Part shown: positions 1-64,000 of the stretch, piece after piece
Numbering within the stretch: the stretch's first letter is position 1
How the letters are laid out: each line of letters begins with the position of its first letter
Source: a virus
Length of the DNA stretch: 64,000 nt
Direction: 5' to 3' (one strand)
IMG/VR virus record: IMGVR_UViG_3300042731_001312
Span: 37,110 to 101,109 of that record
The notes under the pieces: model-generated
What the model was told of the DNA's origin: nothing
Databases searched by the model: none
What the model saw: the letters and a program-made list of their open reading frames with translations, nothing else
Program-made: the position numbers and the translations under genes

Positions 1-3000
1 CTGCAAATAATGGTCAGCTTAAATTTAAGGTATTAAACTCTTATATTAATGATGATGCTAAGTCAGCAATACCACCCTTCAGCCTGATTGATAACACTCC
101 AACTTTAGGGTATGCTCATATTTCAGATAACTTCTATAAAATATCGCCTAGAGTTCTATATAAACCAGAAAATCTAGAGGTTATTGTAGAGGATAGTGCT
201 AATAAAATACCAGCTGAGGTGAAATTAGCTCCTACTGGAAGATCAATAGAGATGAGTACTAGCTCAGCGGCTGGTAATGATTTCATTAAACTAGATGTTG
301 TCGATACTCCTGCTGTAAACGACAGGTTAGCTATATTCCCTTCAAAGGAACAGACATACAGGATTAAGTTTAGTAGATATACTCAAAACGACTCGTTCAC
401 TTTAGGTTTAATTGTAGACCCTAATGGAGGTTATACTTCTATTAATTTCACTCTACAAGCAGATTTGGATGATTCAATTAATCTATTGAATTTCATCTTC
501 AACGCACCTAGTGGTGGTAATATTGTTTTTGAAAAAGAAACGGATTCTAGTATTATCTTTTACGAGAAGAAAGGTACACTTAGGCCAATGGAGCCTATGT
601 TGACCCCAGATGTAAATAATACTACTCTGGCTAGAATTGAAGAATTACAAGTACCTTATGACCTAGCAAATAATATGTTCTTTGCTGTAGACCATTTACC
701 GGCGGGCCACTTTAATGGTACTAGCTTCTCAAGCCAGGGCACTAAGTCTGAAATAGCTTCTGCTCTTGCAAAGGCTATTAATTCTATTGATAATGGATTT
801 ACTGCAATAACGTATGATAAGGCAGAACATCTTTATATTAAAACAAATGTAATTGGCTATAAACTTTTACAGGCTGGCGTTGCTATTCCACATGATAATT
901 CCAGCGATTGGTTAACTATCGATGAGGCTAATAGAGATGATGGTAATTTACTAAGATTAAATATTATAGAGAACGCCACGGTAGATCTTTTATCTAATAG
1001 TAGTATTTACTATTTTAGTGGCGGTAATGCTGCTGGTAAATCAGTACTGGTTACTGAGGATTCTGTTAGTAATATTAATGCCGGTGATTATATTGAAACT
1101 AGATCTAGTGGAGTATATAATAGGGTGGTGGATATTGTTGATGATATTGAAAGATTACCTATGCAATATAAAAAGGTAATTTTAGAGAGAATTAATACTA
1201 TTGACGCTGGTGAGATTAATGTATTTGCAGATAACCTAGTTAGATTAGGCTTATTTTCAGCGTTTGATATTCATGATATGAACTTTGATTTTTATGATAC
1301 ATCAAACTCTGATTTAAAAGAACTTCAATGGGAAACACATGGTGAAATAAATTATGAACCTGAGGTTAATAACCTAAACGATATTTACCCATTTGGTGAT
1401 AAAGATAACACTGATTATACATTAGACCCTATTAACTATTTCACCGGATTAAGCGATGTATTAGCAGAAGAAACCGCTGATGAGTTTGATGAAGTTATTA
1501 TTCAAAGTGAATACGATAGGCTACAAGAGAATAACTTGAAAGAATATGCTGTAACTTCTAGAGTAGTTCCTACAATTAACAAGTGGGTTCTAAAAGATGT
1601 CACTACTGTTAGAGAGCAGCCTTATTATTTAAACGCTAATGAGGCGTTTGGTAGATCTAATTTTGCAGCAGACTTGTCTTTCCCTAATAGAGATAGACTG
1701 GGCATGACGCACGAGTGGTTCTATATTAATAATTTACCAACACATCTAATTAAAAACCAAGGTGATAATCAAAACCCAGCGTATAGGCTAAACGAATCAT
1801 TTAGTTATATTAACTTTATGGAAGGGTTTGAAATGACGCCAGCTCTATTCAAAGATGTTAATTACAATTACTTCGATAGATTCTTTGTAACAGAAGGGTT
1901 TGAAACTATTGGTGATAATAACTACAAGACGTTTGTAAAAACCAACAGACAGAAGAAATATACTACCGTCAACGGCGGTAATGATATGGCTTTCGCTGAT
2001 ACAATATTTAAAGGTTTAAAAGTAATCTTTAAGAATAGAAAAGAGTTTGCTTCTAGTAGCCCTGTTGATTTTGTGAAATCACCTGAGTTCAATGGATATA
2101 AGTTTAGTATCTTATTAAATGTAAAAACAGCACAAGAGTCTAATGGTATTGAGTACGAAGTTATTCAAAATAAGAAGTTTAAGTTTGTAGTATTCTTTAT
2201 TTCTCTAAGCATTGATGATCTTTGGGCAGATAAGACTCTGACTAGAAAATTATTATATGAGTTAAATCACTCTTTAGTTTGGAATAATGAGGAACAAACG
2301 TTTAAGTATTCTGATATTAAATTAGACGGCTCTTTAGATCTTAATTCTGCAAACCTAACTAATCCTGCAGCACCTGATTATTTAAAGATACAGGGCCTGA
2401 TGCACGCGGACGGTACAGAACCACAATATTTAGAACAGGTAAATAAAAACGTCGATGACGAGTTTGGTAATATATTAGTCGAGATAAACACTGCATTTGG
2501 ACCACAATACTTATTGTTAGAGATTGCTAAAATTGATGGACAAGATGGTATGACTCTAAAGTCACCGCCTAAAGATATTACAAACGGTGATGTTAATCCA
2601 CCAGACGCTGATATTGATAATCTGCCCCACTACTTACAATACAATGCTAAGTATACTTATATCCAAGGGGGTATCAATGCGTACAAAGCAATCTTAGACG
2701 CATTAACTGCTAAAAACGTAGCAGATATGTTATTAAGAGACCCTGGTAATGTGGAATATACTACTGTGAATCTAGATGGCAGCATTTCTAAAAATAGATT
2801 TATTATTCTGTTCGAAGATGGTGTTGAGATAGTTAAAGAGTCTTATATTGTAACAGTTGAAGATGATGACAAACCTGAATCGTTTAAATTATTCTCCGGT
2901 AATATAGGCTATAATCTAGATAGAGGCTTAACTTACTATCCGTTTTTAATTAGACATAATGGTGGTTATACAATTGATACTAGACCTGTAGTAACATTTA

Positions 3001-3989
3001 CTGATGTTTACTCACACATGAAAACTAATACTCTACAGAATAGCGTTAATTCTACTGAGGTCTTGTTAGAAGAACAGATGTATAAGCATTCGCTTTCTAA
3101 CGTTGCTGAAATTGAATTAGCGAAAGATTACTATAAGAAATATAATAGATGTGGAGTAGCGTTTAACTTAGGTTTTATTTATGATGGTGGAAATCATGAT
3201 GCTAACTGGGGTTATATTAAAAACCACTTCTATAGAAAGGTAAATGAATTTAATACAAGTGGTGTAACTAAATTATCTACATCGACTGATAAACTACCAC
3301 TCTACCCATTAATAGGTGAAGTGGCAATTGATAAAAAAGACGTACACGTCTTTAAATCTTCGTGGGATAAAAACTATTATACTAGATCTTTATCAGGTGG
3401 AGTAAATGAACAAGTACCGGGAACATTTGAGACTAAGGAGGAGAGATCGTATTTAGCCTCTACAATTATGAAAGTAAAAGATAGTTATACTCTGTTAGAT
3501 TTTGAAGTCCAGCAAGTGGAATCAGAAGCAGAACAAGACGATATTTTACAGAGCTCAACTAACACAACAGACGTTGTAATGTTTGAGGATGATGAAAGAG
3601 TTGTATTTGATTTTTATATCGACTTTTCAGTTAATAAAAAATTAAGTACAGACGGCGTATTGTCGGGTATTACAAAATATGTAACTCCTGAAAATTCTGC
3701 TGAAGATAAGACTACTTTAGTAGATGATGCAGCGCTGTATATTGATAAAAATTTGGTTAATATATTTAATTTGAATCAAATTAAACTCTATACTAAGCGT
3801 ATAAAAGGGGAACCATCTACACTTGAAAGCGTGTCAACGCTAGATGGACTAGATGACAACGGTTTTGTAGCGGATCAGAACTTCTCATTCACTGCGCACG
3901 AGCAAAAGCCCCTTAATTTTAGATTGATATATAATAAAAGATTAGGTTACTCTTATAGAATTAGACCTATGGTAAAAATAACGTCATAA
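1..3989 (+). CDS. Large virion protein, 5' end cut by the window
   Basis: The reading frame is open from base 3 of the window, so the gene starts upstream; the in-frame GTG at 219 is only an internal codon. At least 1,300 residues are visible. No family is recognised with certainty. The protein has many short beta-strand-like, Asn/Asp/Tyr-rich stretches, no transmembrane segment and almost no Cys, as expected of a tail, baseplate or fibre component. It stops 4 bases before the collagen/BACON fibre-like gene and belongs to a run of late structural genes. A structural role is inferred from composition, size and context only. Confidence 0.8.
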   Translation, partial: ANNGQLKFKVLNSYINDDAKSAIPPFSLIDNTPTLGYAHISDNFYKISPRVLYKPENLEVIVEDSANKIPAEVKLAPTGRSIEMSTSSAAGNDFIKLDVVDTPAVNDRLAIFPSKEQTYRIKFSRYTQNDSFTLGLIVDPNGGYTSINFTLQADLDDSINLLNFIFNAPSGGNIVFEKETDSSIIFYEKKGTLRPMEPMLTPDVNNTTLARIEELQVPYDLANNMFFAVDHLPAGHFNGTSFSSQGTKSEIASALAKAINSIDNGFTAITYDKAEHLYIKTNVIGYKLLQAGVAIPHDNSSDWLTIDEANRDDGNLLRLNIIENATVDLLSNSSIYYFSGGNAAGKSVLVTEDSVSNINAGDYIETRSSGVYNRVVDIVDDIERLPMQYKKVILERINTIDAGEINVFADNLVRLGLFSAFDIHDMNFDFYDTSNSDLKELQWETHGEINYEPEVNNLNDIYPFGDKDNTDYTLDPINYFTGLSDVLAEETADEFDEVIIQSEYDRLQENNLKEYAVTSRVVPTINKWVLKDVTTVREQPYYLNANEAFGRSNFAADLSFPNRDRLGMTHEWFYINNLPTHLIKNQGDNQNPAYRLNESFSYINFMEGFEMTPALFKDVNYNYFDRFFVTEGFETIGDNNYKTFVKTNRQKKYTTVNGGNDMAFADTIFKGLKVIFKNRKEFASSSPVDFVKSPEFNGYKFSILLNVKTAQESNGIEYEVIQNKKFKFVVFFISLSIDDLWADKTLTRKLLYELNHSLVWNNEEQTFKYSDIKLDGSLDLNSANLTNPAAPDYLKIQGLMHADGTEPQYLEQVNKNVDDEFGNILVEINTAFGPQYLLLEIAKIDGQDGMTLKSPPKDITNGDVNPPDADIDNLPHYLQYNAKYTYIQGGINAYKAILDALTAKNVADMLLRDPGNVEYTTVNLDGSISKNRFIILFEDGVEIVKESYIVTVEDDDKPESFKLFSGNIGYNLDRGLTYYPFLIRHNGGYTIDTRPVVTFTDVYSHMKTNTLQNSVNSTEVLLEEQMYKHSLSNVAEIELAKDYYKKYNRCGVAFNLGFIYDGGNHDANWGYIKNHFYRKVNEFNTSGVTKLSTSTDKLPLYPLIGEVAIDKKDVHVFKSSWDKNYYTRSLSGGVNEQVPGTFETKEERSYLASTIMKVKDSYTLLDFEVQQVESEAEQDDILQSSTNTTDVVMFEDDERVVFDFYIDFSVNKKLSTDGVLSGITKYVTPENSAEDKTTLVDDAALYIDKNLVNIFNLNQIKLYTKRIKGEPSTLESVSTLDGLDDNGFVADQNFSFTAHEQKPLNFRLIYNKRLGYSYRIRPMVKITS

Positions 3990-3993
3990 AGGC

Positions 3994-5940
3994 ATGGCCA
4001 TTAATATTCAAGAAATACTACATCCTAGTGACTCTAACCAGATTAAGTGGGAAAAGGTTAACTATAACTTTGACCAAATCCTGGCTAATGGTGGCGGGCC
4101 GAAGGGACAAAAAGGCTCGAAAGGGATTCAAGGCGCGGTCGGTCAAACCGGTGCAAAAGGTGAACAAGGGTTTAAAGGTGAAAAGGGTGAAACAGGTGCA
4201 ACTACATCTAGATGGAAAACAATTACAGTTGATGAGAGTCCAGAAGATGGTATTGCAGAATACGTAATCTTAAAACCTAAAGTCTCTACGGATAACTATC
4301 ACCCTGTAATTTTCTTGGGTGACCAAACATTTGATGAACTAGCAGAGCAGGACGGTGAGATCAGATTAAGATCTACCCTGACTATTGGTAGACATGCGGT
4401 GGAAGGTTTAAGCCCGTCTAATGAACTATTAACTTTATGGCACGGTGAAAGAACCGGCACAACTAATAATATAGCCATTACTTTTTCAACTTCTGAAGAG
4501 ACTGATGGTACAACAGATTGGACTAGATTCACATTAGATGAAACATACGGTCTTAATCTAAATACTAATCCAGCTGAAGTTATTGAATTTTACGCTGGCC
4601 TAGATAAATGGACATTTAACACTAATGTTTCTTTTGATGGTACAGATAGCACATTAAAATTACCTAATACATTTATTGCAGCTAATCTTTTAGAGGCAGG
4701 TATGATTAGGTTCTATGATAATTCTTTTTGGGGTGTAATTGACAACGCAGGTACTTTAGAGTGGAAGCAATTCTGTATGGCTCCATGTGGTGCTGGTATT
4801 GGTGGCTCTGTAAGTATTGTCGAAGAAGGTGATTTAGTTCTAAATCAATTCGGTAATCCATGGGGCAACTCAGTGAATATTGTTGAAGAGGGTAACTTAG
4901 AATTAAATAATACAGGCCAACCTTGGGGTGGTAACACTACTACGACCACGGCTAGCCCATCTCCAGCTCCATATACAATATCTTTTGATGATGGTAATAT
5001 TTTAGGACTTGGTTCTACGGGCGGATCTTTAGAGATTGCATATACAACAGGCCCAGTTGATGGTTTAATTTTATATGATAGTATTGTAACTACTCCTAGT
5101 TGGGTAACAGTTGATTCATATTTAGAGGGCTCGTTAGATTGTAGCGTAAGTACTAATACGGGTGGTGCTAGATCTGGTGTAATTACAATTAAACACCCGA
5201 ATAACATTGGTGTAACAGATACTATTACAATATCACAGAATGCTGCACCAGCGACGACACAGGCTCCTACGACACAGGCTCCTACGACGACTGCGGCGCC
5301 GGTAACGCTAACCTTATATGATAACGGTTCCGCTACAGCACCTCTAACGTTCTCGTCAACGGTTTCTAGTAAATTAGCAAGCTGGTCAATAAGTCAATCT
5401 GGTTCAGTAACTGTTGGTAATGTTCCTAACTGGCTAACGGTCTCCGTGGCTAACCTGGCTTCAAATGGTGGAACTATAACAATGAATTTAGCGCAGTCGC
5501 CAGTAGATTCAATAGCCACAACACTTACCGTTGAAGATAATTACGGTAATACTGGTACTATTTGGGTACAATATGATGCGGGTGGTAGAGAAGTTATTAC
5601 AACGACAACTGACTCTGGTGCAGGTGGAGGTACAGGTGAAACAACGACAACTGACTCCGGCGCAGGTGGAGGTACAGGTGAAACTACGACGACTAGCGCA
5701 CCTACCGGCTCCGGGGGTGGTTCTGGGGAAGGTAGCGGTACTTGTAGGAGTTACACATTAAATAATAATAGTTACAACGCCTCTATTTTATATTCATACT
5801 ACCACTGTACTAATGGTTACACGACAGTAACCGTAGGACCGTACATGCCTATAACAGTTTGTTCTGAAGGGGCACCAACTTGTACGTCTAACTGTAGTGG
5901 TGCATCTATTACAGGTGGAACTCAATCATGCATTGGTTAA
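3994..5940 (+). CDS. Collagen-like and BACON-domain fibre-type virion protein
   Basis: 648 residues, modular. Residues about 34-70 are Gly-X-Y collagen-like triplets (GPKGQKGSKG and onward). A 21-residue tandem repeat ending NPWG/QPWG lies at about 272-313. Residues about 327-417 look like a BACON domain (GGSLEIAYTT, a WVTV strand, NTGGARSGVITI, TITISQNA). A weaker second beta-sandwich follows at about 437-528. Thr-rich linkers (TTTTT, TTQAP repeats) and two 14-residue TTTDSGAGGGTGE-type repeats lead to a Cys-rich C-terminal module with nine Cys. BACON domains are typical of Bacteroidota and their phages and are thought to bind glycans or mucin. Probably a tail or head fibre for surface attachment. 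Confidence 0.88.
   Translation: MAINIQEILHPSDSNQIKWEKVNYNFDQILANGGGPKGQKGSKGIQGAVGQTGAKGEQGFKGEKGETGATTSRWKTITVDESPEDGIAEYVILKPKVSTDNYHPVIFLGDQTFDELAEQDGEIRLRSTLTIGRHAVEGLSPSNELLTLWHGERTGTTNNIAITFSTSEETDGTTDWTRFTLDETYGLNLNTNPAEVIEFYAGLDKWTFNTNVSFDGTDSTLKLPNTFIAANLLEAGMIRFYDNSFWGVIDNAGTLEWKQFCMAPCGAGIGGSVSIVEEGDLVLNQFGNPWGNSVNIVEEGNLELNNTGQPWGGNTTTTTASPSPAPYTISFDDGNILGLGSTGGSLEIAYTTGPVDGLILYDSIVTTPSWVTVDSYLEGSLDCSVSTNTGGARSGVITIKHPNNIGVTDTITISQNAAPATTQAPTTQAPTTTAAPVTLTLYDNGSATAPLTFSSTVSSKLASWSISQSGSVTVGNVPNWLTVSVANLASNGGTITMNLAQSPVDSIATTLTVEDNYGNTGTIWVQYDAGGREVITTTTDSGAGGGTGETTTTDSGAGGGTGETTTTSAPTGSGGGSGEGSGTCRSYTLNNNSYNASILYSYYHCTNGYTTVTVGPYMPITVCSEGAPTCTSNCSGASITGGTQSCIG
4807..4932 (+). repeat. 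Two tandem 63-base coding repeats
   Basis: Two consecutive 21-codon units encode SVSIVEEGDLVLNQFGNPWG-N and SVNIVEEGNLELNNTGQPWG-G, just before the first Thr-rich linker. The DNA copies have diverged while the protein pattern is kept, so selection on the repeat structure is likely. Confidence 0.85.
5602..5685 (+). repeat. Two tandem 42-base Thr/Gly linker repeats
   Basis: Two near-identical 42-base units encode TTTDSGAGGGTGET in the fibre-type protein. Their low divergence suggests recent duplication, a usual way for phage fibre linkers to change length. Confidence 0.9.
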
Positions 5941-5951
5941 TATTGTAAATT

Positions 5952-6758
5952 ATGAAAGATAAAATAAAAAATATACTCTCGAATAGGACTCTAGTAACAT
6001 TTATCGCTGGAGCTCTTTTCGTATTGCTATTTCTTAAACAGTGTAATCAAATATCTGAATTAAAACAAGATGTAAAATACGCACAAGAAGACGCTGGTAT
6101 TGCACTAAGTAATTTTAGAGCAGCCCAAGATTCTATTAAGATATTAGTTGATAAGAACGGTAATCAATTGGCTCAAATTAGATCTTTTACTATTGATTTA
6201 GATGATAAGAAGAATCAACTAATCAGCATGACTAATAAGTATAAGAAGGCTCTTAAATTAAACGATGAGCTTGAAGGAGTTAACGCTTTAATCTCAGCTG
6301 AGCTTGCGTTAAAAGATAGCCTATTAGCAGAAGCAACTATAACTAGAATAGACTCTACTACAGCAAAAGTTAACTTTAGTTCATTTGATGATTTCGGCAA
6401 TGGTAATACTAGATCTTTAACAGGGTCAAGCTTGATTAAATATAATTACGGTAATTTTCAAGTTACTGACAGTAAGTTTGAAATTAGAAATACCCTAAGC
6501 CTATTAGCTGCTATTGAAAATGTAGATGGTAGTGATGTACTAAAATTATCAACATCATATCCTGGTTTAGAGATTAGAGATATTGAAAATTTAAATCTAA
6601 TTAATACTAGATTAAATAGAAAAATAGAGAAAAAAGCAGGCTGGTCAATTGGTATTGGTGTGGGTTATGGTATTAACCTTAATAATAACCAAGTGATTAG
6701 CACCGGACCAAGTATTGGCTTAGGCTTATACTGGTCTCCAAAATTCTTAAGATTTTAA
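5952..6758 (+). CDS. Membrane-anchored coiled-coil protein, possible spanin-like
   Basis: 268 residues. A short basic N-terminus (KDKIKNILSNR) is followed by one hydrophobic helix at about 14-29 (TLVTFIAGALFVLLFL), then about 90 residues of heptad-rich coiled coil. The C-terminus is beta-rich and Gly-rich (GWSIGIGVGYGI, GPSIGLGLYWSP) and ends in aromatic Phe, like outer-membrane beta hairpins. The topology would place an inner-membrane anchor, a periplasmic rod and an envelope-facing tip in one chain, as in spanins. It lies 11 bases after the fibre-type gene. A lysis role is inference; it could also be a virion protein. Confidence 0.8.
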   Translation: MKDKIKNILSNRTLVTFIAGALFVLLFLKQCNQISELKQDVKYAQEDAGIALSNFRAAQDSIKILVDKNGNQLAQIRSFTIDLDDKKNQLISMTNKYKKALKLNDELEGVNALISAELALKDSLLAEATITRIDSTTAKVNFSSFDDFGNGNTRSLTGSSLIKYNYGNFQVTDSKFEIRNTLSLLAAIENVDGSDVLKLSTSYPGLEIRDIENLNLINTRLNRKIEKKAGWSIGIGVGYGINLNNNQVISTGPSIGLGLYWSPKFLRF

Positions 6759-6761
6759 AAC

Positions 6762-8831
6762 ATGGCTGAATCATCAAGATATTTCAGAATAGACCAAGAC
6801 ATTCTACTTGAGTTTATCTACCACGATCAGGCAGATCCTGAAAAGTATCGTATTGAGGTAGATGATAATGGTAGTGAGGTAATGTTCTTAGATGTGGAAC
6901 AGGGTAATCCCTTTGGGACTAGACACCTGATTCATGAGCTAGGTAGTGCAGTTGTCAACTTTGATGTAACTGAAATTTCTGGTTATCTTGCGGTTGAAAA
7001 CTTTGCTGCTAGAACTCTACTACTACAAAACGGTAAGACCTATAAATTTGATCTAAGTGCGCTGGCTAATCCGGCTGACTTTTCGATCAGCGGTAGTTTA
7101 GGTATATACTCGTACTCTGCTACAACTCAAATTGGAGAATTTACTCCTAACACAAACGGTACTGTAGATTATTCTTACCCTGGTTTAATAGGCGGTAAGA
7201 TTACGGTTGATACTAGAGCTAACCCTCTATTTGCGTCACCTGACGAAGCAACAGGAAATGATATAAACCAGACTATTGGTAGATACCATGCTGTTAATGT
7301 TCCAGGTGGGGACAAGACTAAATATGCTCTATTAGGGTATGATTCTACCGGTAATTATGAAATGCATAATTTCATTAATAATTCGTTAGAGTGGACTGGA
7401 TCTAGAGAAAACGATATGTTGAATTATCAGCAAGATGCTACTGATAATATTAATTTTATCTTATATGATACTGTAAGACTACACTTAAGATCTGGATTTT
7501 CTTTTGCTGCTAGAGGTTATGAGGGTTTCTTATTCGAGGTTAGTACTGAGAGAAATAATGCTGTTAAAAACTTTTTAACTCAATTAGTTTATCTAAATCA
7601 AAGTAACTATGAGTTCTCTAACCCAAGACCATTTATTTTAGGTGAGACTCTTTGGTCTAAATATATTAATATCAAAGTACCTTCAATTGTTGGTCAAAAC
7701 CAAGAGTTCTTAGATAGATTCTATGGAGATGGTACATTAGGTGGTAGTGATCTTAATCCATATTCTAACTATAATATTTCTTTTAAACTATTAGATCAGT
7801 TACAGACTATTAATGGTTATGATTTTGTATATACCGCAGAGGGTAATGATTTTACCGTTGCTAGAGAAGATGAATATGTTGATTTTACAGTTGTAGTGGA
7901 AGATGCTAATGACGGAGATTACTTTAAGATCTACGGAGAGAAGGATAACTCTTTAGCCGGCTTCGAGGGCCACATTCTAAATAGAATACAAACTTCTTCA
8001 GATGATATTGTAGTTATTTTCGATGTAGATGTTTTTGAGCAAATAGGAACATCTTATGTGAAAACTTCTACTAATACGTTTACCCAATACGAAGATTTTA
8101 GTACTCCTATTACGTTTAGACCTGTGATTCAAAATGCTGGTACTGCTGTTAATTTCTCGATCGACGTAACGATGAGAATTTACAACCAGACTGATAATAC
8201 TCAAATCACTAAACGAGCGTCGCTAATAACACACCAAGCAAATAAGTATGGTAAAAGATTAGCTGCTCTAAAGATTGATAATCCAAATATTTTAACAGAA
8301 GTCTATAATGTTTTACCTAGTTTAACTTCTAATAAAACTATCTCAGGGTTTATCACTGATAATTTACCTAGATCTGTAAAATACGTACCCACATTTATTG
8401 AGAGGTACAACGTAATTGCATCGGCATCTAAGGTAGAGTTATTAGGCGCAGGAACTAACGAGATGATTAAAGATGTGGAAGAGGTGGATTCTTCTGGCTT
8501 TGTAAATGAAGGAGACTTAAATATTAGTATTCCACCGTTTGCTACATATATTAAATTCGTAATAGGCAAGAAAAGAGGGGATGACTTTGAGTTAATTTCT
8601 TTTGAGAATGCCGAGCTGGTGATTTTAACCTTTAATGATGGTGCAACTAAATTGAAGTTCAACCACGTCTATAACAAAGATATTGATATGGGTAACGGTG
8701 AAGTCTTATTTAAGATTAACGAACAGAACGCTAATACAATTAGAGGCATGAAGTCTAATACATTCTATATCAGTATTGATAATGGTACAGATGAGACTAT
8801 GATTACTAAAGGAAAATTCACTAACGTATAA
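6762..8831 (+). CDS. Virion structural protein, tail or baseplate type
   Basis: 689 residues, starting 3 bases after the previous stop and overlapping the next start by one base (TAATG), so translation is probably coupled to the tail-tube-fold protein. No catalytic motif, signal peptide or membrane helix is visible. The sequence is rich in beta-strand-like segments. I do not recognise a named family. The dense late structural context supports a tail or baseplate component; the precise role is unknown. Confidence 0.8.
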   Translation: MAESSRYFRIDQDILLEFIYHDQADPEKYRIEVDDNGSEVMFLDVEQGNPFGTRHLIHELGSAVVNFDVTEISGYLAVENFAARTLLLQNGKTYKFDLSALANPADFSISGSLGIYSYSATTQIGEFTPNTNGTVDYSYPGLIGGKITVDTRANPLFASPDEATGNDINQTIGRYHAVNVPGGDKTKYALLGYDSTGNYEMHNFINNSLEWTGSRENDMLNYQQDATDNINFILYDTVRLHLRSGFSFAARGYEGFLFEVSTERNNAVKNFLTQLVYLNQSNYEFSNPRPFILGETLWSKYINIKVPSIVGQNQEFLDRFYGDGTLGGSDLNPYSNYNISFKLLDQLQTINGYDFVYTAEGNDFTVAREDEYVDFTVVVEDANDGDYFKIYGEKDNSLAGFEGHILNRIQTSSDDIVVIFDVDVFEQIGTSYVKTSTNTFTQYEDFSTPITFRPVIQNAGTAVNFSIDVTMRIYNQTDNTQITKRASLITHQANKYGKRLAALKIDNPNILTEVYNVLPSLTSNKTISGFITDNLPRSVKYVPTFIERYNVIASASKVELLGAGTNEMIKDVEEVDSSGFVNEGDLNISIPPFATYIKFVIGKKRGDDFELISFENAELVILTFNDGATKLKFNHVYNKDIDMGNGEVLFKINEQNANTIRGMKSNTFYISIDNGTDETMITKGKFTNV

Positions 8832-9382
8832 TGATACTCAATAGTAGAAATAATTCATTTGATTTTAGATTTCCAAGAAACTTTATTCCTAAAGAAGTAT
8901 CTGAGAAATACAAGAAGTACTTGAACAAAGTGCCTGGTGGACTTTTAGCCGAACCTGTTGATTTTGTCAATTACTCTATCCAGGGTATTAACATCCCAGG
9001 TGTGGCGTTTGACCCAATTACTCAAGCAGATAATGATGGTACAACAAGATACCATAGAGGTGCAGTGCCAATTCAGAATACAATTACTAGAGAGTTCACA
9101 GTGACTATGCAACTCCTAGATGGTTTTATTAACTACTGGATTATGATGGACACTCTACTTTATTATTATGCAAGGTCTACTAAAGAGCCTTACATTGACC
9201 CATTTACTCTAAGGATATTAGATGCTGAAGGTAGTTCGGTGGCATATATGGAGTTCAATAAAATTATTATGAATTCTATCAATGAGCTTAATCTTAACAT
9301 GGCAGAGAACGTCGCAGATTTTAGCACGTTTGAATGTACATTTGTATACAATAAGCTCGACCTGAAATTAGAAATAGAATAA
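8831..9382 (+). CDS. Tail-tube-fold protein (T4 gp19/gp54-like)
   Basis: 183 residues. The pattern VDFVNYSIQGINIPGV, then ITREFTVTMQ, NYWIMMDTLLYYY, PFTLRILDAEG and a final TFECTFVYNKL strand resembles contractile-tail tube proteins and the related tube initiator. These proteins form hexameric rings inside the sheath or at the baseplate hub. The ATG overlaps the preceding stop by one base. The family assignment is by pattern only; gp19-like tube and gp54-like initiator cannot be separated here. Confidence 0.7.
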   Translation: MILNSRNNSFDFRFPRNFIPKEVSEKYKKYLNKVPGGLLAEPVDFVNYSIQGINIPGVAFDPITQADNDGTTRYHRGAVPIQNTITREFTVTMQLLDGFINYWIMMDTLLYYYARSTKEPYIDPFTLRILDAEGSSVAYMEFNKIIMNSINELNLNMAENVADFSTFECTFVYNKLDLKLEIE

Positions 9383-9383
9383 A

Positions 9384-9392
9384 GATATATAA
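9384..9392 (+). promoter_or_regulatory. Late-promoter-like GATATATAA
   Basis: Exact copy of the recurrent 9-mer, 3 bases before the ATG at 9396. The same AGATATATAAATC context precedes the minus-strand GTG start at 57171. If it is a -10 element, transcription would begin at or inside the start codon. Confidence 0.6.
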
Positions 9393-9395
9393 ATC

Positions 9396-9767
9396 ATGAG
9401 AACATTTAATGAATATTTAGTAGAGCAAAAGATTACTGAGACTGATATGCAACTCTTACAAGAGGGTTTACAGTCTGAGTGGACTCCTGAACTAGAAGAA
9501 AAGGTAGATCTAGCTCTAGAACAATTTGTAACACAGTACCTAAACGAAGAGACTGGGCAATTTGATTTAGATAGATTAGAAGAAGATATAATTGAAGAGG
9601 GTCTACTAGGTTCTATTATTGGTGGTCTAACTGGTTTTGCATTAGGCAAATCAATTGGTAAAATGATCGCTAAGGTTCTCGGTATTCAAAAAGGTATCTT
9701 CTACGATTTATTAACCTCCAGATTAGTCGGTGCTGCCCTAGGCGCTGCAATGGGAAAAAGAATCTAA
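9396..9767 (+). CDS. Small internal head protein candidate with capsid-targeting-like N-terminus
   Basis: 123 residues. The N-terminus MRTFNEYLVEQ resembles the T4 capsid-targeting peptide (MKTYQEFIAE in IPIII). Two T4 prohead-protease-type sites follow, LQE/G at about 27 and IEE/G at about 68. The last third is Gly/Ala-rich and hydrophobic (GSIIGGLTGFALGKSIG, LVGAALGAAMGKRI), like a glycine-zipper membrane segment. A late-promoter-like element lies immediately upstream. An internal protein released by proteolysis, perhaps membrane-active, is an inference; no named family is recognised. Confidence 0.75.
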   Translation: MRTFNEYLVEQKITETDMQLLQEGLQSEWTPELEEKVDLALEQFVTQYLNEETGQFDLDRLEEDIIEEGLLGSIIGGLTGFALGKSIGKMIAKVLGIQKGIFYDLLTSRLVGAALGAAMGKRI

Positions 9768-9768
9768 T

Positions 9769-10440
9769 TTGAATCTCGTCACAGTCGACTTCTCGCTTAA
9801 TTCCCCTGGTATTTGTATCTGGCAGTCTGATACAGATGAATATCACTTTGTCTCCTATATTAAAGCAGGTCAAGGTACAAAAGCAGAACAAAAACACCAA
9901 GAAGAAATTTCTACGTTCTCAGACGTAACTCTAGTTCATCAACCCGACTGGAAAGCTAATTTAGGTGATTATGCTAAAAATGAATTGGCTAAAGTCAGAA
10001 GATATATGCAAATGGCAGATCAGATTATTAATCTAATTGTCAGCATTACACAAACTAAGCAAAATTACTATATTGCTTTCGAGGGCTCATCTTATGGTTC
10101 AAAGATGGGTACTAATAATATCATCGACATGGCGGCAGGTGCAGCCATTCTAAAAGAACAGATGATTTCTCAGCTTGACGTCAAAGATCTATTGACAGTA
10201 GCTCCTACTACAATTAAGAAACATGCTGGAAAGGGTAATATGAATAAAGCTGCTCTATGGAAAGCTTTTATCGATAATGTTTTACAAGATGAACAACTTG
10301 CAAAGTCGTCCCTATTCACTTATTGTCAGAAAGAAATTGGAGAGGTTAAGAAAGTTCCAAAGCCATTTGACGATCTAGTTGATGCCTGGTTTCTTAATCA
10401 TTATTTACTAACTCAACTCGAGGGAAATTTGCCAGACTAA
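9769..10440 (+). CDS. RuvC-like Holliday-junction resolvase / RNase H-fold nuclease
   Basis: 223 residues, from a TTG start one base after the preceding stop. The acidic residues of the RuvC/RNase H fold are in order: D7 in VTVDFSLNSPG, E105 in IAFEGSSYGSK, and the C-terminal DDLVDAW motif. A central helix region (DMAAGAAILKEQM) and the APTTIKKHAGKGNMNK segment also fit phage RuvC-type resolvases. It probably cuts branched DNA during recombination and packaging. T4 uses the unrelated endonuclease VII, so this is a replacement, presumably serving the same purpose. Confidence 0.8.
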   Translation: MNLVTVDFSLNSPGICIWQSDTDEYHFVSYIKAGQGTKAEQKHQEEISTFSDVTLVHQPDWKANLGDYAKNELAKVRRYMQMADQIINLIVSITQTKQNYYIAFEGSSYGSKMGTNNIIDMAAGAAILKEQMISQLDVKDLLTVAPTTIKKHAGKGNMNKAALWKAFIDNVLQDEQLAKSSLFTYCQKEIGEVKKVPKPFDDLVDAWFLNHYLLTQLEGNLPD

Positions 10441-10576
10441 CCAAGTCTCTGCCTTCAGGCTAATCTCTGCCTACAGTTCCATCCGCTAACTAATCTTTCC
10501 CCTGGGGTTAAATACATAACTTATATGCGACTTCCCAGAAAAGGTTTCAAAGCTCTCAAACTTTTTTCAAAAAACT

Positions 10577-10735
10577 TTAGTGCGATGTATAGAGCTCTAT
10601 TCTGGCAGGTATAACGACTGTCATATTACAGCCATCACAACATTTTCCAGAGTCTTTAACTGGCCACGGATTATTACCGTATTGCCCCTTGATAAGCTCG
10701 TCGCAAATGCAACATTTAAAAGGTTCTTTTACCAT
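10577..10735 (-). CDS. 52-residue zinc-ribbon protein
   Basis: Small minus-strand gene: ATG at 10735, stop at 10577. It encodes a CCIC pair near the N-terminus and a CCDGCN pair later, separated by YGNNPWPVKDSG, the usual layout of a small phage zinc ribbon. Its ATG overlaps the stop of the upstream 98-residue gene, so the two form a coupled minus-strand operon. Probably a nucleic-acid- or protein-binding adaptor; the function is unknown. Confidence 0.8.
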   Translation of the reverse strand: MVKEPFKCCICDELIKGQYGNNPWPVKDSGKCCDGCNMTVVIPARIELYTSH

Positions 10736-11025
10736 ACTTGTGTCATTGATTCACCGTACTCGGCGATGTCGTCTTTAATAATATTGATAATGTCTTCGAT
10801 TCGCCTTACATCTTCCATCGGCAATCCAAGTGTTTTTGAGTCTTCAAGCAGAGTATCATATAGATAACCATCCCAGATACCGCTAAGAGCATTTGTTACG
10901 TTGTTAAAGATACTTTCATCATTGTCAATACACCATGACTGGACTCGTCTAATGGTTTCTGCGTGGTAGCTCATAAGCTCCCCGTCAAATAATTGGTGTC
11001 TGTTGAATCTTTGATAATTTGCCAT
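10729..11025 (-). CDS. Unknown 98-residue protein, first gene of minus-strand operon
   Basis: Minus-strand gene with a strong AGGAG ribosome-binding site 5 bases before its ATG, unusual in this window where most leaders lack one. The protein is acidic and helical (SYHAETIRRVQSWC, EDVRRIEDIINIIKDD), without recognised motifs. It is preceded by a promoter-like block shared almost base for base with 24784-24812. Early expression is likely from that promoter; the product's role is unknown. Confidence 0.8.
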   Translation of the reverse strand: MANYQRFNRHQLFDGELMSYHAETIRRVQSWCIDNDESIFNNVTNALSGIWDGYLYDTLLEDSKTLGLPMEDVRRIEDIINIIKDDIAEYGESMTQVW

Positions 11026-11036
11026 TTGTCTCCTTG

Positions 11037-11065
11037 TTTAATTACAGTACTAATATAATAAAAAA
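11037..11065 (-). promoter_or_regulatory. Promoter block shared with 24784-24812
   Basis: On the minus strand it reads T-run, A, then TTATATTAGTACTGTAATTA, AA; 29 bases identical to the block before the plus-strand gene at 24823. The core GTACTRTAAT recurs at 26016 and 57706. Probably a host-RNA-polymerase (early) promoter. Confidence 0.65.
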
Positions 11066-11125
11066 ATCTGATATATGAAACTTTTTTAGCAACTATTTTG
11101 CAAAAAACTTATTAACATCACCGCA

Positions 11126-11153
11126 GAAACAAATCAGAATGTAGATATATAAT
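11126..11153 (+). promoter_or_regulatory. Composite promoter: GAAAC-17-TATAAT overlapping GATATATAA
   Basis: GAAAC at 11126-11130 and TATAAT at 11148-11153 are 17 bases apart. GATATATAA at 11144-11152 shares most bases with the TATAAT box. The site could serve both early and late polymerase forms for the gene at 11182. Confidence 0.5.
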
Positions 11154-11181
11154 ATGTATAACAAACAAAAGAATTGGTGAT

Positions 11182-11376
11182 ATGTTGATTACAGCGGACT
11201 ACTTCCGTCTCAATGAGATCCTTACACAAATGGTGGAAGCTAACCAGCTCACAGAAGGTGAGCGTGAAGAGTTACTACACAAATCAGGGCTGATTAAGCA
11301 AGAGGACGGGACATGGAAGGAAGTATCTACAGACTCTAGAACAGGGTATGCTGAAGCTTATTTGACATTGGACTGA
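11182..11376 (+). CDS. Unknown 64-residue protein
   Basis: Small acidic, helical protein (YFRLNEILTQMVEANQLTEGEREELLHKSG), ATG after an AT-rich leader. No recognised family. It follows a composite promoter-like region and precedes gp32 by 77 bases. The divergent minus-strand operon begins 157 bases to the left, so 11026-11181 is a two-way regulatory region. Confidence 0.7.
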   Translation: MLITADYFRLNEILTQMVEANQLTEGEREELLHKSGLIKQEDGTWKEVSTDSRTGYAEAYLTLD

Positions 11377-11453
11377 AACTATTGATTGTTGTGCAACTAT
11401 AAGGTATTGAAAGTAATTTTCAAGTTTTAAACATTTAAACAATTTTAAGTATC

Positions 11454-12383
11454 ATGAGTGAAAATTTTGACATTTTTAACTTGGGCGTAGAAGACGTTGA
11501 AACGCATCAGCCCCAACAAACAACGGTAAACGAAGTTTACAAACCAACTGCCGATGACGGCAAAGACGGAACTTACAAAGCACTAGTGCGTTTTGTTCCA
11601 AACCCAGAGAATCCAAGAAAATCTCTGATTCAAAAGTACGTACACTGGATGACTAACTCAAACGGTGACGGTAAATTAGTTGACTCTCCAGCTACTATCG
11701 GCGAGCACTGTCCAATTGCAGATGTATTCTGGAAATTGCGCAAGTCTGACTCAGCGGTAGATCGAAAATCTTCTGAGAAGCTAAAGAGACGTCAGCAGTA
11801 CTATTCTCTTATTAAGATTATTAAAGATCCACAAAACCCAGAACTAGAGGGTACTTACAAAGTATTCAAATTCGGTTACAAGATCAAAGAAAAGATCGAC
11901 TCTGAGTTGAAGCCTGATTTTGGTGAGCCAACACAAGTATACGATCTATTTGAAGGTAAGAACTTTGAATTAGTTATCACTCGCCAAGGTGAGTACAATA
12001 ACTACGATAAGTCTAAGTTCTCTTCTAGTAAATCTGCAATCTTAATGGGTGATACTCCAGCAGAAAGAACTCAAGAGGCAATGAGTCAAATTAAAGCTGA
12101 ACTAGAGAATGCTCCTTCATTGGCACAATATGACTATAAGCCATGGGACGAAGACACTAGAGCATTCGTTAACAACGTTCTTAGAATGTATCTAAATCCA
12201 GGTGACTCGATCGCCGCAGTAACTGCAACTCCAGCTTCAAAGCAAGCAACTGCTAAAGCAGAACCTGCTCCTGTGGCAGCACCAGCAGCAGTAGCCGCAC
12301 CTGCAAAAGTAGACACTGAAACAGCTGCACCTGCAAATACGGATGATGATTTAGATTCCTTCTTAAATGACCTCAACCTCTAA
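11454..12383 (+). CDS. 32: Single-stranded DNA-binding protein, T4 gp32-like
   Basis: 309 residues. The core (KALVRFVPNPENPRKSLIQKYVHW, SSEKLKRRQQYYSLIKIIKDP, NFELVITRQGEYNNYDKSKF) matches the OB-fold of T4 gp32; an Ala/Pro-rich linker leads to an acidic tail (DDDLDSFLNDLNL) that in T4 recruits replication and recombination partners. It coats single-stranded DNA at the fork. Unlike T4 gp32, which binds zinc through one His and three Cys, only one Cys is present (GEHCPIADVFW), so the zinc site appears lost. The 3' end overlaps the primase gene by 17 bases. Confidence 0.93.
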   Translation: MSENFDIFNLGVEDVETHQPQQTTVNEVYKPTADDGKDGTYKALVRFVPNPENPRKSLIQKYVHWMTNSNGDGKLVDSPATIGEHCPIADVFWKLRKSDSAVDRKSSEKLKRRQQYYSLIKIIKDPQNPELEGTYKVFKFGYKIKEKIDSELKPDFGEPTQVYDLFEGKNFELVITRQGEYNNYDKSKFSSSKSAILMGDTPAERTQEAMSQIKAELENAPSLAQYDYKPWDEDTRAFVNNVLRMYLNPGDSIAAVTATPASKQATAKAEPAPVAAPAAVAAPAKVDTETAAPANTDDDLDSFLNDLNL

Positions 12384-13446
12384 TCCTATACAGTTAACAG
12401 AGGAGCTTAAGAGTAGAATAAAGAAAGCACTAAAACAAGTTTGTGTAGAACATCATTCTACTCCTAATAAGCAACTACTTAAAGACATGCCAGGGCGTAT
12501 AACCCTGGCGTGTCCTTATTGTGGTGATTCTCATACTGATGATACCAAGAAACGTGGTAACATGTATTGGGACACTTTGCAGTATCATTGCTATAACTGC
12601 TCTCACCACACAAACCTGCATAGTTTCTTAAAGGACCATCAGGTTAAAATGCCCAACAATGGTGACTCATTTACTATTATCGACTATATTAAGGCTAATA
12701 AGACACAGGTTACTCAAGACGAAGTCTTACAGAATCAGTCATTAGCTAAAGTACAGGAATTAGGGTTAACAGTCGATGAGTTTAAACAAGTATTTGGGGC
12801 TAAAGAGATTGAACCTGGGGACTGGATTTGGTTTCAGTTAAAAGACCGATTATTACATAATAAAGCAGATGAGTTTCTGTTTTCCCCCAAAGGCAATAGA
12901 CTGTGGATTCTAAACCGTGGGCTTGAAGGTAAAATTATCGGTGCACAATCCAGAAGAATGAAGGGCTATGGGTCTAGATACCTGACCTATGACCTACCAA
13001 AAATATATGAAGAGTGGAATAAACCGCTCGATCTATCACAAGAGGAATTAAACAAACTTGCAAAAGCCAGCACGCTATTTGGTATTATGCAAGTTAATTT
13101 CCAACAACCAGTAACTCTGTTCGAGGGGCCTATTGACGCTAAGTTTATGCACAACTCTTTAGCGTTAGCTACAGCGGGACGTTCCACAGAAGAGTTTGAT
13201 GAAATGGCAACAGTACGTTATATGTTTGATAACGATACTACTGGTAAAAAGAAGATGATGGAAAAATTAAAGAAAGGTAGACCTGTTTTTATGTGGTCTA
13301 AATTTCTAGAAGATTTTAAGCTAGATACATATAATATCAAGGATTTAAACGACTTGGTAAGAGTATGTTTTGAGCAGAAGTCTCCGGCATGGAAACAAAT
13401 TGAAAACTACTTTACATCAAGCGAATTAGACCTATGGTATGTATAA
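12367..13446 (+). CDS. 61: DNA primase (T4 gp61 / DnaG type)
   Basis: 359 residues. An N-terminal zinc ribbon has C49/C52 (CPYCGDS) and C75/C78 (CYNC). A TOPRIM catalytic domain follows, with the Glu motif LFEGPIDAKF at about 251 and the Asp motif FDNDTTGKKK at about 289. It makes RNA primers for lagging-strand synthesis with helicase gp41. It starts inside the end of gene 32, implying coupled translation. Identity as a primase is secure; the gene number is by analogy. Confidence 0.88.
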   Translation: MTSTSNPIQLTEELKSRIKKALKQVCVEHHSTPNKQLLKDMPGRITLACPYCGDSHTDDTKKRGNMYWDTLQYHCYNCSHHTNLHSFLKDHQVKMPNNGDSFTIIDYIKANKTQVTQDEVLQNQSLAKVQELGLTVDEFKQVFGAKEIEPGDWIWFQLKDRLLHNKADEFLFSPKGNRLWILNRGLEGKIIGAQSRRMKGYGSRYLTYDLPKIYEEWNKPLDLSQEELNKLAKASTLFGIMQVNFQQPVTLFEGPIDAKFMHNSLALATAGRSTEEFDEMATVRYMFDNDTTGKKKMMEKLKKGRPVFMWSKFLEDFKLDTYNIKDLNDLVRVCFEQKSPAWKQIENYFTSSELDLWYV

Positions 13447-13451
13447 AAGAA

Positions 13452-13643
13452 ATGGAAGATAAGTTAGAAGACTTTTTTAAAGACTCTGATAGATTTAAAG
13501 GCAACAAGCTTTTAGTCGGCTTTGATGTAGATGAGTTTAACGTACAGAGTAAAGATTTTGCTGTGGAAAAGCCTAAACTTAAGAAGGGCCAAAAGGCTGC
13601 TAAGTTTATTAAGTCTAATCCAAACAAAAAATCTCTGTTCTAA
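13452..13643 (+). CDS. Small protein with possible clamp-binding tail
   Basis: 63 residues from the ATG at 13452, which follows the primase stop and an AAAAGAA leader; an upstream in-frame ATG at 13434 would add 6 residues. The protein is acidic at the N-terminus (MEDKLEDFFKDSDRF) and basic at the C-terminus, ending NPNKKSLF. Similar Leu-Phe endings occur in RNase H, the polymerase C-half and the 144-residue gene at 41619. Sitting between primase and the uvsY-like gene, it is probably a replication or recombination accessory; no family is recognised. Confidence 0.7.
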   Translation: MEDKLEDFFKDSDRFKGNKLLVGFDVDEFNVQSKDFAVEKPKLKKGQKAAKFIKSNPNKKSLF

Positions 13644-13653
13644 TATAACTAAT

Positions 13654-14076
13654 ATGAGTAAAGAAAAGATTCAGGCCCTAGATCAAAAGTTATCTGCCCA
13701 AAGACAACAGTGGTCAGATACTGTTAGGGGCCTAGCAAAGGGACTAAAGAAAGTCGACGGCATGGAAGATGTTATCGCTGAGGTGTTATCTTCAAGACAG
13801 ACCATGGTCGACCAAATCGCGTACCTTAATGTAAAAATAAAAGAACAAAGAACGGCAATCTCAGTTAGATACCGCGAGGCATATATCAGATATTATGAGT
13901 ATGACTACAAACTAGGTGAGAAGCAAAAGGAAAGGTTTATCGAAACCGATCTGGCAGATGAGAATATTATTCTATCTCATCTAGAAAATCAACTAGACTT
14001 TTTTAATAGCTCAGTAAAAACCCTAGATAATATGGGCTTTGCTATTAGAAATAGGTTGTCGTTGAATGGACTATAA
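13654..14076 (+). CDS. uvsY: UvsY-like recombination mediator
   Basis: 140 residues, near T4 UvsY's 137. It is nearly all helical, with the C-terminal pattern SSVKTLDNMGFAIRNRL resembling the T4 UvsY end (DAIKSRGFAIKHI). It sits directly beside uvsW, as in T4. UvsY loads the UvsX recombinase onto gp32-covered DNA, and uvsX is present at 38298. I chose the ATG at 13654 after the previous stop because the longer frame overlaps the preceding gene. Assignment rests on length, ending and neighbours. Confidence 0.65.
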   Translation: MSKEKIQALDQKLSAQRQQWSDTVRGLAKGLKKVDGMEDVIAEVLSSRQTMVDQIAYLNVKIKEQRTAISVRYREAYIRYYEYDYKLGEKQKERFIETDLADENIILSHLENQLDFFNSSVKTLDNMGFAIRNRLSLNGL

Positions 14077-14079
14077 TAG

Positions 14080-15588
14080 ATGGAACTAAGTTTAACAGAT
14101 AATAAGCAGTTTCTACGTGTTGATGAGGCGAGTGAGTTAGAGATAGAACAGCTTAACATCACTTTTAATCGTAGGATTGAGAACTGGCGATTCCACCCTC
14201 TTGTGAAAAAGGGTTTATGGGATGGCTATATCTCATATATTAAGGATGATAAATGGATTCCTTCTGGCTTATGGAAAGAGATAATGGACCTGTGTAAGCA
14301 GTATAAGTTTGAGCTTAAGATGAATGGCGTTACCTCGTTGTTCGATCCTAGTGTAAAGCAAGAAGAGTTCACAGAGTGGGCAGAACAGTATTTCGACGGC
14401 CATGAAATTACACCTAGAGACTATCAGATTGAGGCCGCATATAATATCTTAAGGTTTAGAAGATGTCTAAGTGAATTAGCAACATCAGCAGGTAAAACCC
14501 TGATAACGTATATGGCTCTTGCGTATATGTTAGAGAAGGGTAAAGCAGGCAGAGTATTACTTATTGTCCCAAACGTTTCGCTAGTCGTACAGGCCTCTGA
14601 GGACTTCATGGACTATAACTGGCGTGCAGCTACTAATATTAAAATACAACAGATCTACTCTGGTCAGAAAGTAAGACCCGGTAGAAACGTGGTAATCGGT
14701 ACATATCAATCCCTAGTTAAAAAGGATAAAGAATACTTTGAGCAGTTTGACGCTGTAATTATTGATGAGACTCATAAAGCCAAATCCACATCAATTAAAA
14801 CTATTCTACAAAAGTGTACTGCTGCAAACTATCGTTTTGGTTTATCGGGTACAATTCCAAAACCAAAAACATTAGATAGATTAACCTTAATGTCTCACAC
14901 CGGACCTGTGATTACAGAGGTTAATGCAAACTTCTTACAACAAGAAGGCCACATTGCAGGTTGTAATGTGAAAGTAATTAAAATGGATTATGCTCCACAA
15001 AGTACAAAGAATGCTTTTAGAGAGATGTCCCAAAACAGATATGAAAGTAAAGACGTTTTCAAATTCGAAAGCAATTATGTCATCAATTCAACAGGCCGCC
15101 TTAGTTTCATTTGCAACATTATTTCCAGAGTACGCGGCAATAGCCTTGTACTTTTCCACAGGATTGAACATGGTAAGAGAATCTATGAGAAACTTCGCCA
15201 AGATAGCGATAAGCCAATTTACTATGTTGATGGCAACACCGATAAAGACATCCGTGAAGAATATAAGAAGAAAATGGAAGCTGGCGCCCAGGTTGTTATT
15301 GTGGCTTCTTACGGTACATTTTCTACTGGTATTTCTATTAAAAAAATACACAATATCTTCTTTACAGAATCGTTTAAGTCGGAAGTCATAATTAGACAAT
15401 CGATCGGTCGAGGTCTAAGAAAACACCACACCAAATCAGAGGTTAATATTATTGATTTTGTAGATGATTTAAGCTCACCGGACTGGGATAATTACCTTAT
15501 CAGACACGCGAAGGCTAGGCAGAAGATCTACAAGGAGCAGAAGTTCCCTTTTGAGATAAAAAATGTAACTTTTGACGGTGATATATAA
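14080..15588 (+). CDS. uvsW: UvsW-type DNA/RNA helicase
   Basis: 502 residues, almost exactly T4 UvsW length. Superfamily 2 motifs are clear: Q-motif region TPRDYQIEAAYNIL, Walker A TSAGKT at 135-140, DETH box at 229-232, LSGTIPK, and late motifs ending RQSIGRGLRKH. An N-terminal UvsW-specific domain (FHPLVKKGLWDGYI) is present. UvsW remodels R-loops and recombination forks and helps switch replication mode. The stop codon is formed by the GATATATAA element, which probably drives the next gene. Confidence 0.92.
   Translation: MELSLTDNKQFLRVDEASELEIEQLNITFNRRIENWRFHPLVKKGLWDGYISYIKDDKWIPSGLWKEIMDLCKQYKFELKMNGVTSLFDPSVKQEEFTEWAEQYFDGHEITPRDYQIEAAYNILRFRRCLSELATSAGKTLITYMALAYMLEKGKAGRVLLIVPNVSLVVQASEDFMDYNWRAATNIKIQQIYSGQKVRPGRNVVIGTYQSLVKKDKEYFEQFDAVIIDETHKAKSTSIKTILQKCTAANYRFGLSGTIPKPKTLDRLTLMSHTGPVITEVNANFLQQEGHIAGCNVKVIKMDYAPQSTKNAFREMSQNRYESKDVFKFESNYVINSTGRLSFICNIISRVRGNSLVLFHRIEHGKRIYEKLRQDSDKPIYYVDGNTDKDIREEYKKKMEAGAQVVIVASYGTFSTGISIKKIHNIFFTESFKSEVIIRQSIGRGLRKHHTKSEVNIIDFVDDLSSPDWDNYLIRHAKARQKIYKEQKFPFEIKNVTFDGDI
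15580..15588 (+). promoter_or_regulatory. Late-promoter-like GATATATAA overlapping the uvsW stop
   Basis: Exact 9-mer; its last three bases are the TAA stop of uvsW, giving a C-terminal Asp-Ile. It lies 36 bases before the ATG at 15625. Confidence 0.65.
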
Positions 15589-15624
15589 TACTATAGTAAA
15601 GTATTAAAAATAAATTCAATAAAA

Positions 15625-17475
15625 ATGGGTTCATTAAAACTACAATCTTTTGAAGAGTTTGCAAACGCTTCTGCAAAGGCAGCTGCTGTAAAACTTGAAG
15701 AGGAACAAAGCGCTGCAAGAAACGCTGCAGCAGATCAATTTAAATCTCTATTAGCCGAGTTCGGCGCTACATCATTAAAAGATCTTAACGAAGAGGAAAG
15801 AGGCAAGTTTTACGCTAAACTTGGTGCTTCTGAAATCTCTGAGTCTGTAGCAATCATCGAAGAAGGCACGAGATCTCAAGTAGGTAGAATTACTAAAAGA
15901 GGTAAAATCGAATCAGTGTATATGCACTATGATGGTTATCCAGACCACATGCTACCTACAATTAAAAAAGGATATAAGGACGGAGCTAACGTTCAACTAC
16001 TGTTGAAGAAAGGAGGTGGCTCAGGCCTGGAAGCAGATCCAGCAAAGATTAATTTCTATGGAGATAAGCATGTATTGAAAGGTGACGCTAAAAATATTGA
16101 TAAGTATCTAAAGGATGCTGACTATGATGGTGGTGCAGAATTCGTTTACCTATATGATGAAAGAGATGGTAAATGGTATATGGCTGACATCTATGGCGGC
16201 GGTGGTTTAACACCAGCATTTGAGTCATTTATTATTAACGAAGCGTTTGTACCTTCTAAGGGTAATTTAAGAGACGCTAAGAAAGTGTCTAAGTCGTTAG
16301 AGCAAATTATGATGGAAGCGGTTGCTTTAACTAGAGATAAAGAGACTCACCTAGGCGCAGTAAAATACTTATTAATGTATGCACTAGAAGATGCTAACTT
16401 CCACAGCTATATGGAACCCGTAGCTAAGAAGATTGGCGGAAAGATCAGAACTATTATGGTATCGATCGATGAACTAGGTGGTATTGAACTTCCTATCGGT
16501 GCAAAAACAATCCAAAAATTCCTAGACCAAAGATACTCTAATTTATCTAGCGCAGCTGGATGGTCAGGTATCGGTCTTGTTGAGGGTGTTGCAATGTATC
16601 TAGATGGATGGGGCTTCTCAAAAGAGGCTCAAGCAATCGTAGATCAATTTAATCTAATCTGGCAAAATGAGTCAGTAATGAATGAGGGTAATGCATTCCT
16701 AGCAGCAAGAGCAAAAGCAATCGAGGAAGATGCTGAAGAGTTCGAGTTTAACGGTAAGACTTACCCGGTTATTAAAGAATCTGATGAGGCTATCTGTGAA
16801 GCAACTGTTGAGATGGATGCATTAGATCCAGATAATAAAGACTTCTTAAAGTTCTTAAAGAAGAACAGGGTTAAAATCATTAATAAAGTTATGGACGGTC
16901 CAGGCGGAGGTACACCAGTTATTACAATGCAGGGTAAAAGAAAAGACCTTGAAAAAGTATTAGCAGATCCAGAACTTGGTTGGGACGATCCAGATTTAGC
17001 AGAATATATTGAAGAAGGTAACGCTTTCGGTGCTGCAAGAGCTGAGGCTATTGCTAAAGGTGATGACAAATTCAAAGTAGGAGACGAAGAATATCCAGTT
17101 GAAGACGTTGACGCTGAAGATAAAGAGAACGCTGAAGAGTTTGCAGCAGAAGGTAATGCTTTCGGTGCTGCAAGAGCAGAGGCTATCGCTAAAGGCGAAA
17201 AAGAATTTACAGTAGACGGAGAAACTTACCCGGTTGAAGACGTTGACGCTGAAGATAAAGAGAACGCTGAAGAGTTTGCTAACGAAGAAGCAGTTACAGA
17301 GGCTGAAGTAAAATCAGACGAAGATTTTAAAGAGTATGCATTCTCTGTTTTACAAAAAGCATTCGGTGATAAATTTGATGAAGAAAAAGCACAAGAAGTT
17401 GTAGACGGTTTATTGTCTAAGCACGGTGAAGATTATGGTGCAGCAGTAGGTGCATTACAATCGTCATTAGGATAA
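15625..17475 (+). CDS. Large internal head protein with targeting peptide and repeats
   Basis: 616 residues. The N-terminus LQSFEEFANAS resembles T4 capsid-targeting peptides, followed by an IIEE/G protease-type site at about 79. Next comes a domain with VYMHYDGYPDHML, a pattern I associate with phage proteins of unknown function; then helical segments and further NE/A or NE/G junctions (FIINE/A, SVMNE/G). Three copies of an EGNAFxAARAxAI...YPV unit follow, two of them 45-residue tandem repeats. The end is a small helical domain. Probably packaged in the prohead and processed; enzymatic activity is not evident. Confidence 0.82.
   Translation: MGSLKLQSFEEFANASAKAAAVKLEEEQSAARNAAADQFKSLLAEFGATSLKDLNEEERGKFYAKLGASEISESVAIIEEGTRSQVGRITKRGKIESVYMHYDGYPDHMLPTIKKGYKDGANVQLLLKKGGGSGLEADPAKINFYGDKHVLKGDAKNIDKYLKDADYDGGAEFVYLYDERDGKWYMADIYGGGGLTPAFESFIINEAFVPSKGNLRDAKKVSKSLEQIMMEAVALTRDKETHLGAVKYLLMYALEDANFHSYMEPVAKKIGGKIRTIMVSIDELGGIELPIGAKTIQKFLDQRYSNLSSAAGWSGIGLVEGVAMYLDGWGFSKEAQAIVDQFNLIWQNESVMNEGNAFLAARAKAIEEDAEEFEFNGKTYPVIKESDEAICEATVEMDALDPDNKDFLKFLKKNRVKIINKVMDGPGGGTPVITMQGKRKDLEKVLADPELGWDDPDLAEYIEEGNAFGAARAEAIAKGDDKFKVGDEEYPVEDVDAEDKENAEEFAAEGNAFGAARAEAIAKGEKEFTVDGETYPVEDVDAEDKENAEEFANEEAVTEAEVKSDEDFKEYAFSVLQKAFGDKFDEEKAQEVVDGLLSKHGEDYGAAVGALQSSLG
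17014..17283 (+). repeat. Two tandem 135-base coding repeats, third divergent copy at 16684
   Basis: Units at 17014-17148 and 17149-17283 each encode 45 residues (EGNAFGAARAEAIAKG... YPVEDVDAEDKENAEEFA). A more diverged copy begins at 16684. They are coding, in register, and acidic at the ends. Confidence 0.9.
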
Positions 17476-17493
17476 ACAAAAACCAAACTTCTT

Positions 17494-18765
17494 ATGAAGA
17501 TTTATACAAACTTTCAAGAATTCTTAAACGAAAAAGTCCAGGTTAATAACTTGGACAATTTCGTATTTGAAGGTGGCGCCGCGGGCCACATGATGCACCC
17601 GTTTGATGACCATTCATTAACATTTGGTGATTTTAAAACTATCGTAAGATCTGCTTTACAAGGAGGTCTAGATTTTGAAGAGGCACCAACTGAAAAGACA
17701 GATGGCCAGAATGTATTCGCAACAGTAAAGGACGGTAAGGCTATGTTTGCCAGAAACAAGGGGCAATTAGCTAATCCACTTGACCTAAACGGTATTATTG
17801 AGATGTTTACTGGCCACGCTTCAAAGCTAGTTGAAGAAACATTCATCTTCGCCGCTAAAGATTTAGCAGAAGCACTGCCAAAGATCAAGGACCAATCGGT
17901 ATTCATGGACGGTAGGGCTTTTATCAACATGGAGCTTATTTACTCTAAGAACCCTAATGTAATCTATTACGACAGAGATGTTATTCAATTCCACGGTATG
18001 AAAGTTACCGATGGTAATGGTAATATCATTAGTGAAGAGAATATCGCAGCAGATATTGTAAAAGCACTACAAGACTTAAAGGCCGATGTGCAAAAGACCT
18101 TTACTATAATTCCCCCTCAAATTTTAAAGATAGGAAAAGACATTAACTTTGACGAGAGAGTCGGCTATTACGAAAAGGCGATAAATAAACTAAGAGATAC
18201 TTATAGTCTATCGGATCAAGATGAGGTTAAAATGTATCACGAGGCTTGGTGGAGAAACCAAATCGAAGAGAATTTTGCAGATTTAGACCCGGCATTAAAA
18301 GAGGGACTCTTATTAAGATGGGCGTACCTAGACAAGAAGACTCTAAATATGAGAGAGTTAAAGAAGGCAGTTACTCCAGAACAAGCAAAGGCCGTTAAAG
18401 ATTTTGATGGTCAAAGAAACAAGAAGTATAAAGAAAACATTCTACCTTTTGAGAACTTATTTTTAGAATTAGGCGCAGATGTTTTAAAGAATGTTTCTAA
18501 TTTTGTTGCTGCTAATCCAGAAGCTGAGAAAGCAAGATTACACAAGCAGATCAGAACTGAAGCTGACAAGGTTAAAAAGAACGGCGATCTAAAACAGATT
18601 GAGAAGGTAGAAAAAGAATTAAAAAGACTAGAAGGTATCGGCGGTATTGAGTCAATCATTCCAACCGAGGGCCTAGTCTTTAAATACAATGGTAAAACAT
18701 TCAAGTTAACTGGGACTTTTGCCGCTATTAACCAGTTAATGGGTATTATTAAATACGGTAGATAA
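17494..18765 (+). CDS. Nucleotidyltransferase of the DNA/RNA ligase superfamily, capsid-targeted candidate
   Basis: 423 residues. Ligase-superfamily motifs are in order: motif I TEKTDGQN with the candidate adenylated lysine K68, motif III-like VFMDGRAFINMELI, motif IV TEGLVFKY and motif V FKLTGTF. The N-terminus MKIYTNFQEFLNEK looks like a T4 capsid-targeting peptide, followed by FVFE/GGAAG, a plausible prohead-protease site; GHMMHPFDD comes next. It probably joins or adenylates nucleic acid ends, perhaps after injection. Substrate, DNA or RNA, cannot be told. It sits directly before a second ligase-family gene. Confidence 0.8.
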   Translation: MKIYTNFQEFLNEKVQVNNLDNFVFEGGAAGHMMHPFDDHSLTFGDFKTIVRSALQGGLDFEEAPTEKTDGQNVFATVKDGKAMFARNKGQLANPLDLNGIIEMFTGHASKLVEETFIFAAKDLAEALPKIKDQSVFMDGRAFINMELIYSKNPNVIYYDRDVIQFHGMKVTDGNGNIISEENIAADIVKALQDLKADVQKTFTIIPPQILKIGKDINFDERVGYYEKAINKLRDTYSLSDQDEVKMYHEAWWRNQIEENFADLDPALKEGLLLRWAYLDKKTLNMRELKKAVTPEQAKAVKDFDGQRNKKYKENILPFENLFLELGADVLKNVSNFVAANPEAEKARLHKQIRTEADKVKKNGDLKQIEKVEKELKRLEGIGGIESIIPTEGLVFKYNGKTFKLTGTFAAINQLMGIIKYGR

Positions 18766-18774
18766 TAAACTATT

Positions 18775-20637
18775 ATGGCATTACAGAATTTAAAAACATA
18801 TTTCGAAGGCGCTAACATATCAGACGTCGATAATCTTCTTAGCAACAAGTGTATTGTAACCGAGAAGATTGATGCATCTTCTTTTCACGTCAAAAGAGAC
18901 GGATCTGATTTTTTATTCTATAAGTCTGGCTCTAAACAAGAAATGGATCTAGTAGATCGCACGATTGTTAGATACTACGAGAATGCTATTAGATACTTTA
19001 GATCTGTATCTGAAGGCGCTGTAAAAGACATGCCATTCGACTGGAAATTTGGTTTTGATTATTTAGTAGATAATAAGACTGTTGATATTGAGTATGACAT
19101 ACTTCCAAAGTCTAATCTTATTCTAACGCATATCCAAGTTTTGCAACCATCTAATCCTACTAAGATTAGAAAGGTAATTAGAGACACTAAGGTCCTAAAT
19201 AAATGGGCAGATAAGTTAGGTGTCGCTGGACCTCCAGTTTTATTTGAGGGTCTATTAGACTCGGGCCAGAAAGATGCAATTAAAGCTCTATTGGCGATGT
19301 CAGTTAATGAGTTTGAGCAGAAATTTGAAGATAAAGATAAGCCTACATTTACTAGAAACGTCTTTGGTATTTTTAACCAGAACATGAAGCAATCAGCTTT
19401 AATGAATGACCTGTCTAAGGATGTTGCTGGCTTTATTGTTAACTTCCATGATGGAAAAGAGTTGAAGTCTTTTAAACTAGAGAAGTTTAATAAAAAACCG
19501 GCTGAAGAGAGAAAACCTTCAGACATGTATCAAATCACAATCTTAGATATTGTAGAGCACTTAACTCAATTTGACTTTGAATCAATACAACTAAAAGAAG
19601 AGCAATCAGATTTAAGATATTTAGAACTAATGTCAGGTGTTTTTAATGACTATGTCGAAAAGAATGCTACTAAATATATTGGCGCTAAATTTGATTCTGC
19701 TGACTTTTCAGAATCTCCTCTATTTGAATTAAACCACAAGTTTATTCAAAATGAAAAGACCTTAACATTAGTACAAGATAGAATCTTATCAGAGCTATTT
19801 AAAATTACATTAGGTTCTTTTAGAAAGAAGAGAAATAAAGAAACAGATATTATCAATGCCGATCTAATGAATACTATCAACGATATTGTAGAAAAGATTG
19901 AGGGTACGGTGATGGCAAAAACAAACGAAGGCGACGTTATGAATTTCAATCAATATTTATTAAACCAAAAGATTTCGGCACAAGTTAGTCCAATCACAGA
20001 GGGTTTAACTGTTAATTATCCAGAACAGGGTAGTAAGCCAGTTAACATGTTTGTTGGTAGATTCCAACCATTCACGTTAGGTCATGCTAAGGTGGTTGAA
20101 ACTATCTACAAGCAAAACGGACATCCAGTAGTTATCTTCTTAATTAAGTCTAAAACTAGAAAGGCAGAAGATGCATTTAAGAGACCTTATGATGAAGAAA
20201 CTCAAATGTCAATGTTAGACAAATTAAAGTCTAAATATCCTATTGAGAAAGTTTATATCTTAGATAGAGCAGCAATTGATCTAATGTTTAATACAATGAG
20301 AGCTGATGGCTACGAGCCAGTACTTTGGGGAACAGGAACTGATAGACTTAAGACCTATTCATACCAAGTCGATAAGCCAGAATATAGAGAAGATCTTGGA
20401 GTGAGAGATGATTTCGGTTTATTTGAAATACCAAGGACAGGTAAGAATATCTCAGCTACTCAGGTTAGAAACGCAATGTTAGATAACGACGAGAAGATGT
20501 TTAAAAAATTAACACCCAAAGGCATCCATAGTATGTATGGAGAATTAAAAACTAAATTAGAGGATTCAATGGGAGTAGTTGCGGAGTCATCGCAACCAGA
20601 GTTCTTAACCTTCGAAGCCTTTTTGAAGAATATATAA
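18775..20637 (+). CDS. RNA-ligase-like enzyme fused to NMN-adenylyltransferase-like domain
   Basis: 620 residues. The N-terminal half has ligase motifs: I TEKIDASSF (K31), III KFGFDYLV, IV VAGFIVNF, V FKLEKF. Residue 389 is an internal Met starting MNFNQYLLNQ, a capsid-targeting-like peptide, with SPITE/G as a protease-like site. From about 425 comes a HIGH-class nucleotidyltransferase: GRFQPFTLGHAKVV and ISATQVRNAM, as in NadM/NadR-type NMN adenylyltransferases. The C-terminus ends FLTFEAFLKNI, again targeting-like. It may couple end repair with NAD synthesis. The fusion and internal peptides are seen; the activities are inferred. Confidence 0.8.
   Translation: MALQNLKTYFEGANISDVDNLLSNKCIVTEKIDASSFHVKRDGSDFLFYKSGSKQEMDLVDRTIVRYYENAIRYFRSVSEGAVKDMPFDWKFGFDYLVDNKTVDIEYDILPKSNLILTHIQVLQPSNPTKIRKVIRDTKVLNKWADKLGVAGPPVLFEGLLDSGQKDAIKALLAMSVNEFEQKFEDKDKPTFTRNVFGIFNQNMKQSALMNDLSKDVAGFIVNFHDGKELKSFKLEKFNKKPAEERKPSDMYQITILDIVEHLTQFDFESIQLKEEQSDLRYLELMSGVFNDYVEKNATKYIGAKFDSADFSESPLFELNHKFIQNEKTLTLVQDRILSELFKITLGSFRKKRNKETDIINADLMNTINDIVEKIEGTVMAKTNEGDVMNFNQYLLNQKISAQVSPITEGLTVNYPEQGSKPVNMFVGRFQPFTLGHAKVVETIYKQNGHPVVIFLIKSKTRKAEDAFKRPYDEETQMSMLDKLKSKYPIEKVYILDRAAIDLMFNTMRADGYEPVLWGTGTDRLKTYSYQVDKPEYREDLGVRDDFGLFEIPRTGKNISATQVRNAMLDNDEKMFKKLTPKGIHSMYGELKTKLEDSMGVVAESSQPEFLTFEAFLKNI
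20629..20637 (+). promoter_or_regulatory. Late-promoter-like AATATATAA overlapping a stop codon
   Basis: One-base variant of GATATATAA; its TAA is the stop of the ligase-NMNAT fusion gene. It lies 19 bases before the ATG at 20657. Confidence 0.5.
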
Positions 20638-20656
20638 ACAAACAGATTATATTAAT

Positions 20657-21040
20657 ATGAGAAATATAAAAACATTCGAAGCGTTTAAAAACTCAGTAAA
20701 TGAGTCAATTCAATTCGGTTCTTATTATTATAGTACTAGAACAGCATTCGGTGAGCATAGTGACAACCTACCAGAAAAAGGCAATACAAAGTATTTAGTA
20801 TTTGCACATAATGAAGTAGATTTCTATGGCCAAAGAATTAGATTAGAAAACGGCGGTAGCAATAAACAACATATCGGCATTTTTGACGATGAGGCTAGTG
20901 CGGCAGACGCGTACAATACTGCTATGAAAAAACCAGATGGTGTTTATATTTCATTCTCAATGGGAACACTTTACGCAAAGTCTAAGTTCTCATTCCAATA
21001 TGAAGAAACACAGGGTAAACTAGCAAAAATTAAAGCATAA
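20657..21040 (+). CDS. Small internal head protein candidate
   Basis: 127 residues, N-terminus MRNIKTFEAFKNSVNES, matching the targeting-peptide pattern (aromatic-acidic-x-Phe) and followed by possible cleavage Glu residues. The rest is a compact alpha/beta domain (TKYLVFAHNEVDFYGQRIRLE, HIGIFDDEASAADAYNTAM), no recognised family. It lies between two larger proteins with similar N-termini, 2 bases before the next gene. Confidence 0.75.
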   Translation: MRNIKTFEAFKNSVNESIQFGSYYYSTRTAFGEHSDNLPEKGNTKYLVFAHNEVDFYGQRIRLENGGSNKQHIGIFDDEASAADAYNTAMKKPDGVYISFSMGTLYAKSKFSFQYEETQGKLAKIKA

Positions 21041-21042
21041 TC

Positions 21043-23535
21043 ATGGCAACATTTGAAGACTTTTTATCAGAAGGTAAAAAAATACAAATCAAAAGAAAGT
21101 ATACAGAGAATCACCCTGCACAAACAGTGGGCAAGACTGCTAATGTAAGAAATGCAGTACTTAAAGCAATTGCTGATGGTATGGTAACAAGAGAAGAGTT
21201 TAACTCTATTATTGCTGAACTTTCTGCTAATTCTAGCCAATGGGCTTCTAGAAATAGAAAATACTTTAATGTTTCTGAAGAGGGCATTAAGCTTTCAAGA
21301 TGGGGTCGTAGAATTCTAGCTGAACTAGATGAAACTCCTAAAGCTGCTGAACTTAACGAGAAAGTTAAAGTTACAAAAGATAAATTCCCATACATTGAGT
21401 TTAAAGATGGTGGTAAGAAGTATGAAGTAGAATTTGACCAAGGTGATATTATTGACGACCACGGTAACGAGGGTAAAGACTGGTATTATGTCGGCGTTGA
21501 CCAATTTGGCGATGAGTGGGAAATTGATGTTTACACTGATTTCAGAGATGAGCCAGAAGATTGGTTTCATGATACTATTAAGAGAGTTGATGAGTCAAAA
21601 GTTAATGAAGCTAAATTTGTAAAAGAATTTGATAAAGCAGTTCTAGATGCTGAAACAGAACAAGATGTTTTAAAAGTATATCCTACAGCTGAATTTTATG
21701 TAGGTAAAATGTCACACTTCTTTGGAGAACTAGAACCAAACTTATTCTTTAAAGCTTATTATGCAGATTGGTATAAGAAAGATACTGGTAAATCAATTAA
21801 AGGTGACTTTAAAATTACTACAATCTACTCAGAGAAGGGTAGTAGATACGTAAACTTATATGTAGAAGAATCTGCAGTTACTGAAAACTATGAAGTAATC
21901 TGGTCTGACGGAATGAGAGGCCTGAAGAAATTCAGAAATGAAAGACAGGCTAGACAATATTTCGACGATAAGATCAAACAAAAGGGTATGAGAGATGTTG
22001 CTTTATATAGAGCAGGCTCTGGTTTTCACTCAACAACACAAACAGAATATGTAATTGCATTTTGGGGTGATGGCACTTACCTGGATAACGTATCTAAGAG
22101 AGATGCAGATCTAGCAGCTAAAAAAGTAGAAGAATCAGTAGTTAACGAGGCATTCAAATTCGGTACTAAAAATCAGTACTCAATGGATGATGTTAATGAT
22201 GGCTATGGTTTTTGGGGTACTTTAGAAATGCACTACGATGAAAAAGAGGTACAAGACCACTGGTTAGTCGCGTTTATTCACCTAACAGGTAACTTAGGCT
22301 TCTCTGATGCAGGTGCATTATATTTCCTAAACGCGAAATCAGGTAGATGGTTAGCAGATCAAGTTAACGATAAAGAGGGTATGAACTTTGATCTAATAGA
22401 TGTAATGGATGCATACGCAAAATCATCTCAATGGAAAAAATGGGCAAAAGAATATAACGACTATGCCCAAGAAGAATTAGCAGAAAATAATAATACAAAT
22501 ATGAAAACAGAATTCCTATTCGAGTCATTTAGTGATTTCGTTGGCGCTAATTTTCTCAACGAGAAATTAGGTAGCCAGATTATGGCTGATATTTTTATGT
22601 CTAATAAGCAAGGCAAAGCTGCTGCGCAAAACATTAAAACCTTAGCAAGGGGTTTTTATGGTATGGCTAAAGTAGCCCTAGATAAAATCCAGGATGAAGA
22701 TTTTATTGTGAGTAACGATCCAGGTAAAGTATTTAAAAATTACGGCGGACCTAACCACATTTTATTCTTTATTTCAGATAACGAGAAAGAGAACCCATAC
22801 TTCCCAGTAGATTCTTATGGTTCATTAAGAACAATCCCGGGCGGTGGTATTCTACTAGCAGCAATGTCTGGTGATAGAATGTTCTTCGCTAACGAGTGGT
22901 CTAGATGGTCAGGTGGCGGAACTTGGACTAAGCAAAAGAAGGGTGATGAAAGCCAAATTGGTGTTTCTCATAGATATAGAGGCTGGGATGCAACCGGACT
23001 TAACAACGGTAAGAGAATCTCAGAAGTTTCTGATAGAGTAATTGTACTTAACCTAGATTTAGTAAGACAAAAGTATTCTACTGCTCAATTAAGAGATGCT
23101 AGAGCTGCTGCTAAAGCAGGAGCTACCGCGTTCCAATCTGATAAAGACTTCAAGAAGGCTAATATGGCTAGATACCAACAGATTTTAGCCAATAAAGCAG
23201 CAAGCCTACCTTTAGACAGTATGGTTGAAGGTGCGATCGATATGTTGACTAAGCAGATCCAAGACGGTTTAAAGAAAGGTGAGAAGACTCAGTATAATGA
23301 AATTAAAATTGGAGAATCTCCTAAAGGTAGAGAAGTAAAAGCTAGAGATGCTTCTAGCCACATGTCTTCTATTCTTGATGACTACCAAAGATATTGTGAC
23401 TATGTTAAACAGGCTGAAGAGTCAGAGGCTAGATATGGAGAAAGAGAGTCTTACTATGAAAGAGAGTCTAAAGATTACGCGAAAAGAATTAAAGATAAGA
23501 TTAACAAAATAGAAACATTCGATTACGCTTGGTAA
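21043..23535 (+). CDS. Multidomain internal head protein, polyprotein-like
   Basis: 830 residues, starting MATFEDFLSEGKK, a targeting-like peptide. At least four domains are separated by similar acidic junctions: DESKVNE/A, EESAVTE/N, EESVVNE/A, and ELAENNNTNMKTEF. At residue 487 an internal ATG (22501) follows an AATAATAATACAAAT stretch and begins a second targeting-like peptide, LFESFSDFVGANFLNEK. A following region (YGGPNHILFFISDN, HRYRGWDATGLNNGKRISEV) looks like a folded enzyme-like domain that I cannot name. The C-terminus is coiled coil. Probably cleaved by the prohead protease into separate packaged proteins. Confidence 0.8.
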   Translation: MATFEDFLSEGKKIQIKRKYTENHPAQTVGKTANVRNAVLKAIADGMVTREEFNSIIAELSANSSQWASRNRKYFNVSEEGIKLSRWGRRILAELDETPKAAELNEKVKVTKDKFPYIEFKDGGKKYEVEFDQGDIIDDHGNEGKDWYYVGVDQFGDEWEIDVYTDFRDEPEDWFHDTIKRVDESKVNEAKFVKEFDKAVLDAETEQDVLKVYPTAEFYVGKMSHFFGELEPNLFFKAYYADWYKKDTGKSIKGDFKITTIYSEKGSRYVNLYVEESAVTENYEVIWSDGMRGLKKFRNERQARQYFDDKIKQKGMRDVALYRAGSGFHSTTQTEYVIAFWGDGTYLDNVSKRDADLAAKKVEESVVNEAFKFGTKNQYSMDDVNDGYGFWGTLEMHYDEKEVQDHWLVAFIHLTGNLGFSDAGALYFLNAKSGRWLADQVNDKEGMNFDLIDVMDAYAKSSQWKKWAKEYNDYAQEELAENNNTNMKTEFLFESFSDFVGANFLNEKLGSQIMADIFMSNKQGKAAAQNIKTLARGFYGMAKVALDKIQDEDFIVSNDPGKVFKNYGGPNHILFFISDNEKENPYFPVDSYGSLRTIPGGGILLAAMSGDRMFFANEWSRWSGGGTWTKQKKGDESQIGVSHRYRGWDATGLNNGKRISEVSDRVIVLNLDLVRQKYSTAQLRDARAAAKAGATAFQSDKDFKKANMARYQQILANKAASLPLDSMVEGAIDMLTKQIQDGLKKGEKTQYNEIKIGESPKGREVKARDASSHMSSILDDYQRYCDYVKQAEESEARYGERESYYERESKDYAKRIKDKINKIETFDYAW

Positions 23536-23536
23536 T

Positions 23537-24733
23537 ATGCCTTCTGTAAGTAAGTCACAACAAAGATTAATGGGAATGGCCTATGCTGTTAAATCCGGCG
23601 ATATGGAACTCTCAGACATTGACCCAGCTTACAGAGATAAAGTAAAATCATTATCTGACGGAATGACAAAGAAAGACTTAAAGAAATACGCTGCAACAAA
23701 GCATGATGGTCTACCAGAGACGGTGGATGAGGCATTTATTGGACCTTTTGTATTTAATGACAGTATGTCTGATGAAGAATTACTAGGAATGTACAATGGA
23801 GCATTAGATGGCTATGCTAACTATGCTAAAGGAATGTATTACCCTAAATCGGATTACAAGAAAGCTTATCAAGAAATTGAAAAGATTTTAAAGAAGAGAG
23901 GAGTTTCAGTAGACGAAAGTGCACAAGGGGCTGTATCTTTAAATCCAGGCATGACTATCGGTGGTATTGGTGACCCGATGCTTCCAACAGCAACTGAATT
24001 TGGATCGGGCGACGTACCTGCAGTAGCAGATATTGACGACGACGAAGAAGAGGCTAAAAAAGATAATACAAAAACAAAGTTAGAGATGGAAAATTTACAT
24101 TTAACTTTCGATAGTTTCTTAAATGAAGCTTCTAATTTTAACGATCCAGTTTTAGTAGCTTTTAGAGCTGCTAGAATGAAGAGGGAAGAAGAGCTTGCAA
24201 AACCAAAGCGCAAGCCCCTTTATGGTAAACAAAGACAAAAAGCTGAAGATGATCTGTGGAATATTAGCCAAGACTTAAAAGATCTATATGCAGATAGAGG
24301 TCAAATGTTAATTGACATGGAACAAGAAGCAGAGGCTGAAGGTGGTCCAATTGCAGACGAATACGGAGGCAAATTAAATGATATTGAAGATCAAATTCAA
24401 GCGCTAATTGTTAAGAGAAATAAACTTGAAATGAAATTAGCAGAATCAGTAGTTAATGAAAAGAAGCTAGATAGAGAAGACATGATGGCTTGGATCGAAC
24501 AACACATGGATTTTGTAAGAACTACTGAAGAATTCAACGGTTCTCCAGGTGGCATCTGGGTTTCAGGTGAGAATGGCGACGAGTATAAAGGTAGAGTAAT
24601 CTATGCATACTACTCTGAAGACTACAAGAACAGAACATTTGGTGTAGATAACAGATGGGAAAAGGAACTTAATAAAAGAGGGTGGTATAGTGAATGGCAT
24701 GATGCAGGCACATCCATGATTTGGCCACTATAA
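23537..24733 (+). CDS. DUF3008-containing internal head protein with capsid-like motif
   Basis: 398 residues. Residues 1-62 (PSVSKSQQRLMGMAYAVKSG ... ATKHDGLPE) match the small DUF3008 family. Residues about 131-160 contain SLNPGMTIGGIGD and FGSGD, closely matching the N-terminal arm of the major capsid protein (SLNPGMTLAGMGD, NGSGD). An acidic stretch and an internal Met at 184 (24086) begin MENLHLTFDSFLNEAS, a targeting-like peptide. A coiled coil, then AESVVNE/K and a C-terminal domain (WIEQHMDFVRTTEEF) follow. It closes the late block before a terminator. Confidence 0.8.
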   Translation: MPSVSKSQQRLMGMAYAVKSGDMELSDIDPAYRDKVKSLSDGMTKKDLKKYAATKHDGLPETVDEAFIGPFVFNDSMSDEELLGMYNGALDGYANYAKGMYYPKSDYKKAYQEIEKILKKRGVSVDESAQGAVSLNPGMTIGGIGDPMLPTATEFGSGDVPAVADIDDDEEEAKKDNTKTKLEMENLHLTFDSFLNEASNFNDPVLVAFRAARMKREEELAKPKRKPLYGKQRQKAEDDLWNISQDLKDLYADRGQMLIDMEQEAEAEGGPIADEYGGKLNDIEDQIQALIVKRNKLEMKLAESVVNEKKLDREDMMAWIEQHMDFVRTTEEFNGSPGGIWVSGENGDEYKGRVIYAYYSEDYKNRTFGVDNRWEKELNKRGWYSEWHDAGTSMIWPL

Positions 24734-24758
24734 AGGACAAACTTTTAACAAAATAATT

Positions 24759-24790
24759 AGCCTGATATTTTTTTATGTCAGGCTTTTTTA
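24759..24790 (+). terminator. Rho-independent terminator
   Basis: Stem AGCCTGA / TCAGGCT with a 12-base T-rich loop, then a T-run. It ends the 15.6-24.7 kb late block. Confidence 0.8.
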
Positions 24791-24812
24791 TTATATTAGT
24801 ACTGTAATTAAA
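24784..24812 (+). promoter_or_regulatory. Promoter block shared with minus-strand 11037-11065
   Basis: T-run, A, then TTATATTAGTACTGTAATTA, AA. The 29 bases are identical to the block before the minus-strand gene at 11025. It overlaps the terminator tail and lies 10 bases before the ATG at 24823. Confidence 0.65.
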
Positions 24813-24822
24813 GATAAAGTAT

Positions 24823-25122
24823 ATGAAAACATTTAAAGATTTAGTATTTCATCCGAACCGCCGCGGCGGCGTTAACAGTCGAACTGATTTCGACAATGGA
24901 TTTTCACTTAGTGTGGTTGCAGGTGGTGTGGCTTACAGTACGCCTCGTGATGACAGTCAAGACCCAGAACATTTCAGTGCGTTTGAGATAGCGGTGTTTG
25001 CTCCTGATGGTGAATTCACACGTGAGTTCTTCCCTGAAGACCATTCGGATGATGTAATGGGTTGGCAATCGCGTGCCGACATCAATACTATTTTGTTACA
25101 AATTCAAAATCACAATGAGTAA
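24823..25122 (+). CDS. Unknown 99-residue protein, first gene of a short early-type operon
   Basis: The protein (MKTFKDLVFHPNRRGG, then DFDNGFSLSVVAGG, SAFEIAVFAPDGEFT, DDVMGWQSRADIN) resembles small phage and plasmid proteins of unknown function with an N-terminal beta sheet and a C-terminal helix. Its MKTFKDL start looks like the capsid-targeting peptides but here continues straight into the fold, so that reading is doubtful. It overlaps the next gene by 8 bases. Confidence 0.78.
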   Translation: MKTFKDLVFHPNRRGGVNSRTDFDNGFSLSVVAGGVAYSTPRDDSQDPEHFSAFEIAVFAPDGEFTREFFPEDHSDDVMGWQSRADINTILLQIQNHNE

Positions 25123-25276
25123 GAAAAAGAAACATGATGACAAATTAGACTTCAACGGAGGATGGACCTCTGGTGAGGCTGCTCATCATATTTCTAAGAA
25201 AATGACTCAACAAACAGTGCCTGATAAAACCAAGTATTCAAGAAAGAAGAAACATAAAAATAAAGACGATGAGTAA
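25115..25276 (+). CDS. Small lysine-rich protein
   Basis: 53 residues from the ATG at 25115, overlapping both neighbours by 8 bases. Very basic at both ends (MSKKKKHDDKLDF, KYSRKKKHKNKDDE) with a central GGWTSGEAAHHISKKM helix. Could bind nucleic acid. No family recognised; the overlaps support real translation. Confidence 0.65.
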   Translation: MSKKKKHDDKLDFNGGWTSGEAAHHISKKMTQQTVPDKTKYSRKKKHKNKDDE

Positions 25277-25946
25277 GATTGTAGTTATCGGAGATATTCA
25301 TGGACATACTTCATGGAAGGACGTTATGCGTGCACATGGTGATGCCACCGAATATGTATTTGTCGGAGACTACTTTGACTCTTTTTCTGTTTCACACGCC
25401 GAACAAATCTTTAATTTTAAAGAGATTATTAAGTGGAAAGAGGGGTCAAAGATTAAAATGACTCTACTTATTGGCAACCATGATTTCCACTATATGTCAG
25501 ATTGTGGAGGTAGATACGGCGGCTACAACTATATGTTTGCACCTGAGATTAATCAATTGCTCAGGGAGAACAAACACCATCTACAAGTGGCGTATCAATC
25601 TGGTAAGTATCTCTTTACTCACGCTGGAGTCTCAAGAAAATGGTATGAGTCCAATTTTTCAGAAGATGGAAATATTGCAGACCAAATTAACGAATTATGG
25701 AGATATGATAAAAGGTCTTTTAATCATACCGGTATGGAGGCGTATGGGAATGTCCCGGAAGAAGGCCCGATGTGGATTCGTCCTAGGGCTTTAAGGAGTT
25801 CACTACTCGATAAGAATATCGTACAGGTGGTTGGACATACTCACATGCGAGCAATTGATTATGATGATAACCACTATTTTGTTGATACACTTCCGTATGA
25901 GTATTTGACTATAGAAAACGGAGTTCCGATCATCAACAAGTTCTAA
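25269..25946 (+). CDS. Calcineurin-like metallophosphoesterase
   Basis: 225 residues with the full set of metal-binding motifs: GDIHGH at 8-13, GDYFD, GNHD, a later HAG and GHTHMRA. This family hydrolyses phosphodiesters or phosphoproteins with two metal ions (examples: lambda phosphatase, diadenosine tetraphosphatase). Last gene of the three-gene operon and followed by a terminator. The substrate is unknown; nucleotide signals or protein phosphates are options. Confidence 0.88.
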   Translation: MSKIVVIGDIHGHTSWKDVMRAHGDATEYVFVGDYFDSFSVSHAEQIFNFKEIIKWKEGSKIKMTLLIGNHDFHYMSDCGGRYGGYNYMFAPEINQLLRENKHHLQVAYQSGKYLFTHAGVSRKWYESNFSEDGNIADQINELWRYDKRSFNHTGMEAYGNVPEEGPMWIRPRALRSSLLDKNIVQVVGHTHMRAIDYDDNHYFVDTLPYEYLTIENGVPIINKF

Positions 25947-25963
25947 AACTGTTCAATATTTAG

Positions 25964-25996
25964 GGCCGTTCACTCACAATGAACGGCCTTTTTTAT
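25964..25996 (+). terminator. Rho-independent terminator
   Basis: Nine-base-pair stem GGCCGTTCA / TGAACGGCC, loop CTCACAA, then TTTTTT. Confidence 0.9.
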
Positions 25997-25997
25997 T

Positions 25998-26026
25998 GAA
26001 ACAAACTAGCACTTTCGTACTATAAT
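25998..26026 (+). promoter_or_regulatory. Promoter-like GAAAC-18-TATAAT
   Basis: TTGAAAC at 25996-26002 and TATAAT at 26021-26026; GTACTATAATTA matches the core seen at 57706 and 24799. It lies 18 bases before the ATG at 26044 and would drive the 26-32 kb operon. Confidence 0.6.
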
Positions 26027-26043
26027 TAATAAATCTATTTTAT

Positions 26044-26376
26044 ATGAGCAATATTCTAGAACAAGCAGACAAAATTATTAACCACAGATCAGAAGAGAAA
26101 GAACGTATGTATGGTCCTTTTGAAGAGGGCATGCGTCGTGCAGCAATGATCTGTTCTGGCATGACAGGCAAAGAGTGGACCGGATCCGATATGTATGCAG
26201 CACTCGTCGCACTTAAATTAAGCAGACATTCTTACAACTATAAAGAAGATAATCTTCTAGATGCGGTCGCATATATTGGCGGCCTAGATAATTACATTAA
26301 GAAGTATGGCTACGGTGAAACCGAAAAGCCAATTAATTTAACTGATGCCGACGCTGGATATGGAGACAAACAATAA
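26044..26376 (+). CDS. DUF6378-like small phage protein
   Basis: 110 residues. The pattern EKERMYGPFEEGMRRAA, then YAALVALKLSRHSYNYKEDNLLDAVAYIGGLDNYI fits a common phage family of unknown function (DUF6378). All helical; the KLSR...DNLLD helices recall nucleotide-pyrophosphohydrolase-like folds, but no catalytic set is clear. First gene of the operon that ends with the polymerase N-half. It overlaps the next gene. Confidence 0.8.
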   Translation: MSNILEQADKIINHRSEEKERMYGPFEEGMRRAAMICSGMTGKEWTGSDMYAALVALKLSRHSYNYKEDNLLDAVAYIGGLDNYIKKYGYGETEKPINLTDADAGYGDKQ

Positions 26377-27436
26377 CCTGGTCTATTTTACGGACTTAGA
26401 GAAGGATAATAATATTCGAATAGGTATTTCTGCGTTAGTTGGAAAACTAAGCAGTAAATTAACTTCACATAAATCAGGTTGGGCATTCCATTTAGCAAAT
26501 CAGCTAAAGCATGCCGGCTATCAAAATGTTCAAGTACTTACAGATAACACACCATGGGACGTAACAAGATTCGATGTAATCTTAATCGAGCACGGTATGG
26601 AATTCAAAGGCAATTTTAATATCTTCGGTGGGGCGAACGATGACTTGTACCATCAAATCACTAGAATGTTCGCTCCCGGTATACGCATGTATTCGCTCCA
26701 CCACGATATGCCTTGTGTAGGTACTCTAATTGAAAAGCGCCTAAAGACAGGTTCAGATCTTTTTAAAACACTTGAAGTACAAATAAAAGACGCTAAATCA
26801 ATTTGTGCTAGAATTCCTAGAGTAGATAGAATCCAAAAGACAGATAAACTTTGCTTTGGAGATTCACATTCATTTAGCCAGTATACTCCGGGTTATATGA
26901 CTGATCGCCATGATGGCTTAACTCTATTCGGTACTTTAAGAAGAGGTATTCGCTCTTATGTGCCAGAGGAAATTAATGCACTACGCATCTATCTAGGGAA
27001 TATAGATATAAGACACCACTTAATGAGACAAGATAATCCATCTAAGTCTCTAAAAGATATGTTGGCTAATTATGAACAACAGTTGATAGATTTAGAAATA
27101 AGTGATATTGAAGTGGTTCAGGCCCTACCTATCGAAAACGAGTCTAGACCGTTACCAAAAACAGGTTACTACAAAGGTACTCCTTTTGCAGGTACTTGGG
27201 CGGAAAGAACTGCATTGGTAAAAGAGTTTAACCAAATAGTAGAAGAAATGTGTAATAGAAACGGCTGGAAAACGTGGCAACACCCTGCAGTCTTTTTAAA
27301 CTCATTTGGTGAGTTAACATTTGACGTAATGGAAAAGCCTAAGTCAGTACATATTGCACGAGAATATTATCGTTGGGATTTAGAGCGTGACGAGCCCAAT
27401 AAGAGATTACAACCAGTTACGCAAGCTTTATTTTAG
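26360..27436 (+). CDS. Putative SGNH/GDSL-like hydrolase
   Basis: 358 residues from the ATG at 26360; an in-frame ATG at 26345 would add five residues, and both overlap the previous gene. CFGDSHSFSQY (residues about 170) looks like block I of SGNH hydrolases with a catalytic Ser, IYLGNIDIRHH like the Gly/Asn block, and VHIAREYY could hold the late His. Such enzymes deacylate or transfer acyl groups on sugars or other small groups. The N-terminal part (HEGMEF, SLHHDMPCVGT) is unassigned. The neighbours suggest a role in DNA or base modification, but this is unproven. Confidence 0.72.
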   Translation: METNNNLVYFTDLEKDNNIRIGISALVGKLSSKLTSHKSGWAFHLANQLKHAGYQNVQVLTDNTPWDVTRFDVILIEHGMEFKGNFNIFGGANDDLYHQITRMFAPGIRMYSLHHDMPCVGTLIEKRLKTGSDLFKTLEVQIKDAKSICARIPRVDRIQKTDKLCFGDSHSFSQYTPGYMTDRHDGLTLFGTLRRGIRSYVPEEINALRIYLGNIDIRHHLMRQDNPSKSLKDMLANYEQQLIDLEISDIEVVQALPIENESRPLPKTGYYKGTPFAGTWAERTALVKEFNQIVEEMCNRNGWKTWQHPAVFLNSFGELTFDVMEKPKSVHIAREYYRWDLERDEPNKRLQPVTQALF

Positions 27437-27439
27437 TAT

Positions 27440-27601
27440 ATGAAAAAGTATGATATTTTAATTACGCCATTAGAGAGAACTGGCGGTAGAACTGACGCAC
27501 CATATCAAATCCAACTAGAGACTGATAATATTGATTGGTCCATGGAACAATATCAAAGAAACAGACCTGCTCTAGACTGGAAGATTGTAAATGAAGATTA
27601 A
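27440..27601 (+). CDS. Small 53-residue protein
   Basis: ATG 3 bases after the preceding stop; the end overlaps the next gene by 11 bases. Sequence begins MKKYDILITPLERTGGRTDAP and ends PALDWKIVNED. No recognised family. The tight operon spacing is the main support. Confidence 0.65.
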   Translation: MKKYDILITPLERTGGRTDAPYQIQLETDNIDWSMEQYQRNRPALDWKIVNED

Positions 27602-28808
27602 GACAACCAAATATTACGACGAATTTATTCGTTACTACGAATTGGCATTAGACCAGCAAAAGAAGTCTAATCTAGGCCATATTCCACATGCACAATCCGA
27701 TATGCAAGATCCTCTGATGGAGCACATTGAGTTGTATGATGTAGTTGAAAGAAAATTCGCAGGTTTTAGCCAGATCGTTAACGATTGCTTTTATGGTTGG
27801 ACTCCTGAGCACCCGTATTGGTCTAGGATGCAGGCCGGTTTAGTAACAGAGCAGAGAAAAGAGGTTGCCACTAATTGGACTGGTAAGCAAGAAGTATTCG
27901 GCCTACCAGAATGGCTGTACCTATTCATACTACACAGAGTCTGTGGTTCTGCAATCAACTATGCCACGAAGCCTAGCGGCTACCACAACACACTTCTGTT
28001 TGATCTGTGGCAATCCGATACAATAGAGCAAATGTGTGAGCAGGTAAAAGCAGCTACTAAATCTTTTTATACATCAGTAGGTTATCAATTTCCCGCTTTC
28101 CCAAAACCCCCACAACCAGAGGCTAACGAAGATGTTTTTGTTGGCATGTCGGGCTTTGAGGCACCTCAGTTTCAATATAAGAGAGGCGGCGATTATTTCC
28201 TGTGTGAATTTGCACCACGCCTAGCCAGAGATATGGCTAACTATTTAGAAGAGGGTGGTAAGAAAGATTTAAGGGAATTGGGTCAATGGATGTTTGACTG
28301 GAATAAAGCAAATGGATTAAGAGCGTATAAATTCCAATATGCAGCAGTTTTAGCAGATGTCGCAGATTGGTTCCCTGAGTACATCAATAAGGAGTCAATG
28401 TTTTATTATGGCACAAATGCTGTAGAATGTATTGGCTATCTAGCAGATCCAGTAGAGGGTAAAGGTAAAAAGTCTGAGCCATTCCTAGATGCAGTAATGA
28501 CTAAGATTTATGAGCAAACAGGTAGTTTACCATATAATGCTGAGGATGTTGCATGTGACTTTATTAGATGGATCGAAAATTACATGAGACCTGGTGCTGA
28601 CTATGCACATATTGATATGGATAATTTATGGAACTCTTCCACTATCTTAGACCATCCTTATGGTAGACAGAAGGCAATGTTAGACCTAGGTCTAGTAGAA
28701 ACATTTAACGGAATGAAACACCACCCATCAGATGATAAAATCATAGCAGAAGCTGGAATTACAGTAGAAGAATATAAAAAAAGAGTAGCACAGATTTATG
28801 GCACATAA
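27591..28808 (+). CDS. Putative alpha-glutamyl/putrescinyl-thymine-pyrophosphorylase-like protein
   Basis: 405 residues, mostly helical. The pattern LHRVCGSAINYATKPSGYHNTLLF, KPFY-like SFYTSVGYQFP, YKRGGDYFLCEFAPRLARDM, KFQYAAVLADVADWFPEY and YNAEDVACDFIRWIENY is what I recall for the aGPT-Pplase / amino acid:DNA transferase families linked to hypermodified thymine in phage DNA, which are related to DNA-glycosylase folds. Those enzymes attach an amino acid or amine to phosphorylated hydroxymethyluracil in DNA. The neighbouring PLP-like enzyme and dUTPase fit that picture. Family recall is uncertain; a profile search would settle it. Confidence 0.6.
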   Translation: MKIKTTKYYDEFIRYYELALDQQKKSNLGHIPHAQSDMQDPLMEHIELYDVVERKFAGFSQIVNDCFYGWTPEHPYWSRMQAGLVTEQRKEVATNWTGKQEVFGLPEWLYLFILHRVCGSAINYATKPSGYHNTLLFDLWQSDTIEQMCEQVKAATKSFYTSVGYQFPAFPKPPQPEANEDVFVGMSGFEAPQFQYKRGGDYFLCEFAPRLARDMANYLEEGGKKDLRELGQWMFDWNKANGLRAYKFQYAAVLADVADWFPEYINKESMFYYGTNAVECIGYLADPVEGKGKKSEPFLDAVMTKIYEQTGSLPYNAEDVACDFIRWIENYMRPGADYAHIDMDNLWNSSTILDHPYGRQKAMLDLGLVETFNGMKHHPSDDKIIAEAGITVEEYKKRVAQIYGT

Positions 28809-29694
28809 TAAACACACAGACTTATTAATTAATCAAGATCTAAATTTAATGATGCCTAATAGACAGGCGTGGTTAGATTTAGCCGGTGATTGGGTAGATC
28901 CTTTTCCAGCACCTGAAATCCACGAGCATAATGGATTCAATGTGGTTAGAGAAGATCTAATGGGCTTTGGTTCTAAATGTAGATTTGGTGACATCTTAGT
29001 ACAAACATGTCCTAAAGACACATTGGTATACGTACAGCCTAGATATGGTTTTGCAGGTATTTCACTTGCGTATCTAGCAAAGAAGTATAATAAAAGACTT
29101 GTTCTTTTTAGCCCAAGTCAAAAAGAGATTTCAGACCATCAGGCTATTTGTGTGGAAAGAGGTGCAGAGATGAAATTTAAGAGGATTGCAGCAATGCCAG
29201 TATTAAATGCACATGCAAAACAATGGGCTGAAGATAACGATGCATTTTTTATTCCACTCGGACTTCGCCATGAACTGGTTACAGCAGCCGCTGTGAAGGT
29301 GGCATACGATCTTGCAGAGAAACATGGTTATCCAGAAGAAGTATGGTCAGCAATATCCACAGGCGTTCTATCTCGAGCTCTACAGATAGCTTGGCCTGAT
29401 GCTCAGTTTAACGGAGTTGCTGTTGCAAGAAATATTCAAAAGGGCGAGAGAGGTAGAGCACAACTCTGGTCACATCCTAAAGCATTCACACAAAACGTAG
29501 ATCCAGAATACTATCCGCCATTTCCATCAGCGTTAAACTATGACGCCAAGGCTTGGGAATTTATGGTAAAACACGGTAATCCTGGTGCGTGGTTCTGGAA
29601 TGTTGGAGGTGACCCAAAACCTGAAAACGAGAATACAAAATTGTTAACAAATTCCGAAAGAGCTTGGGGTGAAGTCCTTGAAACAGATAGGTAA
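28798..29694 (+). CDS. Putative PLP-dependent fold-II enzyme
   Basis: 298 residues, start overlapping the previous stop by 11 bases. REDLMGFGSKCRFGDILV resembles the ED...GGNKxRK region of ACC-deaminase/tryptophan-synthase-beta-like enzymes, making K60 the candidate Schiff-base lysine. YGFAGISLAYLAKKYNKRLVLF and FFIPLGLRHE occupy the places of the substrate-binding and GG motifs. Such enzymes act on amino-acid side chains. Next to an aGPT-Pplase-like gene it could finish a thymine modification, for example by decarboxylation or elimination. Assignment is by pattern only. Confidence 0.6.
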   Translation: MAHNKHTDLLINQDLNLMMPNRQAWLDLAGDWVDPFPAPEIHEHNGFNVVREDLMGFGSKCRFGDILVQTCPKDTLVYVQPRYGFAGISLAYLAKKYNKRLVLFSPSQKEISDHQAICVERGAEMKFKRIAAMPVLNAHAKQWAEDNDAFFIPLGLRHELVTAAAVKVAYDLAEKHGYPEEVWSAISTGVLSRALQIAWPDAQFNGVAVARNIQKGERGRAQLWSHPKAFTQNVDPEYYPPFPSALNYDAKAWEFMVKHGNPGAWFWNVGGDPKPENENTKLLTNSERAWGEVLETDR

Positions 29695-29722
29695 TTTTAA
29701 CTATAACAAACAAATTAGAAAT

Positions 29723-30187
29723 ATGGCAAACGCAGATAACAAATGTGCAGATCTAGAGGTTACAGACTTCTACGACACAGACAATGACACGCTAGGTTTA
29801 ATTTACAACAAACAAATTGAATTGCAAAAAAGATTAGGGTTTGACTTTACAGGTTGGACCTTAAAAGAGATTGCTGACTTTTGGTGTGTAAATAAACATG
29901 CAATGTCAGATGAATTAAATGAAATGTTTGATGCCCTTGGAGGTATCAACGATGGTATCGGTTCAGCAGCATGGAAGTACTGGAAAGGTACTCATAAAGA
30001 GGCTGCTAACATGAAGATAGAAGATCTATCTGAAGAAGACCGACTAGAATTATTCTACGAATGGATTGATGGCCTACACTTCTATATGAATTTTGCAATT
30101 TCTATCGGTATGTCCGCTAAAGATATTGTTAACTTATATATGGCCAAGAACGCAGAGAATCACGATCGCCAAAACCGCGGATATTAA
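29723..30187 (+). CDS. dUTPase, all-alpha (MazG-like) type
   Basis: 154 residues from the ATG at 29723, which follows an A-rich leader after the previous stop; the longer frame would overlap it. LIYNKQIELQKRLGFDF, SDELNEMFDALG, AWKYWKGTHKEA, EWIDGLHFYMNFAISIG and the ending YMAKNAENHDRQNRGY match dimeric all-alpha dUTPases. It hydrolyses dUTP to dUMP, keeping uracil out of DNA and supplying dUMP for thymidylate or modified-thymidylate synthesis. The stop overlaps the next start (TAATGG). Confidence 0.78.
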   Translation: MANADNKCADLEVTDFYDTDNDTLGLIYNKQIELQKRLGFDFTGWTLKEIADFWCVNKHAMSDELNEMFDALGGINDGIGSAAWKYWKGTHKEAANMKIEDLSEEDRLELFYEWIDGLHFYMNFAISIGMSAKDIVNLYMAKNAENHDRQNRGY

Positions 30188-30768
30188 TGGCAAAGAACTT
30201 TATTGAAATAGGTTCTTGTTATTTTAACACGTTAGAATACTTATCTGATCGAGGTTGGAATGGTATTGTAGTAGAGCCCCAAAAAGAGATATTTGATGTT
30301 ATCAACGGTAGGTTTGATAATGTGCAATATTTTAACGCGGCTATTGCTAATGAGAATGGAGAGGCCGATCTTTGGAAGTTTAATAAAGAATGGACCGACG
30401 AAGATCCGGACTATCATGGTATGGCTTCTCTATTCCATCCATCTGAAAAGATCACCTATGATACCCATACTGCTGAATATATTGCTGAAAATGTACACGC
30501 AGAACGAGTTGAAACAATGACCTATGCACGTCTATTAGAATTAGCAAAGCCTGATACGGTAGATCTGCTAAAAATAGACACCGAGGGATTTGACTACGAA
30601 ATCATAAAACAAGTACAATTTACAGGAGCACTCAGACCTAGGATTATTATGGCAGAACATAAACATACTCCTGGTAAAGTGCTTGAAGAATTTTTAATCT
30701 ATAAAGGTTATCATGTAGAAGTGGAACAAGATAATCTTTATGCAATCGATATTAATAGATGCTTTTAG
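30187..30768 (+). CDS. FkbM-family methyltransferase
   Basis: 193 residues. FIEIGSCYFNTLEYL is the SAM-binding glycine loop, GIVVEPQKE holds the acidic residue after strand 2, and DLLKIDTEGFDYEII is the characteristic FkbM motif. FkbM enzymes usually O-methylate sugars or polyketides. Here the target may be a glycan or a modified base. It overlaps the polymerase N-half gene by 10 bases. Confidence 0.85.
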   Translation: MAKNFIEIGSCYFNTLEYLSDRGWNGIVVEPQKEIFDVINGRFDNVQYFNAAIANENGEADLWKFNKEWTDEDPDYHGMASLFHPSEKITYDTHTAEYIAENVHAERVETMTYARLLELAKPDTVDLLKIDTEGFDYEIIKQVQFTGALRPRIIMAEHKHTPGKVLEEFLIYKGYHVEVEQDNLYAIDINRCF

Positions 30769-32165
30769 ATATTGAACAAAGAGATAAAGAGGTAATCGTA
30801 TCTTATTACGATAAAGAGGGTCAAGTTTCATTTAAGAGATATAATATCGATAAGTTCCAGAATTGGGTTGTCGCAAAAGATGATGATCGTTGGAAAGATG
30901 CCACTGTTAAAAACTGGGACGGGCGCCATATTAAGAAGTCAATATCAAAATCTTTTAATAAGTTTTCGTTATTGTATTTTATGGATGGTTTACCACAGAA
31001 AGACCAAGATGAGATCTTTGAGTTCAATATGCCACGTACATATTTTGTCGATATTGAAACTGAGATTGTCGATGGCTTTCCTAAACCTGAAGAGGCTAAG
31101 TCTAGAATCTTAACCTTTTCCATTATCACACCCGAAAGAAAAGCAATTGTATTAGGTCTTGAAGATCTTTCGGCCGATCAAATTAAGAAGATCGAAGATG
31201 ATACGAACAATCACTTTACTGGATATGACCAGGACTGGGAATTTAGTTATTACAAATTCAAGAGTGAATATGACATGGTCTATTCATTCTTGCACAAGTT
31301 TTTACCTAAGTTTCCCATGATGACGGGTTGGAACTTTATCAACTATGACTGGCAGTATATAGTTAATCGATGTAAGATATTACAGATTGATTTAACAGAA
31401 GTTGCATGTACTGGTGCATTAGATAAAAAAGACTCGAGACCACTACACATGGGTATTCTAGACTATATGCAATTGTATGATAAATACGATCGTTCGGTTG
31501 CTGTAAAAGAATCGAATTCACTAGATTTCGTTTCCGGCGCAGTTCTAGAAGGTATAAGTAAAATTAAATATAGCGGTAGCCTACAAGACCTATATGAAAA
31601 TGACTTTCAAAAGTATGTTTTCTATAATGTAGTCGACTCCTGTCTAGTTTATTACATCGATCAAAAACTCAGATCGATGGAAGTGCTATTGACTTTAGCA
31701 ACAATAACTAGAATGCCGTTATATAAAGCCGCTTCGCCAGTGGCTGTTACTGAATCTCTGATCGCTAGAAAGCTTACCGAGCAGGGTAAACGTATTGGTG
31801 TAGAATACGACAGAGAAGACAGTAAGAAAGACAGCAAATATGAAGGTGCTTTCGTTAAAGATCCTGTGGTTGGGTATTATGGTGGTGTATCTGCATTTGA
31901 CTTCGCGTCACTATACCCCTCAATTATGAGACAATTTAATATCTCGCCGGACTCGTTTGTTGAAATGGTCGAAGAATCACAAATAGCGGAGCGTAGAAAA
32001 GACGACTCAGTTATTGTCTGTGAAAATGGAGTTGTGTACAAGAAGGAAGATAGTATTCTTAAAAAAATTCTAAGCGATCTTTATGCCCAAAGAAAAGAAT
32101 ACAAGAAGACTTCTTATCAATATTTTGAAAAAGCACATGAGTTAACAAAAAAATTTAATCTATAA
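30759..32165 (+). CDS. 43: DNA polymerase, N-terminal half (exonuclease and palm motif A)
   Basis: 468 residues of a family B (T4 gp43-like) polymerase. The 3'-5' exonuclease motifs are intact: Exo I FVDIETEI, Exo II GWNFINYDWQYI, Exo III YNVVDSCLVYYI. Polymerase motif A is FDFASLYPSIM. The protein stops soon after LYAQRKEYKKTSYQYF, which corresponds to the fingers helix (FNQRKEHKG in T4). Motifs B and C are missing here but present in the separate gene at 36274. A terminator follows, so this is a true gene end, not a sequencing slip within one frame. Confidence 0.92.
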   Translation: MLLDIEQRDKEVIVSYYDKEGQVSFKRYNIDKFQNWVVAKDDDRWKDATVKNWDGRHIKKSISKSFNKFSLLYFMDGLPQKDQDEIFEFNMPRTYFVDIETEIVDGFPKPEEAKSRILTFSIITPERKAIVLGLEDLSADQIKKIEDDTNNHFTGYDQDWEFSYYKFKSEYDMVYSFLHKFLPKFPMMTGWNFINYDWQYIVNRCKILQIDLTEVACTGALDKKDSRPLHMGILDYMQLYDKYDRSVAVKESNSLDFVSGAVLEGISKIKYSGSLQDLYENDFQKYVFYNVVDSCLVYYIDQKLRSMEVLLTLATITRMPLYKAASPVAVTESLIARKLTEQGKRIGVEYDREDSKKDSKYEGAFVKDPVVGYYGGVSAFDFASLYPSIMRQFNISPDSFVEMVEESQIAERRKDDSVIVCENGVVYKKEDSILKKILSDLYAQRKEYKKTSYQYFEKAHELTKKFNL

Positions 32166-32190
32166 ATCTAACAAATTCCAGCAGCGCAGA

Positions 32191-32199
32191 GATATATAA
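32191..32199 (+). promoter_or_regulatory. Late-promoter-like GATATATAA before nrdB
   Basis: Exact 9-mer between polymerase N-half and nrdB, 141 bases before the nrdB ATG and upstream of a terminator, so its target is unclear. It may be a relic. Confidence 0.4.
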
Positions 32200-32204
32200 A
32201 CTAA

Positions 32205-32218
32205 TAGCAGCGCTGCTA
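32205..32218. other. 14-base perfect palindrome
   Basis: TAGCAGCGCTGCTA is a perfect dyad; GCAGCG also occurs at 32181. It could be a protein-binding site or a small cruciform in the intergenic gap 32166-32331. Confidence 0.5.
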
Positions 32219-32247
32219 ATATTTTATTAAGGTTTATAGATTAAGGG

Positions 32248-32272
32248 GGTCTTCCACAGAAAGACCTTTTTT
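32248..32272 (+). terminator. Rho-independent terminator after polymerase N-half
   Basis: Stem GGTCTT / AAGACC, loop CCACAGA, then TTTTTT. It separates the 26-32 kb operon from nrdB. Confidence 0.75.
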
Positions 32273-32331
32273 GGTCTAAATGACCCCGTTATTAAAACAA
32301 ATTAAATCTAAAAATAAACTATTAGCAAAAA

Positions 32332-33333
32332 ATGTCATTATTTACTGAAAGAATTCCATTTAAACCATTTGAGTACCCTGAATACTACACGGAGGGTTGG
32401 TTGAAACAAGCTCAAGCATTCTGGTTACATACAGAGATCTCCATGCAAGGAGACGTAAAGGACTGGAACGAAAATTTACTACCACACGAGAAACATTTAG
32501 TAGGTAATATTCTTTTAGGTTTTGCACAAACAGAGTGTGCAGTATCAGATTATTGGACTCAATACGTGACAACATGGTTTCCTAAACACGAGATCAAGCA
32601 AATGGCTATGATGTTTGGGTCACAAGAAACAATTCACGCAACGGCTTACTCTTATCTAAACGAGACTTTAGGTCTTGAAGATTTTGAAGCGTTCTTACAT
32701 GAGCCGGCAACTGCAGATAAATTTGAACTATTAACTTCTACATCTGCACCATATACACACGAAGATCTAAAAAGAAACAGTGAGGCTAGAAAAGAAGTGG
32801 CTAGATCTTTAGCGATCTTTTCAGCATTTGCTGAGGGTTGTTCACTCTATAGTTCTTTTGCTGTTTTATACTCTTTCCAAATGAGAAACTTATTAAAGGG
32901 TATCGGTCAGCAAATGAAGTGGTCAGTAAGAGATGAATCTCTACACTCTAGAATGGGATGTAGACTATTTAGACACATGTGTGAAGAATACCCAGATTTG
33001 AAACAATCGGTTAAGGCGGATGTATTAAAAGCAGCTGGGCTAATCAAAGAATTAGAGCATAAGTTTATCGATAAGATGTTTGAAAAAGGAGATCTAGATA
33101 ACTTAAAAGCTAAAGATTTAAAGAATTTTATTACTAAGAGAGTAAATGAAAAATTAGTTGAGCTAGGTTACGAATCAGCATTTGAATATGACGAGGAATC
33201 TGCAGATCAATTGGAATGGTTCTACCATCTAACCGGAGGTCACACTCACACAGACTTCTTTGCAATCAGACCTACTGATTATGCTAAAGCTGGTGAAGGT
33301 GAAAACTGGGACGAAGACGACTTATTTGATTAA
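32332..33333 (+). CDS. nrdB: Ribonucleotide reductase, small subunit (class I NrdB)
   Basis: 333 residues. The diiron ferritin-like core is visible: LHTEISM, QTECAVSDYW, GSQETIHATAYSYL (metal-binding E and H with the radical Tyr four residues after the His), FAEGCSLYSSF and RDESLHSRMG. It houses the tyrosyl radical used by NrdA to reduce ribonucleotides. Upstream of nrdA by 9 bases and probably co-transcribed with it. In this phage the pair sits between the two halves of the polymerase. Confidence 0.95.
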   Translation: MSLFTERIPFKPFEYPEYYTEGWLKQAQAFWLHTEISMQGDVKDWNENLLPHEKHLVGNILLGFAQTECAVSDYWTQYVTTWFPKHEIKQMAMMFGSQETIHATAYSYLNETLGLEDFEAFLHEPATADKFELLTSTSAPYTHEDLKRNSEARKEVARSLAIFSAFAEGCSLYSSFAVLYSFQMRNLLKGIGQQMKWSVRDESLHSRMGCRLFRHMCEEYPDLKQSVKADVLKAAGLIKELEHKFIDKMFEKGDLDNLKAKDLKNFITKRVNEKLVELGYESAFEYDEESADQLEWFYHLTGGHTHTDFFAIRPTDYAKAGEGENWDEDDLFD

Positions 33334-33342
33334 AAGATTATT

Positions 33343-35163
33343 ATGACAGACAAAGAAATAAACCACGGAGAATCACTCGGCTGGGAATTAGGAGTGGACT
33401 TTCCACTCTGGGCAAACACCGAGGTATATGTAAAAACAATTTCAGCAGGTTACCTATTTACTGGCGAAAAACCAAAAGACGCATACTGGAGAGTATCTAC
33501 TACAGTTGCAAGGCGTTTAGGTAAACCTGAATTAGCAAGCAAATTTTTTGATTATATCTGGAAAGGCTGGTTGAACCTAGCCTCTCCAGTTTTATCTAAT
33601 ACCGGACTAGAAAGAGGTCTTCCGATCTCATGTTTTGGCATTGATGTTGCCGACTCAATCCACGACATCGGTGCAAAGAACTTAGAGATGATGCTACTCG
33701 CTAAACATGGCGGCGGTGTCGGTATTGGTGTAAACCAAATCAGACCTGCTGGTAGCAAAATCACAGGCAACGGTACGTCAGACGGTGTTGTACCTTTTTG
33801 TAAGATCTATGACTCAACAATCTTGGCTACAAATCAAGGTTCAGTGAGAAGAGGTGCCGCATCTGTTAATATCGATATTGAGCACGGCGATTTCTGGGAA
33901 TGGCTAGAGATTAGAGAGCCAAAGGGCGACGTTAACAGACAATCTCTTAACTTACACCAATGTGTGGTTGTACCGGACGGCTTTATGCAAAAGGTACAAG
34001 AAGGTGACAAAGAGGCTAGAAAGAGATGGGTTGCAGTACTTAGAAAAAGAAAAGCAACAGGTGAGCCTTATGTAATGTTTAAGGGTAATATTAATAGAGC
34101 TAATCCAGATGCTTACAAACAGAATGGTTTAAAAGTCTATATGACTAATATTTGCTCTGAGATTACCCTACATACTGATGAGTCACACTCTTTTGTATGT
34201 TGCCTTAGCTCAGTGAATTTAGCAAAATATGATGAGTGGAAAGACACAGATCTTATTTACACTGCAACATGGTTCCTAGATGGAGTTTTAGATGAATTTA
34301 TTCAGAAGGCAAAATTCATGAGAGGTTTTGAGAACTCAGTTAGATCTGCAGAAAAAGGTAGAGCATTGGGACTAGGAGTTTTAGGATGGCATACTTATTT
34401 ACAAGAAAGAGGTATTCCATTTGAAGGTATGGCTGCTCAATTTGAAACACGTAAGATTTTCCAACAATTAAGAACTGAAACTGAAAAGGCAAGTAGAGAT
34501 ATGGCACAGGAATTCGGTGAACCTCTATGGTGTGTTGGTACGGGGATGAGAAATACTCACCTGAGAGCCATTGCGCCAACCGTATCGAACTCAAAACTAG
34601 CTGGTAATGTATCTGCAGGTATTGAGCCTTGGGCTGCTAACGTGTTTACAGAACAAACAGCAAAGGGTACTTTCATTAGAAAAAATCCAGTGTTAGAAGA
34701 GTTCTTACAAATGATTAATAGAAACTCTAGAAAAACTTGGGATAAGATTTTAGAAGATGGAGGATCTGTACAAGGTCTAGACTTTATCGAAGATTACTAT
34801 GTAAAATTAGGAACTTCTATTACAGATAGAGATAACGTTATTACAAAAACTAAGTTTGAAGCACTATCTGAAATGGATAAAAACAACTGGGAGCCTGTAA
34901 AGAATATCTTTAAAACATTTAAAGAGATTAACCAATTAGATTTGGTCAAGCAAGCAGGTATTAGACAACAATATGTTGACCAGGCTGTTAGTTTGAACTT
35001 GGCATTCCCAACTGAAGCAGATACTAAGTTTATTAATAAAGTACATTTAGAAGCTTACAAAGAGGGAGTGAAAACGCTTTATTACATGCGAACAGAATCT
35101 GTACTAAGAGGCGACATTGCAGCCGCTGCTACAGATCCAGATTGTCTAGCATGTGACGGTTAA
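33343..35163 (+). CDS. nrdA: Ribonucleotide reductase, large subunit (class I NrdA)
   Basis: 606 residues, shorter than the about 760 of E. coli because the N-terminal ATP-cone is absent. Active-site motifs: LPISCFG, the NICSEI loop with catalytic Asn, Cys and Glu, CCLSSVNL, APTVSNSKLAG, the KTLYYMRTES tyrosine pair, and the redox-active CLACDG tail. It converts ribonucleotides to deoxyribonucleotides. Lack of the cone predicts no dATP feedback at that site, as in other short phage NrdA proteins. Confidence 0.95.
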   Translation: MTDKEINHGESLGWELGVDFPLWANTEVYVKTISAGYLFTGEKPKDAYWRVSTTVARRLGKPELASKFFDYIWKGWLNLASPVLSNTGLERGLPISCFGIDVADSIHDIGAKNLEMMLLAKHGGGVGIGVNQIRPAGSKITGNGTSDGVVPFCKIYDSTILATNQGSVRRGAASVNIDIEHGDFWEWLEIREPKGDVNRQSLNLHQCVVVPDGFMQKVQEGDKEARKRWVAVLRKRKATGEPYVMFKGNINRANPDAYKQNGLKVYMTNICSEITLHTDESHSFVCCLSSVNLAKYDEWKDTDLIYTATWFLDGVLDEFIQKAKFMRGFENSVRSAEKGRALGLGVLGWHTYLQERGIPFEGMAAQFETRKIFQQLRTETEKASRDMAQEFGEPLWCVGTGMRNTHLRAIAPTVSNSKLAGNVSAGIEPWAANVFTEQTAKGTFIRKNPVLEEFLQMINRNSRKTWDKILEDGGSVQGLDFIEDYYVKLGTSITDRDNVITKTKFEALSEMDKNNWEPVKNIFKTFKEINQLDLVKQAGIRQQYVDQAVSLNLAFPTEADTKFINKVHLEAYKEGVKTLYYMRTESVLRGDIAAAATDPDCLACDG

Positions 35164-35203
35164 CCCGGGTACCCGATCCGGGGGTTAAAAAAATGTTTAT
35201 CTT

Positions 35204-35380
35204 ATGCTAACTAAAGAACAAACATTTGGAGTGGTTCGCCACATTTTAACCACGCTTGGTGGATCGATTGTTGCAAAAGGTTGGATTGACGAATCTATGA
35301 TGGTAGAAGCAGTAGGACTGCTAATAGGTATTATGGGTTTTATCTGGTCATTCGCGGCAAAAAAGAAAGCCAAAGCTTAA
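35204..35380 (+). CDS. 58-residue holin-like membrane protein
   Basis: Small gene too short for usual cut-offs: ATG at 35204. An N-terminal amphipathic segment (TKEQTFGVVRHILTTLGGSIVAKGW) is followed by one hydrophobic helix (AVGLLIGIMGFIWSFAA) and a basic tail KKKAKA. Length, helix order and charged tail match small phage holins of the VVRHxLTxxGG type. A holin would pore the inner membrane for lysis. It lies between nrdA and a hairpin cluster, with no endolysin beside it, so a lysis role is inferred from the sequence pattern only. Confidence 0.7.
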   Translation: MLTKEQTFGVVRHILTTLGGSIVAKGWIDESMMVEAVGLLIGIMGFIWSFAAKKKAKA

Positions 35381-35392
35381 TTATTTTATCTA

Positions 35393-35434
35393 GTTGTGGT
35401 TTAGTCCACGACTTAGGACCGGGATAGTTCTCGG
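35393..35434 (+). ncRNA. Two strong hairpins after the holin-like gene
   Basis: Hairpin 1 (35393-35412): GTTGTGG / CCACGAC, loop TTTAGT. Hairpin 2 (35419-35434): CCGGGA / TCTCGG with a TAGT tetraloop. With the terminator just downstream they make a three-hairpin RNA 3' end. It may be a stable RNA or a 3' stabiliser; not a tRNA. Confidence 0.45.
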
Positions 35435-35439
35435 ATTAA

Positions 35440-35476
35440 GAGGCCAGGAGTTCGCTACTTCCTGGCCTCACTTTTT
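35440..35476 (+). terminator. Rho-independent terminator
   Basis: Stem of about 10 pairs, GAGGCCAGGA / TTCTGGCCTC-like (35440-35469), followed by CTTTTT. It closes the nrdB-nrdA-holin unit. Confidence 0.85.
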
Positions 35477-35478
35477 AT

Positions 35479-35506
35479 GAAACAACTCACTCCCATACCA
35501 TATAAT
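35479..35506 (+). promoter_or_regulatory. Promoter-like GAAAC-17-TATAAT before the sliding clamp
   Basis: GAAAC at 35479-35483 and TATAAT at 35501-35506, 23 bases before the clamp ATG. Confidence 0.6.
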
Positions 35507-35528
35507 TACTAAACAAAATAATATTCAG

Positions 35529-36272
35529 ATGAAATTACAAATTGATCGAATTGACCAGCACGCTTTAACCGACTTCATTAATCGAGTTAAGCTAATCGAC
35601 TCCTTTGTCTATATGAAAATTAAAGATGGACAAATTAAGTCAGCAGTTTACTTACCACAGCGAGACGCAGTGAAATCTCACTCAGTAGCATGTGATAAGA
35701 TTTTTCAAATTAGTGAGTGGCCAGATACTGACCTAGAGATGAAAGTTGCTTTCTTCGAAGGTGCGAAGGTAATTGATGCCATTAAGCACTTTGATGCAGA
35801 TGCTATTAAAGGTGAGTTAGAATTTATCGAACAAGAGGGAGAACTTATCGCATCTTCTTTAAGAATGTTTAATGATGAACTTGAAATTACTTTATCTTGT
35901 TCAGAGCCTTCTCTTGGATTTAAAGACTTAACTCCAGAGCAGCAAAATGCAATTTTTGCAGTTGATAGCACTCAATTTAGCTTTAACATTGATACACATA
36001 CTATCAATAAAGTTAAAAATCTATTTGGACTTGATAAAGACGAAACATTTAGCGTGAAGGCAAATGGAACCGGAGTTAGCGTTAATGGTAAATCATTTAA
36101 TGCGGTGATTAACCCACAATCAAACGGCGCTGGAGAAGTAACTGTCTATAAAAAGTATTTAAATCTACTAGACCGCGAAGAACAAACAGTACATGTTACA
36201 GATTCAAAAATTGTCTTCCAGTCTACAGAATCTGAAACTTTATTAACAGTATCTACTTGCCAAACGGCGTAA
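35529..36272 (+). CDS. 45: Sliding clamp, T4 gp45-like
   Basis: 247 residues, close to T4 gp45 (228). Beta-rich with two repeated halves; the region LDKDETFSVKANGTGVSVNGKSFN resembles LQIDTIAITVKEGKIVINGFN of T4. The trimeric clamp tethers the polymerase and, in T4, activates late transcription with gp33 and gp55. It is immediately before the polymerase C-half, so clamp and catalytic half are co-transcribed. Confidence 0.78.
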   Translation: MKLQIDRIDQHALTDFINRVKLIDSFVYMKIKDGQIKSAVYLPQRDAVKSHSVACDKIFQISEWPDTDLEMKVAFFEGAKVIDAIKHFDADAIKGELEFIEQEGELIASSLRMFNDELEITLSCSEPSLGFKDLTPEQQNAIFAVDSTQFSFNIDTHTINKVKNLFGLDKDETFSVKANGTGVSVNGKSFNAVINPQSNGAGEVTVYKKYLNLLDREEQTVHVTDSKIVFQSTESETLLTVSTCQTA

Positions 36273-36273
36273 T

Positions 36274-37482
36274 ATGGATGTAACCACACTTACTGAGAAA
36301 CCAATCGATCAACTTAGTAGAGAAGAGGCAGAGCTGCTTGTAAATCATTACAAGCAGTTATCTGCTAAATATACTGCGTATGAACAAGCTGTAAAATTAA
36401 CTCTTAACTCTATCTACGGCGCATTTGGTAATAAGTGGTTTCATTTCTTTAATATTAACATTGCAGAGTCTATTACAAAGCAGGGTAAAAATGCTATCCT
36501 TTACTCTGAGGCAATACTTAATAAGTATGTTAAAGAGTTTTGGCATAAAGATACTGCAGTACACCAGAACTTCGGTATTAGAGTAAAGGGTAAAGTTGAA
36601 AAACCAGCAGTAATCTATATCGACACGGACTCATGTTATGTGCAGTTTCAAGATTTATATGAAACTATCATTTGGGAAGACGATGATAAAAAATTATCAA
36701 TCGATGAATTTATTTTAGCATTTTATGCATTTAGACTTAAAGACTATATCACTGCGTGTATGCAAAAATATGCCGACTCTAGAAATACGGATAATTTCTT
36801 AGTATTTGAATTAGAGTCACTTGCATATAATGGCATTTGGATGTCCAAGAAGAAGTATATTCAGAATATCGCATGGGATGATAAACTTGAAGTAACAGAT
36901 CGACACCCATCATTGAAGAAGGTAAAAACGATCGGTTTTGATACAATCCAATCTTCTACTCCTAAGTTTGCTAGAGAGAAATTAGTTGAAGCACTTAAAA
37001 TTTTATTTAAGTCTGGTAAAACACCAGGTGCAGATGAATTACAAGAGCTGGTTAGTTTTATGAAGAAATCTAAGAAAGAATTTCAACTTGCAGATACAGA
37101 CGATATTGCATTTAATCGTAGAACTAATAATATTGAAAAATATATTGTTGACGACCAAATTGAATTTCAAGTAGGTCTAAAATGTCCAGCCAATGTAAAG
37201 GCTGCCGGCTACTATAACTATGTATTAAATCAAAATAGCAAGTATAAAAACAAATACAAAGTGATCGGTAACGGCGAGAAGCTAAAAATCTACAATTGTA
37301 AAACTCCGATCTCAGAAGTTTATGCTTATCTACCAGGAGAACATCCCTATGAAATTGCACCACCAATAGACTATGATACACAATTTGAAAAGTGTATGAT
37401 TGACCCTCTTAACAGGGTATTGAAAGCAATCGGACTACAAACATTAGACACTAATCTAATCTATGCATCAGCATTATTTTAA
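36274..37482 (+). CDS. 43: DNA polymerase, C-terminal half (motifs B and C, thumb)
   Basis: 402 residues. Motif B is KLTLNSIYGAFGN and motif C is YIDTDSCYV, both intact; IGFDTIQSSTPKFAREKLVEALK aligns with the T4 gp43 region IMGLETQKSSTPKAVQKALKE. It begins with a short helical lead (SREEAELLVNHYKQLSAKYTAYEQA), matching the second fingers helix, so the split falls at the fingers tip. The C-terminus ends YASALF, a possible clamp-binding tail. It must assemble with the 30759 product to form an active enzyme. Confidence 0.92.
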   Translation: MDVTTLTEKPIDQLSREEAELLVNHYKQLSAKYTAYEQAVKLTLNSIYGAFGNKWFHFFNINIAESITKQGKNAILYSEAILNKYVKEFWHKDTAVHQNFGIRVKGKVEKPAVIYIDTDSCYVQFQDLYETIIWEDDDKKLSIDEFILAFYAFRLKDYITACMQKYADSRNTDNFLVFELESLAYNGIWMSKKKYIQNIAWDDKLEVTDRHPSLKKVKTIGFDTIQSSTPKFAREKLVEALKILFKSGKTPGADELQELVSFMKKSKKEFQLADTDDIAFNRRTNNIEKYIVDDQIEFQVGLKCPANVKAAGYYNYVLNQNSKYKNKYKVIGNGEKLKIYNCKTPISEVYAYLPGEHPYEIAPPIDYDTQFEKCMIDPLNRVLKAIGLQTLDTNLIYASALF

Positions 37483-37487
37483 TAATT

Positions 37488-37691
37488 ATGAAAGATAATA
37501 AATTTACAAAAATCATGAAGTTAGTAGAACAATACCCTAACGACATGGAACTAGGCGAAAAGATAAGAGAGATTTACTGGAATAACAGAAAGGTTGAAGA
37601 TCCTAATCAGTTAAAGATTGAATTTCCAGTAGATCCTGTACATATTACAGATGCAGATATTGAATCTTTTGCTGCAAGATCAGAAGATTAA
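37488..37691 (+). CDS. Unknown 67-residue protein
   Basis: Starts 5 bases after the polymerase C-half stop. Acidic, helical (FTKIMKLVEQYPNDMELGEKIREIYWNN) with a strand-rich end (KIEFPVDPVHITDADIESF). No recognised family; operon position supports expression. Confidence 0.72.
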   Translation: MKDNKFTKIMKLVEQYPNDMELGEKIREIYWNNRKVEDPNQLKIEFPVDPVHITDADIESFAARSED

Positions 37692-37692
37692 T

Positions 37693-38070
37693 ATGGAAGA
37701 TTCTATAAAATCAAAGATGGTATTACACCAAACGGACGTTAGACCGTGGGGTGAATATGAAGTCTTATTAGACTCAGATGATTGTAAAGTTAAAAAAATT
37801 ACAGTTGCGCCTGGACAAAGACTTTCGTACCAGTACCATGAAAACAGAAGAGAGCAATGGGTTGTCGTTAACGGACAATTAACTGTAGTACTAAACGGAA
37901 GGGACGTGGTACTCAATCCAGGTATGACTCTTTCTATCCACATTGGTGATAAGCACCGAGCGTGGAATAAAACAGATTCTCCAGTAGAATTTATTGAAGT
38001 ACAAACAGGAACGTATTTTGGAGAGGATGACATCATAAGAATAGAAGATGACTATGGCAGACAAGATTAA
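37693..38070 (+). CDS. Cupin of the mannose-6-phosphate isomerase type II family
   Basis: 125 residues from the ATG at 37693, next to the previous stop. RPWGEYEVLLDS, KKITVAPGQRLSYQYHENRREQWVVVNGQ, LNPGMTLSIHIGDKHRAWN and EVQTGTYFGEDDIIRIEDDYGR match the C-terminal cupin of ManC/AlgA-like enzymes, with metal-binding His, Gln/Glu and later His. It could isomerise mannose or fructose 6-phosphate or act as a stand-alone sugar-binding cupin. It may feed sugar-nucleotide synthesis for glycosylation. Confidence 0.85.
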   Translation: MEDSIKSKMVLHQTDVRPWGEYEVLLDSDDCKVKKITVAPGQRLSYQYHENRREQWVVVNGQLTVVLNGRDVVLNPGMTLSIHIGDKHRAWNKTDSPVEFIEVQTGTYFGEDDIIRIEDDYGRQD

Positions 38071-38254
38071 TATAGAGGATCTACCACATGAACAACAAGT
38101 CTATGTAAGAGAATATCAAAGAATCTTACATGGACTTTCAGATATTCAAGAGGGTATTAAAACTTTACAAGAAAGAGCAAAAGCTTTGACTGAAGAGCTT
38201 AATACATTAAGGGCTAAAGAAAAAGCAGAATTCGGTGATGACCATATACTTTAA
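38054..38254 (+). CDS. Small coiled-coil protein
   Basis: 66 residues from the ATG at 38054 (an in-frame ATG at 38048 adds two), overlapping the cupin gene. Almost entirely one helix (VREYQRILHGLSDIQEGIKTLQERAKALTEELNTLRAKEKA). Probably oligomeric; function unknown. Confidence 0.68.
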   Translation: MADKINIEDLPHEQQVYVREYQRILHGLSDIQEGIKTLQERAKALTEELNTLRAKEKAEFGDDHIL

Positions 38255-38279
38255 ACAAAGTGTAGTATTACCATATAAC
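38252..38279 (+). promoter_or_regulatory. Promoter-like TAAAC-17-TATAAC before uvsX
   Basis: TAAAC at 38252-38256 and TATAAC at 38274-38279, 18 bases before the uvsX ATG; same spacing as the other class members. Confidence 0.5.
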
Positions 38280-38297
38280 TAAATAAAATAATAAGAC

Positions 38298-39410
38298 ATG
38301 GCTAAAAAGAACGAATTTAGTTTTGATGACATAAACAAAGAGTTGGCGGAACTTAATCCACTCGGCTCTGTTATGGAGCACTCAACATTTAGTGAAGTTA
38401 CAGAATGGATTGACACCGGTAACTATCACTTAAACGCATGTGTCAGTGGTTCACTTTTTAAAGGGTGGCCTAATAATAGATCTTGCTCAATTGCAGGACC
38501 TTCTGGTACAGGTAAAACATTCTTAATCTTAAACTCGATCGCAAGAGCAATCGATATGGGTTACAATGTTATCTTTTATGATTCAGAGGCTGCTGTAGAC
38601 AGAGAGTTAATGAAGAAGTTCGGTATCGACACTGAGAAGGTAAATTATCAGCCATGTAATACAGTACAAGAGTTTAGAACATCTGTAACTTCTATTACAG
38701 GTAAGATGCAAGAGGCAAAACGCAAAGGTATCGACCTACCTAAGATTATGATTATCTTAGATTCTGCTGGTAACTTGGCAACAATGAAAGAGATTGAAGA
38801 CGCGAAGTCGGGATCTGAGAAATCAGATATGACCAGATCAAAAGTTCTTAAGTCTATCTTTAGAATTATTATGACTCCTTTAGCTGACTTAAAAATTCCA
38901 TTTCTATTTACTAACCACACGTATCAGACACAAGACTTTATCTCAAGACAAGTTGCCGGCGGTGGTACTGGACCTGAGTATGCTGCGTCGATCGTTTTAT
39001 TCCTAAATAAGGCACAACTAAAAGAAGGCGGTGAGAAGGCAGGTATTATTGTAACTGCAAAACCAAATAAAAATAGATTTGCAAAACCACATCCTATTAA
39101 GTTCCACTTACACTTTACTGAGGGTATGAACAGATATGTCGGACTAGAACAATATATTGATTGGGAAGATGTTGGTATTGCAAAGGGTAATATTGAAAAG
39201 GGTGTTAAAGTACCAAAAGCCAGTGCCAGAAACTGGATCTGTAAACACCTAGACGAAACAGTACCCAACTCAGAGTTTTTCACTGAAAAAGTCTTTACCG
39301 AGGAAGTACTTCAGAAGATTGAAAAGAAGATTCAGCCTCTTTTCAACTATAATACTGAAGCTAGAGAAATCGATATTGACGAAATCTTAGAAGAGAGTGA
39401 AGCTGAATAA
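38298..39410 (+). CDS. uvsX: UvsX recombinase (RecA family)
   Basis: 370 residues. Walker A GPSGTGKT at 67-74, a catalytic Glu-bearing YDSEAAVD segment, Walker B-like IMIILDSAG and the L2-region QVAGGGTGPEYAAS are present. The acidic C-terminus (IDIDEILEESEAE) is typical of UvsX. It makes presynaptic filaments for recombination-dependent replication with UvsY and gp32. The end overlaps the next gene, which starts with GTG. Confidence 0.95.
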   Translation: MAKKNEFSFDDINKELAELNPLGSVMEHSTFSEVTEWIDTGNYHLNACVSGSLFKGWPNNRSCSIAGPSGTGKTFLILNSIARAIDMGYNVIFYDSEAAVDRELMKKFGIDTEKVNYQPCNTVQEFRTSVTSITGKMQEAKRKGIDLPKIMIILDSAGNLATMKEIEDAKSGSEKSDMTRSKVLKSIFRIIMTPLADLKIPFLFTNHTYQTQDFISRQVAGGGTGPEYAASIVLFLNKAQLKEGGEKAGIIVTAKPNKNRFAKPHPIKFHLHFTEGMNRYVGLEQYIDWEDVGIAKGNIEKGVKVPKASARNWICKHLDETVPNSEFFTEKVFTEEVLQKIEKKIQPLFNYNTEAREIDIDEILEESEAE

Positions 39411-39696
39411 AGATAAGCTGCCGATCAAGTATATCCTAGGGATAGAAAAAGATCTACCGGATTATCCTACCGCACTAGATGTTTTATACGCTGAAGTAAA
39501 ACTGTGTAATAGAAACCCAGAAAGATATAAGGGTAGTTTTACCTACCATGCACTAAAGACCTACCGCTTTCCAGAATCAGACCACGATCGAATATTACAG
39601 TCTGCAAAAGAGCTGGTTAATTTAGGTCTTTGTGAACAAACAAATGATGAAGCTGGAAAAGAGGCTTTTAAAATCCTAATTAATCCATTCGAATGA
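39397..39696 (+). CDS. Unknown 99-residue protein
   Basis: GTG start inside the uvsX end (14-base overlap); its stop overlaps the next start. Helical with a possible winged-helix feel (TFTYHALKTYRFPESDHDRILQSAKELVNLGLC...). A DNA-binding accessory to UvsX is possible but not shown. Confidence 0.68.
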   Translation: MKLNKDKLPIKYILGIEKDLPDYPTALDVLYAEVKLCNRNPERYKGSFTYHALKTYRFPESDHDRILQSAKELVNLGLCEQTNDEAGKEAFKILINPFE

Positions 39697-40271
39697 TAGC
39701 AGTATTTGACAATTTTATTAAAGACCCCGAGTTACTACAAGAGATAGAGACAAACTATAACTATATCTTTAGAGAGCCTGGTGTCTATAAGTGGTGGAAT
39801 GGTTGGTGGAATACAGAAGCCAACAATACTACAAAAAAGATAATTCAATATGTATGGGGTGAACATTGCCCTATCGCAGATGGGTTTTCAATTGATGGCT
39901 TTGAATACTGGACTGGAATTCAAACTGCGGCCGATATAGAAGATGATTGGAAAGATAATCTACAGATTCATTTCGATAAGGATGAAGCGTGGTGGCAAAA
40001 GACAAAAGAAGTGGTAAGTCCCGTGATAGGTAGCGTATATTACCCAGCGGGCCAGGACTTTGATGGAGGGGATCTTGCAATATACACAGATGGCCGAGAT
40101 TCGACCCCAGAGATTGTGAAAGCAAAACCTAATAGATTTATTATCTTTCAGGCAGGACAAGACCTGCACACAGTACAACAAGTCACACGAGGTGTTAGAA
40201 ACGCTATCGCAATTAATCTATGGGAAAATGAACCCTACTCTAAACAAGTTGGCGAGTTAACCATAGAATAA
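39693..40271 (+). CDS. 2-oxoglutarate/Fe(II) dioxygenase-like protein
   Basis: 192 residues. The iron-binding His-x-Asp is LQIHFDKD; the distal His and 2OG-binding Arg lie in AGQDLHTVQQVTRGVRNAIAINLW; GSVYYPAGQDFDGGDLAIY is the usual central strand pair. It resembles prolyl-hydroxylase-type dioxygenases common in phages. It could hydroxylate a protein or a nucleic acid base; no thymine-hydroxylase signature is evident. Confidence 0.8.
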   Translation: MIAVFDNFIKDPELLQEIETNYNYIFREPGVYKWWNGWWNTEANNTTKKIIQYVWGEHCPIADGFSIDGFEYWTGIQTAADIEDDWKDNLQIHFDKDEAWWQKTKEVVSPVIGSVYYPAGQDFDGGDLAIYTDGRDSTPEIVKAKPNRFIIFQAGQDLHTVQQVTRGVRNAIAINLWENEPYSKQVGELTIE

Positions 40272-40285
40272 GTAAAAACATTAAT

Positions 40286-41602
40286 ATGCAGTTTGGACAA
40301 GACTTTGAAAAAATATTCTTTAGACTCTCATTAGAGAAGCCTAAATACTTACAGGCAATCAAATTTAACTTCTACACTTCAGAAGAGATTGATGCCTTAA
40401 GTTATTTAGCTAATAAGTTCTACGCTAAGTTTAATGAGACTCCATCTAAAGAGAACTTAAAGCTGTTAGTCCAAAATCACCCTAAATCTAAAGAGAGGGT
40501 CTCAGATGAGATTCTAGATATTGTCTTTGATGTGGATCTAGACAAATACGATGAAGAGTGGTTAACTAATACTGCAGAAGCTTGGATTAAGTGGAGAACA
40601 TTTAATAACTCATTAACAGATACAATTGAGTATATTAAAACCACAGATGTTAATCCAGAAAATGTAGAAGCTATCGTAACCAAAGTAAAGGGTTTAATTA
40701 ACGATAGAAATAATTTAACATTCAACTCAGATCTTGGTCTTAACTTCTTTGACTTTGATGCACACGACCAGAAAGAGGCTGAGAAAGTGAGTACAGGTTA
40801 CAACTTCTTAGACCGAATGTTAGGTGGGGGTTATGATAAAGGTGGTAATCTAGTTGTTTATGCTGGTGAGCAGAACATTGGTAAATCCATTTATCTAGCC
40901 AATGATGCAGCTAACTTTGTCAAGATGGGTACAAATACTGTAGTTATCACAGCAGAGATGGCAGCACATAAATTTGTAAAAAGAATTGGTGCTAACCTTC
41001 TTAATATCCGCATTGACGAATATCCCGAGAAGGCTAAAAATAGAGACCACATTAAAAGAAGATTGGAAACGGTTGGTGACGGGTTTACCCCTCCAGGGCA
41101 ACTTTATGTAAAACAATTCCCAACATCTCAGGCTACAGTCTTAGATATTGAAGCGTATGTCGCGCAAATAGAAGAAGAGTTACAGATTAAAGTCGGTGCA
41201 GTTGTAATTGACTACATCAACATTTTGGCTAATTATCGTAACCAAAATACGGAGAATACATATATGAAGATCAAGCAAATTGCAGAAGACCTTCGTGCGA
41301 TGGGTATTCGTAATAATTGGTTGATTGTCACTGCTACTCAAATAAACAGAAACGGCTATAATTCTTCAGATATTTCCATGTCCGACGTTGCAGAATCTGC
41401 AGGTCTATCACATACAGCTGACGTAATGCTTGGTATTATCCAAGATGACTTAATGCGTGCTAATCAAGAGTACTGGCTAAAGGTACTTAAGATTAGAGAC
41501 GGTGAGGGTAAAGGTAATAAGTGTAAGTTAAATGTCGACTACAACTATATGCGATTGAATGAAACGGATGATGTAACAAACTCCAGCATTCACGGCATTT
41601 AA
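40286..41602 (+). CDS. 41: Replicative DNA helicase, T4 gp41-like (DnaB family)
   Basis: 438 residues. Walker A AGEQNIGKS at about 193-201, VVITAEM as the catalytic Glu element, VGAVVIDYINIL as Walker B, and TATQINRNG plus the arginine-finger region define a DnaB-type RecA domain; the N-terminal helical domain fits T4 gp41. It unwinds the fork as a hexamer and works with primase at 12367. Confidence 0.92.
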   Translation: MQFGQDFEKIFFRLSLEKPKYLQAIKFNFYTSEEIDALSYLANKFYAKFNETPSKENLKLLVQNHPKSKERVSDEILDIVFDVDLDKYDEEWLTNTAEAWIKWRTFNNSLTDTIEYIKTTDVNPENVEAIVTKVKGLINDRNNLTFNSDLGLNFFDFDAHDQKEAEKVSTGYNFLDRMLGGGYDKGGNLVVYAGEQNIGKSIYLANDAANFVKMGTNTVVITAEMAAHKFVKRIGANLLNIRIDEYPEKAKNRDHIKRRLETVGDGFTPPGQLYVKQFPTSQATVLDIEAYVAQIEEELQIKVGAVVIDYINILANYRNQNTENTYMKIKQIAEDLRAMGIRNNWLIVTATQINRNGYNSSDISMSDVAESAGLSHTADVMLGIIQDDLMRANQEYWLKVLKIRDGEGKGNKCKLNVDYNYMRLNETDDVTNSSIHGI

Positions 41603-41618
41603 AAATAAAATAAAAAAT

Positions 41619-42053
41619 ATGGCAAATGATAAAATCTTTAATAACAGTTTTGATACACCAGACTTTGAGTTAACAAGTATCAGCTTTGAACTAGATCCCT
41701 CAGTAAGAAACGACCAAGACGAAGAGGATAGAATCCACTATGAGATGATCGCTCGTAAGATCCATGAGCTGATTACAGTTTCTAGATTTAAAGTCTTTAA
41801 TGACGTTGATGAGCTAGGTCGATGTAATAAATTAAAGAAAACTGATATTAATGATGTTTATGGATATATTATAGATGAAATCGGAAGGAACTGGTCTAGA
41901 ATAGATCTATTTAGTGAAATGTGCATCTATTTCGATATTAAACCGGCTAAATTTTACAGTTCACTTTCCAATGTATATAAAGAAGACCTAATCCAAGAGT
42001 TAGATGCAAAAACCGGTATTTTAGAGAAGAAGAATATTAAAAGATTGTTTTAA
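41619..42053 (+). CDS. Small conserved-looking protein, possible late coactivator (gp33-like)
   Basis: 144 residues, helical: HYEMIARKIHELITVSRFKVF, then YGYIIDEIGRNWSRIDLFSEMCIYFDIKPAKFYSSLSNVYKEDLIQE, ending KKNIKRLF. The central helix-turn-helix-like block followed by a residue pattern of -KF-...-I-E- resembles T4 gp33 loosely, and the Leu-Phe end could bind the sliding clamp as the gp33 tail does. gp55 is encoded at 48126. This functional reading is weak; the gene itself is well supported by context. Confidence 0.7.
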   Translation: MANDKIFNNSFDTPDFELTSISFELDPSVRNDQDEEDRIHYEMIARKIHELITVSRFKVFNDVDELGRCNKLKKTDINDVYGYIIDEIGRNWSRIDLFSEMCIYFDIKPAKFYSSLSNVYKEDLIQELDAKTGILEKKNIKRLF

Positions 42054-43169
42054 ATGATTGAGGCTAAAGTAATTGAACAAGGCGCAAAAAGAGTTTGGGT
42101 CCTTGGGGATTTACACTTTGGTGTAAGAGCTAATTCAGTAGAATGGTTAGAAATTCAAAAAGATTTTTTTGAGAAACTGTTTATTCCTACCCTAAAGAAG
42201 CATGTGCAACCTGGGGATGTTTTAGTGCAAGTTGGGGATACGTTCGATAATAGACAATCTATTAATATTAAAGTCCTCAATTATGCAGTTGATCTATTTG
42301 AAAGATTGGGTCAAATTTTGCCAGTTTATGTTATTTGTGGTAATCATGATATTTGGGCTAAGAAATCAAATGACATTTCATCGATCGATAGTTTAAAATG
42401 GATTCCCAATGTACAGGTTTACAAAGAGCCTGAATTATTAGACTGGTCTGGTAGAAAGGTTTTATTAATGCCATGGAGAAGAGACTCAGAACATGAGGCA
42501 GAGACATTAGCAGAATTCCCACAAACAGATATTGTATTTTGCCACTCAGAAGTGAGAGGTATTTATTTAAATGCAAAAGTAAAGAACGAACATGGGACGG
42601 AGACCAATATCTATGACAAGTATACTAGAGTTTATTCAGGACATATTCACTATAGACAAGAGAAGAATAAACTACTAATGGTAGGTGTACCATATCAGCT
42701 TACTAGATCAGATAGAGACAATCCAAAAGGATTTGACCTAGTTAACCTAGAGAATATGGAAGAGACCTTCTTTGAGAATCATATTTCCCCTAAATTCTTA
42801 AGATATAACATCAAAGCACTATATGATATGCCTCTCGGCCAATTTAAGGAACAAATAGAAAATAACTTTGTAGATCTATTCGTGCCATCACAAATTGCCA
42901 CAACCAACGCATTGAGCCAACTGGTTAATGAGATACAACATATTTCTAGAAAACTAGAACCGAATATCTACGAAGAAGACTCTTATATCGATAAAGATTT
43001 TTATGATATTAATGAGATTGAGGAAATGTACAAGAATTACAATATTCTTAATCTTTGCAATATGTATATTGATGGGATGAAACATGATGAGGAATTGACT
43101 CTAAAACTAAAGAGTAAGTTAAAACAGTTGTATACTCAATGTGCATACAACTACGACACTGACAAATAA
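42054..43169 (+). CDS. 47: Recombination endonuclease subunit gp47 (SbcD/Mre11-like)
   Basis: 371 residues. Metallophosphoesterase motifs: GDLHFGV at about 18, GDTFDNR at about 61, CGNHDIW at about 98, then HSEVRG and SGHIHYR. With gp46 it resects DNA ends for recombination-dependent replication. The stop overlaps the gp46 start by one base, as expected for a tightly coupled complex. Confidence 0.93.
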   Translation: MIEAKVIEQGAKRVWVLGDLHFGVRANSVEWLEIQKDFFEKLFIPTLKKHVQPGDVLVQVGDTFDNRQSINIKVLNYAVDLFERLGQILPVYVICGNHDIWAKKSNDISSIDSLKWIPNVQVYKEPELLDWSGRKVLLMPWRRDSEHEAETLAEFPQTDIVFCHSEVRGIYLNAKVKNEHGTETNIYDKYTRVYSGHIHYRQEKNKLLMVGVPYQLTRSDRDNPKGFDLVNLENMEETFFENHISPKFLRYNIKALYDMPLGQFKEQIENNFVDLFVPSQIATTNALSQLVNEIQHISRKLEPNIYEEDSYIDKDFYDINEIEEMYKNYNILNLCNMYIDGMKHDEELTLKLKSKLKQLYTQCAYNYDTDK

Positions 43170-44839
43170 TGAGGATAGACTATATTGAGTTTAAAAACTT
43201 TGCATCATACGGAAACCAGAAGCAGAGAATAGAGTTTAAAAAAGAGGGTTCTGAGCTATTTCTGACGTTAGGTAAAAACGGTGACGGAAAAACAACAATT
43301 GCTAATGCAATCATCTATGCATTATATGGAAAGGTGGAGGGTGTTAAATTAGCAGATTTACCTAATCGTATTAATAAAGAACTTTATGTAAAAATAGGAC
43401 TACAATGTGGTACTATGTTTATTGAGATTGAAAGAGGGTTATCACCTAATAGATTTACAGTCTTAATCAATGGTGTTGAGTTTGACAAAGCAGGTAAAAA
43501 ATCAGTCCAAGATTATTTAGAAGAGGAAGTTTTTGGTATTCCATATCATGTGTTCAAGAATATTATTATTCTATCCGTAAACGATTTTAAGTCTTTCTTA
43601 ACCATGTCTAATCAGGACAAGAAACAGATTATCGATAAAATGTTCGGCTTCTCTATTCTTAATGATATGCAACGCCAGATTAAAGATGAGCGCAGAGACA
43701 TCAAGATGGATATTGATTCGTTTGATGCCGAGCTAAATCAAATCATGGATTCTATTGCATCCGTTAAAGGTAAATTAAACACACTGCTAGAGGAATCAGT
43801 TACTGCAAATAAATCTAAAATCCAAGAGTTAAAAGATGATCTAGTTAAATTACATGAAACTGTATTAGAGATTGAGGCATCTAGGAATAAAGAGGAATCT
43901 TCAGTAAATAAGTTTACCGAGCAATATAATGAAAAGAGATCTGAAGCTGGTGATTTAAAAAGAGAAATTGATTACCTGAAGAAAAAACTTGAGTTATATG
44001 AAAGCGGCCACTGTCCAACGTGTGAAACTAAATTAGACTCAGACTGGCATAAATCACAGAAGGGTCAATTTGAACAGGGTATCAAACAGCATACTGATGA
44101 TATTATCGCTATTAAAGAGGAGATGGATTCTCTATCTGAAATGGTAAGAGATGCAAAGGAAAAGAAACAAGGCCTAGAGTCACAAATTAGTGAACATAAA
44201 TTTTCAATGAAGCAATTAAAGGCTGAGTTGATAAAACTTAAAGACGCTCCAGAGGGAGCAGATTTTGACCACCTCAGAAATCTTATTACGGAGTTTGAGG
44301 AAAAAGAGGCTATTAAGTCAGCAAGCAAAGATACTTTAAATGCAGACTATAACTTTATGGAAATTGTAGAACAAGTATTGGGCGAAGATGGAGTTAAGAA
44401 TCTGGCAGTTAAAACTATTTTACCAGGACTAAATACTAACATCGCTGCGATGGCACAAACCATGCACCTGCCGTTCCATATTAGGTTTGATGAGAAATTT
44501 AACTGTGTTATTAATCACCTAGGAGAGGACATTAACCCACTTACACTTTCAACAGGAGAACGTAAGAAGGCGGATTTTATTGTAATTGTTGCGATCATCA
44601 AAATATTAAAATTAAGATTCCCTCAATTAAATCTTTTATTCTTAGATGAGCTACTATCTTCAGTAGACCACGATGGTGTCTATAATATTTTAAAGATACT
44701 TAACCAAGTTATCAAAGAACATAAGATAAATACATTTGTAATTAACCACTCTGTTTTGCCACATGAGATTTTTGACAAGAAGATTCAAATATACCGAGAG
44801 AACGGATTTTCTAAGTTTACGATCGAAAGTATAGATTAA
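43169..44839 (+). CDS. 46: Recombination endonuclease subunit gp46 (SbcC/Rad50-like)
   Basis: 556 residues. Walker A GKNGDGKTT at 35-43, long coiled coils flanking a CPTC zinc hook at about 282-285, ABC signature LSTGERKKADF, Walker B LNLLFLDELLSSVD and the His switch. It is the ATPase partner of gp47. Its terminal region leads into a late-promoter-like element and a virion gene. Confidence 0.95.
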   Translation: MRIDYIEFKNFASYGNQKQRIEFKKEGSELFLTLGKNGDGKTTIANAIIYALYGKVEGVKLADLPNRINKELYVKIGLQCGTMFIEIERGLSPNRFTVLINGVEFDKAGKKSVQDYLEEEVFGIPYHVFKNIIILSVNDFKSFLTMSNQDKKQIIDKMFGFSILNDMQRQIKDERRDIKMDIDSFDAELNQIMDSIASVKGKLNTLLEESVTANKSKIQELKDDLVKLHETVLEIEASRNKEESSVNKFTEQYNEKRSEAGDLKREIDYLKKKLELYESGHCPTCETKLDSDWHKSQKGQFEQGIKQHTDDIIAIKEEMDSLSEMVRDAKEKKQGLESQISEHKFSMKQLKAELIKLKDAPEGADFDHLRNLITEFEEKEAIKSASKDTLNADYNFMEIVEQVLGEDGVKNLAVKTILPGLNTNIAAMAQTMHLPFHIRFDEKFNCVINHLGEDINPLTLSTGERKKADFIVIVAIIKILKLRFPQLNLLFLDELLSSVDHDGVYNILKILNQVIKEHKINTFVINHSVLPHEIFDKKIQIYRENGFSKFTIESID

Positions 44840-44843
44840 GACA

Positions 44844-44852
44844 GATATATAA
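44844..44852 (+). promoter_or_regulatory. Late-promoter-like GATATATAA
   Basis: Exact 9-mer 28 bases before the ATG at 44881, just after gene 46, marking the change from recombination to virion genes. Confidence 0.65.
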
Positions 44853-44880
44853 TTAAAATACAAAAAACAAATAACTAATT

Positions 44881-45618
44881 ATGGCAACATCAAGAATTTT
44901 TGCATACACGGCTGACGCAAATGCTGCTGCTCCAGCAGGCTTTGAAAAAATCGGAAGCCTTTTTGCAGCACTAGCTACAAACACTACACCAGATGGTTAC
45001 AATCCTGCAGCTTCTGGTATTAGCTGGTACATGGGACCGGATGAGTCACTTGAAGCTAATGCTCCTATTATTGCATACACAAAAAGAGATCCAGAAGGTA
45101 CTTTTCTAGCTTTTAATACAGAGGGTGACCAAGGTACTGATGGCGACGCGGGCACTATTCCTGCTTGGATTGCATTTAAAAGAACTGTAAAAGGATCGAA
45201 CGCTGCGTTTATCGCTGCTGTAGAAGAAATTACAGCTATCAATGGATTTCCACAATCATTTGCAAATGCTGATCAAGCAATGACATGGTTAGACAATAAT
45301 TCTTGTTGGACTAACTACGAGATTGTTGTAGAAGCAACTACAACTACTACAACTGAAGCCCCTACAAGTGATGATCTTTACTACCAAGCAATGAACTGTG
45401 ATGGATCAGGTGCATCATTTGCGGTAGCATGGGGTGGATCTATCGGTCAGATTACAGATGGAAAAGCATACCTAGTCGATGGTACACAACCTGTTAATCC
45501 TATTGTAATAGGAGACGCAATTTATGTCGTGGGTGCTTATTCAGGAGTTCCAAGTGAAATTGGATGTACAATCACAAATACAGAGTACACAGGTACTTGT
45601 ACACCTGCACAACCTTAA
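44881..45618 (+). CDS. Virion protein with Thr-rich linker
   Basis: 245 residues. An N-terminal alpha/beta region (ATSRIFAYTADANAAAPAGFEKIG ... NSCWTNYEIVV) is joined by TTTTTTEAPTSD to a C-terminal Cys-containing module (YYQAMNCDGSGASF). The linker type is shared with the fibre-type gene at 3994, suggesting common evolution of surface-exposed virion modules. Late-promoter element upstream, terminator downstream, so it may be made in large amounts on its own. Role unknown; a decoration or fibre protein is plausible. Confidence 0.78.
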   Translation: MATSRIFAYTADANAAAPAGFEKIGSLFAALATNTTPDGYNPAASGISWYMGPDESLEANAPIIAYTKRDPEGTFLAFNTEGDQGTDGDAGTIPAWIAFKRTVKGSNAAFIAAVEEITAINGFPQSFANADQAMTWLDNNSCWTNYEIVVEATTTTTTEAPTSDDLYYQAMNCDGSGASFAVAWGGSIGQITDGKAYLVDGTQPVNPIVIGDAIYVVGAYSGVPSEIGCTITNTEYTGTCTPAQP

Positions 45619-45643
45619 TTAGAATTAAATTCAATTAATATAG

Positions 45644-45675
45644 AAAATGGCCAATAGAAATATTGGCCATTTTTG
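45644..45675 (+). terminator. Rho-independent terminator with GAAA tetraloop
   Basis: Thirteen-pair stem (AAAATGGCCAATA / TATTGGCCATTTT) closed by GAAA, then TG. Strong. Confidence 0.88.
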
Positions 45676-45690
45676 TTTCCAGTAAATGGT

Positions 45691-45699
45691 GATATATAA
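45691..45699 (+). promoter_or_regulatory. Late-promoter-like GATATATAA
   Basis: Exact 9-mer 3 bases before the ATG at 45703, with a terminator directly upstream, so this gene depends on it (or on read-through). Confidence 0.7.
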
Positions 45700-45702
45700 C
45701 CT

Positions 45703-46800
45703 ATGGCTACATACAACTTAAAATTTAATAAAGATGACTCAGTTATCAGACACGTTATCATAGGTCTCCTAGCAGACCTAAATGGTAAGCTGAGTTTTTG
45801 GAGACAGATTAGCAATAATGAGCGTGCCGAGGTAGATGTGCCATTCTTTTATGCTGTTTCAGGTGATGAGAATTTCTTAAAAGATAACTTTTTATTCTCT
45901 AATGTTAACGGCTTGGGCTGTGACCCTTCCGGTGAGTTCGCTGATGGTAACTATGATAAAGTGCCTAGAGGTATTGTCAACCTTACTTCATTTGCAGTAG
46001 ACCCTTCTAAATTGGTAAACAAGAGGAATATGGGTAACTATATGATGATGAACAAAGACGGTTTAATGGAAGGTTTCGTTGCAGAGTTTGAGATGATTCC
46101 AGTAGTGATCGGTGTCGATGTAGAGATTCTAGTCTCTAGTCAATTAGATCTATTTAAGGTTACCGAAGCTATTGTCAAGAAAATGTACAAGGCTAATTTC
46201 TACCACGTTGATGCAGGCCACTTAGAAGAGGGCACTTATAGAATTTCATCTGAATATATGATGCCAGATGATTATACACAAGAGCGTCCGATCGAATATT
46301 CATTCGATGATAAGGCAAATCATAAAGTAACTTTTAGTCTAGAGATTAATTCATTTATACCATCATTCGACTTTGAAGAAGATACTTATAGAAAATTCAC
46401 TAGATCTACATACGGTCCATCTGAAGCATTTCCAAACGGCACAGTTTGTGGAGACTTTGTAGATCCTAATGAGTTCTTAGATCCTGCTAAAAACCCAGAC
46501 GTTTATTTCGATAGCTATGAGCCTGCAAGATGGGATTCTAACGGCCAAGAGTGGATTAAGGTACAAGAGGGCGTTTCTTGTGCAGATCCAGAAATATTTG
46601 CACTTCTAGGTAAATTCTTATCAACAGAAACTCAAATTATGAGAGTCTCTAGACGTAGAAAACAGTCAAATAGAATCTTTACATTTGGTAACTCCAATGT
46701 GGGTACTGCACCTAGCGGCGAGGCAGATAGCGCACTTAAAGGCGATGAGTTCCAGGTTAAGGCAAGACAGTTTCCATGGGGTGATAAAATTGATGAATAA
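45703..46800 (+). CDS. Virion structural protein, tail or neck type
   Basis: 365 residues. Sequence begins MATYNLKFNKDDSVIRHVIIGLL and includes NYDKVPRGIVNLTSFAVDPSKLVNKRNMG, EFEMIPVVIGVDVEILVSSQLDLFKVTEAIVKKMYK; I recall similar proteins in other large T4-like phages, annotated only as structural. The IPVVIGVDVEIL...TEAI block resembles tail-terminator or completion folds. Monocistronic-looking, with late promoter before it. Confidence 0.78.
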   Translation: MATYNLKFNKDDSVIRHVIIGLLADLNGKLSFWRQISNNERAEVDVPFFYAVSGDENFLKDNFLFSNVNGLGCDPSGEFADGNYDKVPRGIVNLTSFAVDPSKLVNKRNMGNYMMMNKDGLMEGFVAEFEMIPVVIGVDVEILVSSQLDLFKVTEAIVKKMYKANFYHVDAGHLEEGTYRISSEYMMPDDYTQERPIEYSFDDKANHKVTFSLEINSFIPSFDFEEDTYRKFTRSTYGPSEAFPNGTVCGDFVDPNEFLDPAKNPDVYFDSYEPARWDSNGQEWIKVQEGVSCADPEIFALLGKFLSTETQIMRVSRRRKQSNRIFTFGNSNVGTAPSGEADSALKGDEFQVKARQFPWGDKIDE

Positions 46801-46807
46801 TTAAACT

Positions 46808-46816
46808 GATATATAC
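46808..46816 (+). promoter_or_regulatory. Late-promoter-like GATATATAC
   Basis: One-mismatch copy 25 bases before the ATG at 46842. Confidence 0.5.
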
Positions 46817-46841
46817 AATAAGAAAACAAAATAATTTGATA

Positions 46842-48029
46842 ATGACAAATAAAGTTAACAACAAAGTTATTTCTCCTGTATTAGAACATGGCCATGGCCA
46901 GATCTTTCATGCTGCAGGCGCAGACTTTAAAATTACAGGCAGTCATATCGAAAGAATTGCTGAAACTAATGATACCTTTAAAACATTAGTAGCAGCCAAT
47001 AAAATATTCGATATTAATGAGTCAGGTATTTCATTTTACTATGACTACAATAACAAACAATCAGTTACTAAGGTTGAAGAAGGTTCAGTAGAGAACTTCT
47101 CTAACTTTCTAGGTCTAAATGAAAAATTAAGCTTCTTACAGGAGTCAGCTAAAAAACTAAGAGTAGCCGGCAAAAAGGGTGAAGCATTAACTGAAGTTAC
47201 TAAAGAGATTACAGCTACAGAAGAGGCTATTAAAGAATCTAAATCATCTTCAATGGTGGTTAAGTTTACTTATGTTGCCGAGTCTAACGCTTTCTTTGCG
47301 GGTAATATTGAAGTAGTACTAGGATCTGAAGAAAGACTTTCAGAAAGATTCTTTAACATAGGCTATATTAAATATGCGGACAAGAAGTTAATTGAGGCTT
47401 TCCAAATTGCAGCTGATAATTTTGGCGCATATAAAACCTTAGACTTTGTAACAGAGTCTGCAAACGGCCACGTTGCTGTTGCAACTATGAGAGCTGAGAA
47501 TAATGTATTTGTTTACAGAGTAAATGAAGAGACTAAAATCAGCAAATTCCAAAAGATGTTAGCAGATGCTGCAATCGAATATGTTGCTGAAGAAACAGGT
47601 GTAGATTTAACAGAGCAATTTACAGATCTACTAGAAGCAGCTACTAGAAAAACTGAACTAAAGTCAGAGAAGATCAGACTTTACAAAGAGATGCTATCTT
47701 TCTTATATGACCAAAGAGGTAGATTAGCAGAGGCTGATAGAAACCTTCCAGATATTAAAGCAGCTGATAATCTAATTGAAACTGAAATTGCTAAAGTAAA
47801 AGAAGACCTAGCAGCAATGGAGGAAGAAACTCTTACTATTGAAGATGGTTACGTTAATGCATCGCTAAAGGGTGAAGTTGATGGTCTACCAGAAAACGCT
47901 GAACTAAAAGTTGACGCTGTAGAATTTAACCAAGCAGGTAAAAACGATATTTTAACTGTATTCGTTGAAGATAAACCTTTCAGAGTAGAGAAGTACAAGA
48001 TTAATATCTCAGAAGAAGATAATCTATAA
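46842..48029 (+). CDS. Late protein of unknown function, coiled-coil and beta-rich
   Basis: 395 residues from the ATG at 46842; an in-frame TTG at 46836 is less likely. Early part HGHGQIFHAAGADFKITGSHIERI, middle coiled coils (NEKLSFLQESAKKLRVAGKKGEALTEV; EKIRLYKEMLSFLYDQRGRLAEA) and an acidic C-terminus. A late-promoter-like element precedes it and a terminator follows. Possibly a head or core protein; not recognised. Confidence 0.75.
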   Translation: MTNKVNNKVISPVLEHGHGQIFHAAGADFKITGSHIERIAETNDTFKTLVAANKIFDINESGISFYYDYNNKQSVTKVEEGSVENFSNFLGLNEKLSFLQESAKKLRVAGKKGEALTEVTKEITATEEAIKESKSSSMVVKFTYVAESNAFFAGNIEVVLGSEERLSERFFNIGYIKYADKKLIEAFQIAADNFGAYKTLDFVTESANGHVAVATMRAENNVFVYRVNEETKISKFQKMLADAAIEYVAEETGVDLTEQFTDLLEAATRKTELKSEKIRLYKEMLSFLYDQRGRLAEADRNLPDIKAADNLIETEIAKVKEDLAAMEEETLTIEDGYVNASLKGEVDGLPENAELKVDAVEFNQAGKNDILTVFVEDKPFRVEKYKINISEEDNL

Positions 48030-48060
48030 AAGCTATCTCCTAGCTTTATACCATATAAAG

Positions 48061-48094
48061 AAAAAGCCCATTTCGAAACAAATGGGCTTTTTTT
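48061..48094 (+). terminator. Rho-independent terminator
   Basis: Thirteen-pair stem AAAAAGCCCATTT / AAATGGGCTTTTT, loop CGAAAC, then extra T. Strong, and symmetric enough to work both ways. Confidence 0.9.
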
Positions 48095-48125
48095 CATATA
48101 ATTGATAATCAATTAGAATTAAATC

Positions 48126-48503
48126 GTGCCAAGAAAAAAGAATTATTTAAATAACCGCGATCTGTACGACCAGATTGTGCTCTCGCTGGAAGCAGATAGA
48201 CTGACTCCAGATGCAGAGAAGATGTTAATACTAATAGCTGAAAGGGCGATTACTAAACTAGTGTACCTAAACGAAGATGATAAGAATGATTGTCTTCAGT
48301 TTGCGATATTAGACTTATTAAAATACTGGAGAAACTTTAACCCTAAGTATACAAACGCGTTCGCGTATTTTACTGAGATTGCAAAGAGGGGTTATGCTAA
48401 AGGTTGGAACAAAATCCACCCTACTAAGTATAAAAATACAATGTCCATGGATCGCATCAACACTAAGAATAGTGATGGCGACTCAGGAATGTTTAATATT
48501 TAA
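48126..48503 (+). CDS. 55: Late-transcription sigma factor, T4 gp55-like
   Basis: 125 residues. KKNYLNNRDLYDQIVLS matches the start of T4 gp55 (YNYVNNKELLQAII), and DDKNDCLQFAILDLLKYWRNFNPKYTNAFAYFTEIAKRGYAKGWNKI matches the sigma region-2-like core that contacts RNA polymerase and the late -10 element. It is shorter than T4 gp55 (185) and lacks the acidic clamp-binding tail (SLDFLYE in T4). It would direct host RNA polymerase to the GATATATAA sites. Confidence 0.82.
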   Translation: MPRKKNYLNNRDLYDQIVLSLEADRLTPDAEKMLILIAERAITKLVYLNEDDKNDCLQFAILDLLKYWRNFNPKYTNAFAYFTEIAKRGYAKGWNKIHPTKYKNTMSMDRINTKNSDGDSGMFNI

Positions 48504-48976
48504 TGTCAATAAAGAACTTAAAACCCAGTGGAAACTCAGGATTTGTACAAGGCTATTACGAACCACAGAATCCTGATAAGTATATCGGACCAACTCCGAT
48601 CATCTACCGTTCTTCCTGGGAAAGAAAGTTTATGATAATGTGTGATACAAAAGATAATGTATTAAAATGGTCAAGCGAACCAGTTGAAATCAAATACTGG
48701 TCTTCAATGGATAAGAAAGAACATAAGTATTATCCAGACTTCTATATGAAAACAGAAGGAGATGAAGGCCCAGTAGAATGGCTGGTTGAGATTAAACCAG
48801 AAGCACAGATTAAAAAGCCTACTCCACCTAAAACTAAATCTAAGAAAGCATTGAACTCATATAAATTTTTAGCAGAGCAATATGTTAAGAATAGAGATAA
48901 GTATGCTTATGCTAATGCTTGGTGTGAAAATAGAGGTTGGAGGTTTATTGTTTTAACAGAAAAAACTCTTAAATAA
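48503..48976 (+). CDS. 4: Head completion protein, T4 gp4-like
   Basis: 157 residues. SGFVQGYYEPQNPDKYIG, IIYRSSWERKFMIMCD, LKWSSEPVEIKYW and YYPDFYMKTE...VEIKPEAQ match T4 gp4 (gp50/65), a nuclease-fold head-closure protein; the WERKF, PDFY and EIKP motifs are the PD-(D/E)XK-like core. It seals filled heads and trims or protects ends. Start overlaps the gp55 stop; end overlaps the next gene. Confidence 0.88.
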   Translation: MSIKNLKPSGNSGFVQGYYEPQNPDKYIGPTPIIYRSSWERKFMIMCDTKDNVLKWSSEPVEIKYWSSMDKKEHKYYPDFYMKTEGDEGPVEWLVEIKPEAQIKKPTPPKTKSKKALNSYKFLAEQYVKNRDKYAYANAWCENRGWRFIVLTEKTLK

Positions 48977-49572
48977 TGGGCGAGATTAGGAAACAAATAC
49001 GACTATTAAGTAAAGAGTTTGGCAGTAAAACTAAAGCTGCTAAAGAGGCTGAAGCGTGGTTTGAAACCAGTAAAAAATCAGTCAGAGAGAAAGCGGTCGC
49101 TAGATCTTCTCGACCATTTCAACCAGGTAAAATATACGTATTTAGGTATGATAATCCTATCTCAGCTTTTTGGTGGGATAGTAACCCAGTTGTATTAGCC
49201 TTAAATAAGGCAGATAATGGCAATGATATGGGTATTAACCTGAATATGCTTCCAGTAAAAGTAAAAGAGGACCTATTGGATTTTATATACGAACAGTATA
49301 TGGGATATATTCAAGGTCAGACTAGGGGGTCGAAAACTGAGAATGCCAGAGCACAGGCACCACTTTCACTCTCTTACCAAGGTGCAAAATCATTTTTAAA
49401 AAGGTATGGTTTTGACTTTGCGATTAGACAATATGCTAATACTCGTAAAACAGAACAAGTTGTGGTGTCCTATGAACACTGGGGTAGAATAGCACTTTGT
49501 GACTTTCTAGAATTAAATAACTCGTCCGTTGGTAAGATCAGGGCGGCCTTCAGAAAGCACCTAAATAAATGA
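48976..49572 (+). CDS. Phage structural/assembly protein next to gp4
   Basis: 198 residues. Key stretch GKIYVFRYDNPISAFWWDSNPVVLALNKADNGNDMGINLNMLPVKVKEDLLDFIY resembles a family of phage proteins with a conserved GINLNxLP motif whose role is unclear. Its place between gp4 and portal parallels the T4 gp2-gp4-gp53 area, so a head/tail completion function is likely. The N-terminus is very basic, suggesting DNA contact. Confidence 0.7.
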   Translation: MGEIRKQIRLLSKEFGSKTKAAKEAEAWFETSKKSVREKAVARSSRPFQPGKIYVFRYDNPISAFWWDSNPVVLALNKADNGNDMGINLNMLPVKVKEDLLDFIYEQYMGYIQGQTRGSKTENARAQAPLSLSYQGAKSFLKRYGFDFAIRQYANTRKTEQVVVSYEHWGRIALCDFLELNNSSVGKIRAAFRKHLNK

Positions 49573-49581
49573 GATATATAA
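49573..49581 (+). promoter_or_regulatory. Late-promoter-like GATATATAA before the portal gene
   Basis: Exact 9-mer, first bases right after the previous stop, 20 bases before the portal ATG. Confidence 0.7.
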
Positions 49582-49601
49582 AACAGAAATAATACTATAT
49601 T

Positions 49602-51197
49602 ATGGCAGGATTTACCGACAAACGAAACGGGCCATTTAGCTCAAATACCAGACCATTTAGCCTTTCAAATGCTTTGAAATCGCTAAGTTCTTTTGGTATG
49701 CGCTATGATGACATGGTCTTACGCCAGTCCCAGGCTATTGGTCCTATGGAAGACCAATTTGGCTATAGGGAAATGAATCCATTTGGTTTAGATAACGATG
49801 ACATCTACGGTGCGTTTGCCGCACTCTCGATGGGTGACATTAATATGAAGAAGAACGTACCGTTCTTTGATATTGATTATCCAGGTAAGAGAGATGAGTT
49901 GAGAAGATTCTCAATGAACGATGAGATTGAAGATATTCTAGATATTCTTTGTGATGAGGCAGTGGTATATGATGATAAGAATTTCTTCTGTCAACCAGAA
50001 ATTATGGGACTTGATGTCTCAGACCAGGTTAACAAAGACCTGAACAAATACTTTAGACAGATCTATCACTACTTTGGATTTAACGGCGAGCAATCAGCCT
50101 GGTATTTCTTTAGAAAATTCTTAGTAGATGGTTATCTATCATTCGAGATAATTTATTCCCCAGACCAAAAAGAGATTATTGGATTTAAAGAGTTAGATCC
50201 TGTAACTCTAATGCCAGGTTACAATAAAGACGATGGTAAGAAAGTTTGGGTACAATATAAAGACGATCCAGTAAAAGAGAGGGTATTATATGATTCTCAA
50301 ATCATTTATATCGCATACTCTTCACTTTCAACTGCATCTAGAGTCTCTTATGTTGAGCGTCTAGTTAGAGCGTTTAACCTACTTAGAATTATGGAACACA
50401 CCAGAGTAATCTGGGCAGTGACCAACGCTTCATTTAGAATGAAGTTTATTATTCCTGTTGGTGGTAAATCTAAAACAAGAGCAAAGCAATCATTGGCTCA
50501 GCTAATGAATAACTATAAAGAGGTTGTTGATTTTGACTTTGAATCAGGTACACTACAGACTGATGGTAAGCCAATGCTACAATTCTCAAAAGAATACTGG
50601 TTACCTTCTAAAGACGGTGAACAACCAGAAATTGAAACTCTCGGTGGTGAGGGACCAGATCTATCAGATACTGAAGCAGTTAAATACTTCTCTGATAAAC
50701 TTAAAGAGGTTTCTAAAATTCCTTACAACAGATTCTTATATGAAGATGACGGCGGTGACTATGCATTAGCAGGTGATGGTATGGTAAGAGATGAGATTAA
50801 GTTTGGTAAATTTATCAAGCGTCTAAGATCAGTCTTCCAAGAAATCTTAGTGAAGCCTCTGTATATTCAAATGTGTCTTAAGTACCCAGAGTTTGTGGAC
50901 GATCCACAATTTAAAACCCAAGTTGCTCTAAGATATAATGAGGAGAATGTCTTTGCAGAATTAAAAGAGCAAGAAATCATGCAGTTGAGATTAGACTTTA
51001 TCTCAAGTATGAGAGATTCTCTAATGACTACAAACCAAGAAACTATGGAAGAAGAATACTACTTTGACCAAGAATATCTGGTAACTAAATACTTAAAACT
51101 AACCGACGACGAGATTAGAGCTAACAAGGCATATAAGGCAAAAGCTGCTAAAGCTGACGCAGAAGAGCCAGAGCCAGAAGACCCAATGGCACTCTAA
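49602..51197 (+). CDS. 20: Portal protein, T4 gp20-like
   Basis: 531 residues, T4 gp20 is 524. SFGMRYDDMVLRQS, ILDILCDEAVVYDDKN, LVRAFNLLRIMEHTRVIWAVTNASFRMKF, and LSDTEAVKYFSDKLKEVSKIPYNRF match gp20 portal conserved blocks. The dodecameric portal forms the head vertex for DNA entry. It opens the head cassette (portal, gp67-like, protease-scaffold, capsid). Confidence 0.95.
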   Translation: MAGFTDKRNGPFSSNTRPFSLSNALKSLSSFGMRYDDMVLRQSQAIGPMEDQFGYREMNPFGLDNDDIYGAFAALSMGDINMKKNVPFFDIDYPGKRDELRRFSMNDEIEDILDILCDEAVVYDDKNFFCQPEIMGLDVSDQVNKDLNKYFRQIYHYFGFNGEQSAWYFFRKFLVDGYLSFEIIYSPDQKEIIGFKELDPVTLMPGYNKDDGKKVWVQYKDDPVKERVLYDSQIIYIAYSSLSTASRVSYVERLVRAFNLLRIMEHTRVIWAVTNASFRMKFIIPVGGKSKTRAKQSLAQLMNNYKEVVDFDFESGTLQTDGKPMLQFSKEYWLPSKDGEQPEIETLGGEGPDLSDTEAVKYFSDKLKEVSKIPYNRFLYEDDGGDYALAGDGMVRDEIKFGKFIKRLRSVFQEILVKPLYIQMCLKYPEFVDDPQFKTQVALRYNEENVFAELKEQEIMQLRLDFISSMRDSLMTTNQETMEEEYYFDQEYLVTKYLKLTDDEIRANKAYKAKAAKADAEEPEPEDPMAL

Positions 51198-51218
51198 CCT
51201 AGATCTGATAGAAAAAGA

Positions 51219-51227
51219 GATATATAA
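51219..51227 (+). promoter_or_regulatory. Late-promoter-like GATATATAA
   Basis: Exact 9-mer 3 bases before the ATG at 51231. Confidence 0.68.
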
Positions 51228-51230
51228 TTT

Positions 51231-51569
51231 ATGAAAATTATTAAAACATTTGAAGAGTTTATCCAGGAGGATGCCCTAAAAGCAGGCGAGGAGTCTAAGG
51301 TCTACGTTGAAGATCTGAAATTAGACTCAGGTGCAACTATTAAATCTGCTGAAATTTTAGGTGCTATCACCGCGTCTGCAACCGAGAACGATTTTAAAGA
51401 TTATTTCTTTAATGAGTACGGTAATGATGCATTCGCAGAGGGTGAAATGGACATCTTAGTAAAATACTACCTAGACAAATCCGCTGAAGAAGCTGAAGAG
51501 GAAAAAGAAGCCGAGAAGGAAGAAGGCGAAGAAGGCGGCGAGGAAGAAGATCCATTAGCTGGCATCTAA
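51231..51569 (+). CDS. 67: Small acidic prohead core protein, T4 gp67-like
   Basis: 112 residues. N-terminus MKIIKTFEEFIQEDALKAG resembles the T4 IPIII targeting peptide, and the last 25 residues are highly acidic (EEAEEEKEAEKEEGEEGG). Place between portal and protease matches T4 gene 67, a small acidic core protein cut by gp21. Probably part of the prohead core. The gene number is by synteny and composition only. Confidence 0.75.
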   Translation: MKIIKTFEEFIQEDALKAGEESKVYVEDLKLDSGATIKSAEILGAITASATENDFKDYFFNEYGNDAFAEGEMDILVKYYLDKSAEEAEEEKEAEKEEGEEGGEEEDPLAGI

Positions 51570-51601
51570 AAAGGTATTAAGATAATTGCATAATACAAGC
51601 A

Positions 51602-51610
51602 GATATATAA
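51602..51610 (+). promoter_or_regulatory. Late-promoter-like GATATATAA
   Basis: Exact 9-mer 22 bases before the ATG at 51633. Confidence 0.68.
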
Positions 51611-51632
51611 TAAAAATAGATAAACCATAGAT

Positions 51633-53819
51633 ATGGCAAAATTAAATGACTTATTGATTGTCGAAATGTCTTCGTCTCAATTGAGCGTCGCTCAATCAGA
51701 GAACAAAGATTATATTCTAGAGGGTATCTTTGGAGAAATTGACTCCAAAAATAAAAATAATCGTATCTATACTGAAGATGAGTATGTACCTCAGATTCAG
51801 CAACTGCAAGATAAGATTAAATCATCAAAGCTATTAGGTGAGTTAGATCACCCACAGCAATTTGATGTTTCCCTAAAGAATGTATCACACATTATCGAAG
51901 AACTTTATTACGACAAAGACAACAAACAAGTAAAAGGTAAAATCAGACTTTTAGATACTGATGCTGGTAGACAAGCTAAAGCTCTTGTTGATGCAGGTGT
52001 ACCTTTACAAATTTCTTCTAGAGCGGCAGGTGCTGTTGAATCTAATGGTAAAGTAAAAATCAAGCAATTATTTACTTATGACCTAGTAGCAGATCCTGGT
52101 TTCGCTAATGCCGAGTTAAAGAGAGTAAACGAATCTTATGGATTCGATAACGAATCAGGTCTATGGATCTATGAAATGAACGGCGAAGGAGAAGTTGCAC
52201 AAGAAATTACTGAAACCAATATTGAAACAAATAATAATAAAAACATGGCAGAATTTGTAAAGGCTGAAGATTTCCACAAGTATTCTGAGTACTTAGCTGG
52301 TGAAATTAAGTCAATTAAAGAGTCTATCGACGCGAAAAGCGAAGATACTACGTTAGAGAACGTAAAGTCTCATAACGACCACATCGTCGAAAGCGTAAAT
52401 ACTCTCTCAGAATACGTAGAGTATTTAGCCGGCAAATTAGACGAGTCAATTCAATATACAGAGCATGTTGCTGAGAAAGCTGACCAAGGTATTTCTTACA
52501 CTGAGACTGTTGCAGAAAAATTAGATCAAGGTATTCAATACTCTGAGCACTTAGCTGAAGCTATCGGTAAAGTTAAGGATTTCGCTAATTATTTAGCTGA
52601 AGCACACAATGAAGGTACAGATACTGCTAAGAATTTATTATCTTATGTAGAATACTTAAAAGAAAACCTACAATCTGTTTCTGAGTATGCTGAATATATC
52701 GCAACACAAATCAATGAAAATTTAGTAACTGAAGAAGAAACTGAAGAAGTAGCTGAAGAAGAAGTTGAAGAAACTGAAGAGGCACACCACGAAGAAGTTG
52801 AAGAAACTGAAGAAGTAGCTGAAGAAGATGAGGCTGGTGAAGGTGCTGAAGAAGTAGTTGACGAAGAAGACGAAGCTGGTGAAGGTGCTGAAGAAGTAGT
52901 TGACGAAGAAGATGAGGCTGGTGAAGGTGCTGAAGAAGTAGTTGACGAAGAAGAAGTAGCTGAAGAAGATGAGGCTGGTGAAGGTGCTGAAGAAGTAGTT
53001 GACGAAGAAGAAGCTGCAGAAGAAGTTGAAGAAACTGAAGAAGTTACTGAAGACGATGATGCTGAAGAGCCTGGTCAAGAAAAAGAAGACGCTGAAGATG
53101 ACATCGAAGAAATTGGTGACAATTCAGAAGAAGGTGATGTAGATCCTAAAGGTGACATCGGTGAGCCTGCAGAAGAATTAGAAGATGAAACTGTAAAATC
53201 AGACGCTGAAGTTGAAGATGAGACTGAAGAGGCTGAACCAGGTGAGTCTGAAGAAGAGGCTGAAGGTGAAGATGGCGCACACGACCCATTAGAATCTTAC
53301 AAAAAAGAAATTTCATCTAAATTAGACGCTCTAGTTGAAGCTGCACAGGTTAAAGAAAATGAAAACCCATCTTTCTTTAAGATTGTATCTGCCACAACTC
53401 AAGAGAAATATAACGCTCTAAATGAAGATGCTAAAACTGAAGTTAGACAAAAGGTTGCTAAGAGAGGTTTCATGACTGAAGCACAAATCAACGCTATCGT
53501 TGAAAGTGCAGAAGCAGTAGTTGAATCTAGAAACTCTGAGCCTTTCTTTATCACTGCAATGCCTGCAGAGTACAAAGAGAAATTTGAAGCTCTAACTGAA
53601 GCAAAACAAAATCAAATCAAAGCTCAAGCTAATTACCATACTCTAAATACTGAGTATCAAGTTAGAAACTTCTGGGAAACTAGAGATCTAAGAGAGGTAA
53701 AAGTTGACCTAGAAAAATTACAAGCGGTAAACGAATCAGCAGTAAAATCTGATGAGAAGAAGCCACTTTATGATGTTTCTAACTACGCTGATAGCTTAAA
53801 GAAAAGATTTAAAAAGTAA
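51633..53819 (+). CDS. 21: Prohead protease fused to scaffold (gp21-gp22-like)
   Basis: 728 residues. Residues about 20-165 match the gp21 prohead protease: YILEGIFGEIDSKNKNNRIY, GELDHP with candidate His 73, PLQISSRAAGAVE with candidate Ser 128/129, and FTYDLVADPGF. After about 200 come coiled coils with repeated YSEYLAGE/YVEYLAGK/YSEHLAEA patterns, then a very acidic repeat zone, then a helical C-terminus (YADSLKKRFKK). This second half looks like a gp22-type scaffold. An internal ATG at 52245 (residue 205) after an A/T-rich stretch could give free scaffold. T4 keeps the two as separate genes. Confidence 0.88.
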   Translation: MAKLNDLLIVEMSSSQLSVAQSENKDYILEGIFGEIDSKNKNNRIYTEDEYVPQIQQLQDKIKSSKLLGELDHPQQFDVSLKNVSHIIEELYYDKDNKQVKGKIRLLDTDAGRQAKALVDAGVPLQISSRAAGAVESNGKVKIKQLFTYDLVADPGFANAELKRVNESYGFDNESGLWIYEMNGEGEVAQEITETNIETNNNKNMAEFVKAEDFHKYSEYLAGEIKSIKESIDAKSEDTTLENVKSHNDHIVESVNTLSEYVEYLAGKLDESIQYTEHVAEKADQGISYTETVAEKLDQGIQYSEHLAEAIGKVKDFANYLAEAHNEGTDTAKNLLSYVEYLKENLQSVSEYAEYIATQINENLVTEEETEEVAEEEVEETEEAHHEEVEETEEVAEEDEAGEGAEEVVDEEDEAGEGAEEVVDEEDEAGEGAEEVVDEEEVAEEDEAGEGAEEVVDEEEAAEEVEETEEVTEDDDAEEPGQEKEDAEDDIEEIGDNSEEGDVDPKGDIGEPAEELEDETVKSDAEVEDETEEAEPGESEEEAEGEDGAHDPLESYKKEISSKLDALVEAAQVKENENPSFFKIVSATTQEKYNALNEDAKTEVRQKVAKRGFMTEAQINAIVESAEAVVESRNSEPFFITAMPAEYKEKFEALTEAKQNQIKAQANYHTLNTEYQVRNFWETRDLREVKVDLEKLQAVNESAVKSDEKKPLYDVSNYADSLKKRFKK
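52245..52247 (+). promoter_or_regulatory. Candidate internal start for free scaffold
   Basis: In-frame ATG at residue 205, preceded by ACAAATAATAATAAAAAC, which looks like this phage's intergenic leaders and encodes a NNNKN linker. It would yield a 524-residue scaffold beginning MAEFVKAEDFHKY. Confidence 0.5.
52821..53003 (+). repeat. Four 42-base acidic coding repeats
   Basis: Units at 52821-52862, 52863-52904, 52905-52946 and 52962-53003 (a 15-base insertion before the last) encode EEDEAGEGAEEVVD. DNA copies are nearly identical, so the array could change length by slippage. Confidence 0.92.
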
Positions 53820-53820
53820 A

Positions 53821-53829
53821 GATATATAA
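53821..53829 (+). promoter_or_regulatory. Late-promoter-like GATATATAA before the major capsid gene
   Basis: Exact 9-mer one base after the protease-scaffold stop; gives a capsid leader of about 100 bases, longest of the late leaders. Confidence 0.72.
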
Positions 53830-53847
53830 ACAACAATCGACGATATA

Positions 53848-53894
53848 GGGTGACAGAAGCAAAACACCCAAGCAAGTCGAGTTCCTAACGGAAC
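53848..53894 (+). promoter_or_regulatory. Structured 5' leader of the major capsid gene
   Basis: Two hairpins: GGGTG / CACCC (53848-53869) and GTTCC-TAAC-GGAAC (53881-53894). They lie between the late promoter and the ATG at 53932 and may stabilise the abundant message. Confidence 0.5.
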
Positions 53895-53931
53895 ATTAAT
53901 AAAAACCATTGAAAAAAATAAAATCTGAAAA

Positions 53932-55326
53932 ATGGCAAATTTAATTAACGAAGCTGAGATCAGAAATACTTGGGCTCCTATTATCGAGGAAGCTACTGGT
54001 ATCAATGAATCAGCAAAACTAGCTTGGATGTCGGAATACTGCCACAATCACAAGCTTTATGAAGATGCTAACATCGTATCTCTTAACCCAGGTATGACAT
54101 TAGCAGGTATGGGTGACACTGCGTTCCCAACATCAACTGCAAACGGTTCTGGTGACAAAGCTCCAACTTTATTACCATTAGCAATGCAAGTTGCTGCACA
54201 AACTATCGGTCTTGATTTAGTACCTGTAGTTCCTATGGCTGGTCCAATGGGTCTACTTTCTTACCTAGACTTCGTATACGAAGGTGGTACTTTAGGTGGT
54301 GCTAAGCCTAACTACGCTGACGGTCGTGTTGCTCCAACTTACATCAAAGCTACTGCAGGTGCTGTTGTAGCAGATGCTACTTACGCAACTAAGTTAGATC
54401 AAAAGTCAAGAATTGACGGTAAAGACATCTGGAAAATCGAAGACGCAGGTCAAGCTGCTATCGGTGCTGAAGAGTCTTACGTTGACTTATTCACATCTAT
54501 TTCAGGTGTTGAATTAGTTGCTGCTCTAGAAGACCACATTCCTGGTTTCTCTGGTGCTAACGATGCAGGCGCGCCAATGTCAAGAGGTTTAGGTGAATCT
54601 ACTCCTGACAAAGTAATGGGTCTAAGCTTATTCTCTAAGTCAGTTTCTGCAGAAACTTTCCAAGTTGCTGCTGCTGTAACTAGAGAGCAAGTTCAAGATC
54701 TTAAGCAATTCGGTGTTGACGCTGTTGCTCAAGTAGAAGCAGTTTTAACTAACGAATTGACTCAGTCAATCAACAACCACATCTTAACCAAGATGAGATC
54801 TATCGCTGGTGAAAACCTATTCGGTGCTGGTCAGAAATTAGATCTAGATCTTTCTGCTGGTGAAACTAAAGGTGACGCACACAGAAGAATCTTAACAGCT
54901 ATCTTAGCTTCTGCGAACTTAATCGCTCAAAGAGGTAGAAGAGGTGCTGGTAACTTCGCTGTAGTAGGCGGTAAAGTTGCTTCTGCATTACAAGGTGTTG
55001 CTGGTTTCGTTGCTTACCCAATGGCTAACACTGTAAACCAAGTTGCTGGTGCAATCTATCCTTTAGGTTCGATCGCTGGTATCAACGTTTACACTGACCC
55101 ATCAATCTCTTTCGACTCAGTAGAAGTACTAGTTGGTAGAAAAGGTGACGGTAACGGTCCAGGTCTTGTATTCATGCCTTACTTAATGGCTGAATCAGTA
55201 CAAGCTATCGTTGAAGGCACAATGGCTCCTAAAGTAGCTGTTAAGTCTAGATACGCTCTAGTTGAAGCTGGTTTCCACCCAGGTACTCAATACGAGAAAT
55301 TTGAACTAGAAAACTTCAATCTATAA
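53932..55326 (+). CDS. 23: Major capsid protein, T4 gp23-like
   Basis: 464 residues. The N-terminal region IRNTWAPIIEEATG...SAKLAWMSEYCHNHKLYEDA aligns with the T4 gp23 pro-segment (LLNKWKPLLEG...), and LYE/D at residue 44 is a possible prohead-protease cut, before SLNPGMTLAGMGD. VVPMAGPMGLLSYLDFVYEGG, VTREQVQDLKQFGVDAVAQVEAVLTNELTQSINNHIL and AQRGRRGAGNFAVVG match gp23 conserved blocks. Codon choice shifts to GGT, GCT, GAC, AAC, TTC compared with neighbours, as for a very highly expressed gene. Followed by a terminator. Confidence 0.95.
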   Translation: MANLINEAEIRNTWAPIIEEATGINESAKLAWMSEYCHNHKLYEDANIVSLNPGMTLAGMGDTAFPTSTANGSGDKAPTLLPLAMQVAAQTIGLDLVPVVPMAGPMGLLSYLDFVYEGGTLGGAKPNYADGRVAPTYIKATAGAVVADATYATKLDQKSRIDGKDIWKIEDAGQAAIGAEESYVDLFTSISGVELVAALEDHIPGFSGANDAGAPMSRGLGESTPDKVMGLSLFSKSVSAETFQVAAAVTREQVQDLKQFGVDAVAQVEAVLTNELTQSINNHILTKMRSIAGENLFGAGQKLDLDLSAGETKGDAHRRILTAILASANLIAQRGRRGAGNFAVVGGKVASALQGVAGFVAYPMANTVNQVAGAIYPLGSIAGINVYTDPSISFDSVEVLVGRKGDGNGPGLVFMPYLMAESVQAIVEGTMAPKVAVKSRYALVEAGFHPGTQYEKFELENFNL

Positions 55327-55353
55327 TCTTAAGATTTATAGAAGTTCATAAAA

Positions 55354-55382
55354 AAGGCCCTCATTCGAGGGCCTTTTCTTTT
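55354..55382 (+). terminator. Rho-independent terminator after the major capsid gene
   Basis: Nine-pair stem AAGGCCCTC / GAGGGCCTT with ATTC tetraloop, then TTCTTTTTT. Confidence 0.9.
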
Positions 55383-55397
55383 TTACCAGCAAATCTA

Positions 55398-55406
55398 GAT
55401 ATATAA
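55398..55406 (+). promoter_or_regulatory. Late-promoter-like GATATATAA
   Basis: Exact 9-mer between the capsid terminator and the ATG at 55433. Confidence 0.7.
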
Positions 55407-55432
55407 ATCATAAGAAACATAAATTGATTAAT

Positions 55433-56503
55433 ATGCTTAATACAAATAAAATCAAATTGTTTGAAGAATTTTCAGCTGGTGAAATCACTAGACCTGAACA
55501 AAATGTAGCTCCCGCTGCTAAAACACAAACAGATTCGATCGCAGTTGACAAGACTGATGGTGCTCAAATTAGAGCAGAGATTATCAAAGACGTTGATGCT
55601 ATTTTAACTAATCTAGAAACTCTATCAACTAGAATCCAAGAAAATCTTAATGGACTTAAAGCAGATGTTGAGGCTGGCGTAGCTGACGAAGACATCCTAG
55701 AAGCCCTTGTAACTATTAACGAAGCCGGCGAAATGAGCAAAAAGCTAATGGATATTATCTGGTATAAGCCAAAGGCTAAAAAGGCCATGGATAAAGTTAA
55801 TAAGATCAAACAAAATGCAGTTGCTATCGATATAGCTGCAAAAGGACTAGACGGTAGTGATGATAAAGAAAAGGCTAAGAAAGATGCTTTAAAATTAAAG
55901 GCAGATTCTGCTAAGAAGAAAGCTGATGATTTAGAAAAGGCAGTTAGAGACAAATTCTCAGATAGAAGTGAAGTTGTAAAAAAGGCTATCGCTAACAAAG
56001 ATATTGAAGGTAGATTAGATGCTATCAAACAAGAGACCGGTATGTCTGATGACCCAAAGAAAAAAGCAGAGCTTAAAAACCAAATGGGTGAACTACAAAC
56101 TCAATTAAAGAAAGAGGAAGACGCTATTAAGCAAATTGAGAAAGACGTTGATCCTGCTGAAGTTGATAATGCAAAACAAGAAATGAAAGATCATCAAGAG
56201 GCTATTAAAGCTTTAAAGAAAGATGGCTGGAAAGATGGTGGACTTCCAAAAGATAAAGAGGGTGAAACCAAAACGATGACTGGACCTGATGGCGATAAGC
56301 AAATATTCCATAAAGTAGGAAAGGCTCCAGCTGGTAAAGGCTCTCCATCCGGTTCCGGAGCAAATGAATCTATTGTTAAAGATGGTTCAGGTAGAACTAA
56401 AGCAGAAAAGATTAATTTAGATACTTTAGAAGAAAAACAAGATCCAATTATTTATGAAGGTATGAGTATTTCTGATAAATTTAAAGCTTTAATGAATAGG
56501 TAA
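55433..56503 (+). CDS. Internal head protein candidate, Lys/Glu-rich
   Basis: 356 residues from the ATG at 55433. N-terminus NKIKLFEEFSAGEI fits the targeting-peptide pattern. Then a helical domain (VDAILTNLETLSTRIQENLNGLK ... KKLMDIIWYKPKAKKAMD), long charged coiled coil, a Gly/Pro/Ser-rich stretch and a short C-terminal peptide (YEGMSISDKFKALMNR). Basic and acidic residues alternate, as in internal or scaffold-like proteins. Sits just downstream of the capsid gene with its own late promoter and terminator. Confidence 0.78.
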   Translation: MLNTNKIKLFEEFSAGEITRPEQNVAPAAKTQTDSIAVDKTDGAQIRAEIIKDVDAILTNLETLSTRIQENLNGLKADVEAGVADEDILEALVTINEAGEMSKKLMDIIWYKPKAKKAMDKVNKIKQNAVAIDIAAKGLDGSDDKEKAKKDALKLKADSAKKKADDLEKAVRDKFSDRSEVVKKAIANKDIEGRLDAIKQETGMSDDPKKKAELKNQMGELQTQLKKEEDAIKQIEKDVDPAEVDNAKQEMKDHQEAIKALKKDGWKDGGLPKDKEGETKTMTGPDGDKQIFHKVGKAPAGKGSPSGSGANESIVKDGSGRTKAEKINLDTLEEKQDPIIYEGMSISDKFKALMNR

Positions 56504-56524
56504 TATCAGAATATAGATATAATG

Positions 56525-56552
56525 AAAAACCCCACTTTCGTGGGGTTTTTTT
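56525..56552. terminator. Bidirectional terminator between convergent genes
   Basis: Eleven-pair stem AAAAACCCCAC / GTGGGGTTTTT with TTTC loop and runs of A and T on the two sides. It serves the plus gene ending at 56503 and the minus gene ending at 56551. Confidence 0.88.
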
Positions 56553-57171
56553 ATTTCCAAGACCAAAGTCTATTTTCTTCTGAATCATGTATGACTATAG
56601 TTTTATCAGTCATCTTAGTATCGTAAAAATATCTATAATCAAATAAACATACATCTGGACCAATTGATTTAAACATTTGTTCTGATAATGCTTTTCCACC
56701 CCATGCCCAGTCTATATCTTCGTATATTGAAAGACATGAGTTTATCATTCTAGAATTAGGAGCTGCTCCTAATACAGTACAGTCTATTAAGGCGGTTTCA
56801 TTACCATCTTGACCTACAGGCCTAACTCCACCAAAGAAAGTAGTTTGGTTATGTAGTTCTTTTAGAATATGATTAAATGATTTTACTGGATTTGCATCGG
56901 CATCAATATAAACTCCTCCAAAATCTCTAAGTAAAAGTAGCCTGGTTCTATCAGCAACATGCGCCGGTTTAAAATGAATACCTATATCTTTTTTCCAATC
57001 TTGTAGAAAAACATCATCTTTGTATTGTTCTTCAAAAACTTCTTTATTAGTCCATAGATTATACTCCCAGTCTGGGTGCAGTTCTTTGACTCTGCGCATA
57101 AATTTTACGCATTTCTCCGGGATTGGTTTGTCTCCAATCCAAATCTGATGTATTATCTTTGGAATACTCAC
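56551..57171 (-). CDS. Glycosyltransferase, sugar-binding DXD family (GT32-like)
   Basis: 206 residues, minus strand, GTG start. IPKIIHQIWIGDKPIPEK is the typical N-terminus of OCH1-like glycosyltransferases, and RLLLLRDFGGVYIDADANPVKSF holds the DXD metal motif. It transfers a sugar from a nucleotide donor. Targets could be host surface glycans, virion proteins, or modified DNA bases. A late-promoter-like element lies on its strand 3 bases before the start. Confidence 0.87.
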   Translation of the reverse strand: MSIPKIIHQIWIGDKPIPEKCVKFMRRVKELHPDWEYNLWTNKEVFEEQYKDDVFLQDWKKDIGIHFKPAHVADRTRLLLLRDFGGVYIDADANPVKSFNHILKELHNQTTFFGGVRPVGQDGNETALIDCTVLGAAPNSRMINSCLSIYEDIDWAWGGKALSEQMFKSIGPDVCLFDYRYFYDTKMTDKTIVIHDSEENRLWSWK

Positions 57172-57174
57172 GAT

Positions 57175-57183
57175 TTATATATC
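57175..57183 (-). promoter_or_regulatory. Late-promoter-like GATATATAA on the minus strand
   Basis: Exact 9-mer on the minus strand; its TAA is the stop of the upstream minus gene (Asp-Ile-stop), and it lies 3 bases before the GTG of the glycosyltransferase. Confidence 0.65.
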
Positions 57184-57669
57184 TAACCTTTTTCTAGCGT
57201 TCTTTTTAGCAAGTTTAAGAAACTCTTCTCGTTCTGCTAGCAGAAGTTTTTTGCATTTTTTGCGAAAGTCAACTGAGGATTTAAGTATACGACTATCCAC
57301 CATAGGTGCCTTTAAAACATCATAGTATTCTGGATGCACGAAGTTCTCCAGGTCAAAATTCATAAACTTAGCCTTGATCGGTTTAAGTGAAATGGCACAA
57401 TACCAATCCACCGTATTATAGGAACGTTCTAGGCCTTTCTCGTCTAATGCTCTATCATTAATTACGTCCCAATAAATTTTAGTGCTTGTCGTTGAATTAG
57501 GTCTTTGCATTCTTAAAACACACTCCATGAACTGGTCATCATCAGACCATTTAGCAAGATTCCTGTGAGTAATTAGAAACTTTCTTAAGAATCTAGGTAA
57601 ATGCTTTAGAATAATGCCATAGCGATTAGCTGGCCAAGGGCCTCCTGTCTTTTCAATGCGTATACTCAT
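57175..57669 (-). CDS. Unknown 164-residue protein upstream of the glycosyltransferase
   Basis: Minus-strand gene; starts MSIRIEKTGGPWPANRYGIILKHLP, contains many basic and aromatic residues (RFLRKFLITHRNLAKWSDDDQFMECVLRMQRP) and a helical C-terminus (KKCKKLLLAEREEFLKLAKKNARKRLDI). Not recognised. It is co-oriented with the glycosyltransferase (3-base gap), so a role in the same sugar pathway is possible. The divergent promoter region 57670-57732 lies upstream. Confidence 0.72.
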   Translation of the reverse strand: MSIRIEKTGGPWPANRYGIILKHLPRFLRKFLITHRNLAKWSDDDQFMECVLRMQRPNSTTSTKIYWDVINDRALDEKGLERSYNTVDWYCAISLKPIKAKFMNFDLENFVHPEYYDVLKAPMVDSRILKSSVDFRKKCKKLLLAEREEFLKLAKKNARKRLDI

Positions 57670-57686
57670 ATAGTATATTTATCGAT

Positions 57687-57715
57687 GAAACTTTTAGGCC
57701 ACTTAGTACTATAAT
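57687..57715 (+). promoter_or_regulatory. Promoter-like GAAAC-18-TATAAT before gp44
   Basis: GAAAC at 57687-57691, TATAAT at 57710-57715; AGTACTATAAT core as in 24799. 18 bases before the ATG at 57733. Confidence 0.62.
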
Positions 57716-57732
57716 AACTAAACTCAAGTTGT

Positions 57733-58689
57733 ATGCAATCAATAAATCAACTCTTTACCGAAAAGTATCGGCCTAAAAATTTAGAAGAACTTATTTTACC
57801 TGACACGGTCATGAATAAGTTTAAAGACGGACTAGTACAGAATATGCTATTTGCTGGCTCACCAGGAACAGGTAAGACCTCTACTGCTAAAGCCGTAGTA
57901 AATCAGTTTGGATTACCTTATCTGTACATCAACGCGTCCACAGATACCTCAGTCGAGGTGATTAGAACTAGAATTATAGACTTTTGTTCAACAGTCTCTA
58001 TTATGGATAAACCAGGCACATTTAAAGTGGTAATTCTTGATGAGGTTGATGGAGTATCAGACCAATTCTTCAAGGCTTTGCGTGCTACAATGGAACAATT
58101 TGCATCTAATTCTAGATTCATTGCCACATGTAATTATATCAATAAACTACCAGACCCAATCCTAAGTCGATTCGAAGTTATTAACTTTGACTTTGATAAA
58201 GAAGAAGAGTCTGAATTGACTAAGAAATATATTCGCAGAGTTTATGAGATCTGTAAACAAGAGGGAATGTCAATTGAGAAAGATGCTCTTGTAGAATTTG
58301 TTAGACGTAACTTCCCAGATCTAAGATCTACTTTAAATAAGTTACAAGGATTTAAGACTCAGGGCACTACAAATATTACAGTGGGCGATGTGAAGAAGTT
58401 TAACTCTGTCTATAAAGATGTATTTGAGTTAATCTTTAATGAGACTGATCCTGCTAAGAATTATCAGCTATTAGTAAGTAATTACTCTAATCGTGTTGAT
58501 GATATTTTACAAACGCTAGGTGAAGAGTTTATCGAATATATAAACCAAGAACAATTGCAAAGTGTGAAGCATATCCCACAGATCATTATTTCTGTAGCTA
58601 AACACCAATCGCAAAGAGTTCATGTGATAGATCCCGTAATTACAATGTTGAGTTGCGTGTACGAAATACAAGGCATAATTAGAGGCTAA
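57733..58689 (+). CDS. 44: Clamp-loader ATPase, T4 gp44-like
   Basis: 318 residues, same as T4 gp44 (319). FTEKYRPKNLEELILP lead, Walker A GSPGTGKT at 42-49, DEVD Walker B at 103-106, SNSRFIATCNYINKLP sensor 1, and LSRFEVI arginine-finger region. It loads the gp45 clamp. The small subunit gp62 is not recognised in this window. Confidence 0.93.
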   Translation: MQSINQLFTEKYRPKNLEELILPDTVMNKFKDGLVQNMLFAGSPGTGKTSTAKAVVNQFGLPYLYINASTDTSVEVIRTRIIDFCSTVSIMDKPGTFKVVILDEVDGVSDQFFKALRATMEQFASNSRFIATCNYINKLPDPILSRFEVINFDFDKEEESELTKKYIRRVYEICKQEGMSIEKDALVEFVRRNFPDLRSTLNKLQGFKTQGTTNITVGDVKKFNSVYKDVFELIFNETDPAKNYQLLVSNYSNRVDDILQTLGEEFIEYINQEQLQSVKHIPQIIISVAKHQSQRVHVIDPVITMLSCVYEIQGIIRG

Positions 58690-58728
58690 AAATGTGTTAA
58701 ATAATTTTTCTATGTCAGATATTTTTAT

Positions 58729-58736
58729 TATATTTG
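58729..58736 (+). promoter_or_regulatory. Bacteroidota-type -7 box candidate, TATATTTG
   Basis: TATATTTG fits the TAnnTTTG -7 consensus of Bacteroidota, 30 bases before the ATG at 58767. No good -33 partner is seen, so weak. Confidence 0.3.
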
Positions 58737-58766
58737 TATAGGAAGCATAAGAAATATAAGAAAGAT

Positions 58767-60038
58767 ATGAAAGTGGGAAAACATACATTACTAATCGACG
58801 GCAATTACTTTGTCTTCAGTAGATTATTTGTCTTACCTAAACCTAAAAGAGGCAAGCTATTAGAAGACGATAAACAAAGAGCGCAGTTTATGCGTAAGTT
58901 GGCCATTGACTTTGCATCAGAGATGCGTAAGTTAAAAATGTTTGTAGACGACGTGGTCTTGGCCGTAGATTCCAAGTCATGGCGTAAAGACCTATTTCCA
59001 GCATCAGACTATAAAGGTACTAGAAAACAAAACAATAACGTAGACTGGCCATCAGTCTATGCTGTTTATGAAGAGTTCCAAAAAGTTGTTGCTGCGAAAG
59101 GTGTTACTGTACACCAAATCCAGGGTGCAGAAGCAGATGATGTAATTTTTGGTTGGTCCACAATGCTTAACGCTCGTGGTAAATCATGCATTGTTTGGTC
59201 AGGCGATAGAGACTTAATTCAATTAGTTAATTACTCAGAGACTAATGATGCGCATACAGTTTGGTACTACAATACTAAAAAGACGCTTTATGCGTATAAT
59301 GGATTTGTTGCGGATATGGAAAGATCAGCAACTGAAGATATGTCACAAGATGACTTAATGTTTAATATGGGCGGCCAGTCTATGTTACGCGATAACTACC
59401 AAAGAGACATCATGGAATGGGTTGCTGCTAATAAAATTAGTGTAACCGAAGTTGATTGTGATGAATTTATCTTTAAAAAGATTCTAGTAGGTGATAAGTC
59501 TGATAACATACCGTCAGTAGTAACTTGGCAAAAAGAAATGAAAGGCGGTAAGTTACGTAATTATTCAATTACTGATAAGACAGCAGAAACCATTTGGAAT
59601 CAGTATATTAAAGAATACAATGGATTTACTATCGACTTCTTATTCTCTTCAGAAGCTAAAGATATTTTATCAGATATTATTTACAGAGTAGTCGGTCAAA
59701 CTTCAACAACACTGATTAAGACTAATCTAACTAGTAATATTGCCCTTATGTTGTTACATAATAAAACAATTCCAGATCCAATTCAAAAGGCTATTTATGA
59801 AGCTATTGAAAGAGATTGGGAGGGTGCAATTGAGTCTAAAGAATCTATCATGGAAATGGATAGAATTTTAGAGGGTACTGACTGGTTAGACGGTGCTAAG
59901 AAGGCCAATTTTGCACCGGATCCATTTGCAGGTATGGATATTCCAGAAGAGAAGGAGGCAGCTCCTAAAATGAAGTTAGTTGGAAAGAAAACTCAAACTA
60001 AGACGGAAACTAAAGATAAAACTAAGAAATTGTTTTAA
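58767..60038 (+). CDS. rnh: RNase H / 5'-3' exonuclease (FEN-like), T4 rnh
   Basis: 423 residues from the ATG at 58767 (upstream TTG at 58734 unlikely). LLIDGNYFVFSRL with D11, GAEADDVIFGW, WSGDRDLIQL and VGDKSDNIPSV are the FEN/5'-nuclease metal-binding motifs, in order. T4 RNase H removes lagging-strand primers. Longer than the 305 of T4, with an extra C-terminal domain and a terminal KKLF, a likely clamp-binding tail. Confidence 0.9.
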   Translation: MKVGKHTLLIDGNYFVFSRLFVLPKPKRGKLLEDDKQRAQFMRKLAIDFASEMRKLKMFVDDVVLAVDSKSWRKDLFPASDYKGTRKQNNNVDWPSVYAVYEEFQKVVAAKGVTVHQIQGAEADDVIFGWSTMLNARGKSCIVWSGDRDLIQLVNYSETNDAHTVWYYNTKKTLYAYNGFVADMERSATEDMSQDDLMFNMGGQSMLRDNYQRDIMEWVAANKISVTEVDCDEFIFKKILVGDKSDNIPSVVTWQKEMKGGKLRNYSITDKTAETIWNQYIKEYNGFTIDFLFSSEAKDILSDIIYRVVGQTSTTLIKTNLTSNIALMLLHNKTIPDPIQKAIYEAIERDWEGAIESKESIMEMDRILEGTDWLDGAKKANFAPDPFAGMDIPEEKEAAPKMKLVGKKTQTKTETKDKTKKLF

Positions 60039-60043
60039 CAGAT

Positions 60044-60202
60044 ATGACCCTAGAAGAACACTTATACGTTGAAGAAGTATTAACAGAGGCCAACGCGTAC
60101 GGACTAAAGTCGGAAGTTCAAGAAAGTGCAAACAAATTCTTGAAAGAGGGTTATGGCTACCAGGACGCTTATGCTCTAGCTTTCGCTGAGTGGGTTAAGT
60201 AA
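60044..60202 (+). CDS. Small 52-residue protein
   Basis: ATG 5 bases after the RNase H stop. MTLEEHLYVEEVLTEANAYG then SEVQESANKFLKEGYGYQDAYALAFAEWVK; helical, with an E-x-A/G pattern reminiscent of ubiquitin-associated-like small helical folds. Unknown function; spacing and codon use support it. Confidence 0.62.
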   Translation: MTLEEHLYVEEVLTEANAYGLKSEVQESANKFLKEGYGYQDAYALAFAEWVK

Positions 60203-60227
60203 ACTTTCCACGTTATTAACATATAAT
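60200..60227 (+). promoter_or_regulatory. Promoter-like TAAAC-17-TATAAT
   Basis: TAAAC at 60200-60204, TATAAT at 60222-60227; only 4 bases before the ATG at 60232, so that gene would have a very short or no leader. Confidence 0.45.
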
Positions 60228-60231
60228 AAAC

Positions 60232-60660
60232 ATGCTAGACGAAACGAAGTTATTTGACTTTGTGAAAATTATGTTCACAAAGCGAGACCAATACAGTAAA
60301 CTAAAAAATCACACAAAGAAGAGGCATCATTTTATGATTAACCGTTTCTTTGCTATTAAATATCCATCAAATGCACAGCTATTTAATATTAATGGTATTA
60401 ATGGCGGTAATGTAGTAGAATGTTGGGCTACTGTTGCATCTAGGTTTAAATCTGTTCCGGGCTGGTTTTATACTAAAACTAAAAAGGCCGCTAAAAATGT
60501 GGCCGATAAATATACTCCAAGCGAACAGGCTTTGCAGATCTATATGGATCGAAACGAAATTGGCCATCGAGAAATTGAAGAGCTAAAGCAATTTGCAAAA
60601 GACGCGCTGTTTGCTGATTTACAAAAAATAGAGCAACAGATAGACGTCTATGCAAAATAA
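60232..60660 (+). CDS. Conserved-looking phage protein, unknown
   Basis: 142 residues: TKLFDFVKIMFTKRDQYSKL, HHFMINRFFAIKYPSNAQLFNI, VVECWATVASRFKSVPGWFYTKTKKAAK, then helices. I recall a similar pattern (FMINRFFAIxxPxxA...WxxxxSxxxxxxPGWxYTK) in other large marine phages without known role. Basic and helical, so possibly nucleic-acid binding; with its place after gp44 and RNase H it is a candidate replication accessory. Overlaps the next gene. Confidence 0.75.
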   Translation: MLDETKLFDFVKIMFTKRDQYSKLKNHTKKRHHFMINRFFAIKYPSNAQLFNINGINGGNVVECWATVASRFKSVPGWFYTKTKKAAKNVADKYTPSEQALQIYMDRNEIGHREIEELKQFAKDALFADLQKIEQQIDVYAK

Positions 60661-61297
60661 GGGAGATACATTTACTGAGATTATAGACATTACGCTCTAT
60701 AAGTATAACTCTATTGATTTAAAGATCTGGGGCATTATTAATCGTGACTCTAAGACTAGAAAAACCGGAGACAGTAGTATGCTGGTTTCAAAAGATCGAT
60801 TACTAGAATATCTAAAGGTAGCGTTTGGTTCAGATATTAATAGATTTAATGCAGTTTCGGATGTAAATATTCATAAAGAAGCGACTTCAATTTACTTTAT
60901 CTGGCAGATCTTTAAAAGCATGCCAAATTTAAGGTATGTTAGAGTAAATTTAAATACAAACTCTAGCTATAATAGAATTGTTAGCGTCGATCAGGTAAAG
61001 ACCATTAAATATGATATTAAAATCATAAGAGGCTCTGTTAGAATGTTTGACATATTCAATGAACATGAGTTAAGACTTGCTAATAACGTTCTATTAAAGG
61101 CGGGTTTAATTAAGCATGGTGAGAAATTTAAATCATTTAAACTTATGGACTTTTTAAGTGCCCTAGACCTTTATCAGGCTGAAAATAATACAGTTGAGGT
61201 ATTAGGAGTTACTAATGCATTTATCCATGAATTAGAGCAACACGAGCAGGATAATCCAGAAATGCTCTTAATCACCGACTGGGAGTCAGATATATAA
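60650..61297 (+). CDS. Unknown 215-residue protein
   Basis: Starts inside the previous gene (11-base overlap) and ends in the GATATATAA element. Mixed alpha/beta (ITLYKYNSIDLKIWGIINRDSKTRK, ATSIYFIWQIFKSMPNLRYVRVNLN). No family recognised. The coupled arrangement suggests partnership with the 142-residue protein. Confidence 0.7.
   Translation: MQNKGDTFTEIIDITLYKYNSIDLKIWGIINRDSKTRKTGDSSMLVSKDRLLEYLKVAFGSDINRFNAVSDVNIHKEATSIYFIWQIFKSMPNLRYVRVNLNTNSSYNRIVSVDQVKTIKYDIKIIRGSVRMFDIFNEHELRLANNVLLKAGLIKHGEKFKSFKLMDFLSALDLYQAENNTVEVLGVTNAFIHELEQHEQDNPEMLLITDWESDI
61289..61297 (+). promoter_or_regulatory. Late-promoter-like GATATATAA overlapping a stop codon
   Basis: Exact 9-mer whose TAA ends the 60650 gene (Ser-Asp-Ile-stop); 31 bases before the ATG at 61329. 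Confidence 0.68.
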
Positions 61298-61328
61298 TAA
61301 AAAATAGAGGCATTGACCCCTTCAATTA

Positions 61329-63281
61329 ATGGCGGTAACAAACTTTACAGCAAATCAAATCGGAGACTATTTCTTCGCTAAACTACAAGAGCCTTTCTCT
61401 GGTGTAACAAGAGTAACAGGTTGGAATATTTTAGTAGGAGTTAACTCTCCAAATAGCGTAGGTACTTTACAGTTAACCTCGGGTTCCAATGTTATCTATG
61501 GCACTAATGTAAACTGGAATTTAGCGCCGGGCAATAACTTTATCGTAGGTTCTCAAGTTTTCACTGTTGCTGGTATTGACGCATATAGTATTACTACAAC
61601 AGAACCTGCTAACTTTTCTGCAGCTGCGGCAAAATGGTACGAATACCCAGATCAAGATAATTATTTTACCTATGACTTTAGATGGTCCCAAGAAAGTATT
61701 TCTTCAGACGGCGGCCAGATGTCTGAGTTAAGACCTTTAAATAATCAGATTGGGCCTAGAGACTTAATGGGCATGCAATTTGACGCGGATAAACCGCTCT
61801 GGATTGACGTAAAGGCAGAGGTTTATAGATTATCAAGTTTACATAGCTTAAGCCTTTTATCAGTAACTTTTGAACTGGAAACGGCAGAAGGTACAATTCA
61901 ATCATGTCCTAATATTTGTGGCGAATGTGACGACCCGTATGTTGCTGGATGCACTAATATTGTAATCGACTGTACTGACCCAATCTACAACCCATATAAT
62001 TTAAATAAACCGACAGCAATTTATGAAGAGATTAGTGAACTTGCTGCTAATATGTGGGGACATCCAGTACAGTATTTTAGAGTAGAACCTGATCAAAGAT
62101 CTAGAGATGTTATCTTAATGGAGTACTCTCTATATAATGTAAAAGAGCAAGGCGACTTAAAGGTTATCGTTCCAGATAATGCAATGCCAACTAGAGAATT
62201 TACATACGATATTTTTGGTATGGGCTTTGAGGATTTCGAGATCCATATTACAAAAGGCCAAATGGAACAGGCATTCGGTGAAGGTATACTCCCAAGGCCT
62301 AGAGATTATATGTACATTCCAGTTATGAATAGAATGTATGAGGTGAGCTCAGTATCTTTAGCAGATGAGTTTAACCAAACCATGACGTACTGGAGAGTAA
62401 TGCTACAAAAATACGAAGAGCGTAGCTCTAGTATTGTTGAGGATGGAAGTGCAATAGAGCAACAGTTAGATGAACTTTATACTGGCGTTGAAGAAGTATT
62501 CGGAGAAGAAATTCAAGATGAATATGTACAATCTACTAAGCCAGAACAATACCAGACTGTTTTCTCAGAAGTTAGTGATGGTGTTAGAGAGAGAATCCAT
62601 AACGGACTAATTATCTCAGATAAAGAGATTAGAAATAAGTGGACTATTATCGGAAAGAACTCTTATGATTTAGAATCAGTTAAAGATTTAGGTATTGAAT
62701 GTCTGGTCTATGGTAAATATTCTCAATTACAGACATCAGATAATATTGCATTCTCTGCTTGGTTTAAACCTAATTTTACGTCGGCCACTGCAGAACAAAC
62801 AATTATCGATGGATCGAAAGATAATAAGGGTTTAAAACTAACAGTTAATAAAACTCATGTCAAGGCATATATTAATGACTTAGTACTAGAATACCCATTT
62901 GCAACTCAACCCGAAAACGATAACTGGTATGGTTTAGTATTTAATTTAAATAATACACATCTAAATACACATGTATCTGTGTATAAATTAAATCCAGTTA
63001 GTAATGCTATAACTTCTATGGCAGTTTCAGATACTTTAATTGAAGTGCTTGATAATAATTTTGAAATTACAAGTAAACTAGGTTGGGTTACCACTAAAAA
63101 ATGGTCTTTAATGCCTGGTAAAATGGCATTAACCAATATCAGATTATTTACTAAAGTGATCGGTAAAGATCAACATACTAATATTCTACAACAATATATC
63201 GTTAGAGATAACCGACTGGCTCATATTATCGATAACGCTGTTCCGTCTATTCAGTTAAGAAGGTATAACCAAAACAGGTAA
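61329..63281 (+). CDS. Neck protein-like virion protein (gp14-like core) with a LamG-like C-terminus
   Basis: 650 residues. Residues about 235-380 (AIYEEISELAANMWGHPVQYFRVEP, YSLYNVKEQGDLKVIVPDNAMPTREFTYDIFGMGFEDFEIHI, RPRDYMYIPVMNRMYEVSSVSLAD) resemble T4 neck protein gp14. Before them is a beta-rich insertion with four Cys (PNICGECDDPYVAGC). Residues about 470-600 (AFSAWFKPN, IIDGSKDNKGLKLTVNKTHVKAYIND, WYGLVFNLN) look like a LamG/concanavalin-like beta sandwich. T4 gp14 is 256 residues, so this would be a neck protein with added surface domains. Confidence 0.72.
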   Translation: MAVTNFTANQIGDYFFAKLQEPFSGVTRVTGWNILVGVNSPNSVGTLQLTSGSNVIYGTNVNWNLAPGNNFIVGSQVFTVAGIDAYSITTTEPANFSAAAAKWYEYPDQDNYFTYDFRWSQESISSDGGQMSELRPLNNQIGPRDLMGMQFDADKPLWIDVKAEVYRLSSLHSLSLLSVTFELETAEGTIQSCPNICGECDDPYVAGCTNIVIDCTDPIYNPYNLNKPTAIYEEISELAANMWGHPVQYFRVEPDQRSRDVILMEYSLYNVKEQGDLKVIVPDNAMPTREFTYDIFGMGFEDFEIHITKGQMEQAFGEGILPRPRDYMYIPVMNRMYEVSSVSLADEFNQTMTYWRVMLQKYEERSSSIVEDGSAIEQQLDELYTGVEEVFGEEIQDEYVQSTKPEQYQTVFSEVSDGVRERIHNGLIISDKEIRNKWTIIGKNSYDLESVKDLGIECLVYGKYSQLQTSDNIAFSAWFKPNFTSATAEQTIIDGSKDNKGLKLTVNKTHVKAYINDLVLEYPFATQPENDNWYGLVFNLNNTHLNTHVSVYKLNPVSNAITSMAVSDTLIEVLDNNFEITSKLGWVTTKKWSLMPGKMALTNIRLFTKVIGKDQHTNILQQYIVRDNRLAHIIDNAVPSIQLRRYNQNR

Positions 63282-63314
63282 TTATTCCAAATTCTAATCT
63301 AGGATAATTTTCTA

Positions 63315-63323
63315 GATATATAG
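63315..63323 (+). promoter_or_regulatory. Late-promoter-like GATATATAG
   Basis: One-mismatch copy 16 bases before the ATG at 63340. Confidence 0.5.
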
Positions 63324-63339
63324 AATATAATATCATATT

Positions 63340-63993
63340 ATGAGTGAGAAGAAAAAGACAATAGCTGAGCAGGCAGATGATATTAGGAAAGAGTTAGACG
63401 ATTTAATCGGAGATAGTCCGCTAAACGTAGAGAACGATCCTAAAGATTTACCTATTCAGTCAAAACCAACGGCATTAGCTCCGATGGTTAACTATACAGA
63501 ATTAAAAGCAGGTGCAACTAAAAAGGCACAAAAAACCATTACTTCTCTGATGAAATTTTATCTGGATGCAGATATTATTGAGAAGGATGAGTATATTAAA
63601 GCTAAGAAGCAAATGGATGAGATGACAATGTCTTCTCTAATTTATCAATTGCAAGCAGGTGAAAGAGCCCTAACTACTCTATTAGAAACTATCGACTCAG
63701 GTGAATTAGCACCTAGAATGTTTGAAGTACTAGCAACTTTACAGAAGTCAATGTTAGATATTATCAAATCTCAGACCATGTATCTGATGGCTGCAGAAGA
63801 AGGTACTAAAAGAATTGCTAGAGATATAGAGATCTATCAACAGAGACAGAATCAAACTGAGATTGAAGGAGCAGGTGGAGATACTAGTAATAAAAATATC
63901 CAAAGAGGTACAAAAGACTTAATGGCCGCTATCCGCGCAGGTATCGATGGTGCAAACGCGGACATTGAAGATGTTGAACCAACAGAAGAATAA
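63340..63993 (+). CDS. 16: Small terminase subunit, T4 gp16-like
   Basis: 217 residues, helical. LIYQLQAGERALTTLLETIDSGELAPRMFEVLATLQKSMLDIIKSQTMYLMAAEEG resembles the central oligomerising helices of T4 gp16 (GEL-pR-fEVL pattern). Small terminase recognises DNA for packaging and stimulates the large subunit gp17. The stop overlaps the next ATG (TAATG), consistent with gp17 following. Confidence 0.75.
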   Translation: MSEKKKTIAEQADDIRKELDDLIGDSPLNVENDPKDLPIQSKPTALAPMVNYTELKAGATKKAQKTITSLMKFYLDADIIEKDEYIKAKKQMDEMTMSSLIYQLQAGERALTTLLETIDSGELAPRMFEVLATLQKSMLDIIKSQTMYLMAAEEGTKRIARDIEIYQQRQNQTEIEGAGGDTSNKNIQRGTKDLMAAIRAGIDGANADIEDVEPTEE

Positions 63994-64000
63994 TGTCAGA
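63993..64000 (+). CDS. Start of next gene, probably large terminase (gp17)
   Basis: ATGTCAGA at the window end, overlapping the small terminase stop by one base. Product inferred only from T4 gene order (16 then 17). Confidence 0.4.

Follow-up and report, generated by a model that had tools for sequence, protein, structure and literature searches.

The genes at 15625-24733 of the 64,000-nucleotide window analysed here (the whole stretch of DNA, positions 37110-101109 of a 101-kb IMG/VR virus fragment) most probably form a phage-head cargo cassette, whose products carry T4-type tags and would dock on the scaffold, be matured as polyproteins by a gp21-type protease and exit with the DNA. The sequence basis of this reading is the recurrence of the tag, a junction motif, the protease, a scaffold array and a copy of the capsid arm; the presence of tagged enzymes in virions of relatives is supported by published mass spectrometry, and for the present phage we infer packaging, docking, cleavage, injection and cargo function. 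The system is of a known kind, the head address code of T4, to which it adds apparent polyproteins, tags at C-termini, copies of the capsid arm and a scaffold sharing the code. An earlier note on this DNA had proposed the T4 analogy, ligase-family enzymes among the products and targeting to the head. All three proposals are supported, the first by the match of the tag to a T4-defined pattern and the last by independent published mass spectrometry on cyanophage relatives of the NMNAT-like enzyme. That reading was incomplete, as C-terminal tags, polyprotein architecture, scaffold array and capsid-arm copy were missed.

Recognisable in the window are a portal protein, the gp21-type protease, the capsid protein, gp55 and a clamp loader; the major capsid protein has its nearest counterparts in Lak phages and huge uncultured phages. 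Six plus-strand open reading frames (15625, 17494, 18775, 20657, 21043 and 23537) make up the block, not five consecutive genes as formerly counted. It is directly preceded by a helicase-like gene (14080-15588, named from sequence), which has a parallel in S-CREM2, where the annotated UvsW helicase gene is found a short way upstream of that for the NMNAT-like protein. The proposal that late-type elements drive the block found no support with the T4 consensus, and a T4 late promoter upstream of it was rejected, since the consensus TATAAATA occurs 0 times in the whole window versus 9.7 expected; other TATAAAT-N octamers are present, a pattern of possible avoidance. By Pfam and PHROG names most block modules are of unknown function, and the anti-defence models of PADLOC gave no match within the block. 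Coordinates are collected in Table 1.

Table 1. Features of the putative cargo cassette and of the head genes in window coordinates; an arrow marks a possible cut.
Feature	Position	Strand	Remark
Tagged protein MRTFNEYLVE↓Q, 123 aa, glycine-zipper C-terminus	9396..9767	+	Tag spacing identical to T4 (positions 4, 7, 8, 10)
616-aa polyprotein, N-terminal tag MGSLKLQSFEEFANA, the tag itself without LxE	15625..17475	+	
phrog_1987 module, IIEE↓GTRSQ before it	15865..16188	+	Stand-alone tagged in L042 (INE↓GTRSQ)
Internal tag FESFIINE↓A of 15625 protein	16219..16242	+	
Three GNAFxAARAxAI...YPV repeats, each right after E (NE↓, EE↓, AE↓)	16687..17298	+	
ligA: tag MKIYTNFQEFLNE↓K, disordered linker, probable covalent nucleotidyltransferase with motif EKTDG (RNA ligase-like)	17494..18765	+	
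ligB-NMNAT polyprotein: Rnl2-like ligase, linker, NMNAT-like domain, C-terminal tag	18775..20637	+	
Interdomain linker: FNQYLLN and site PITE↓G, disordered in model	19924..20001	+	
C-terminal tag FLTFEAFLKNI, kept in most homologues	20602..20634	+	
127-aa tagged protein MRNIKTFEAFKNSVNE↓S	20657..21040	+	Inside longer proteins in L051, L057, L073
830-aa polyprotein, tag MATFEDFLSE↓G (T4 spacing), junctions KVNE↓A, AVTE↓N, VVNE↓A	21043..23535	+	
Internal tag MKTEFLFESFSDFVGANFLNE↓K	22501..22563	+	
398-aa polyprotein: DUF3008, capsid-arm copy, internal tag, further module after VVNE↓K	23537..24733	+	
Copy of own major capsid protein's mature N-arm, after possible site VDE↓S	23918..24025	+	
Internal tag FDSFLNE↓A	24107..24127	+	
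gp67-position core protein, tag MKIIKTFEEFIQE↓D	51231..51569	+	
gp21-type Peptidase S77 fused to scaffold	51633..53819	+	
Scaffold array, tag-like repeats YSEYLAG, YTEHVAE, YSEHLAE, FANYLAE, YVEYLKE, YAEYIAT	52281..52718	+	
Major capsid protein gp23; inferred cut KLYE↓DAN frees N-arm (54061-54165)	53932..55326	+	
Coiled-coil-like protein, partial tag FEEFSAGE	55424..56503 (ATG at 55433)	+	

Mutagenesis of T4 IPIII (MKTYQEFIAE) assigned residues 4 and 7 mainly to targeting and residues 8 and 10 to processing (PMC9026906). The strict pattern aromatic-x-x-aromatic-[LIVM]-x-E, derived from T4 and not from the window, starts four proteins in the 101-kb record versus 0.26 in shuffles (maximum 3). 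The T4 positions (aromatic at 4 and 7, L/I at 8, E at 10) are occupied exactly in the 9396 and 21043 proteins and with three extra residues in 17494 and 51231, and the tags of 15625, 20657 and 55424 show the aromatic pair only, without canonical LxE. All seven aromatic-x-acidic-Phe peptides quoted in the earlier note are found in the translations; the tag is N-terminal on 15625, 17494, 20657 and 21043, and FNQYLLN, FESFSDF(VGANFLNE) and FDSFLNE are internal. The tags it had placed on 9396, 51231 and 55424/55433 are likewise present, the last without the LxE part, and its list can be extended by FESFIINE (residues 199-206 of the 15625 protein), the C-terminal FEAFLKNI of the 18775 protein and the scaffold array of 51633.

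A search with the ligase-like protein 17494 yielded 80 related uncultured-phage loci, in which the tag is carried by at least 40% of the members in 21 of 171 protein families, so tag-sharing among otherwise unrelated proteins far exceeds chance. With one representative per family, 19 are tagged versus 0.47 in shuffled N-termini (maximum 4); none of the 29 minus-strand families in these loci bears a tag. The logo of 113 distinct tag cores reads F/Y-E/N-E/Q/D-F/Y-L/I/V-N-E, and the commonest distances from the Met to the final tag Glu are 13 or 10 residues, the latter being the T4 spacing. The 9396 family is tagged in 54 of 67 members. Of 79 ligA homologues, 68 have the strict tag at the N-terminus and most of the rest a close variant; behind it come a linker of varying length and sequence and then the conserved domain. 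In the predicted ligA structure this linker is disordered (pLDDT <50 at residues 16-31).

Further tagged proteins were seen outside the window, namely a gene start at about 2684 of G000:C1 (L006; MKHIKLFEQFINEGMKPGK), a protein with a weak Peptidase S41 match (L042 11262-13220; MIINYNQFILEN) and proteins on both strands of the 735-kb phage LR756501 (L004; MLELNYNDFLNED, MKKFSQYINEQK and MVINFEEYSLNEKF), by which the tag code extends to the largest phages known. Translation starts at internal tags were considered and dropped, the upstream DNA being A-rich at one of three, which is not decisive; a fused start codon is not claimed for FNQYLLN because the preceding Met varies among homologues.

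The long block proteins look like head-matured polyproteins, judged from modules that occur in related loci as separate tagged proteins and from [LIV]xE at the junctions. The window module after IIEE↓GTRSQ, for instance, is the separate protein MNNIKNFNDFINESQEINE↓GTRSQ in L042. Across stand-alone and fused forms, [LIV]xE stands immediately before the domain in 19/24 cases for KRxYTEN, 8/8 for GTRxQ, 11/11 for KAYxxTG, about 16/17 for SINKIQ (shifted by one residue) and 17/28 for GNAF (19/28 with [LIVMF]xE), against a background of 2.6-3.3% per position, these five unrelated families having been picked after viewing the alignments. A sixth family, ligA (34/34), was left out of the count and dropped as an independent cleavage site because Mel-JY01, which has no tag, shows IAE↓GG too, and this glutamate may belong to the domain itself. 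The linker between ligase and NMNAT-like domain is predicted to be disordered, and in the alignment of 22 homologues all but one have it end in [LIVM]xE followed by [AG] (21 of 22). Cargo might instead lose its tag only, the long proteins staying whole and acting as multidomain 'polyvalent' proteins after injection, a known theme (PMC5512222) with which the modest site excess in the window alone ([LIV][NT]E in the block, 1.85-fold, p 0.035) would agree; this is rather unlikely, since the modules also exist on their own as tagged proteins, unrelated domains share [LIV]xE at the corresponding boundary and nearly all homologues keep the linker site.

Among the predicted enzymes, the ligB domain shows the fold of the covalent nucleotidyltransferase superfamily and a KxD motif, and Foldseek matches it to T4 Rnl2 (E 2.9e-7), with low TM-scores of 0.38-0.40 to whole-length targets; by its model it is an Rnl2-like RNA ligase domain. 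Its partner, the second domain of the 18775 protein, is NMNAT/cytidylyltransferase-like as modelled (CTP_transf_like, Pfam 2e-7; 4yp6, TM 0.74). The EKTDG, EG-VF and KLTG residues of ligA are invariant and its best structural match, T4 Rnl1, is weak (E 5e-3, TM 0.23); we regard it as a probable ligase within the covalent nucleotidyltransferase superfamily. The ligase-like neighbours in cyanophages (S-SZBM1_141 with KWDG, DUF6267) show no sequence similarity to ligA or ligB. In other phages (L001, L003), NMNAT-like and ligA domains are fused in reverse order behind different N-termini, and in L030 a CCA-adding tRNA nucleotidyltransferase (17124-18278) with a weakly tag-like N-terminus (MLESYSQYTLLLEA) follows just after the cassette. 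As counter-defence, the cargo may plausibly serve RNA repair and NAD supply when infection begins, a role put forward tentatively, with somewhat more doubt than belief.

Tags at the C-terminus recur as well. Most 18775 homologues end in LTF[ED]xF[IL]xxx, many DUF3008 proteins end alike (KTFEQFIFEKL, KSYESFIFEKY), as does the virion-listed S-SCSM1_93 (RTFKEFLEYIE), and the C-terminus of T4 Alt is likewise processed (PMC9026906).

The protein at 51633 is a Peptidase_S77 (E 1.7e-12) whose GELxHP and SSR regions match T4 gp21, the catalytic His and Ser regions being kept. Its scaffold half contains tandem copies of Y-x-[EN]-[YH]-[LIV]-A-E, four of them strict; most relatives hold 4-8 copies and several 6-8, compared to about 0.1 in shuffles. 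This resemblance suggests that cargo tags are detached scaffold repeats, and a cargo tag would likely dock on the array of the protease-scaffold fusion. A single poor copy is present in T4 gp22 and none in two cyanophage scaffolds, so docking through the array would not be general. A Met is found at the protease/scaffold junction (window 52245, Met 205 of 51633) and in all relatives whose available sequence covers the stretch (L100-L103, L106, L107, L109, L111); initiation within the gene may additionally yield the scaffold, in the manner of lambda Nu3 or herpesvirus UL26.5.

The 23537 protein shows, at residues 128-163 (SAQGAVSLNPGMTIGGIGDPMLPTATEFGSGD), a resemblance to the stretch that follows the inferred cut KLYE↓D in the capsid protein of the same phage. 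A capsid-arm profile from relatives retrieved 46 block proteins at E<=0.01, compared with zero among reversed sequences, the copies standing in about 35 distinct contexts, mostly in DUF3008-type proteins. The copy in the huge phage LR756500 resembles that phage's own arm (PGDPxxxTxFSxQ). The cyanophage capsid arm is wholly different from that of the window phage, and in a three-sequence comparison S-CREM2 gp160 and S-SCSM1_97, both on published virion protein lists, match the S-CREM2 capsid arm with 75% (E 6e-8) and 67% (E 6e-9), respectively, each over 24 residues. An arm-copy product may anchor to the inner shell. Gene conversion of the arm is not obviously recent, as nucleotide identity is 70% over 18 codons with 11 of 18 codons at identical residues alike, and the TSGAV tails of L067, L072 and L083 were too short to be judged as T4-like arm copies.

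Published virion analyses of cyanophages connect the tag to proteins detected in virions. The fixed pattern marks 3 of 217 S-CREM2 proteins, a SAM hydrolase (MKDFDSFLEE), a kinase (MKRFDAFLTE) and a cytidylyltransferase (MKNFSSFLTEA), and all three are among the 52 proteins detected in the virion (PMC10665884; p 0.013, a test based on three proteins), for which the authors state that contamination of purified particles cannot be excluded. The Cas9-like S-CREM2 protein gp12 (L118 7704-10313), also virion-detected, contains FASFMAEA at residues 19-26, and the phage may package this Cas9-like nuclease. The NMNAT-like enzymes detected in virions of S-SCSM1 and S-SZBM1 (PMC9602691, PMC9146016) start with MKSFLQFLKEA and MRFRQFIIEA; the S-SM1 homologue T4-GC190 was also detected (PMC3037559), and the tag is present on related proteins of P-SSM2 and S-SM2. 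In the open-access papers searched we found no earlier mention of the tag on cyanophage virion enzymes.

Tagged proteins could also be core or scaffold parts that are degraded or expelled at maturation like T4 gp67 and gp68, and not injected. The same tag on the gp67-position protein 51231 and the motif common to tags and scaffold speak for this reading. Folded enzyme domains with conserved catalytic motifs and the finding of tagged enzymes in mature virions of cyanophages nevertheless make it improbable. That the peptide is some other shared late-infection signal, for intracellular docking or stability, is highly improbable, as it fits the T4-defined positions, accompanies gp21 sites, is repeated in the scaffold and, in S-CREM2, is predictive of occurrence in the virion.

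For the head cargo cassette, the preferred reading, T4-type peptides at N-terminal, internal or C-terminal positions would direct each protein into the core of the prohead during assembly, where it would likely dock on the scaffold half of the fusion with its tandem array of the same peptide. At maturation, the gp21-type protease would cut after [LIV]xE, destroying the scaffold, removing the tags, freeing the N-arm of the capsid protein and splitting long cargo into modules, among them two RNA ligase-like enzymes, an NMNAT-like enzyme and several unknown domains. One product, starting with the capsid N-arm copy, may bind the inner shell, and the cargo would exit together with the DNA. A more far-reaching proposal, for which we see the case as nearly balanced, is that a single peptide code governs the entire head core: a chain of the peptide would form the scaffold, each cargo tag would be a detached scaffold repeat, and a single protease reading that code would break down the scaffold, release working enzymes from cargo polyproteins within the capsid and make an N-arm-mimicking fragment that holds to the shell.

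With T4 IPI, IPII and IPIII (PMC9026906) the phage shares the tag pattern, a gp21-family protease and the use of the tag on unrelated proteins, with exact spacing in 9396 and 21043. Unlike in T4, its tags are also internal and C-terminal, its cargo is long and multi-modular with junction sites and includes RNA ligase-like and NMNAT-like enzymes, and its scaffold, joined to the protease in one protein, contains an array of tags. Cyanophage virion enzymes (PMC10665884, PMC9602691, PMC9146016) are similarly tagged and include some of NMNAT-like fold, and DUF3008 and capsid-arm-copy proteins are there detected in virions, whereas their cargo consists of single proteins and their separate scaffold lacks the array. 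The inner-body ejection proteins of phiKZ and SPN3US are likewise large head cargo cut by a prohead protease after xxE, but with an S/A-x-E motif, long propeptides and no aromatic tag (PMC5694885); such A/S-x-E sites and long propeptides were not encountered in the block, which has short aromatic tags ending in [LIV]xE. Polyvalent proteins (PMC5512222) also combine many disparate domains in one injected polypeptide, their processing being ascribed to built-in peptidases, whereas here it would fall to the head protease at repeated sites.

The tag provides a sequence rule predicting head-carried proteins of T4-related phages and a possible explanation for the NMNAT, kinase, SAM hydrolase and Cas9-like nuclease repeatedly found in cyanophage virions. 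We propose that phage cargo is produced as polyproteins whose maturation takes place in the capsid, and imitation of the scaffold would be a testable answer to how T4-type tags dock.
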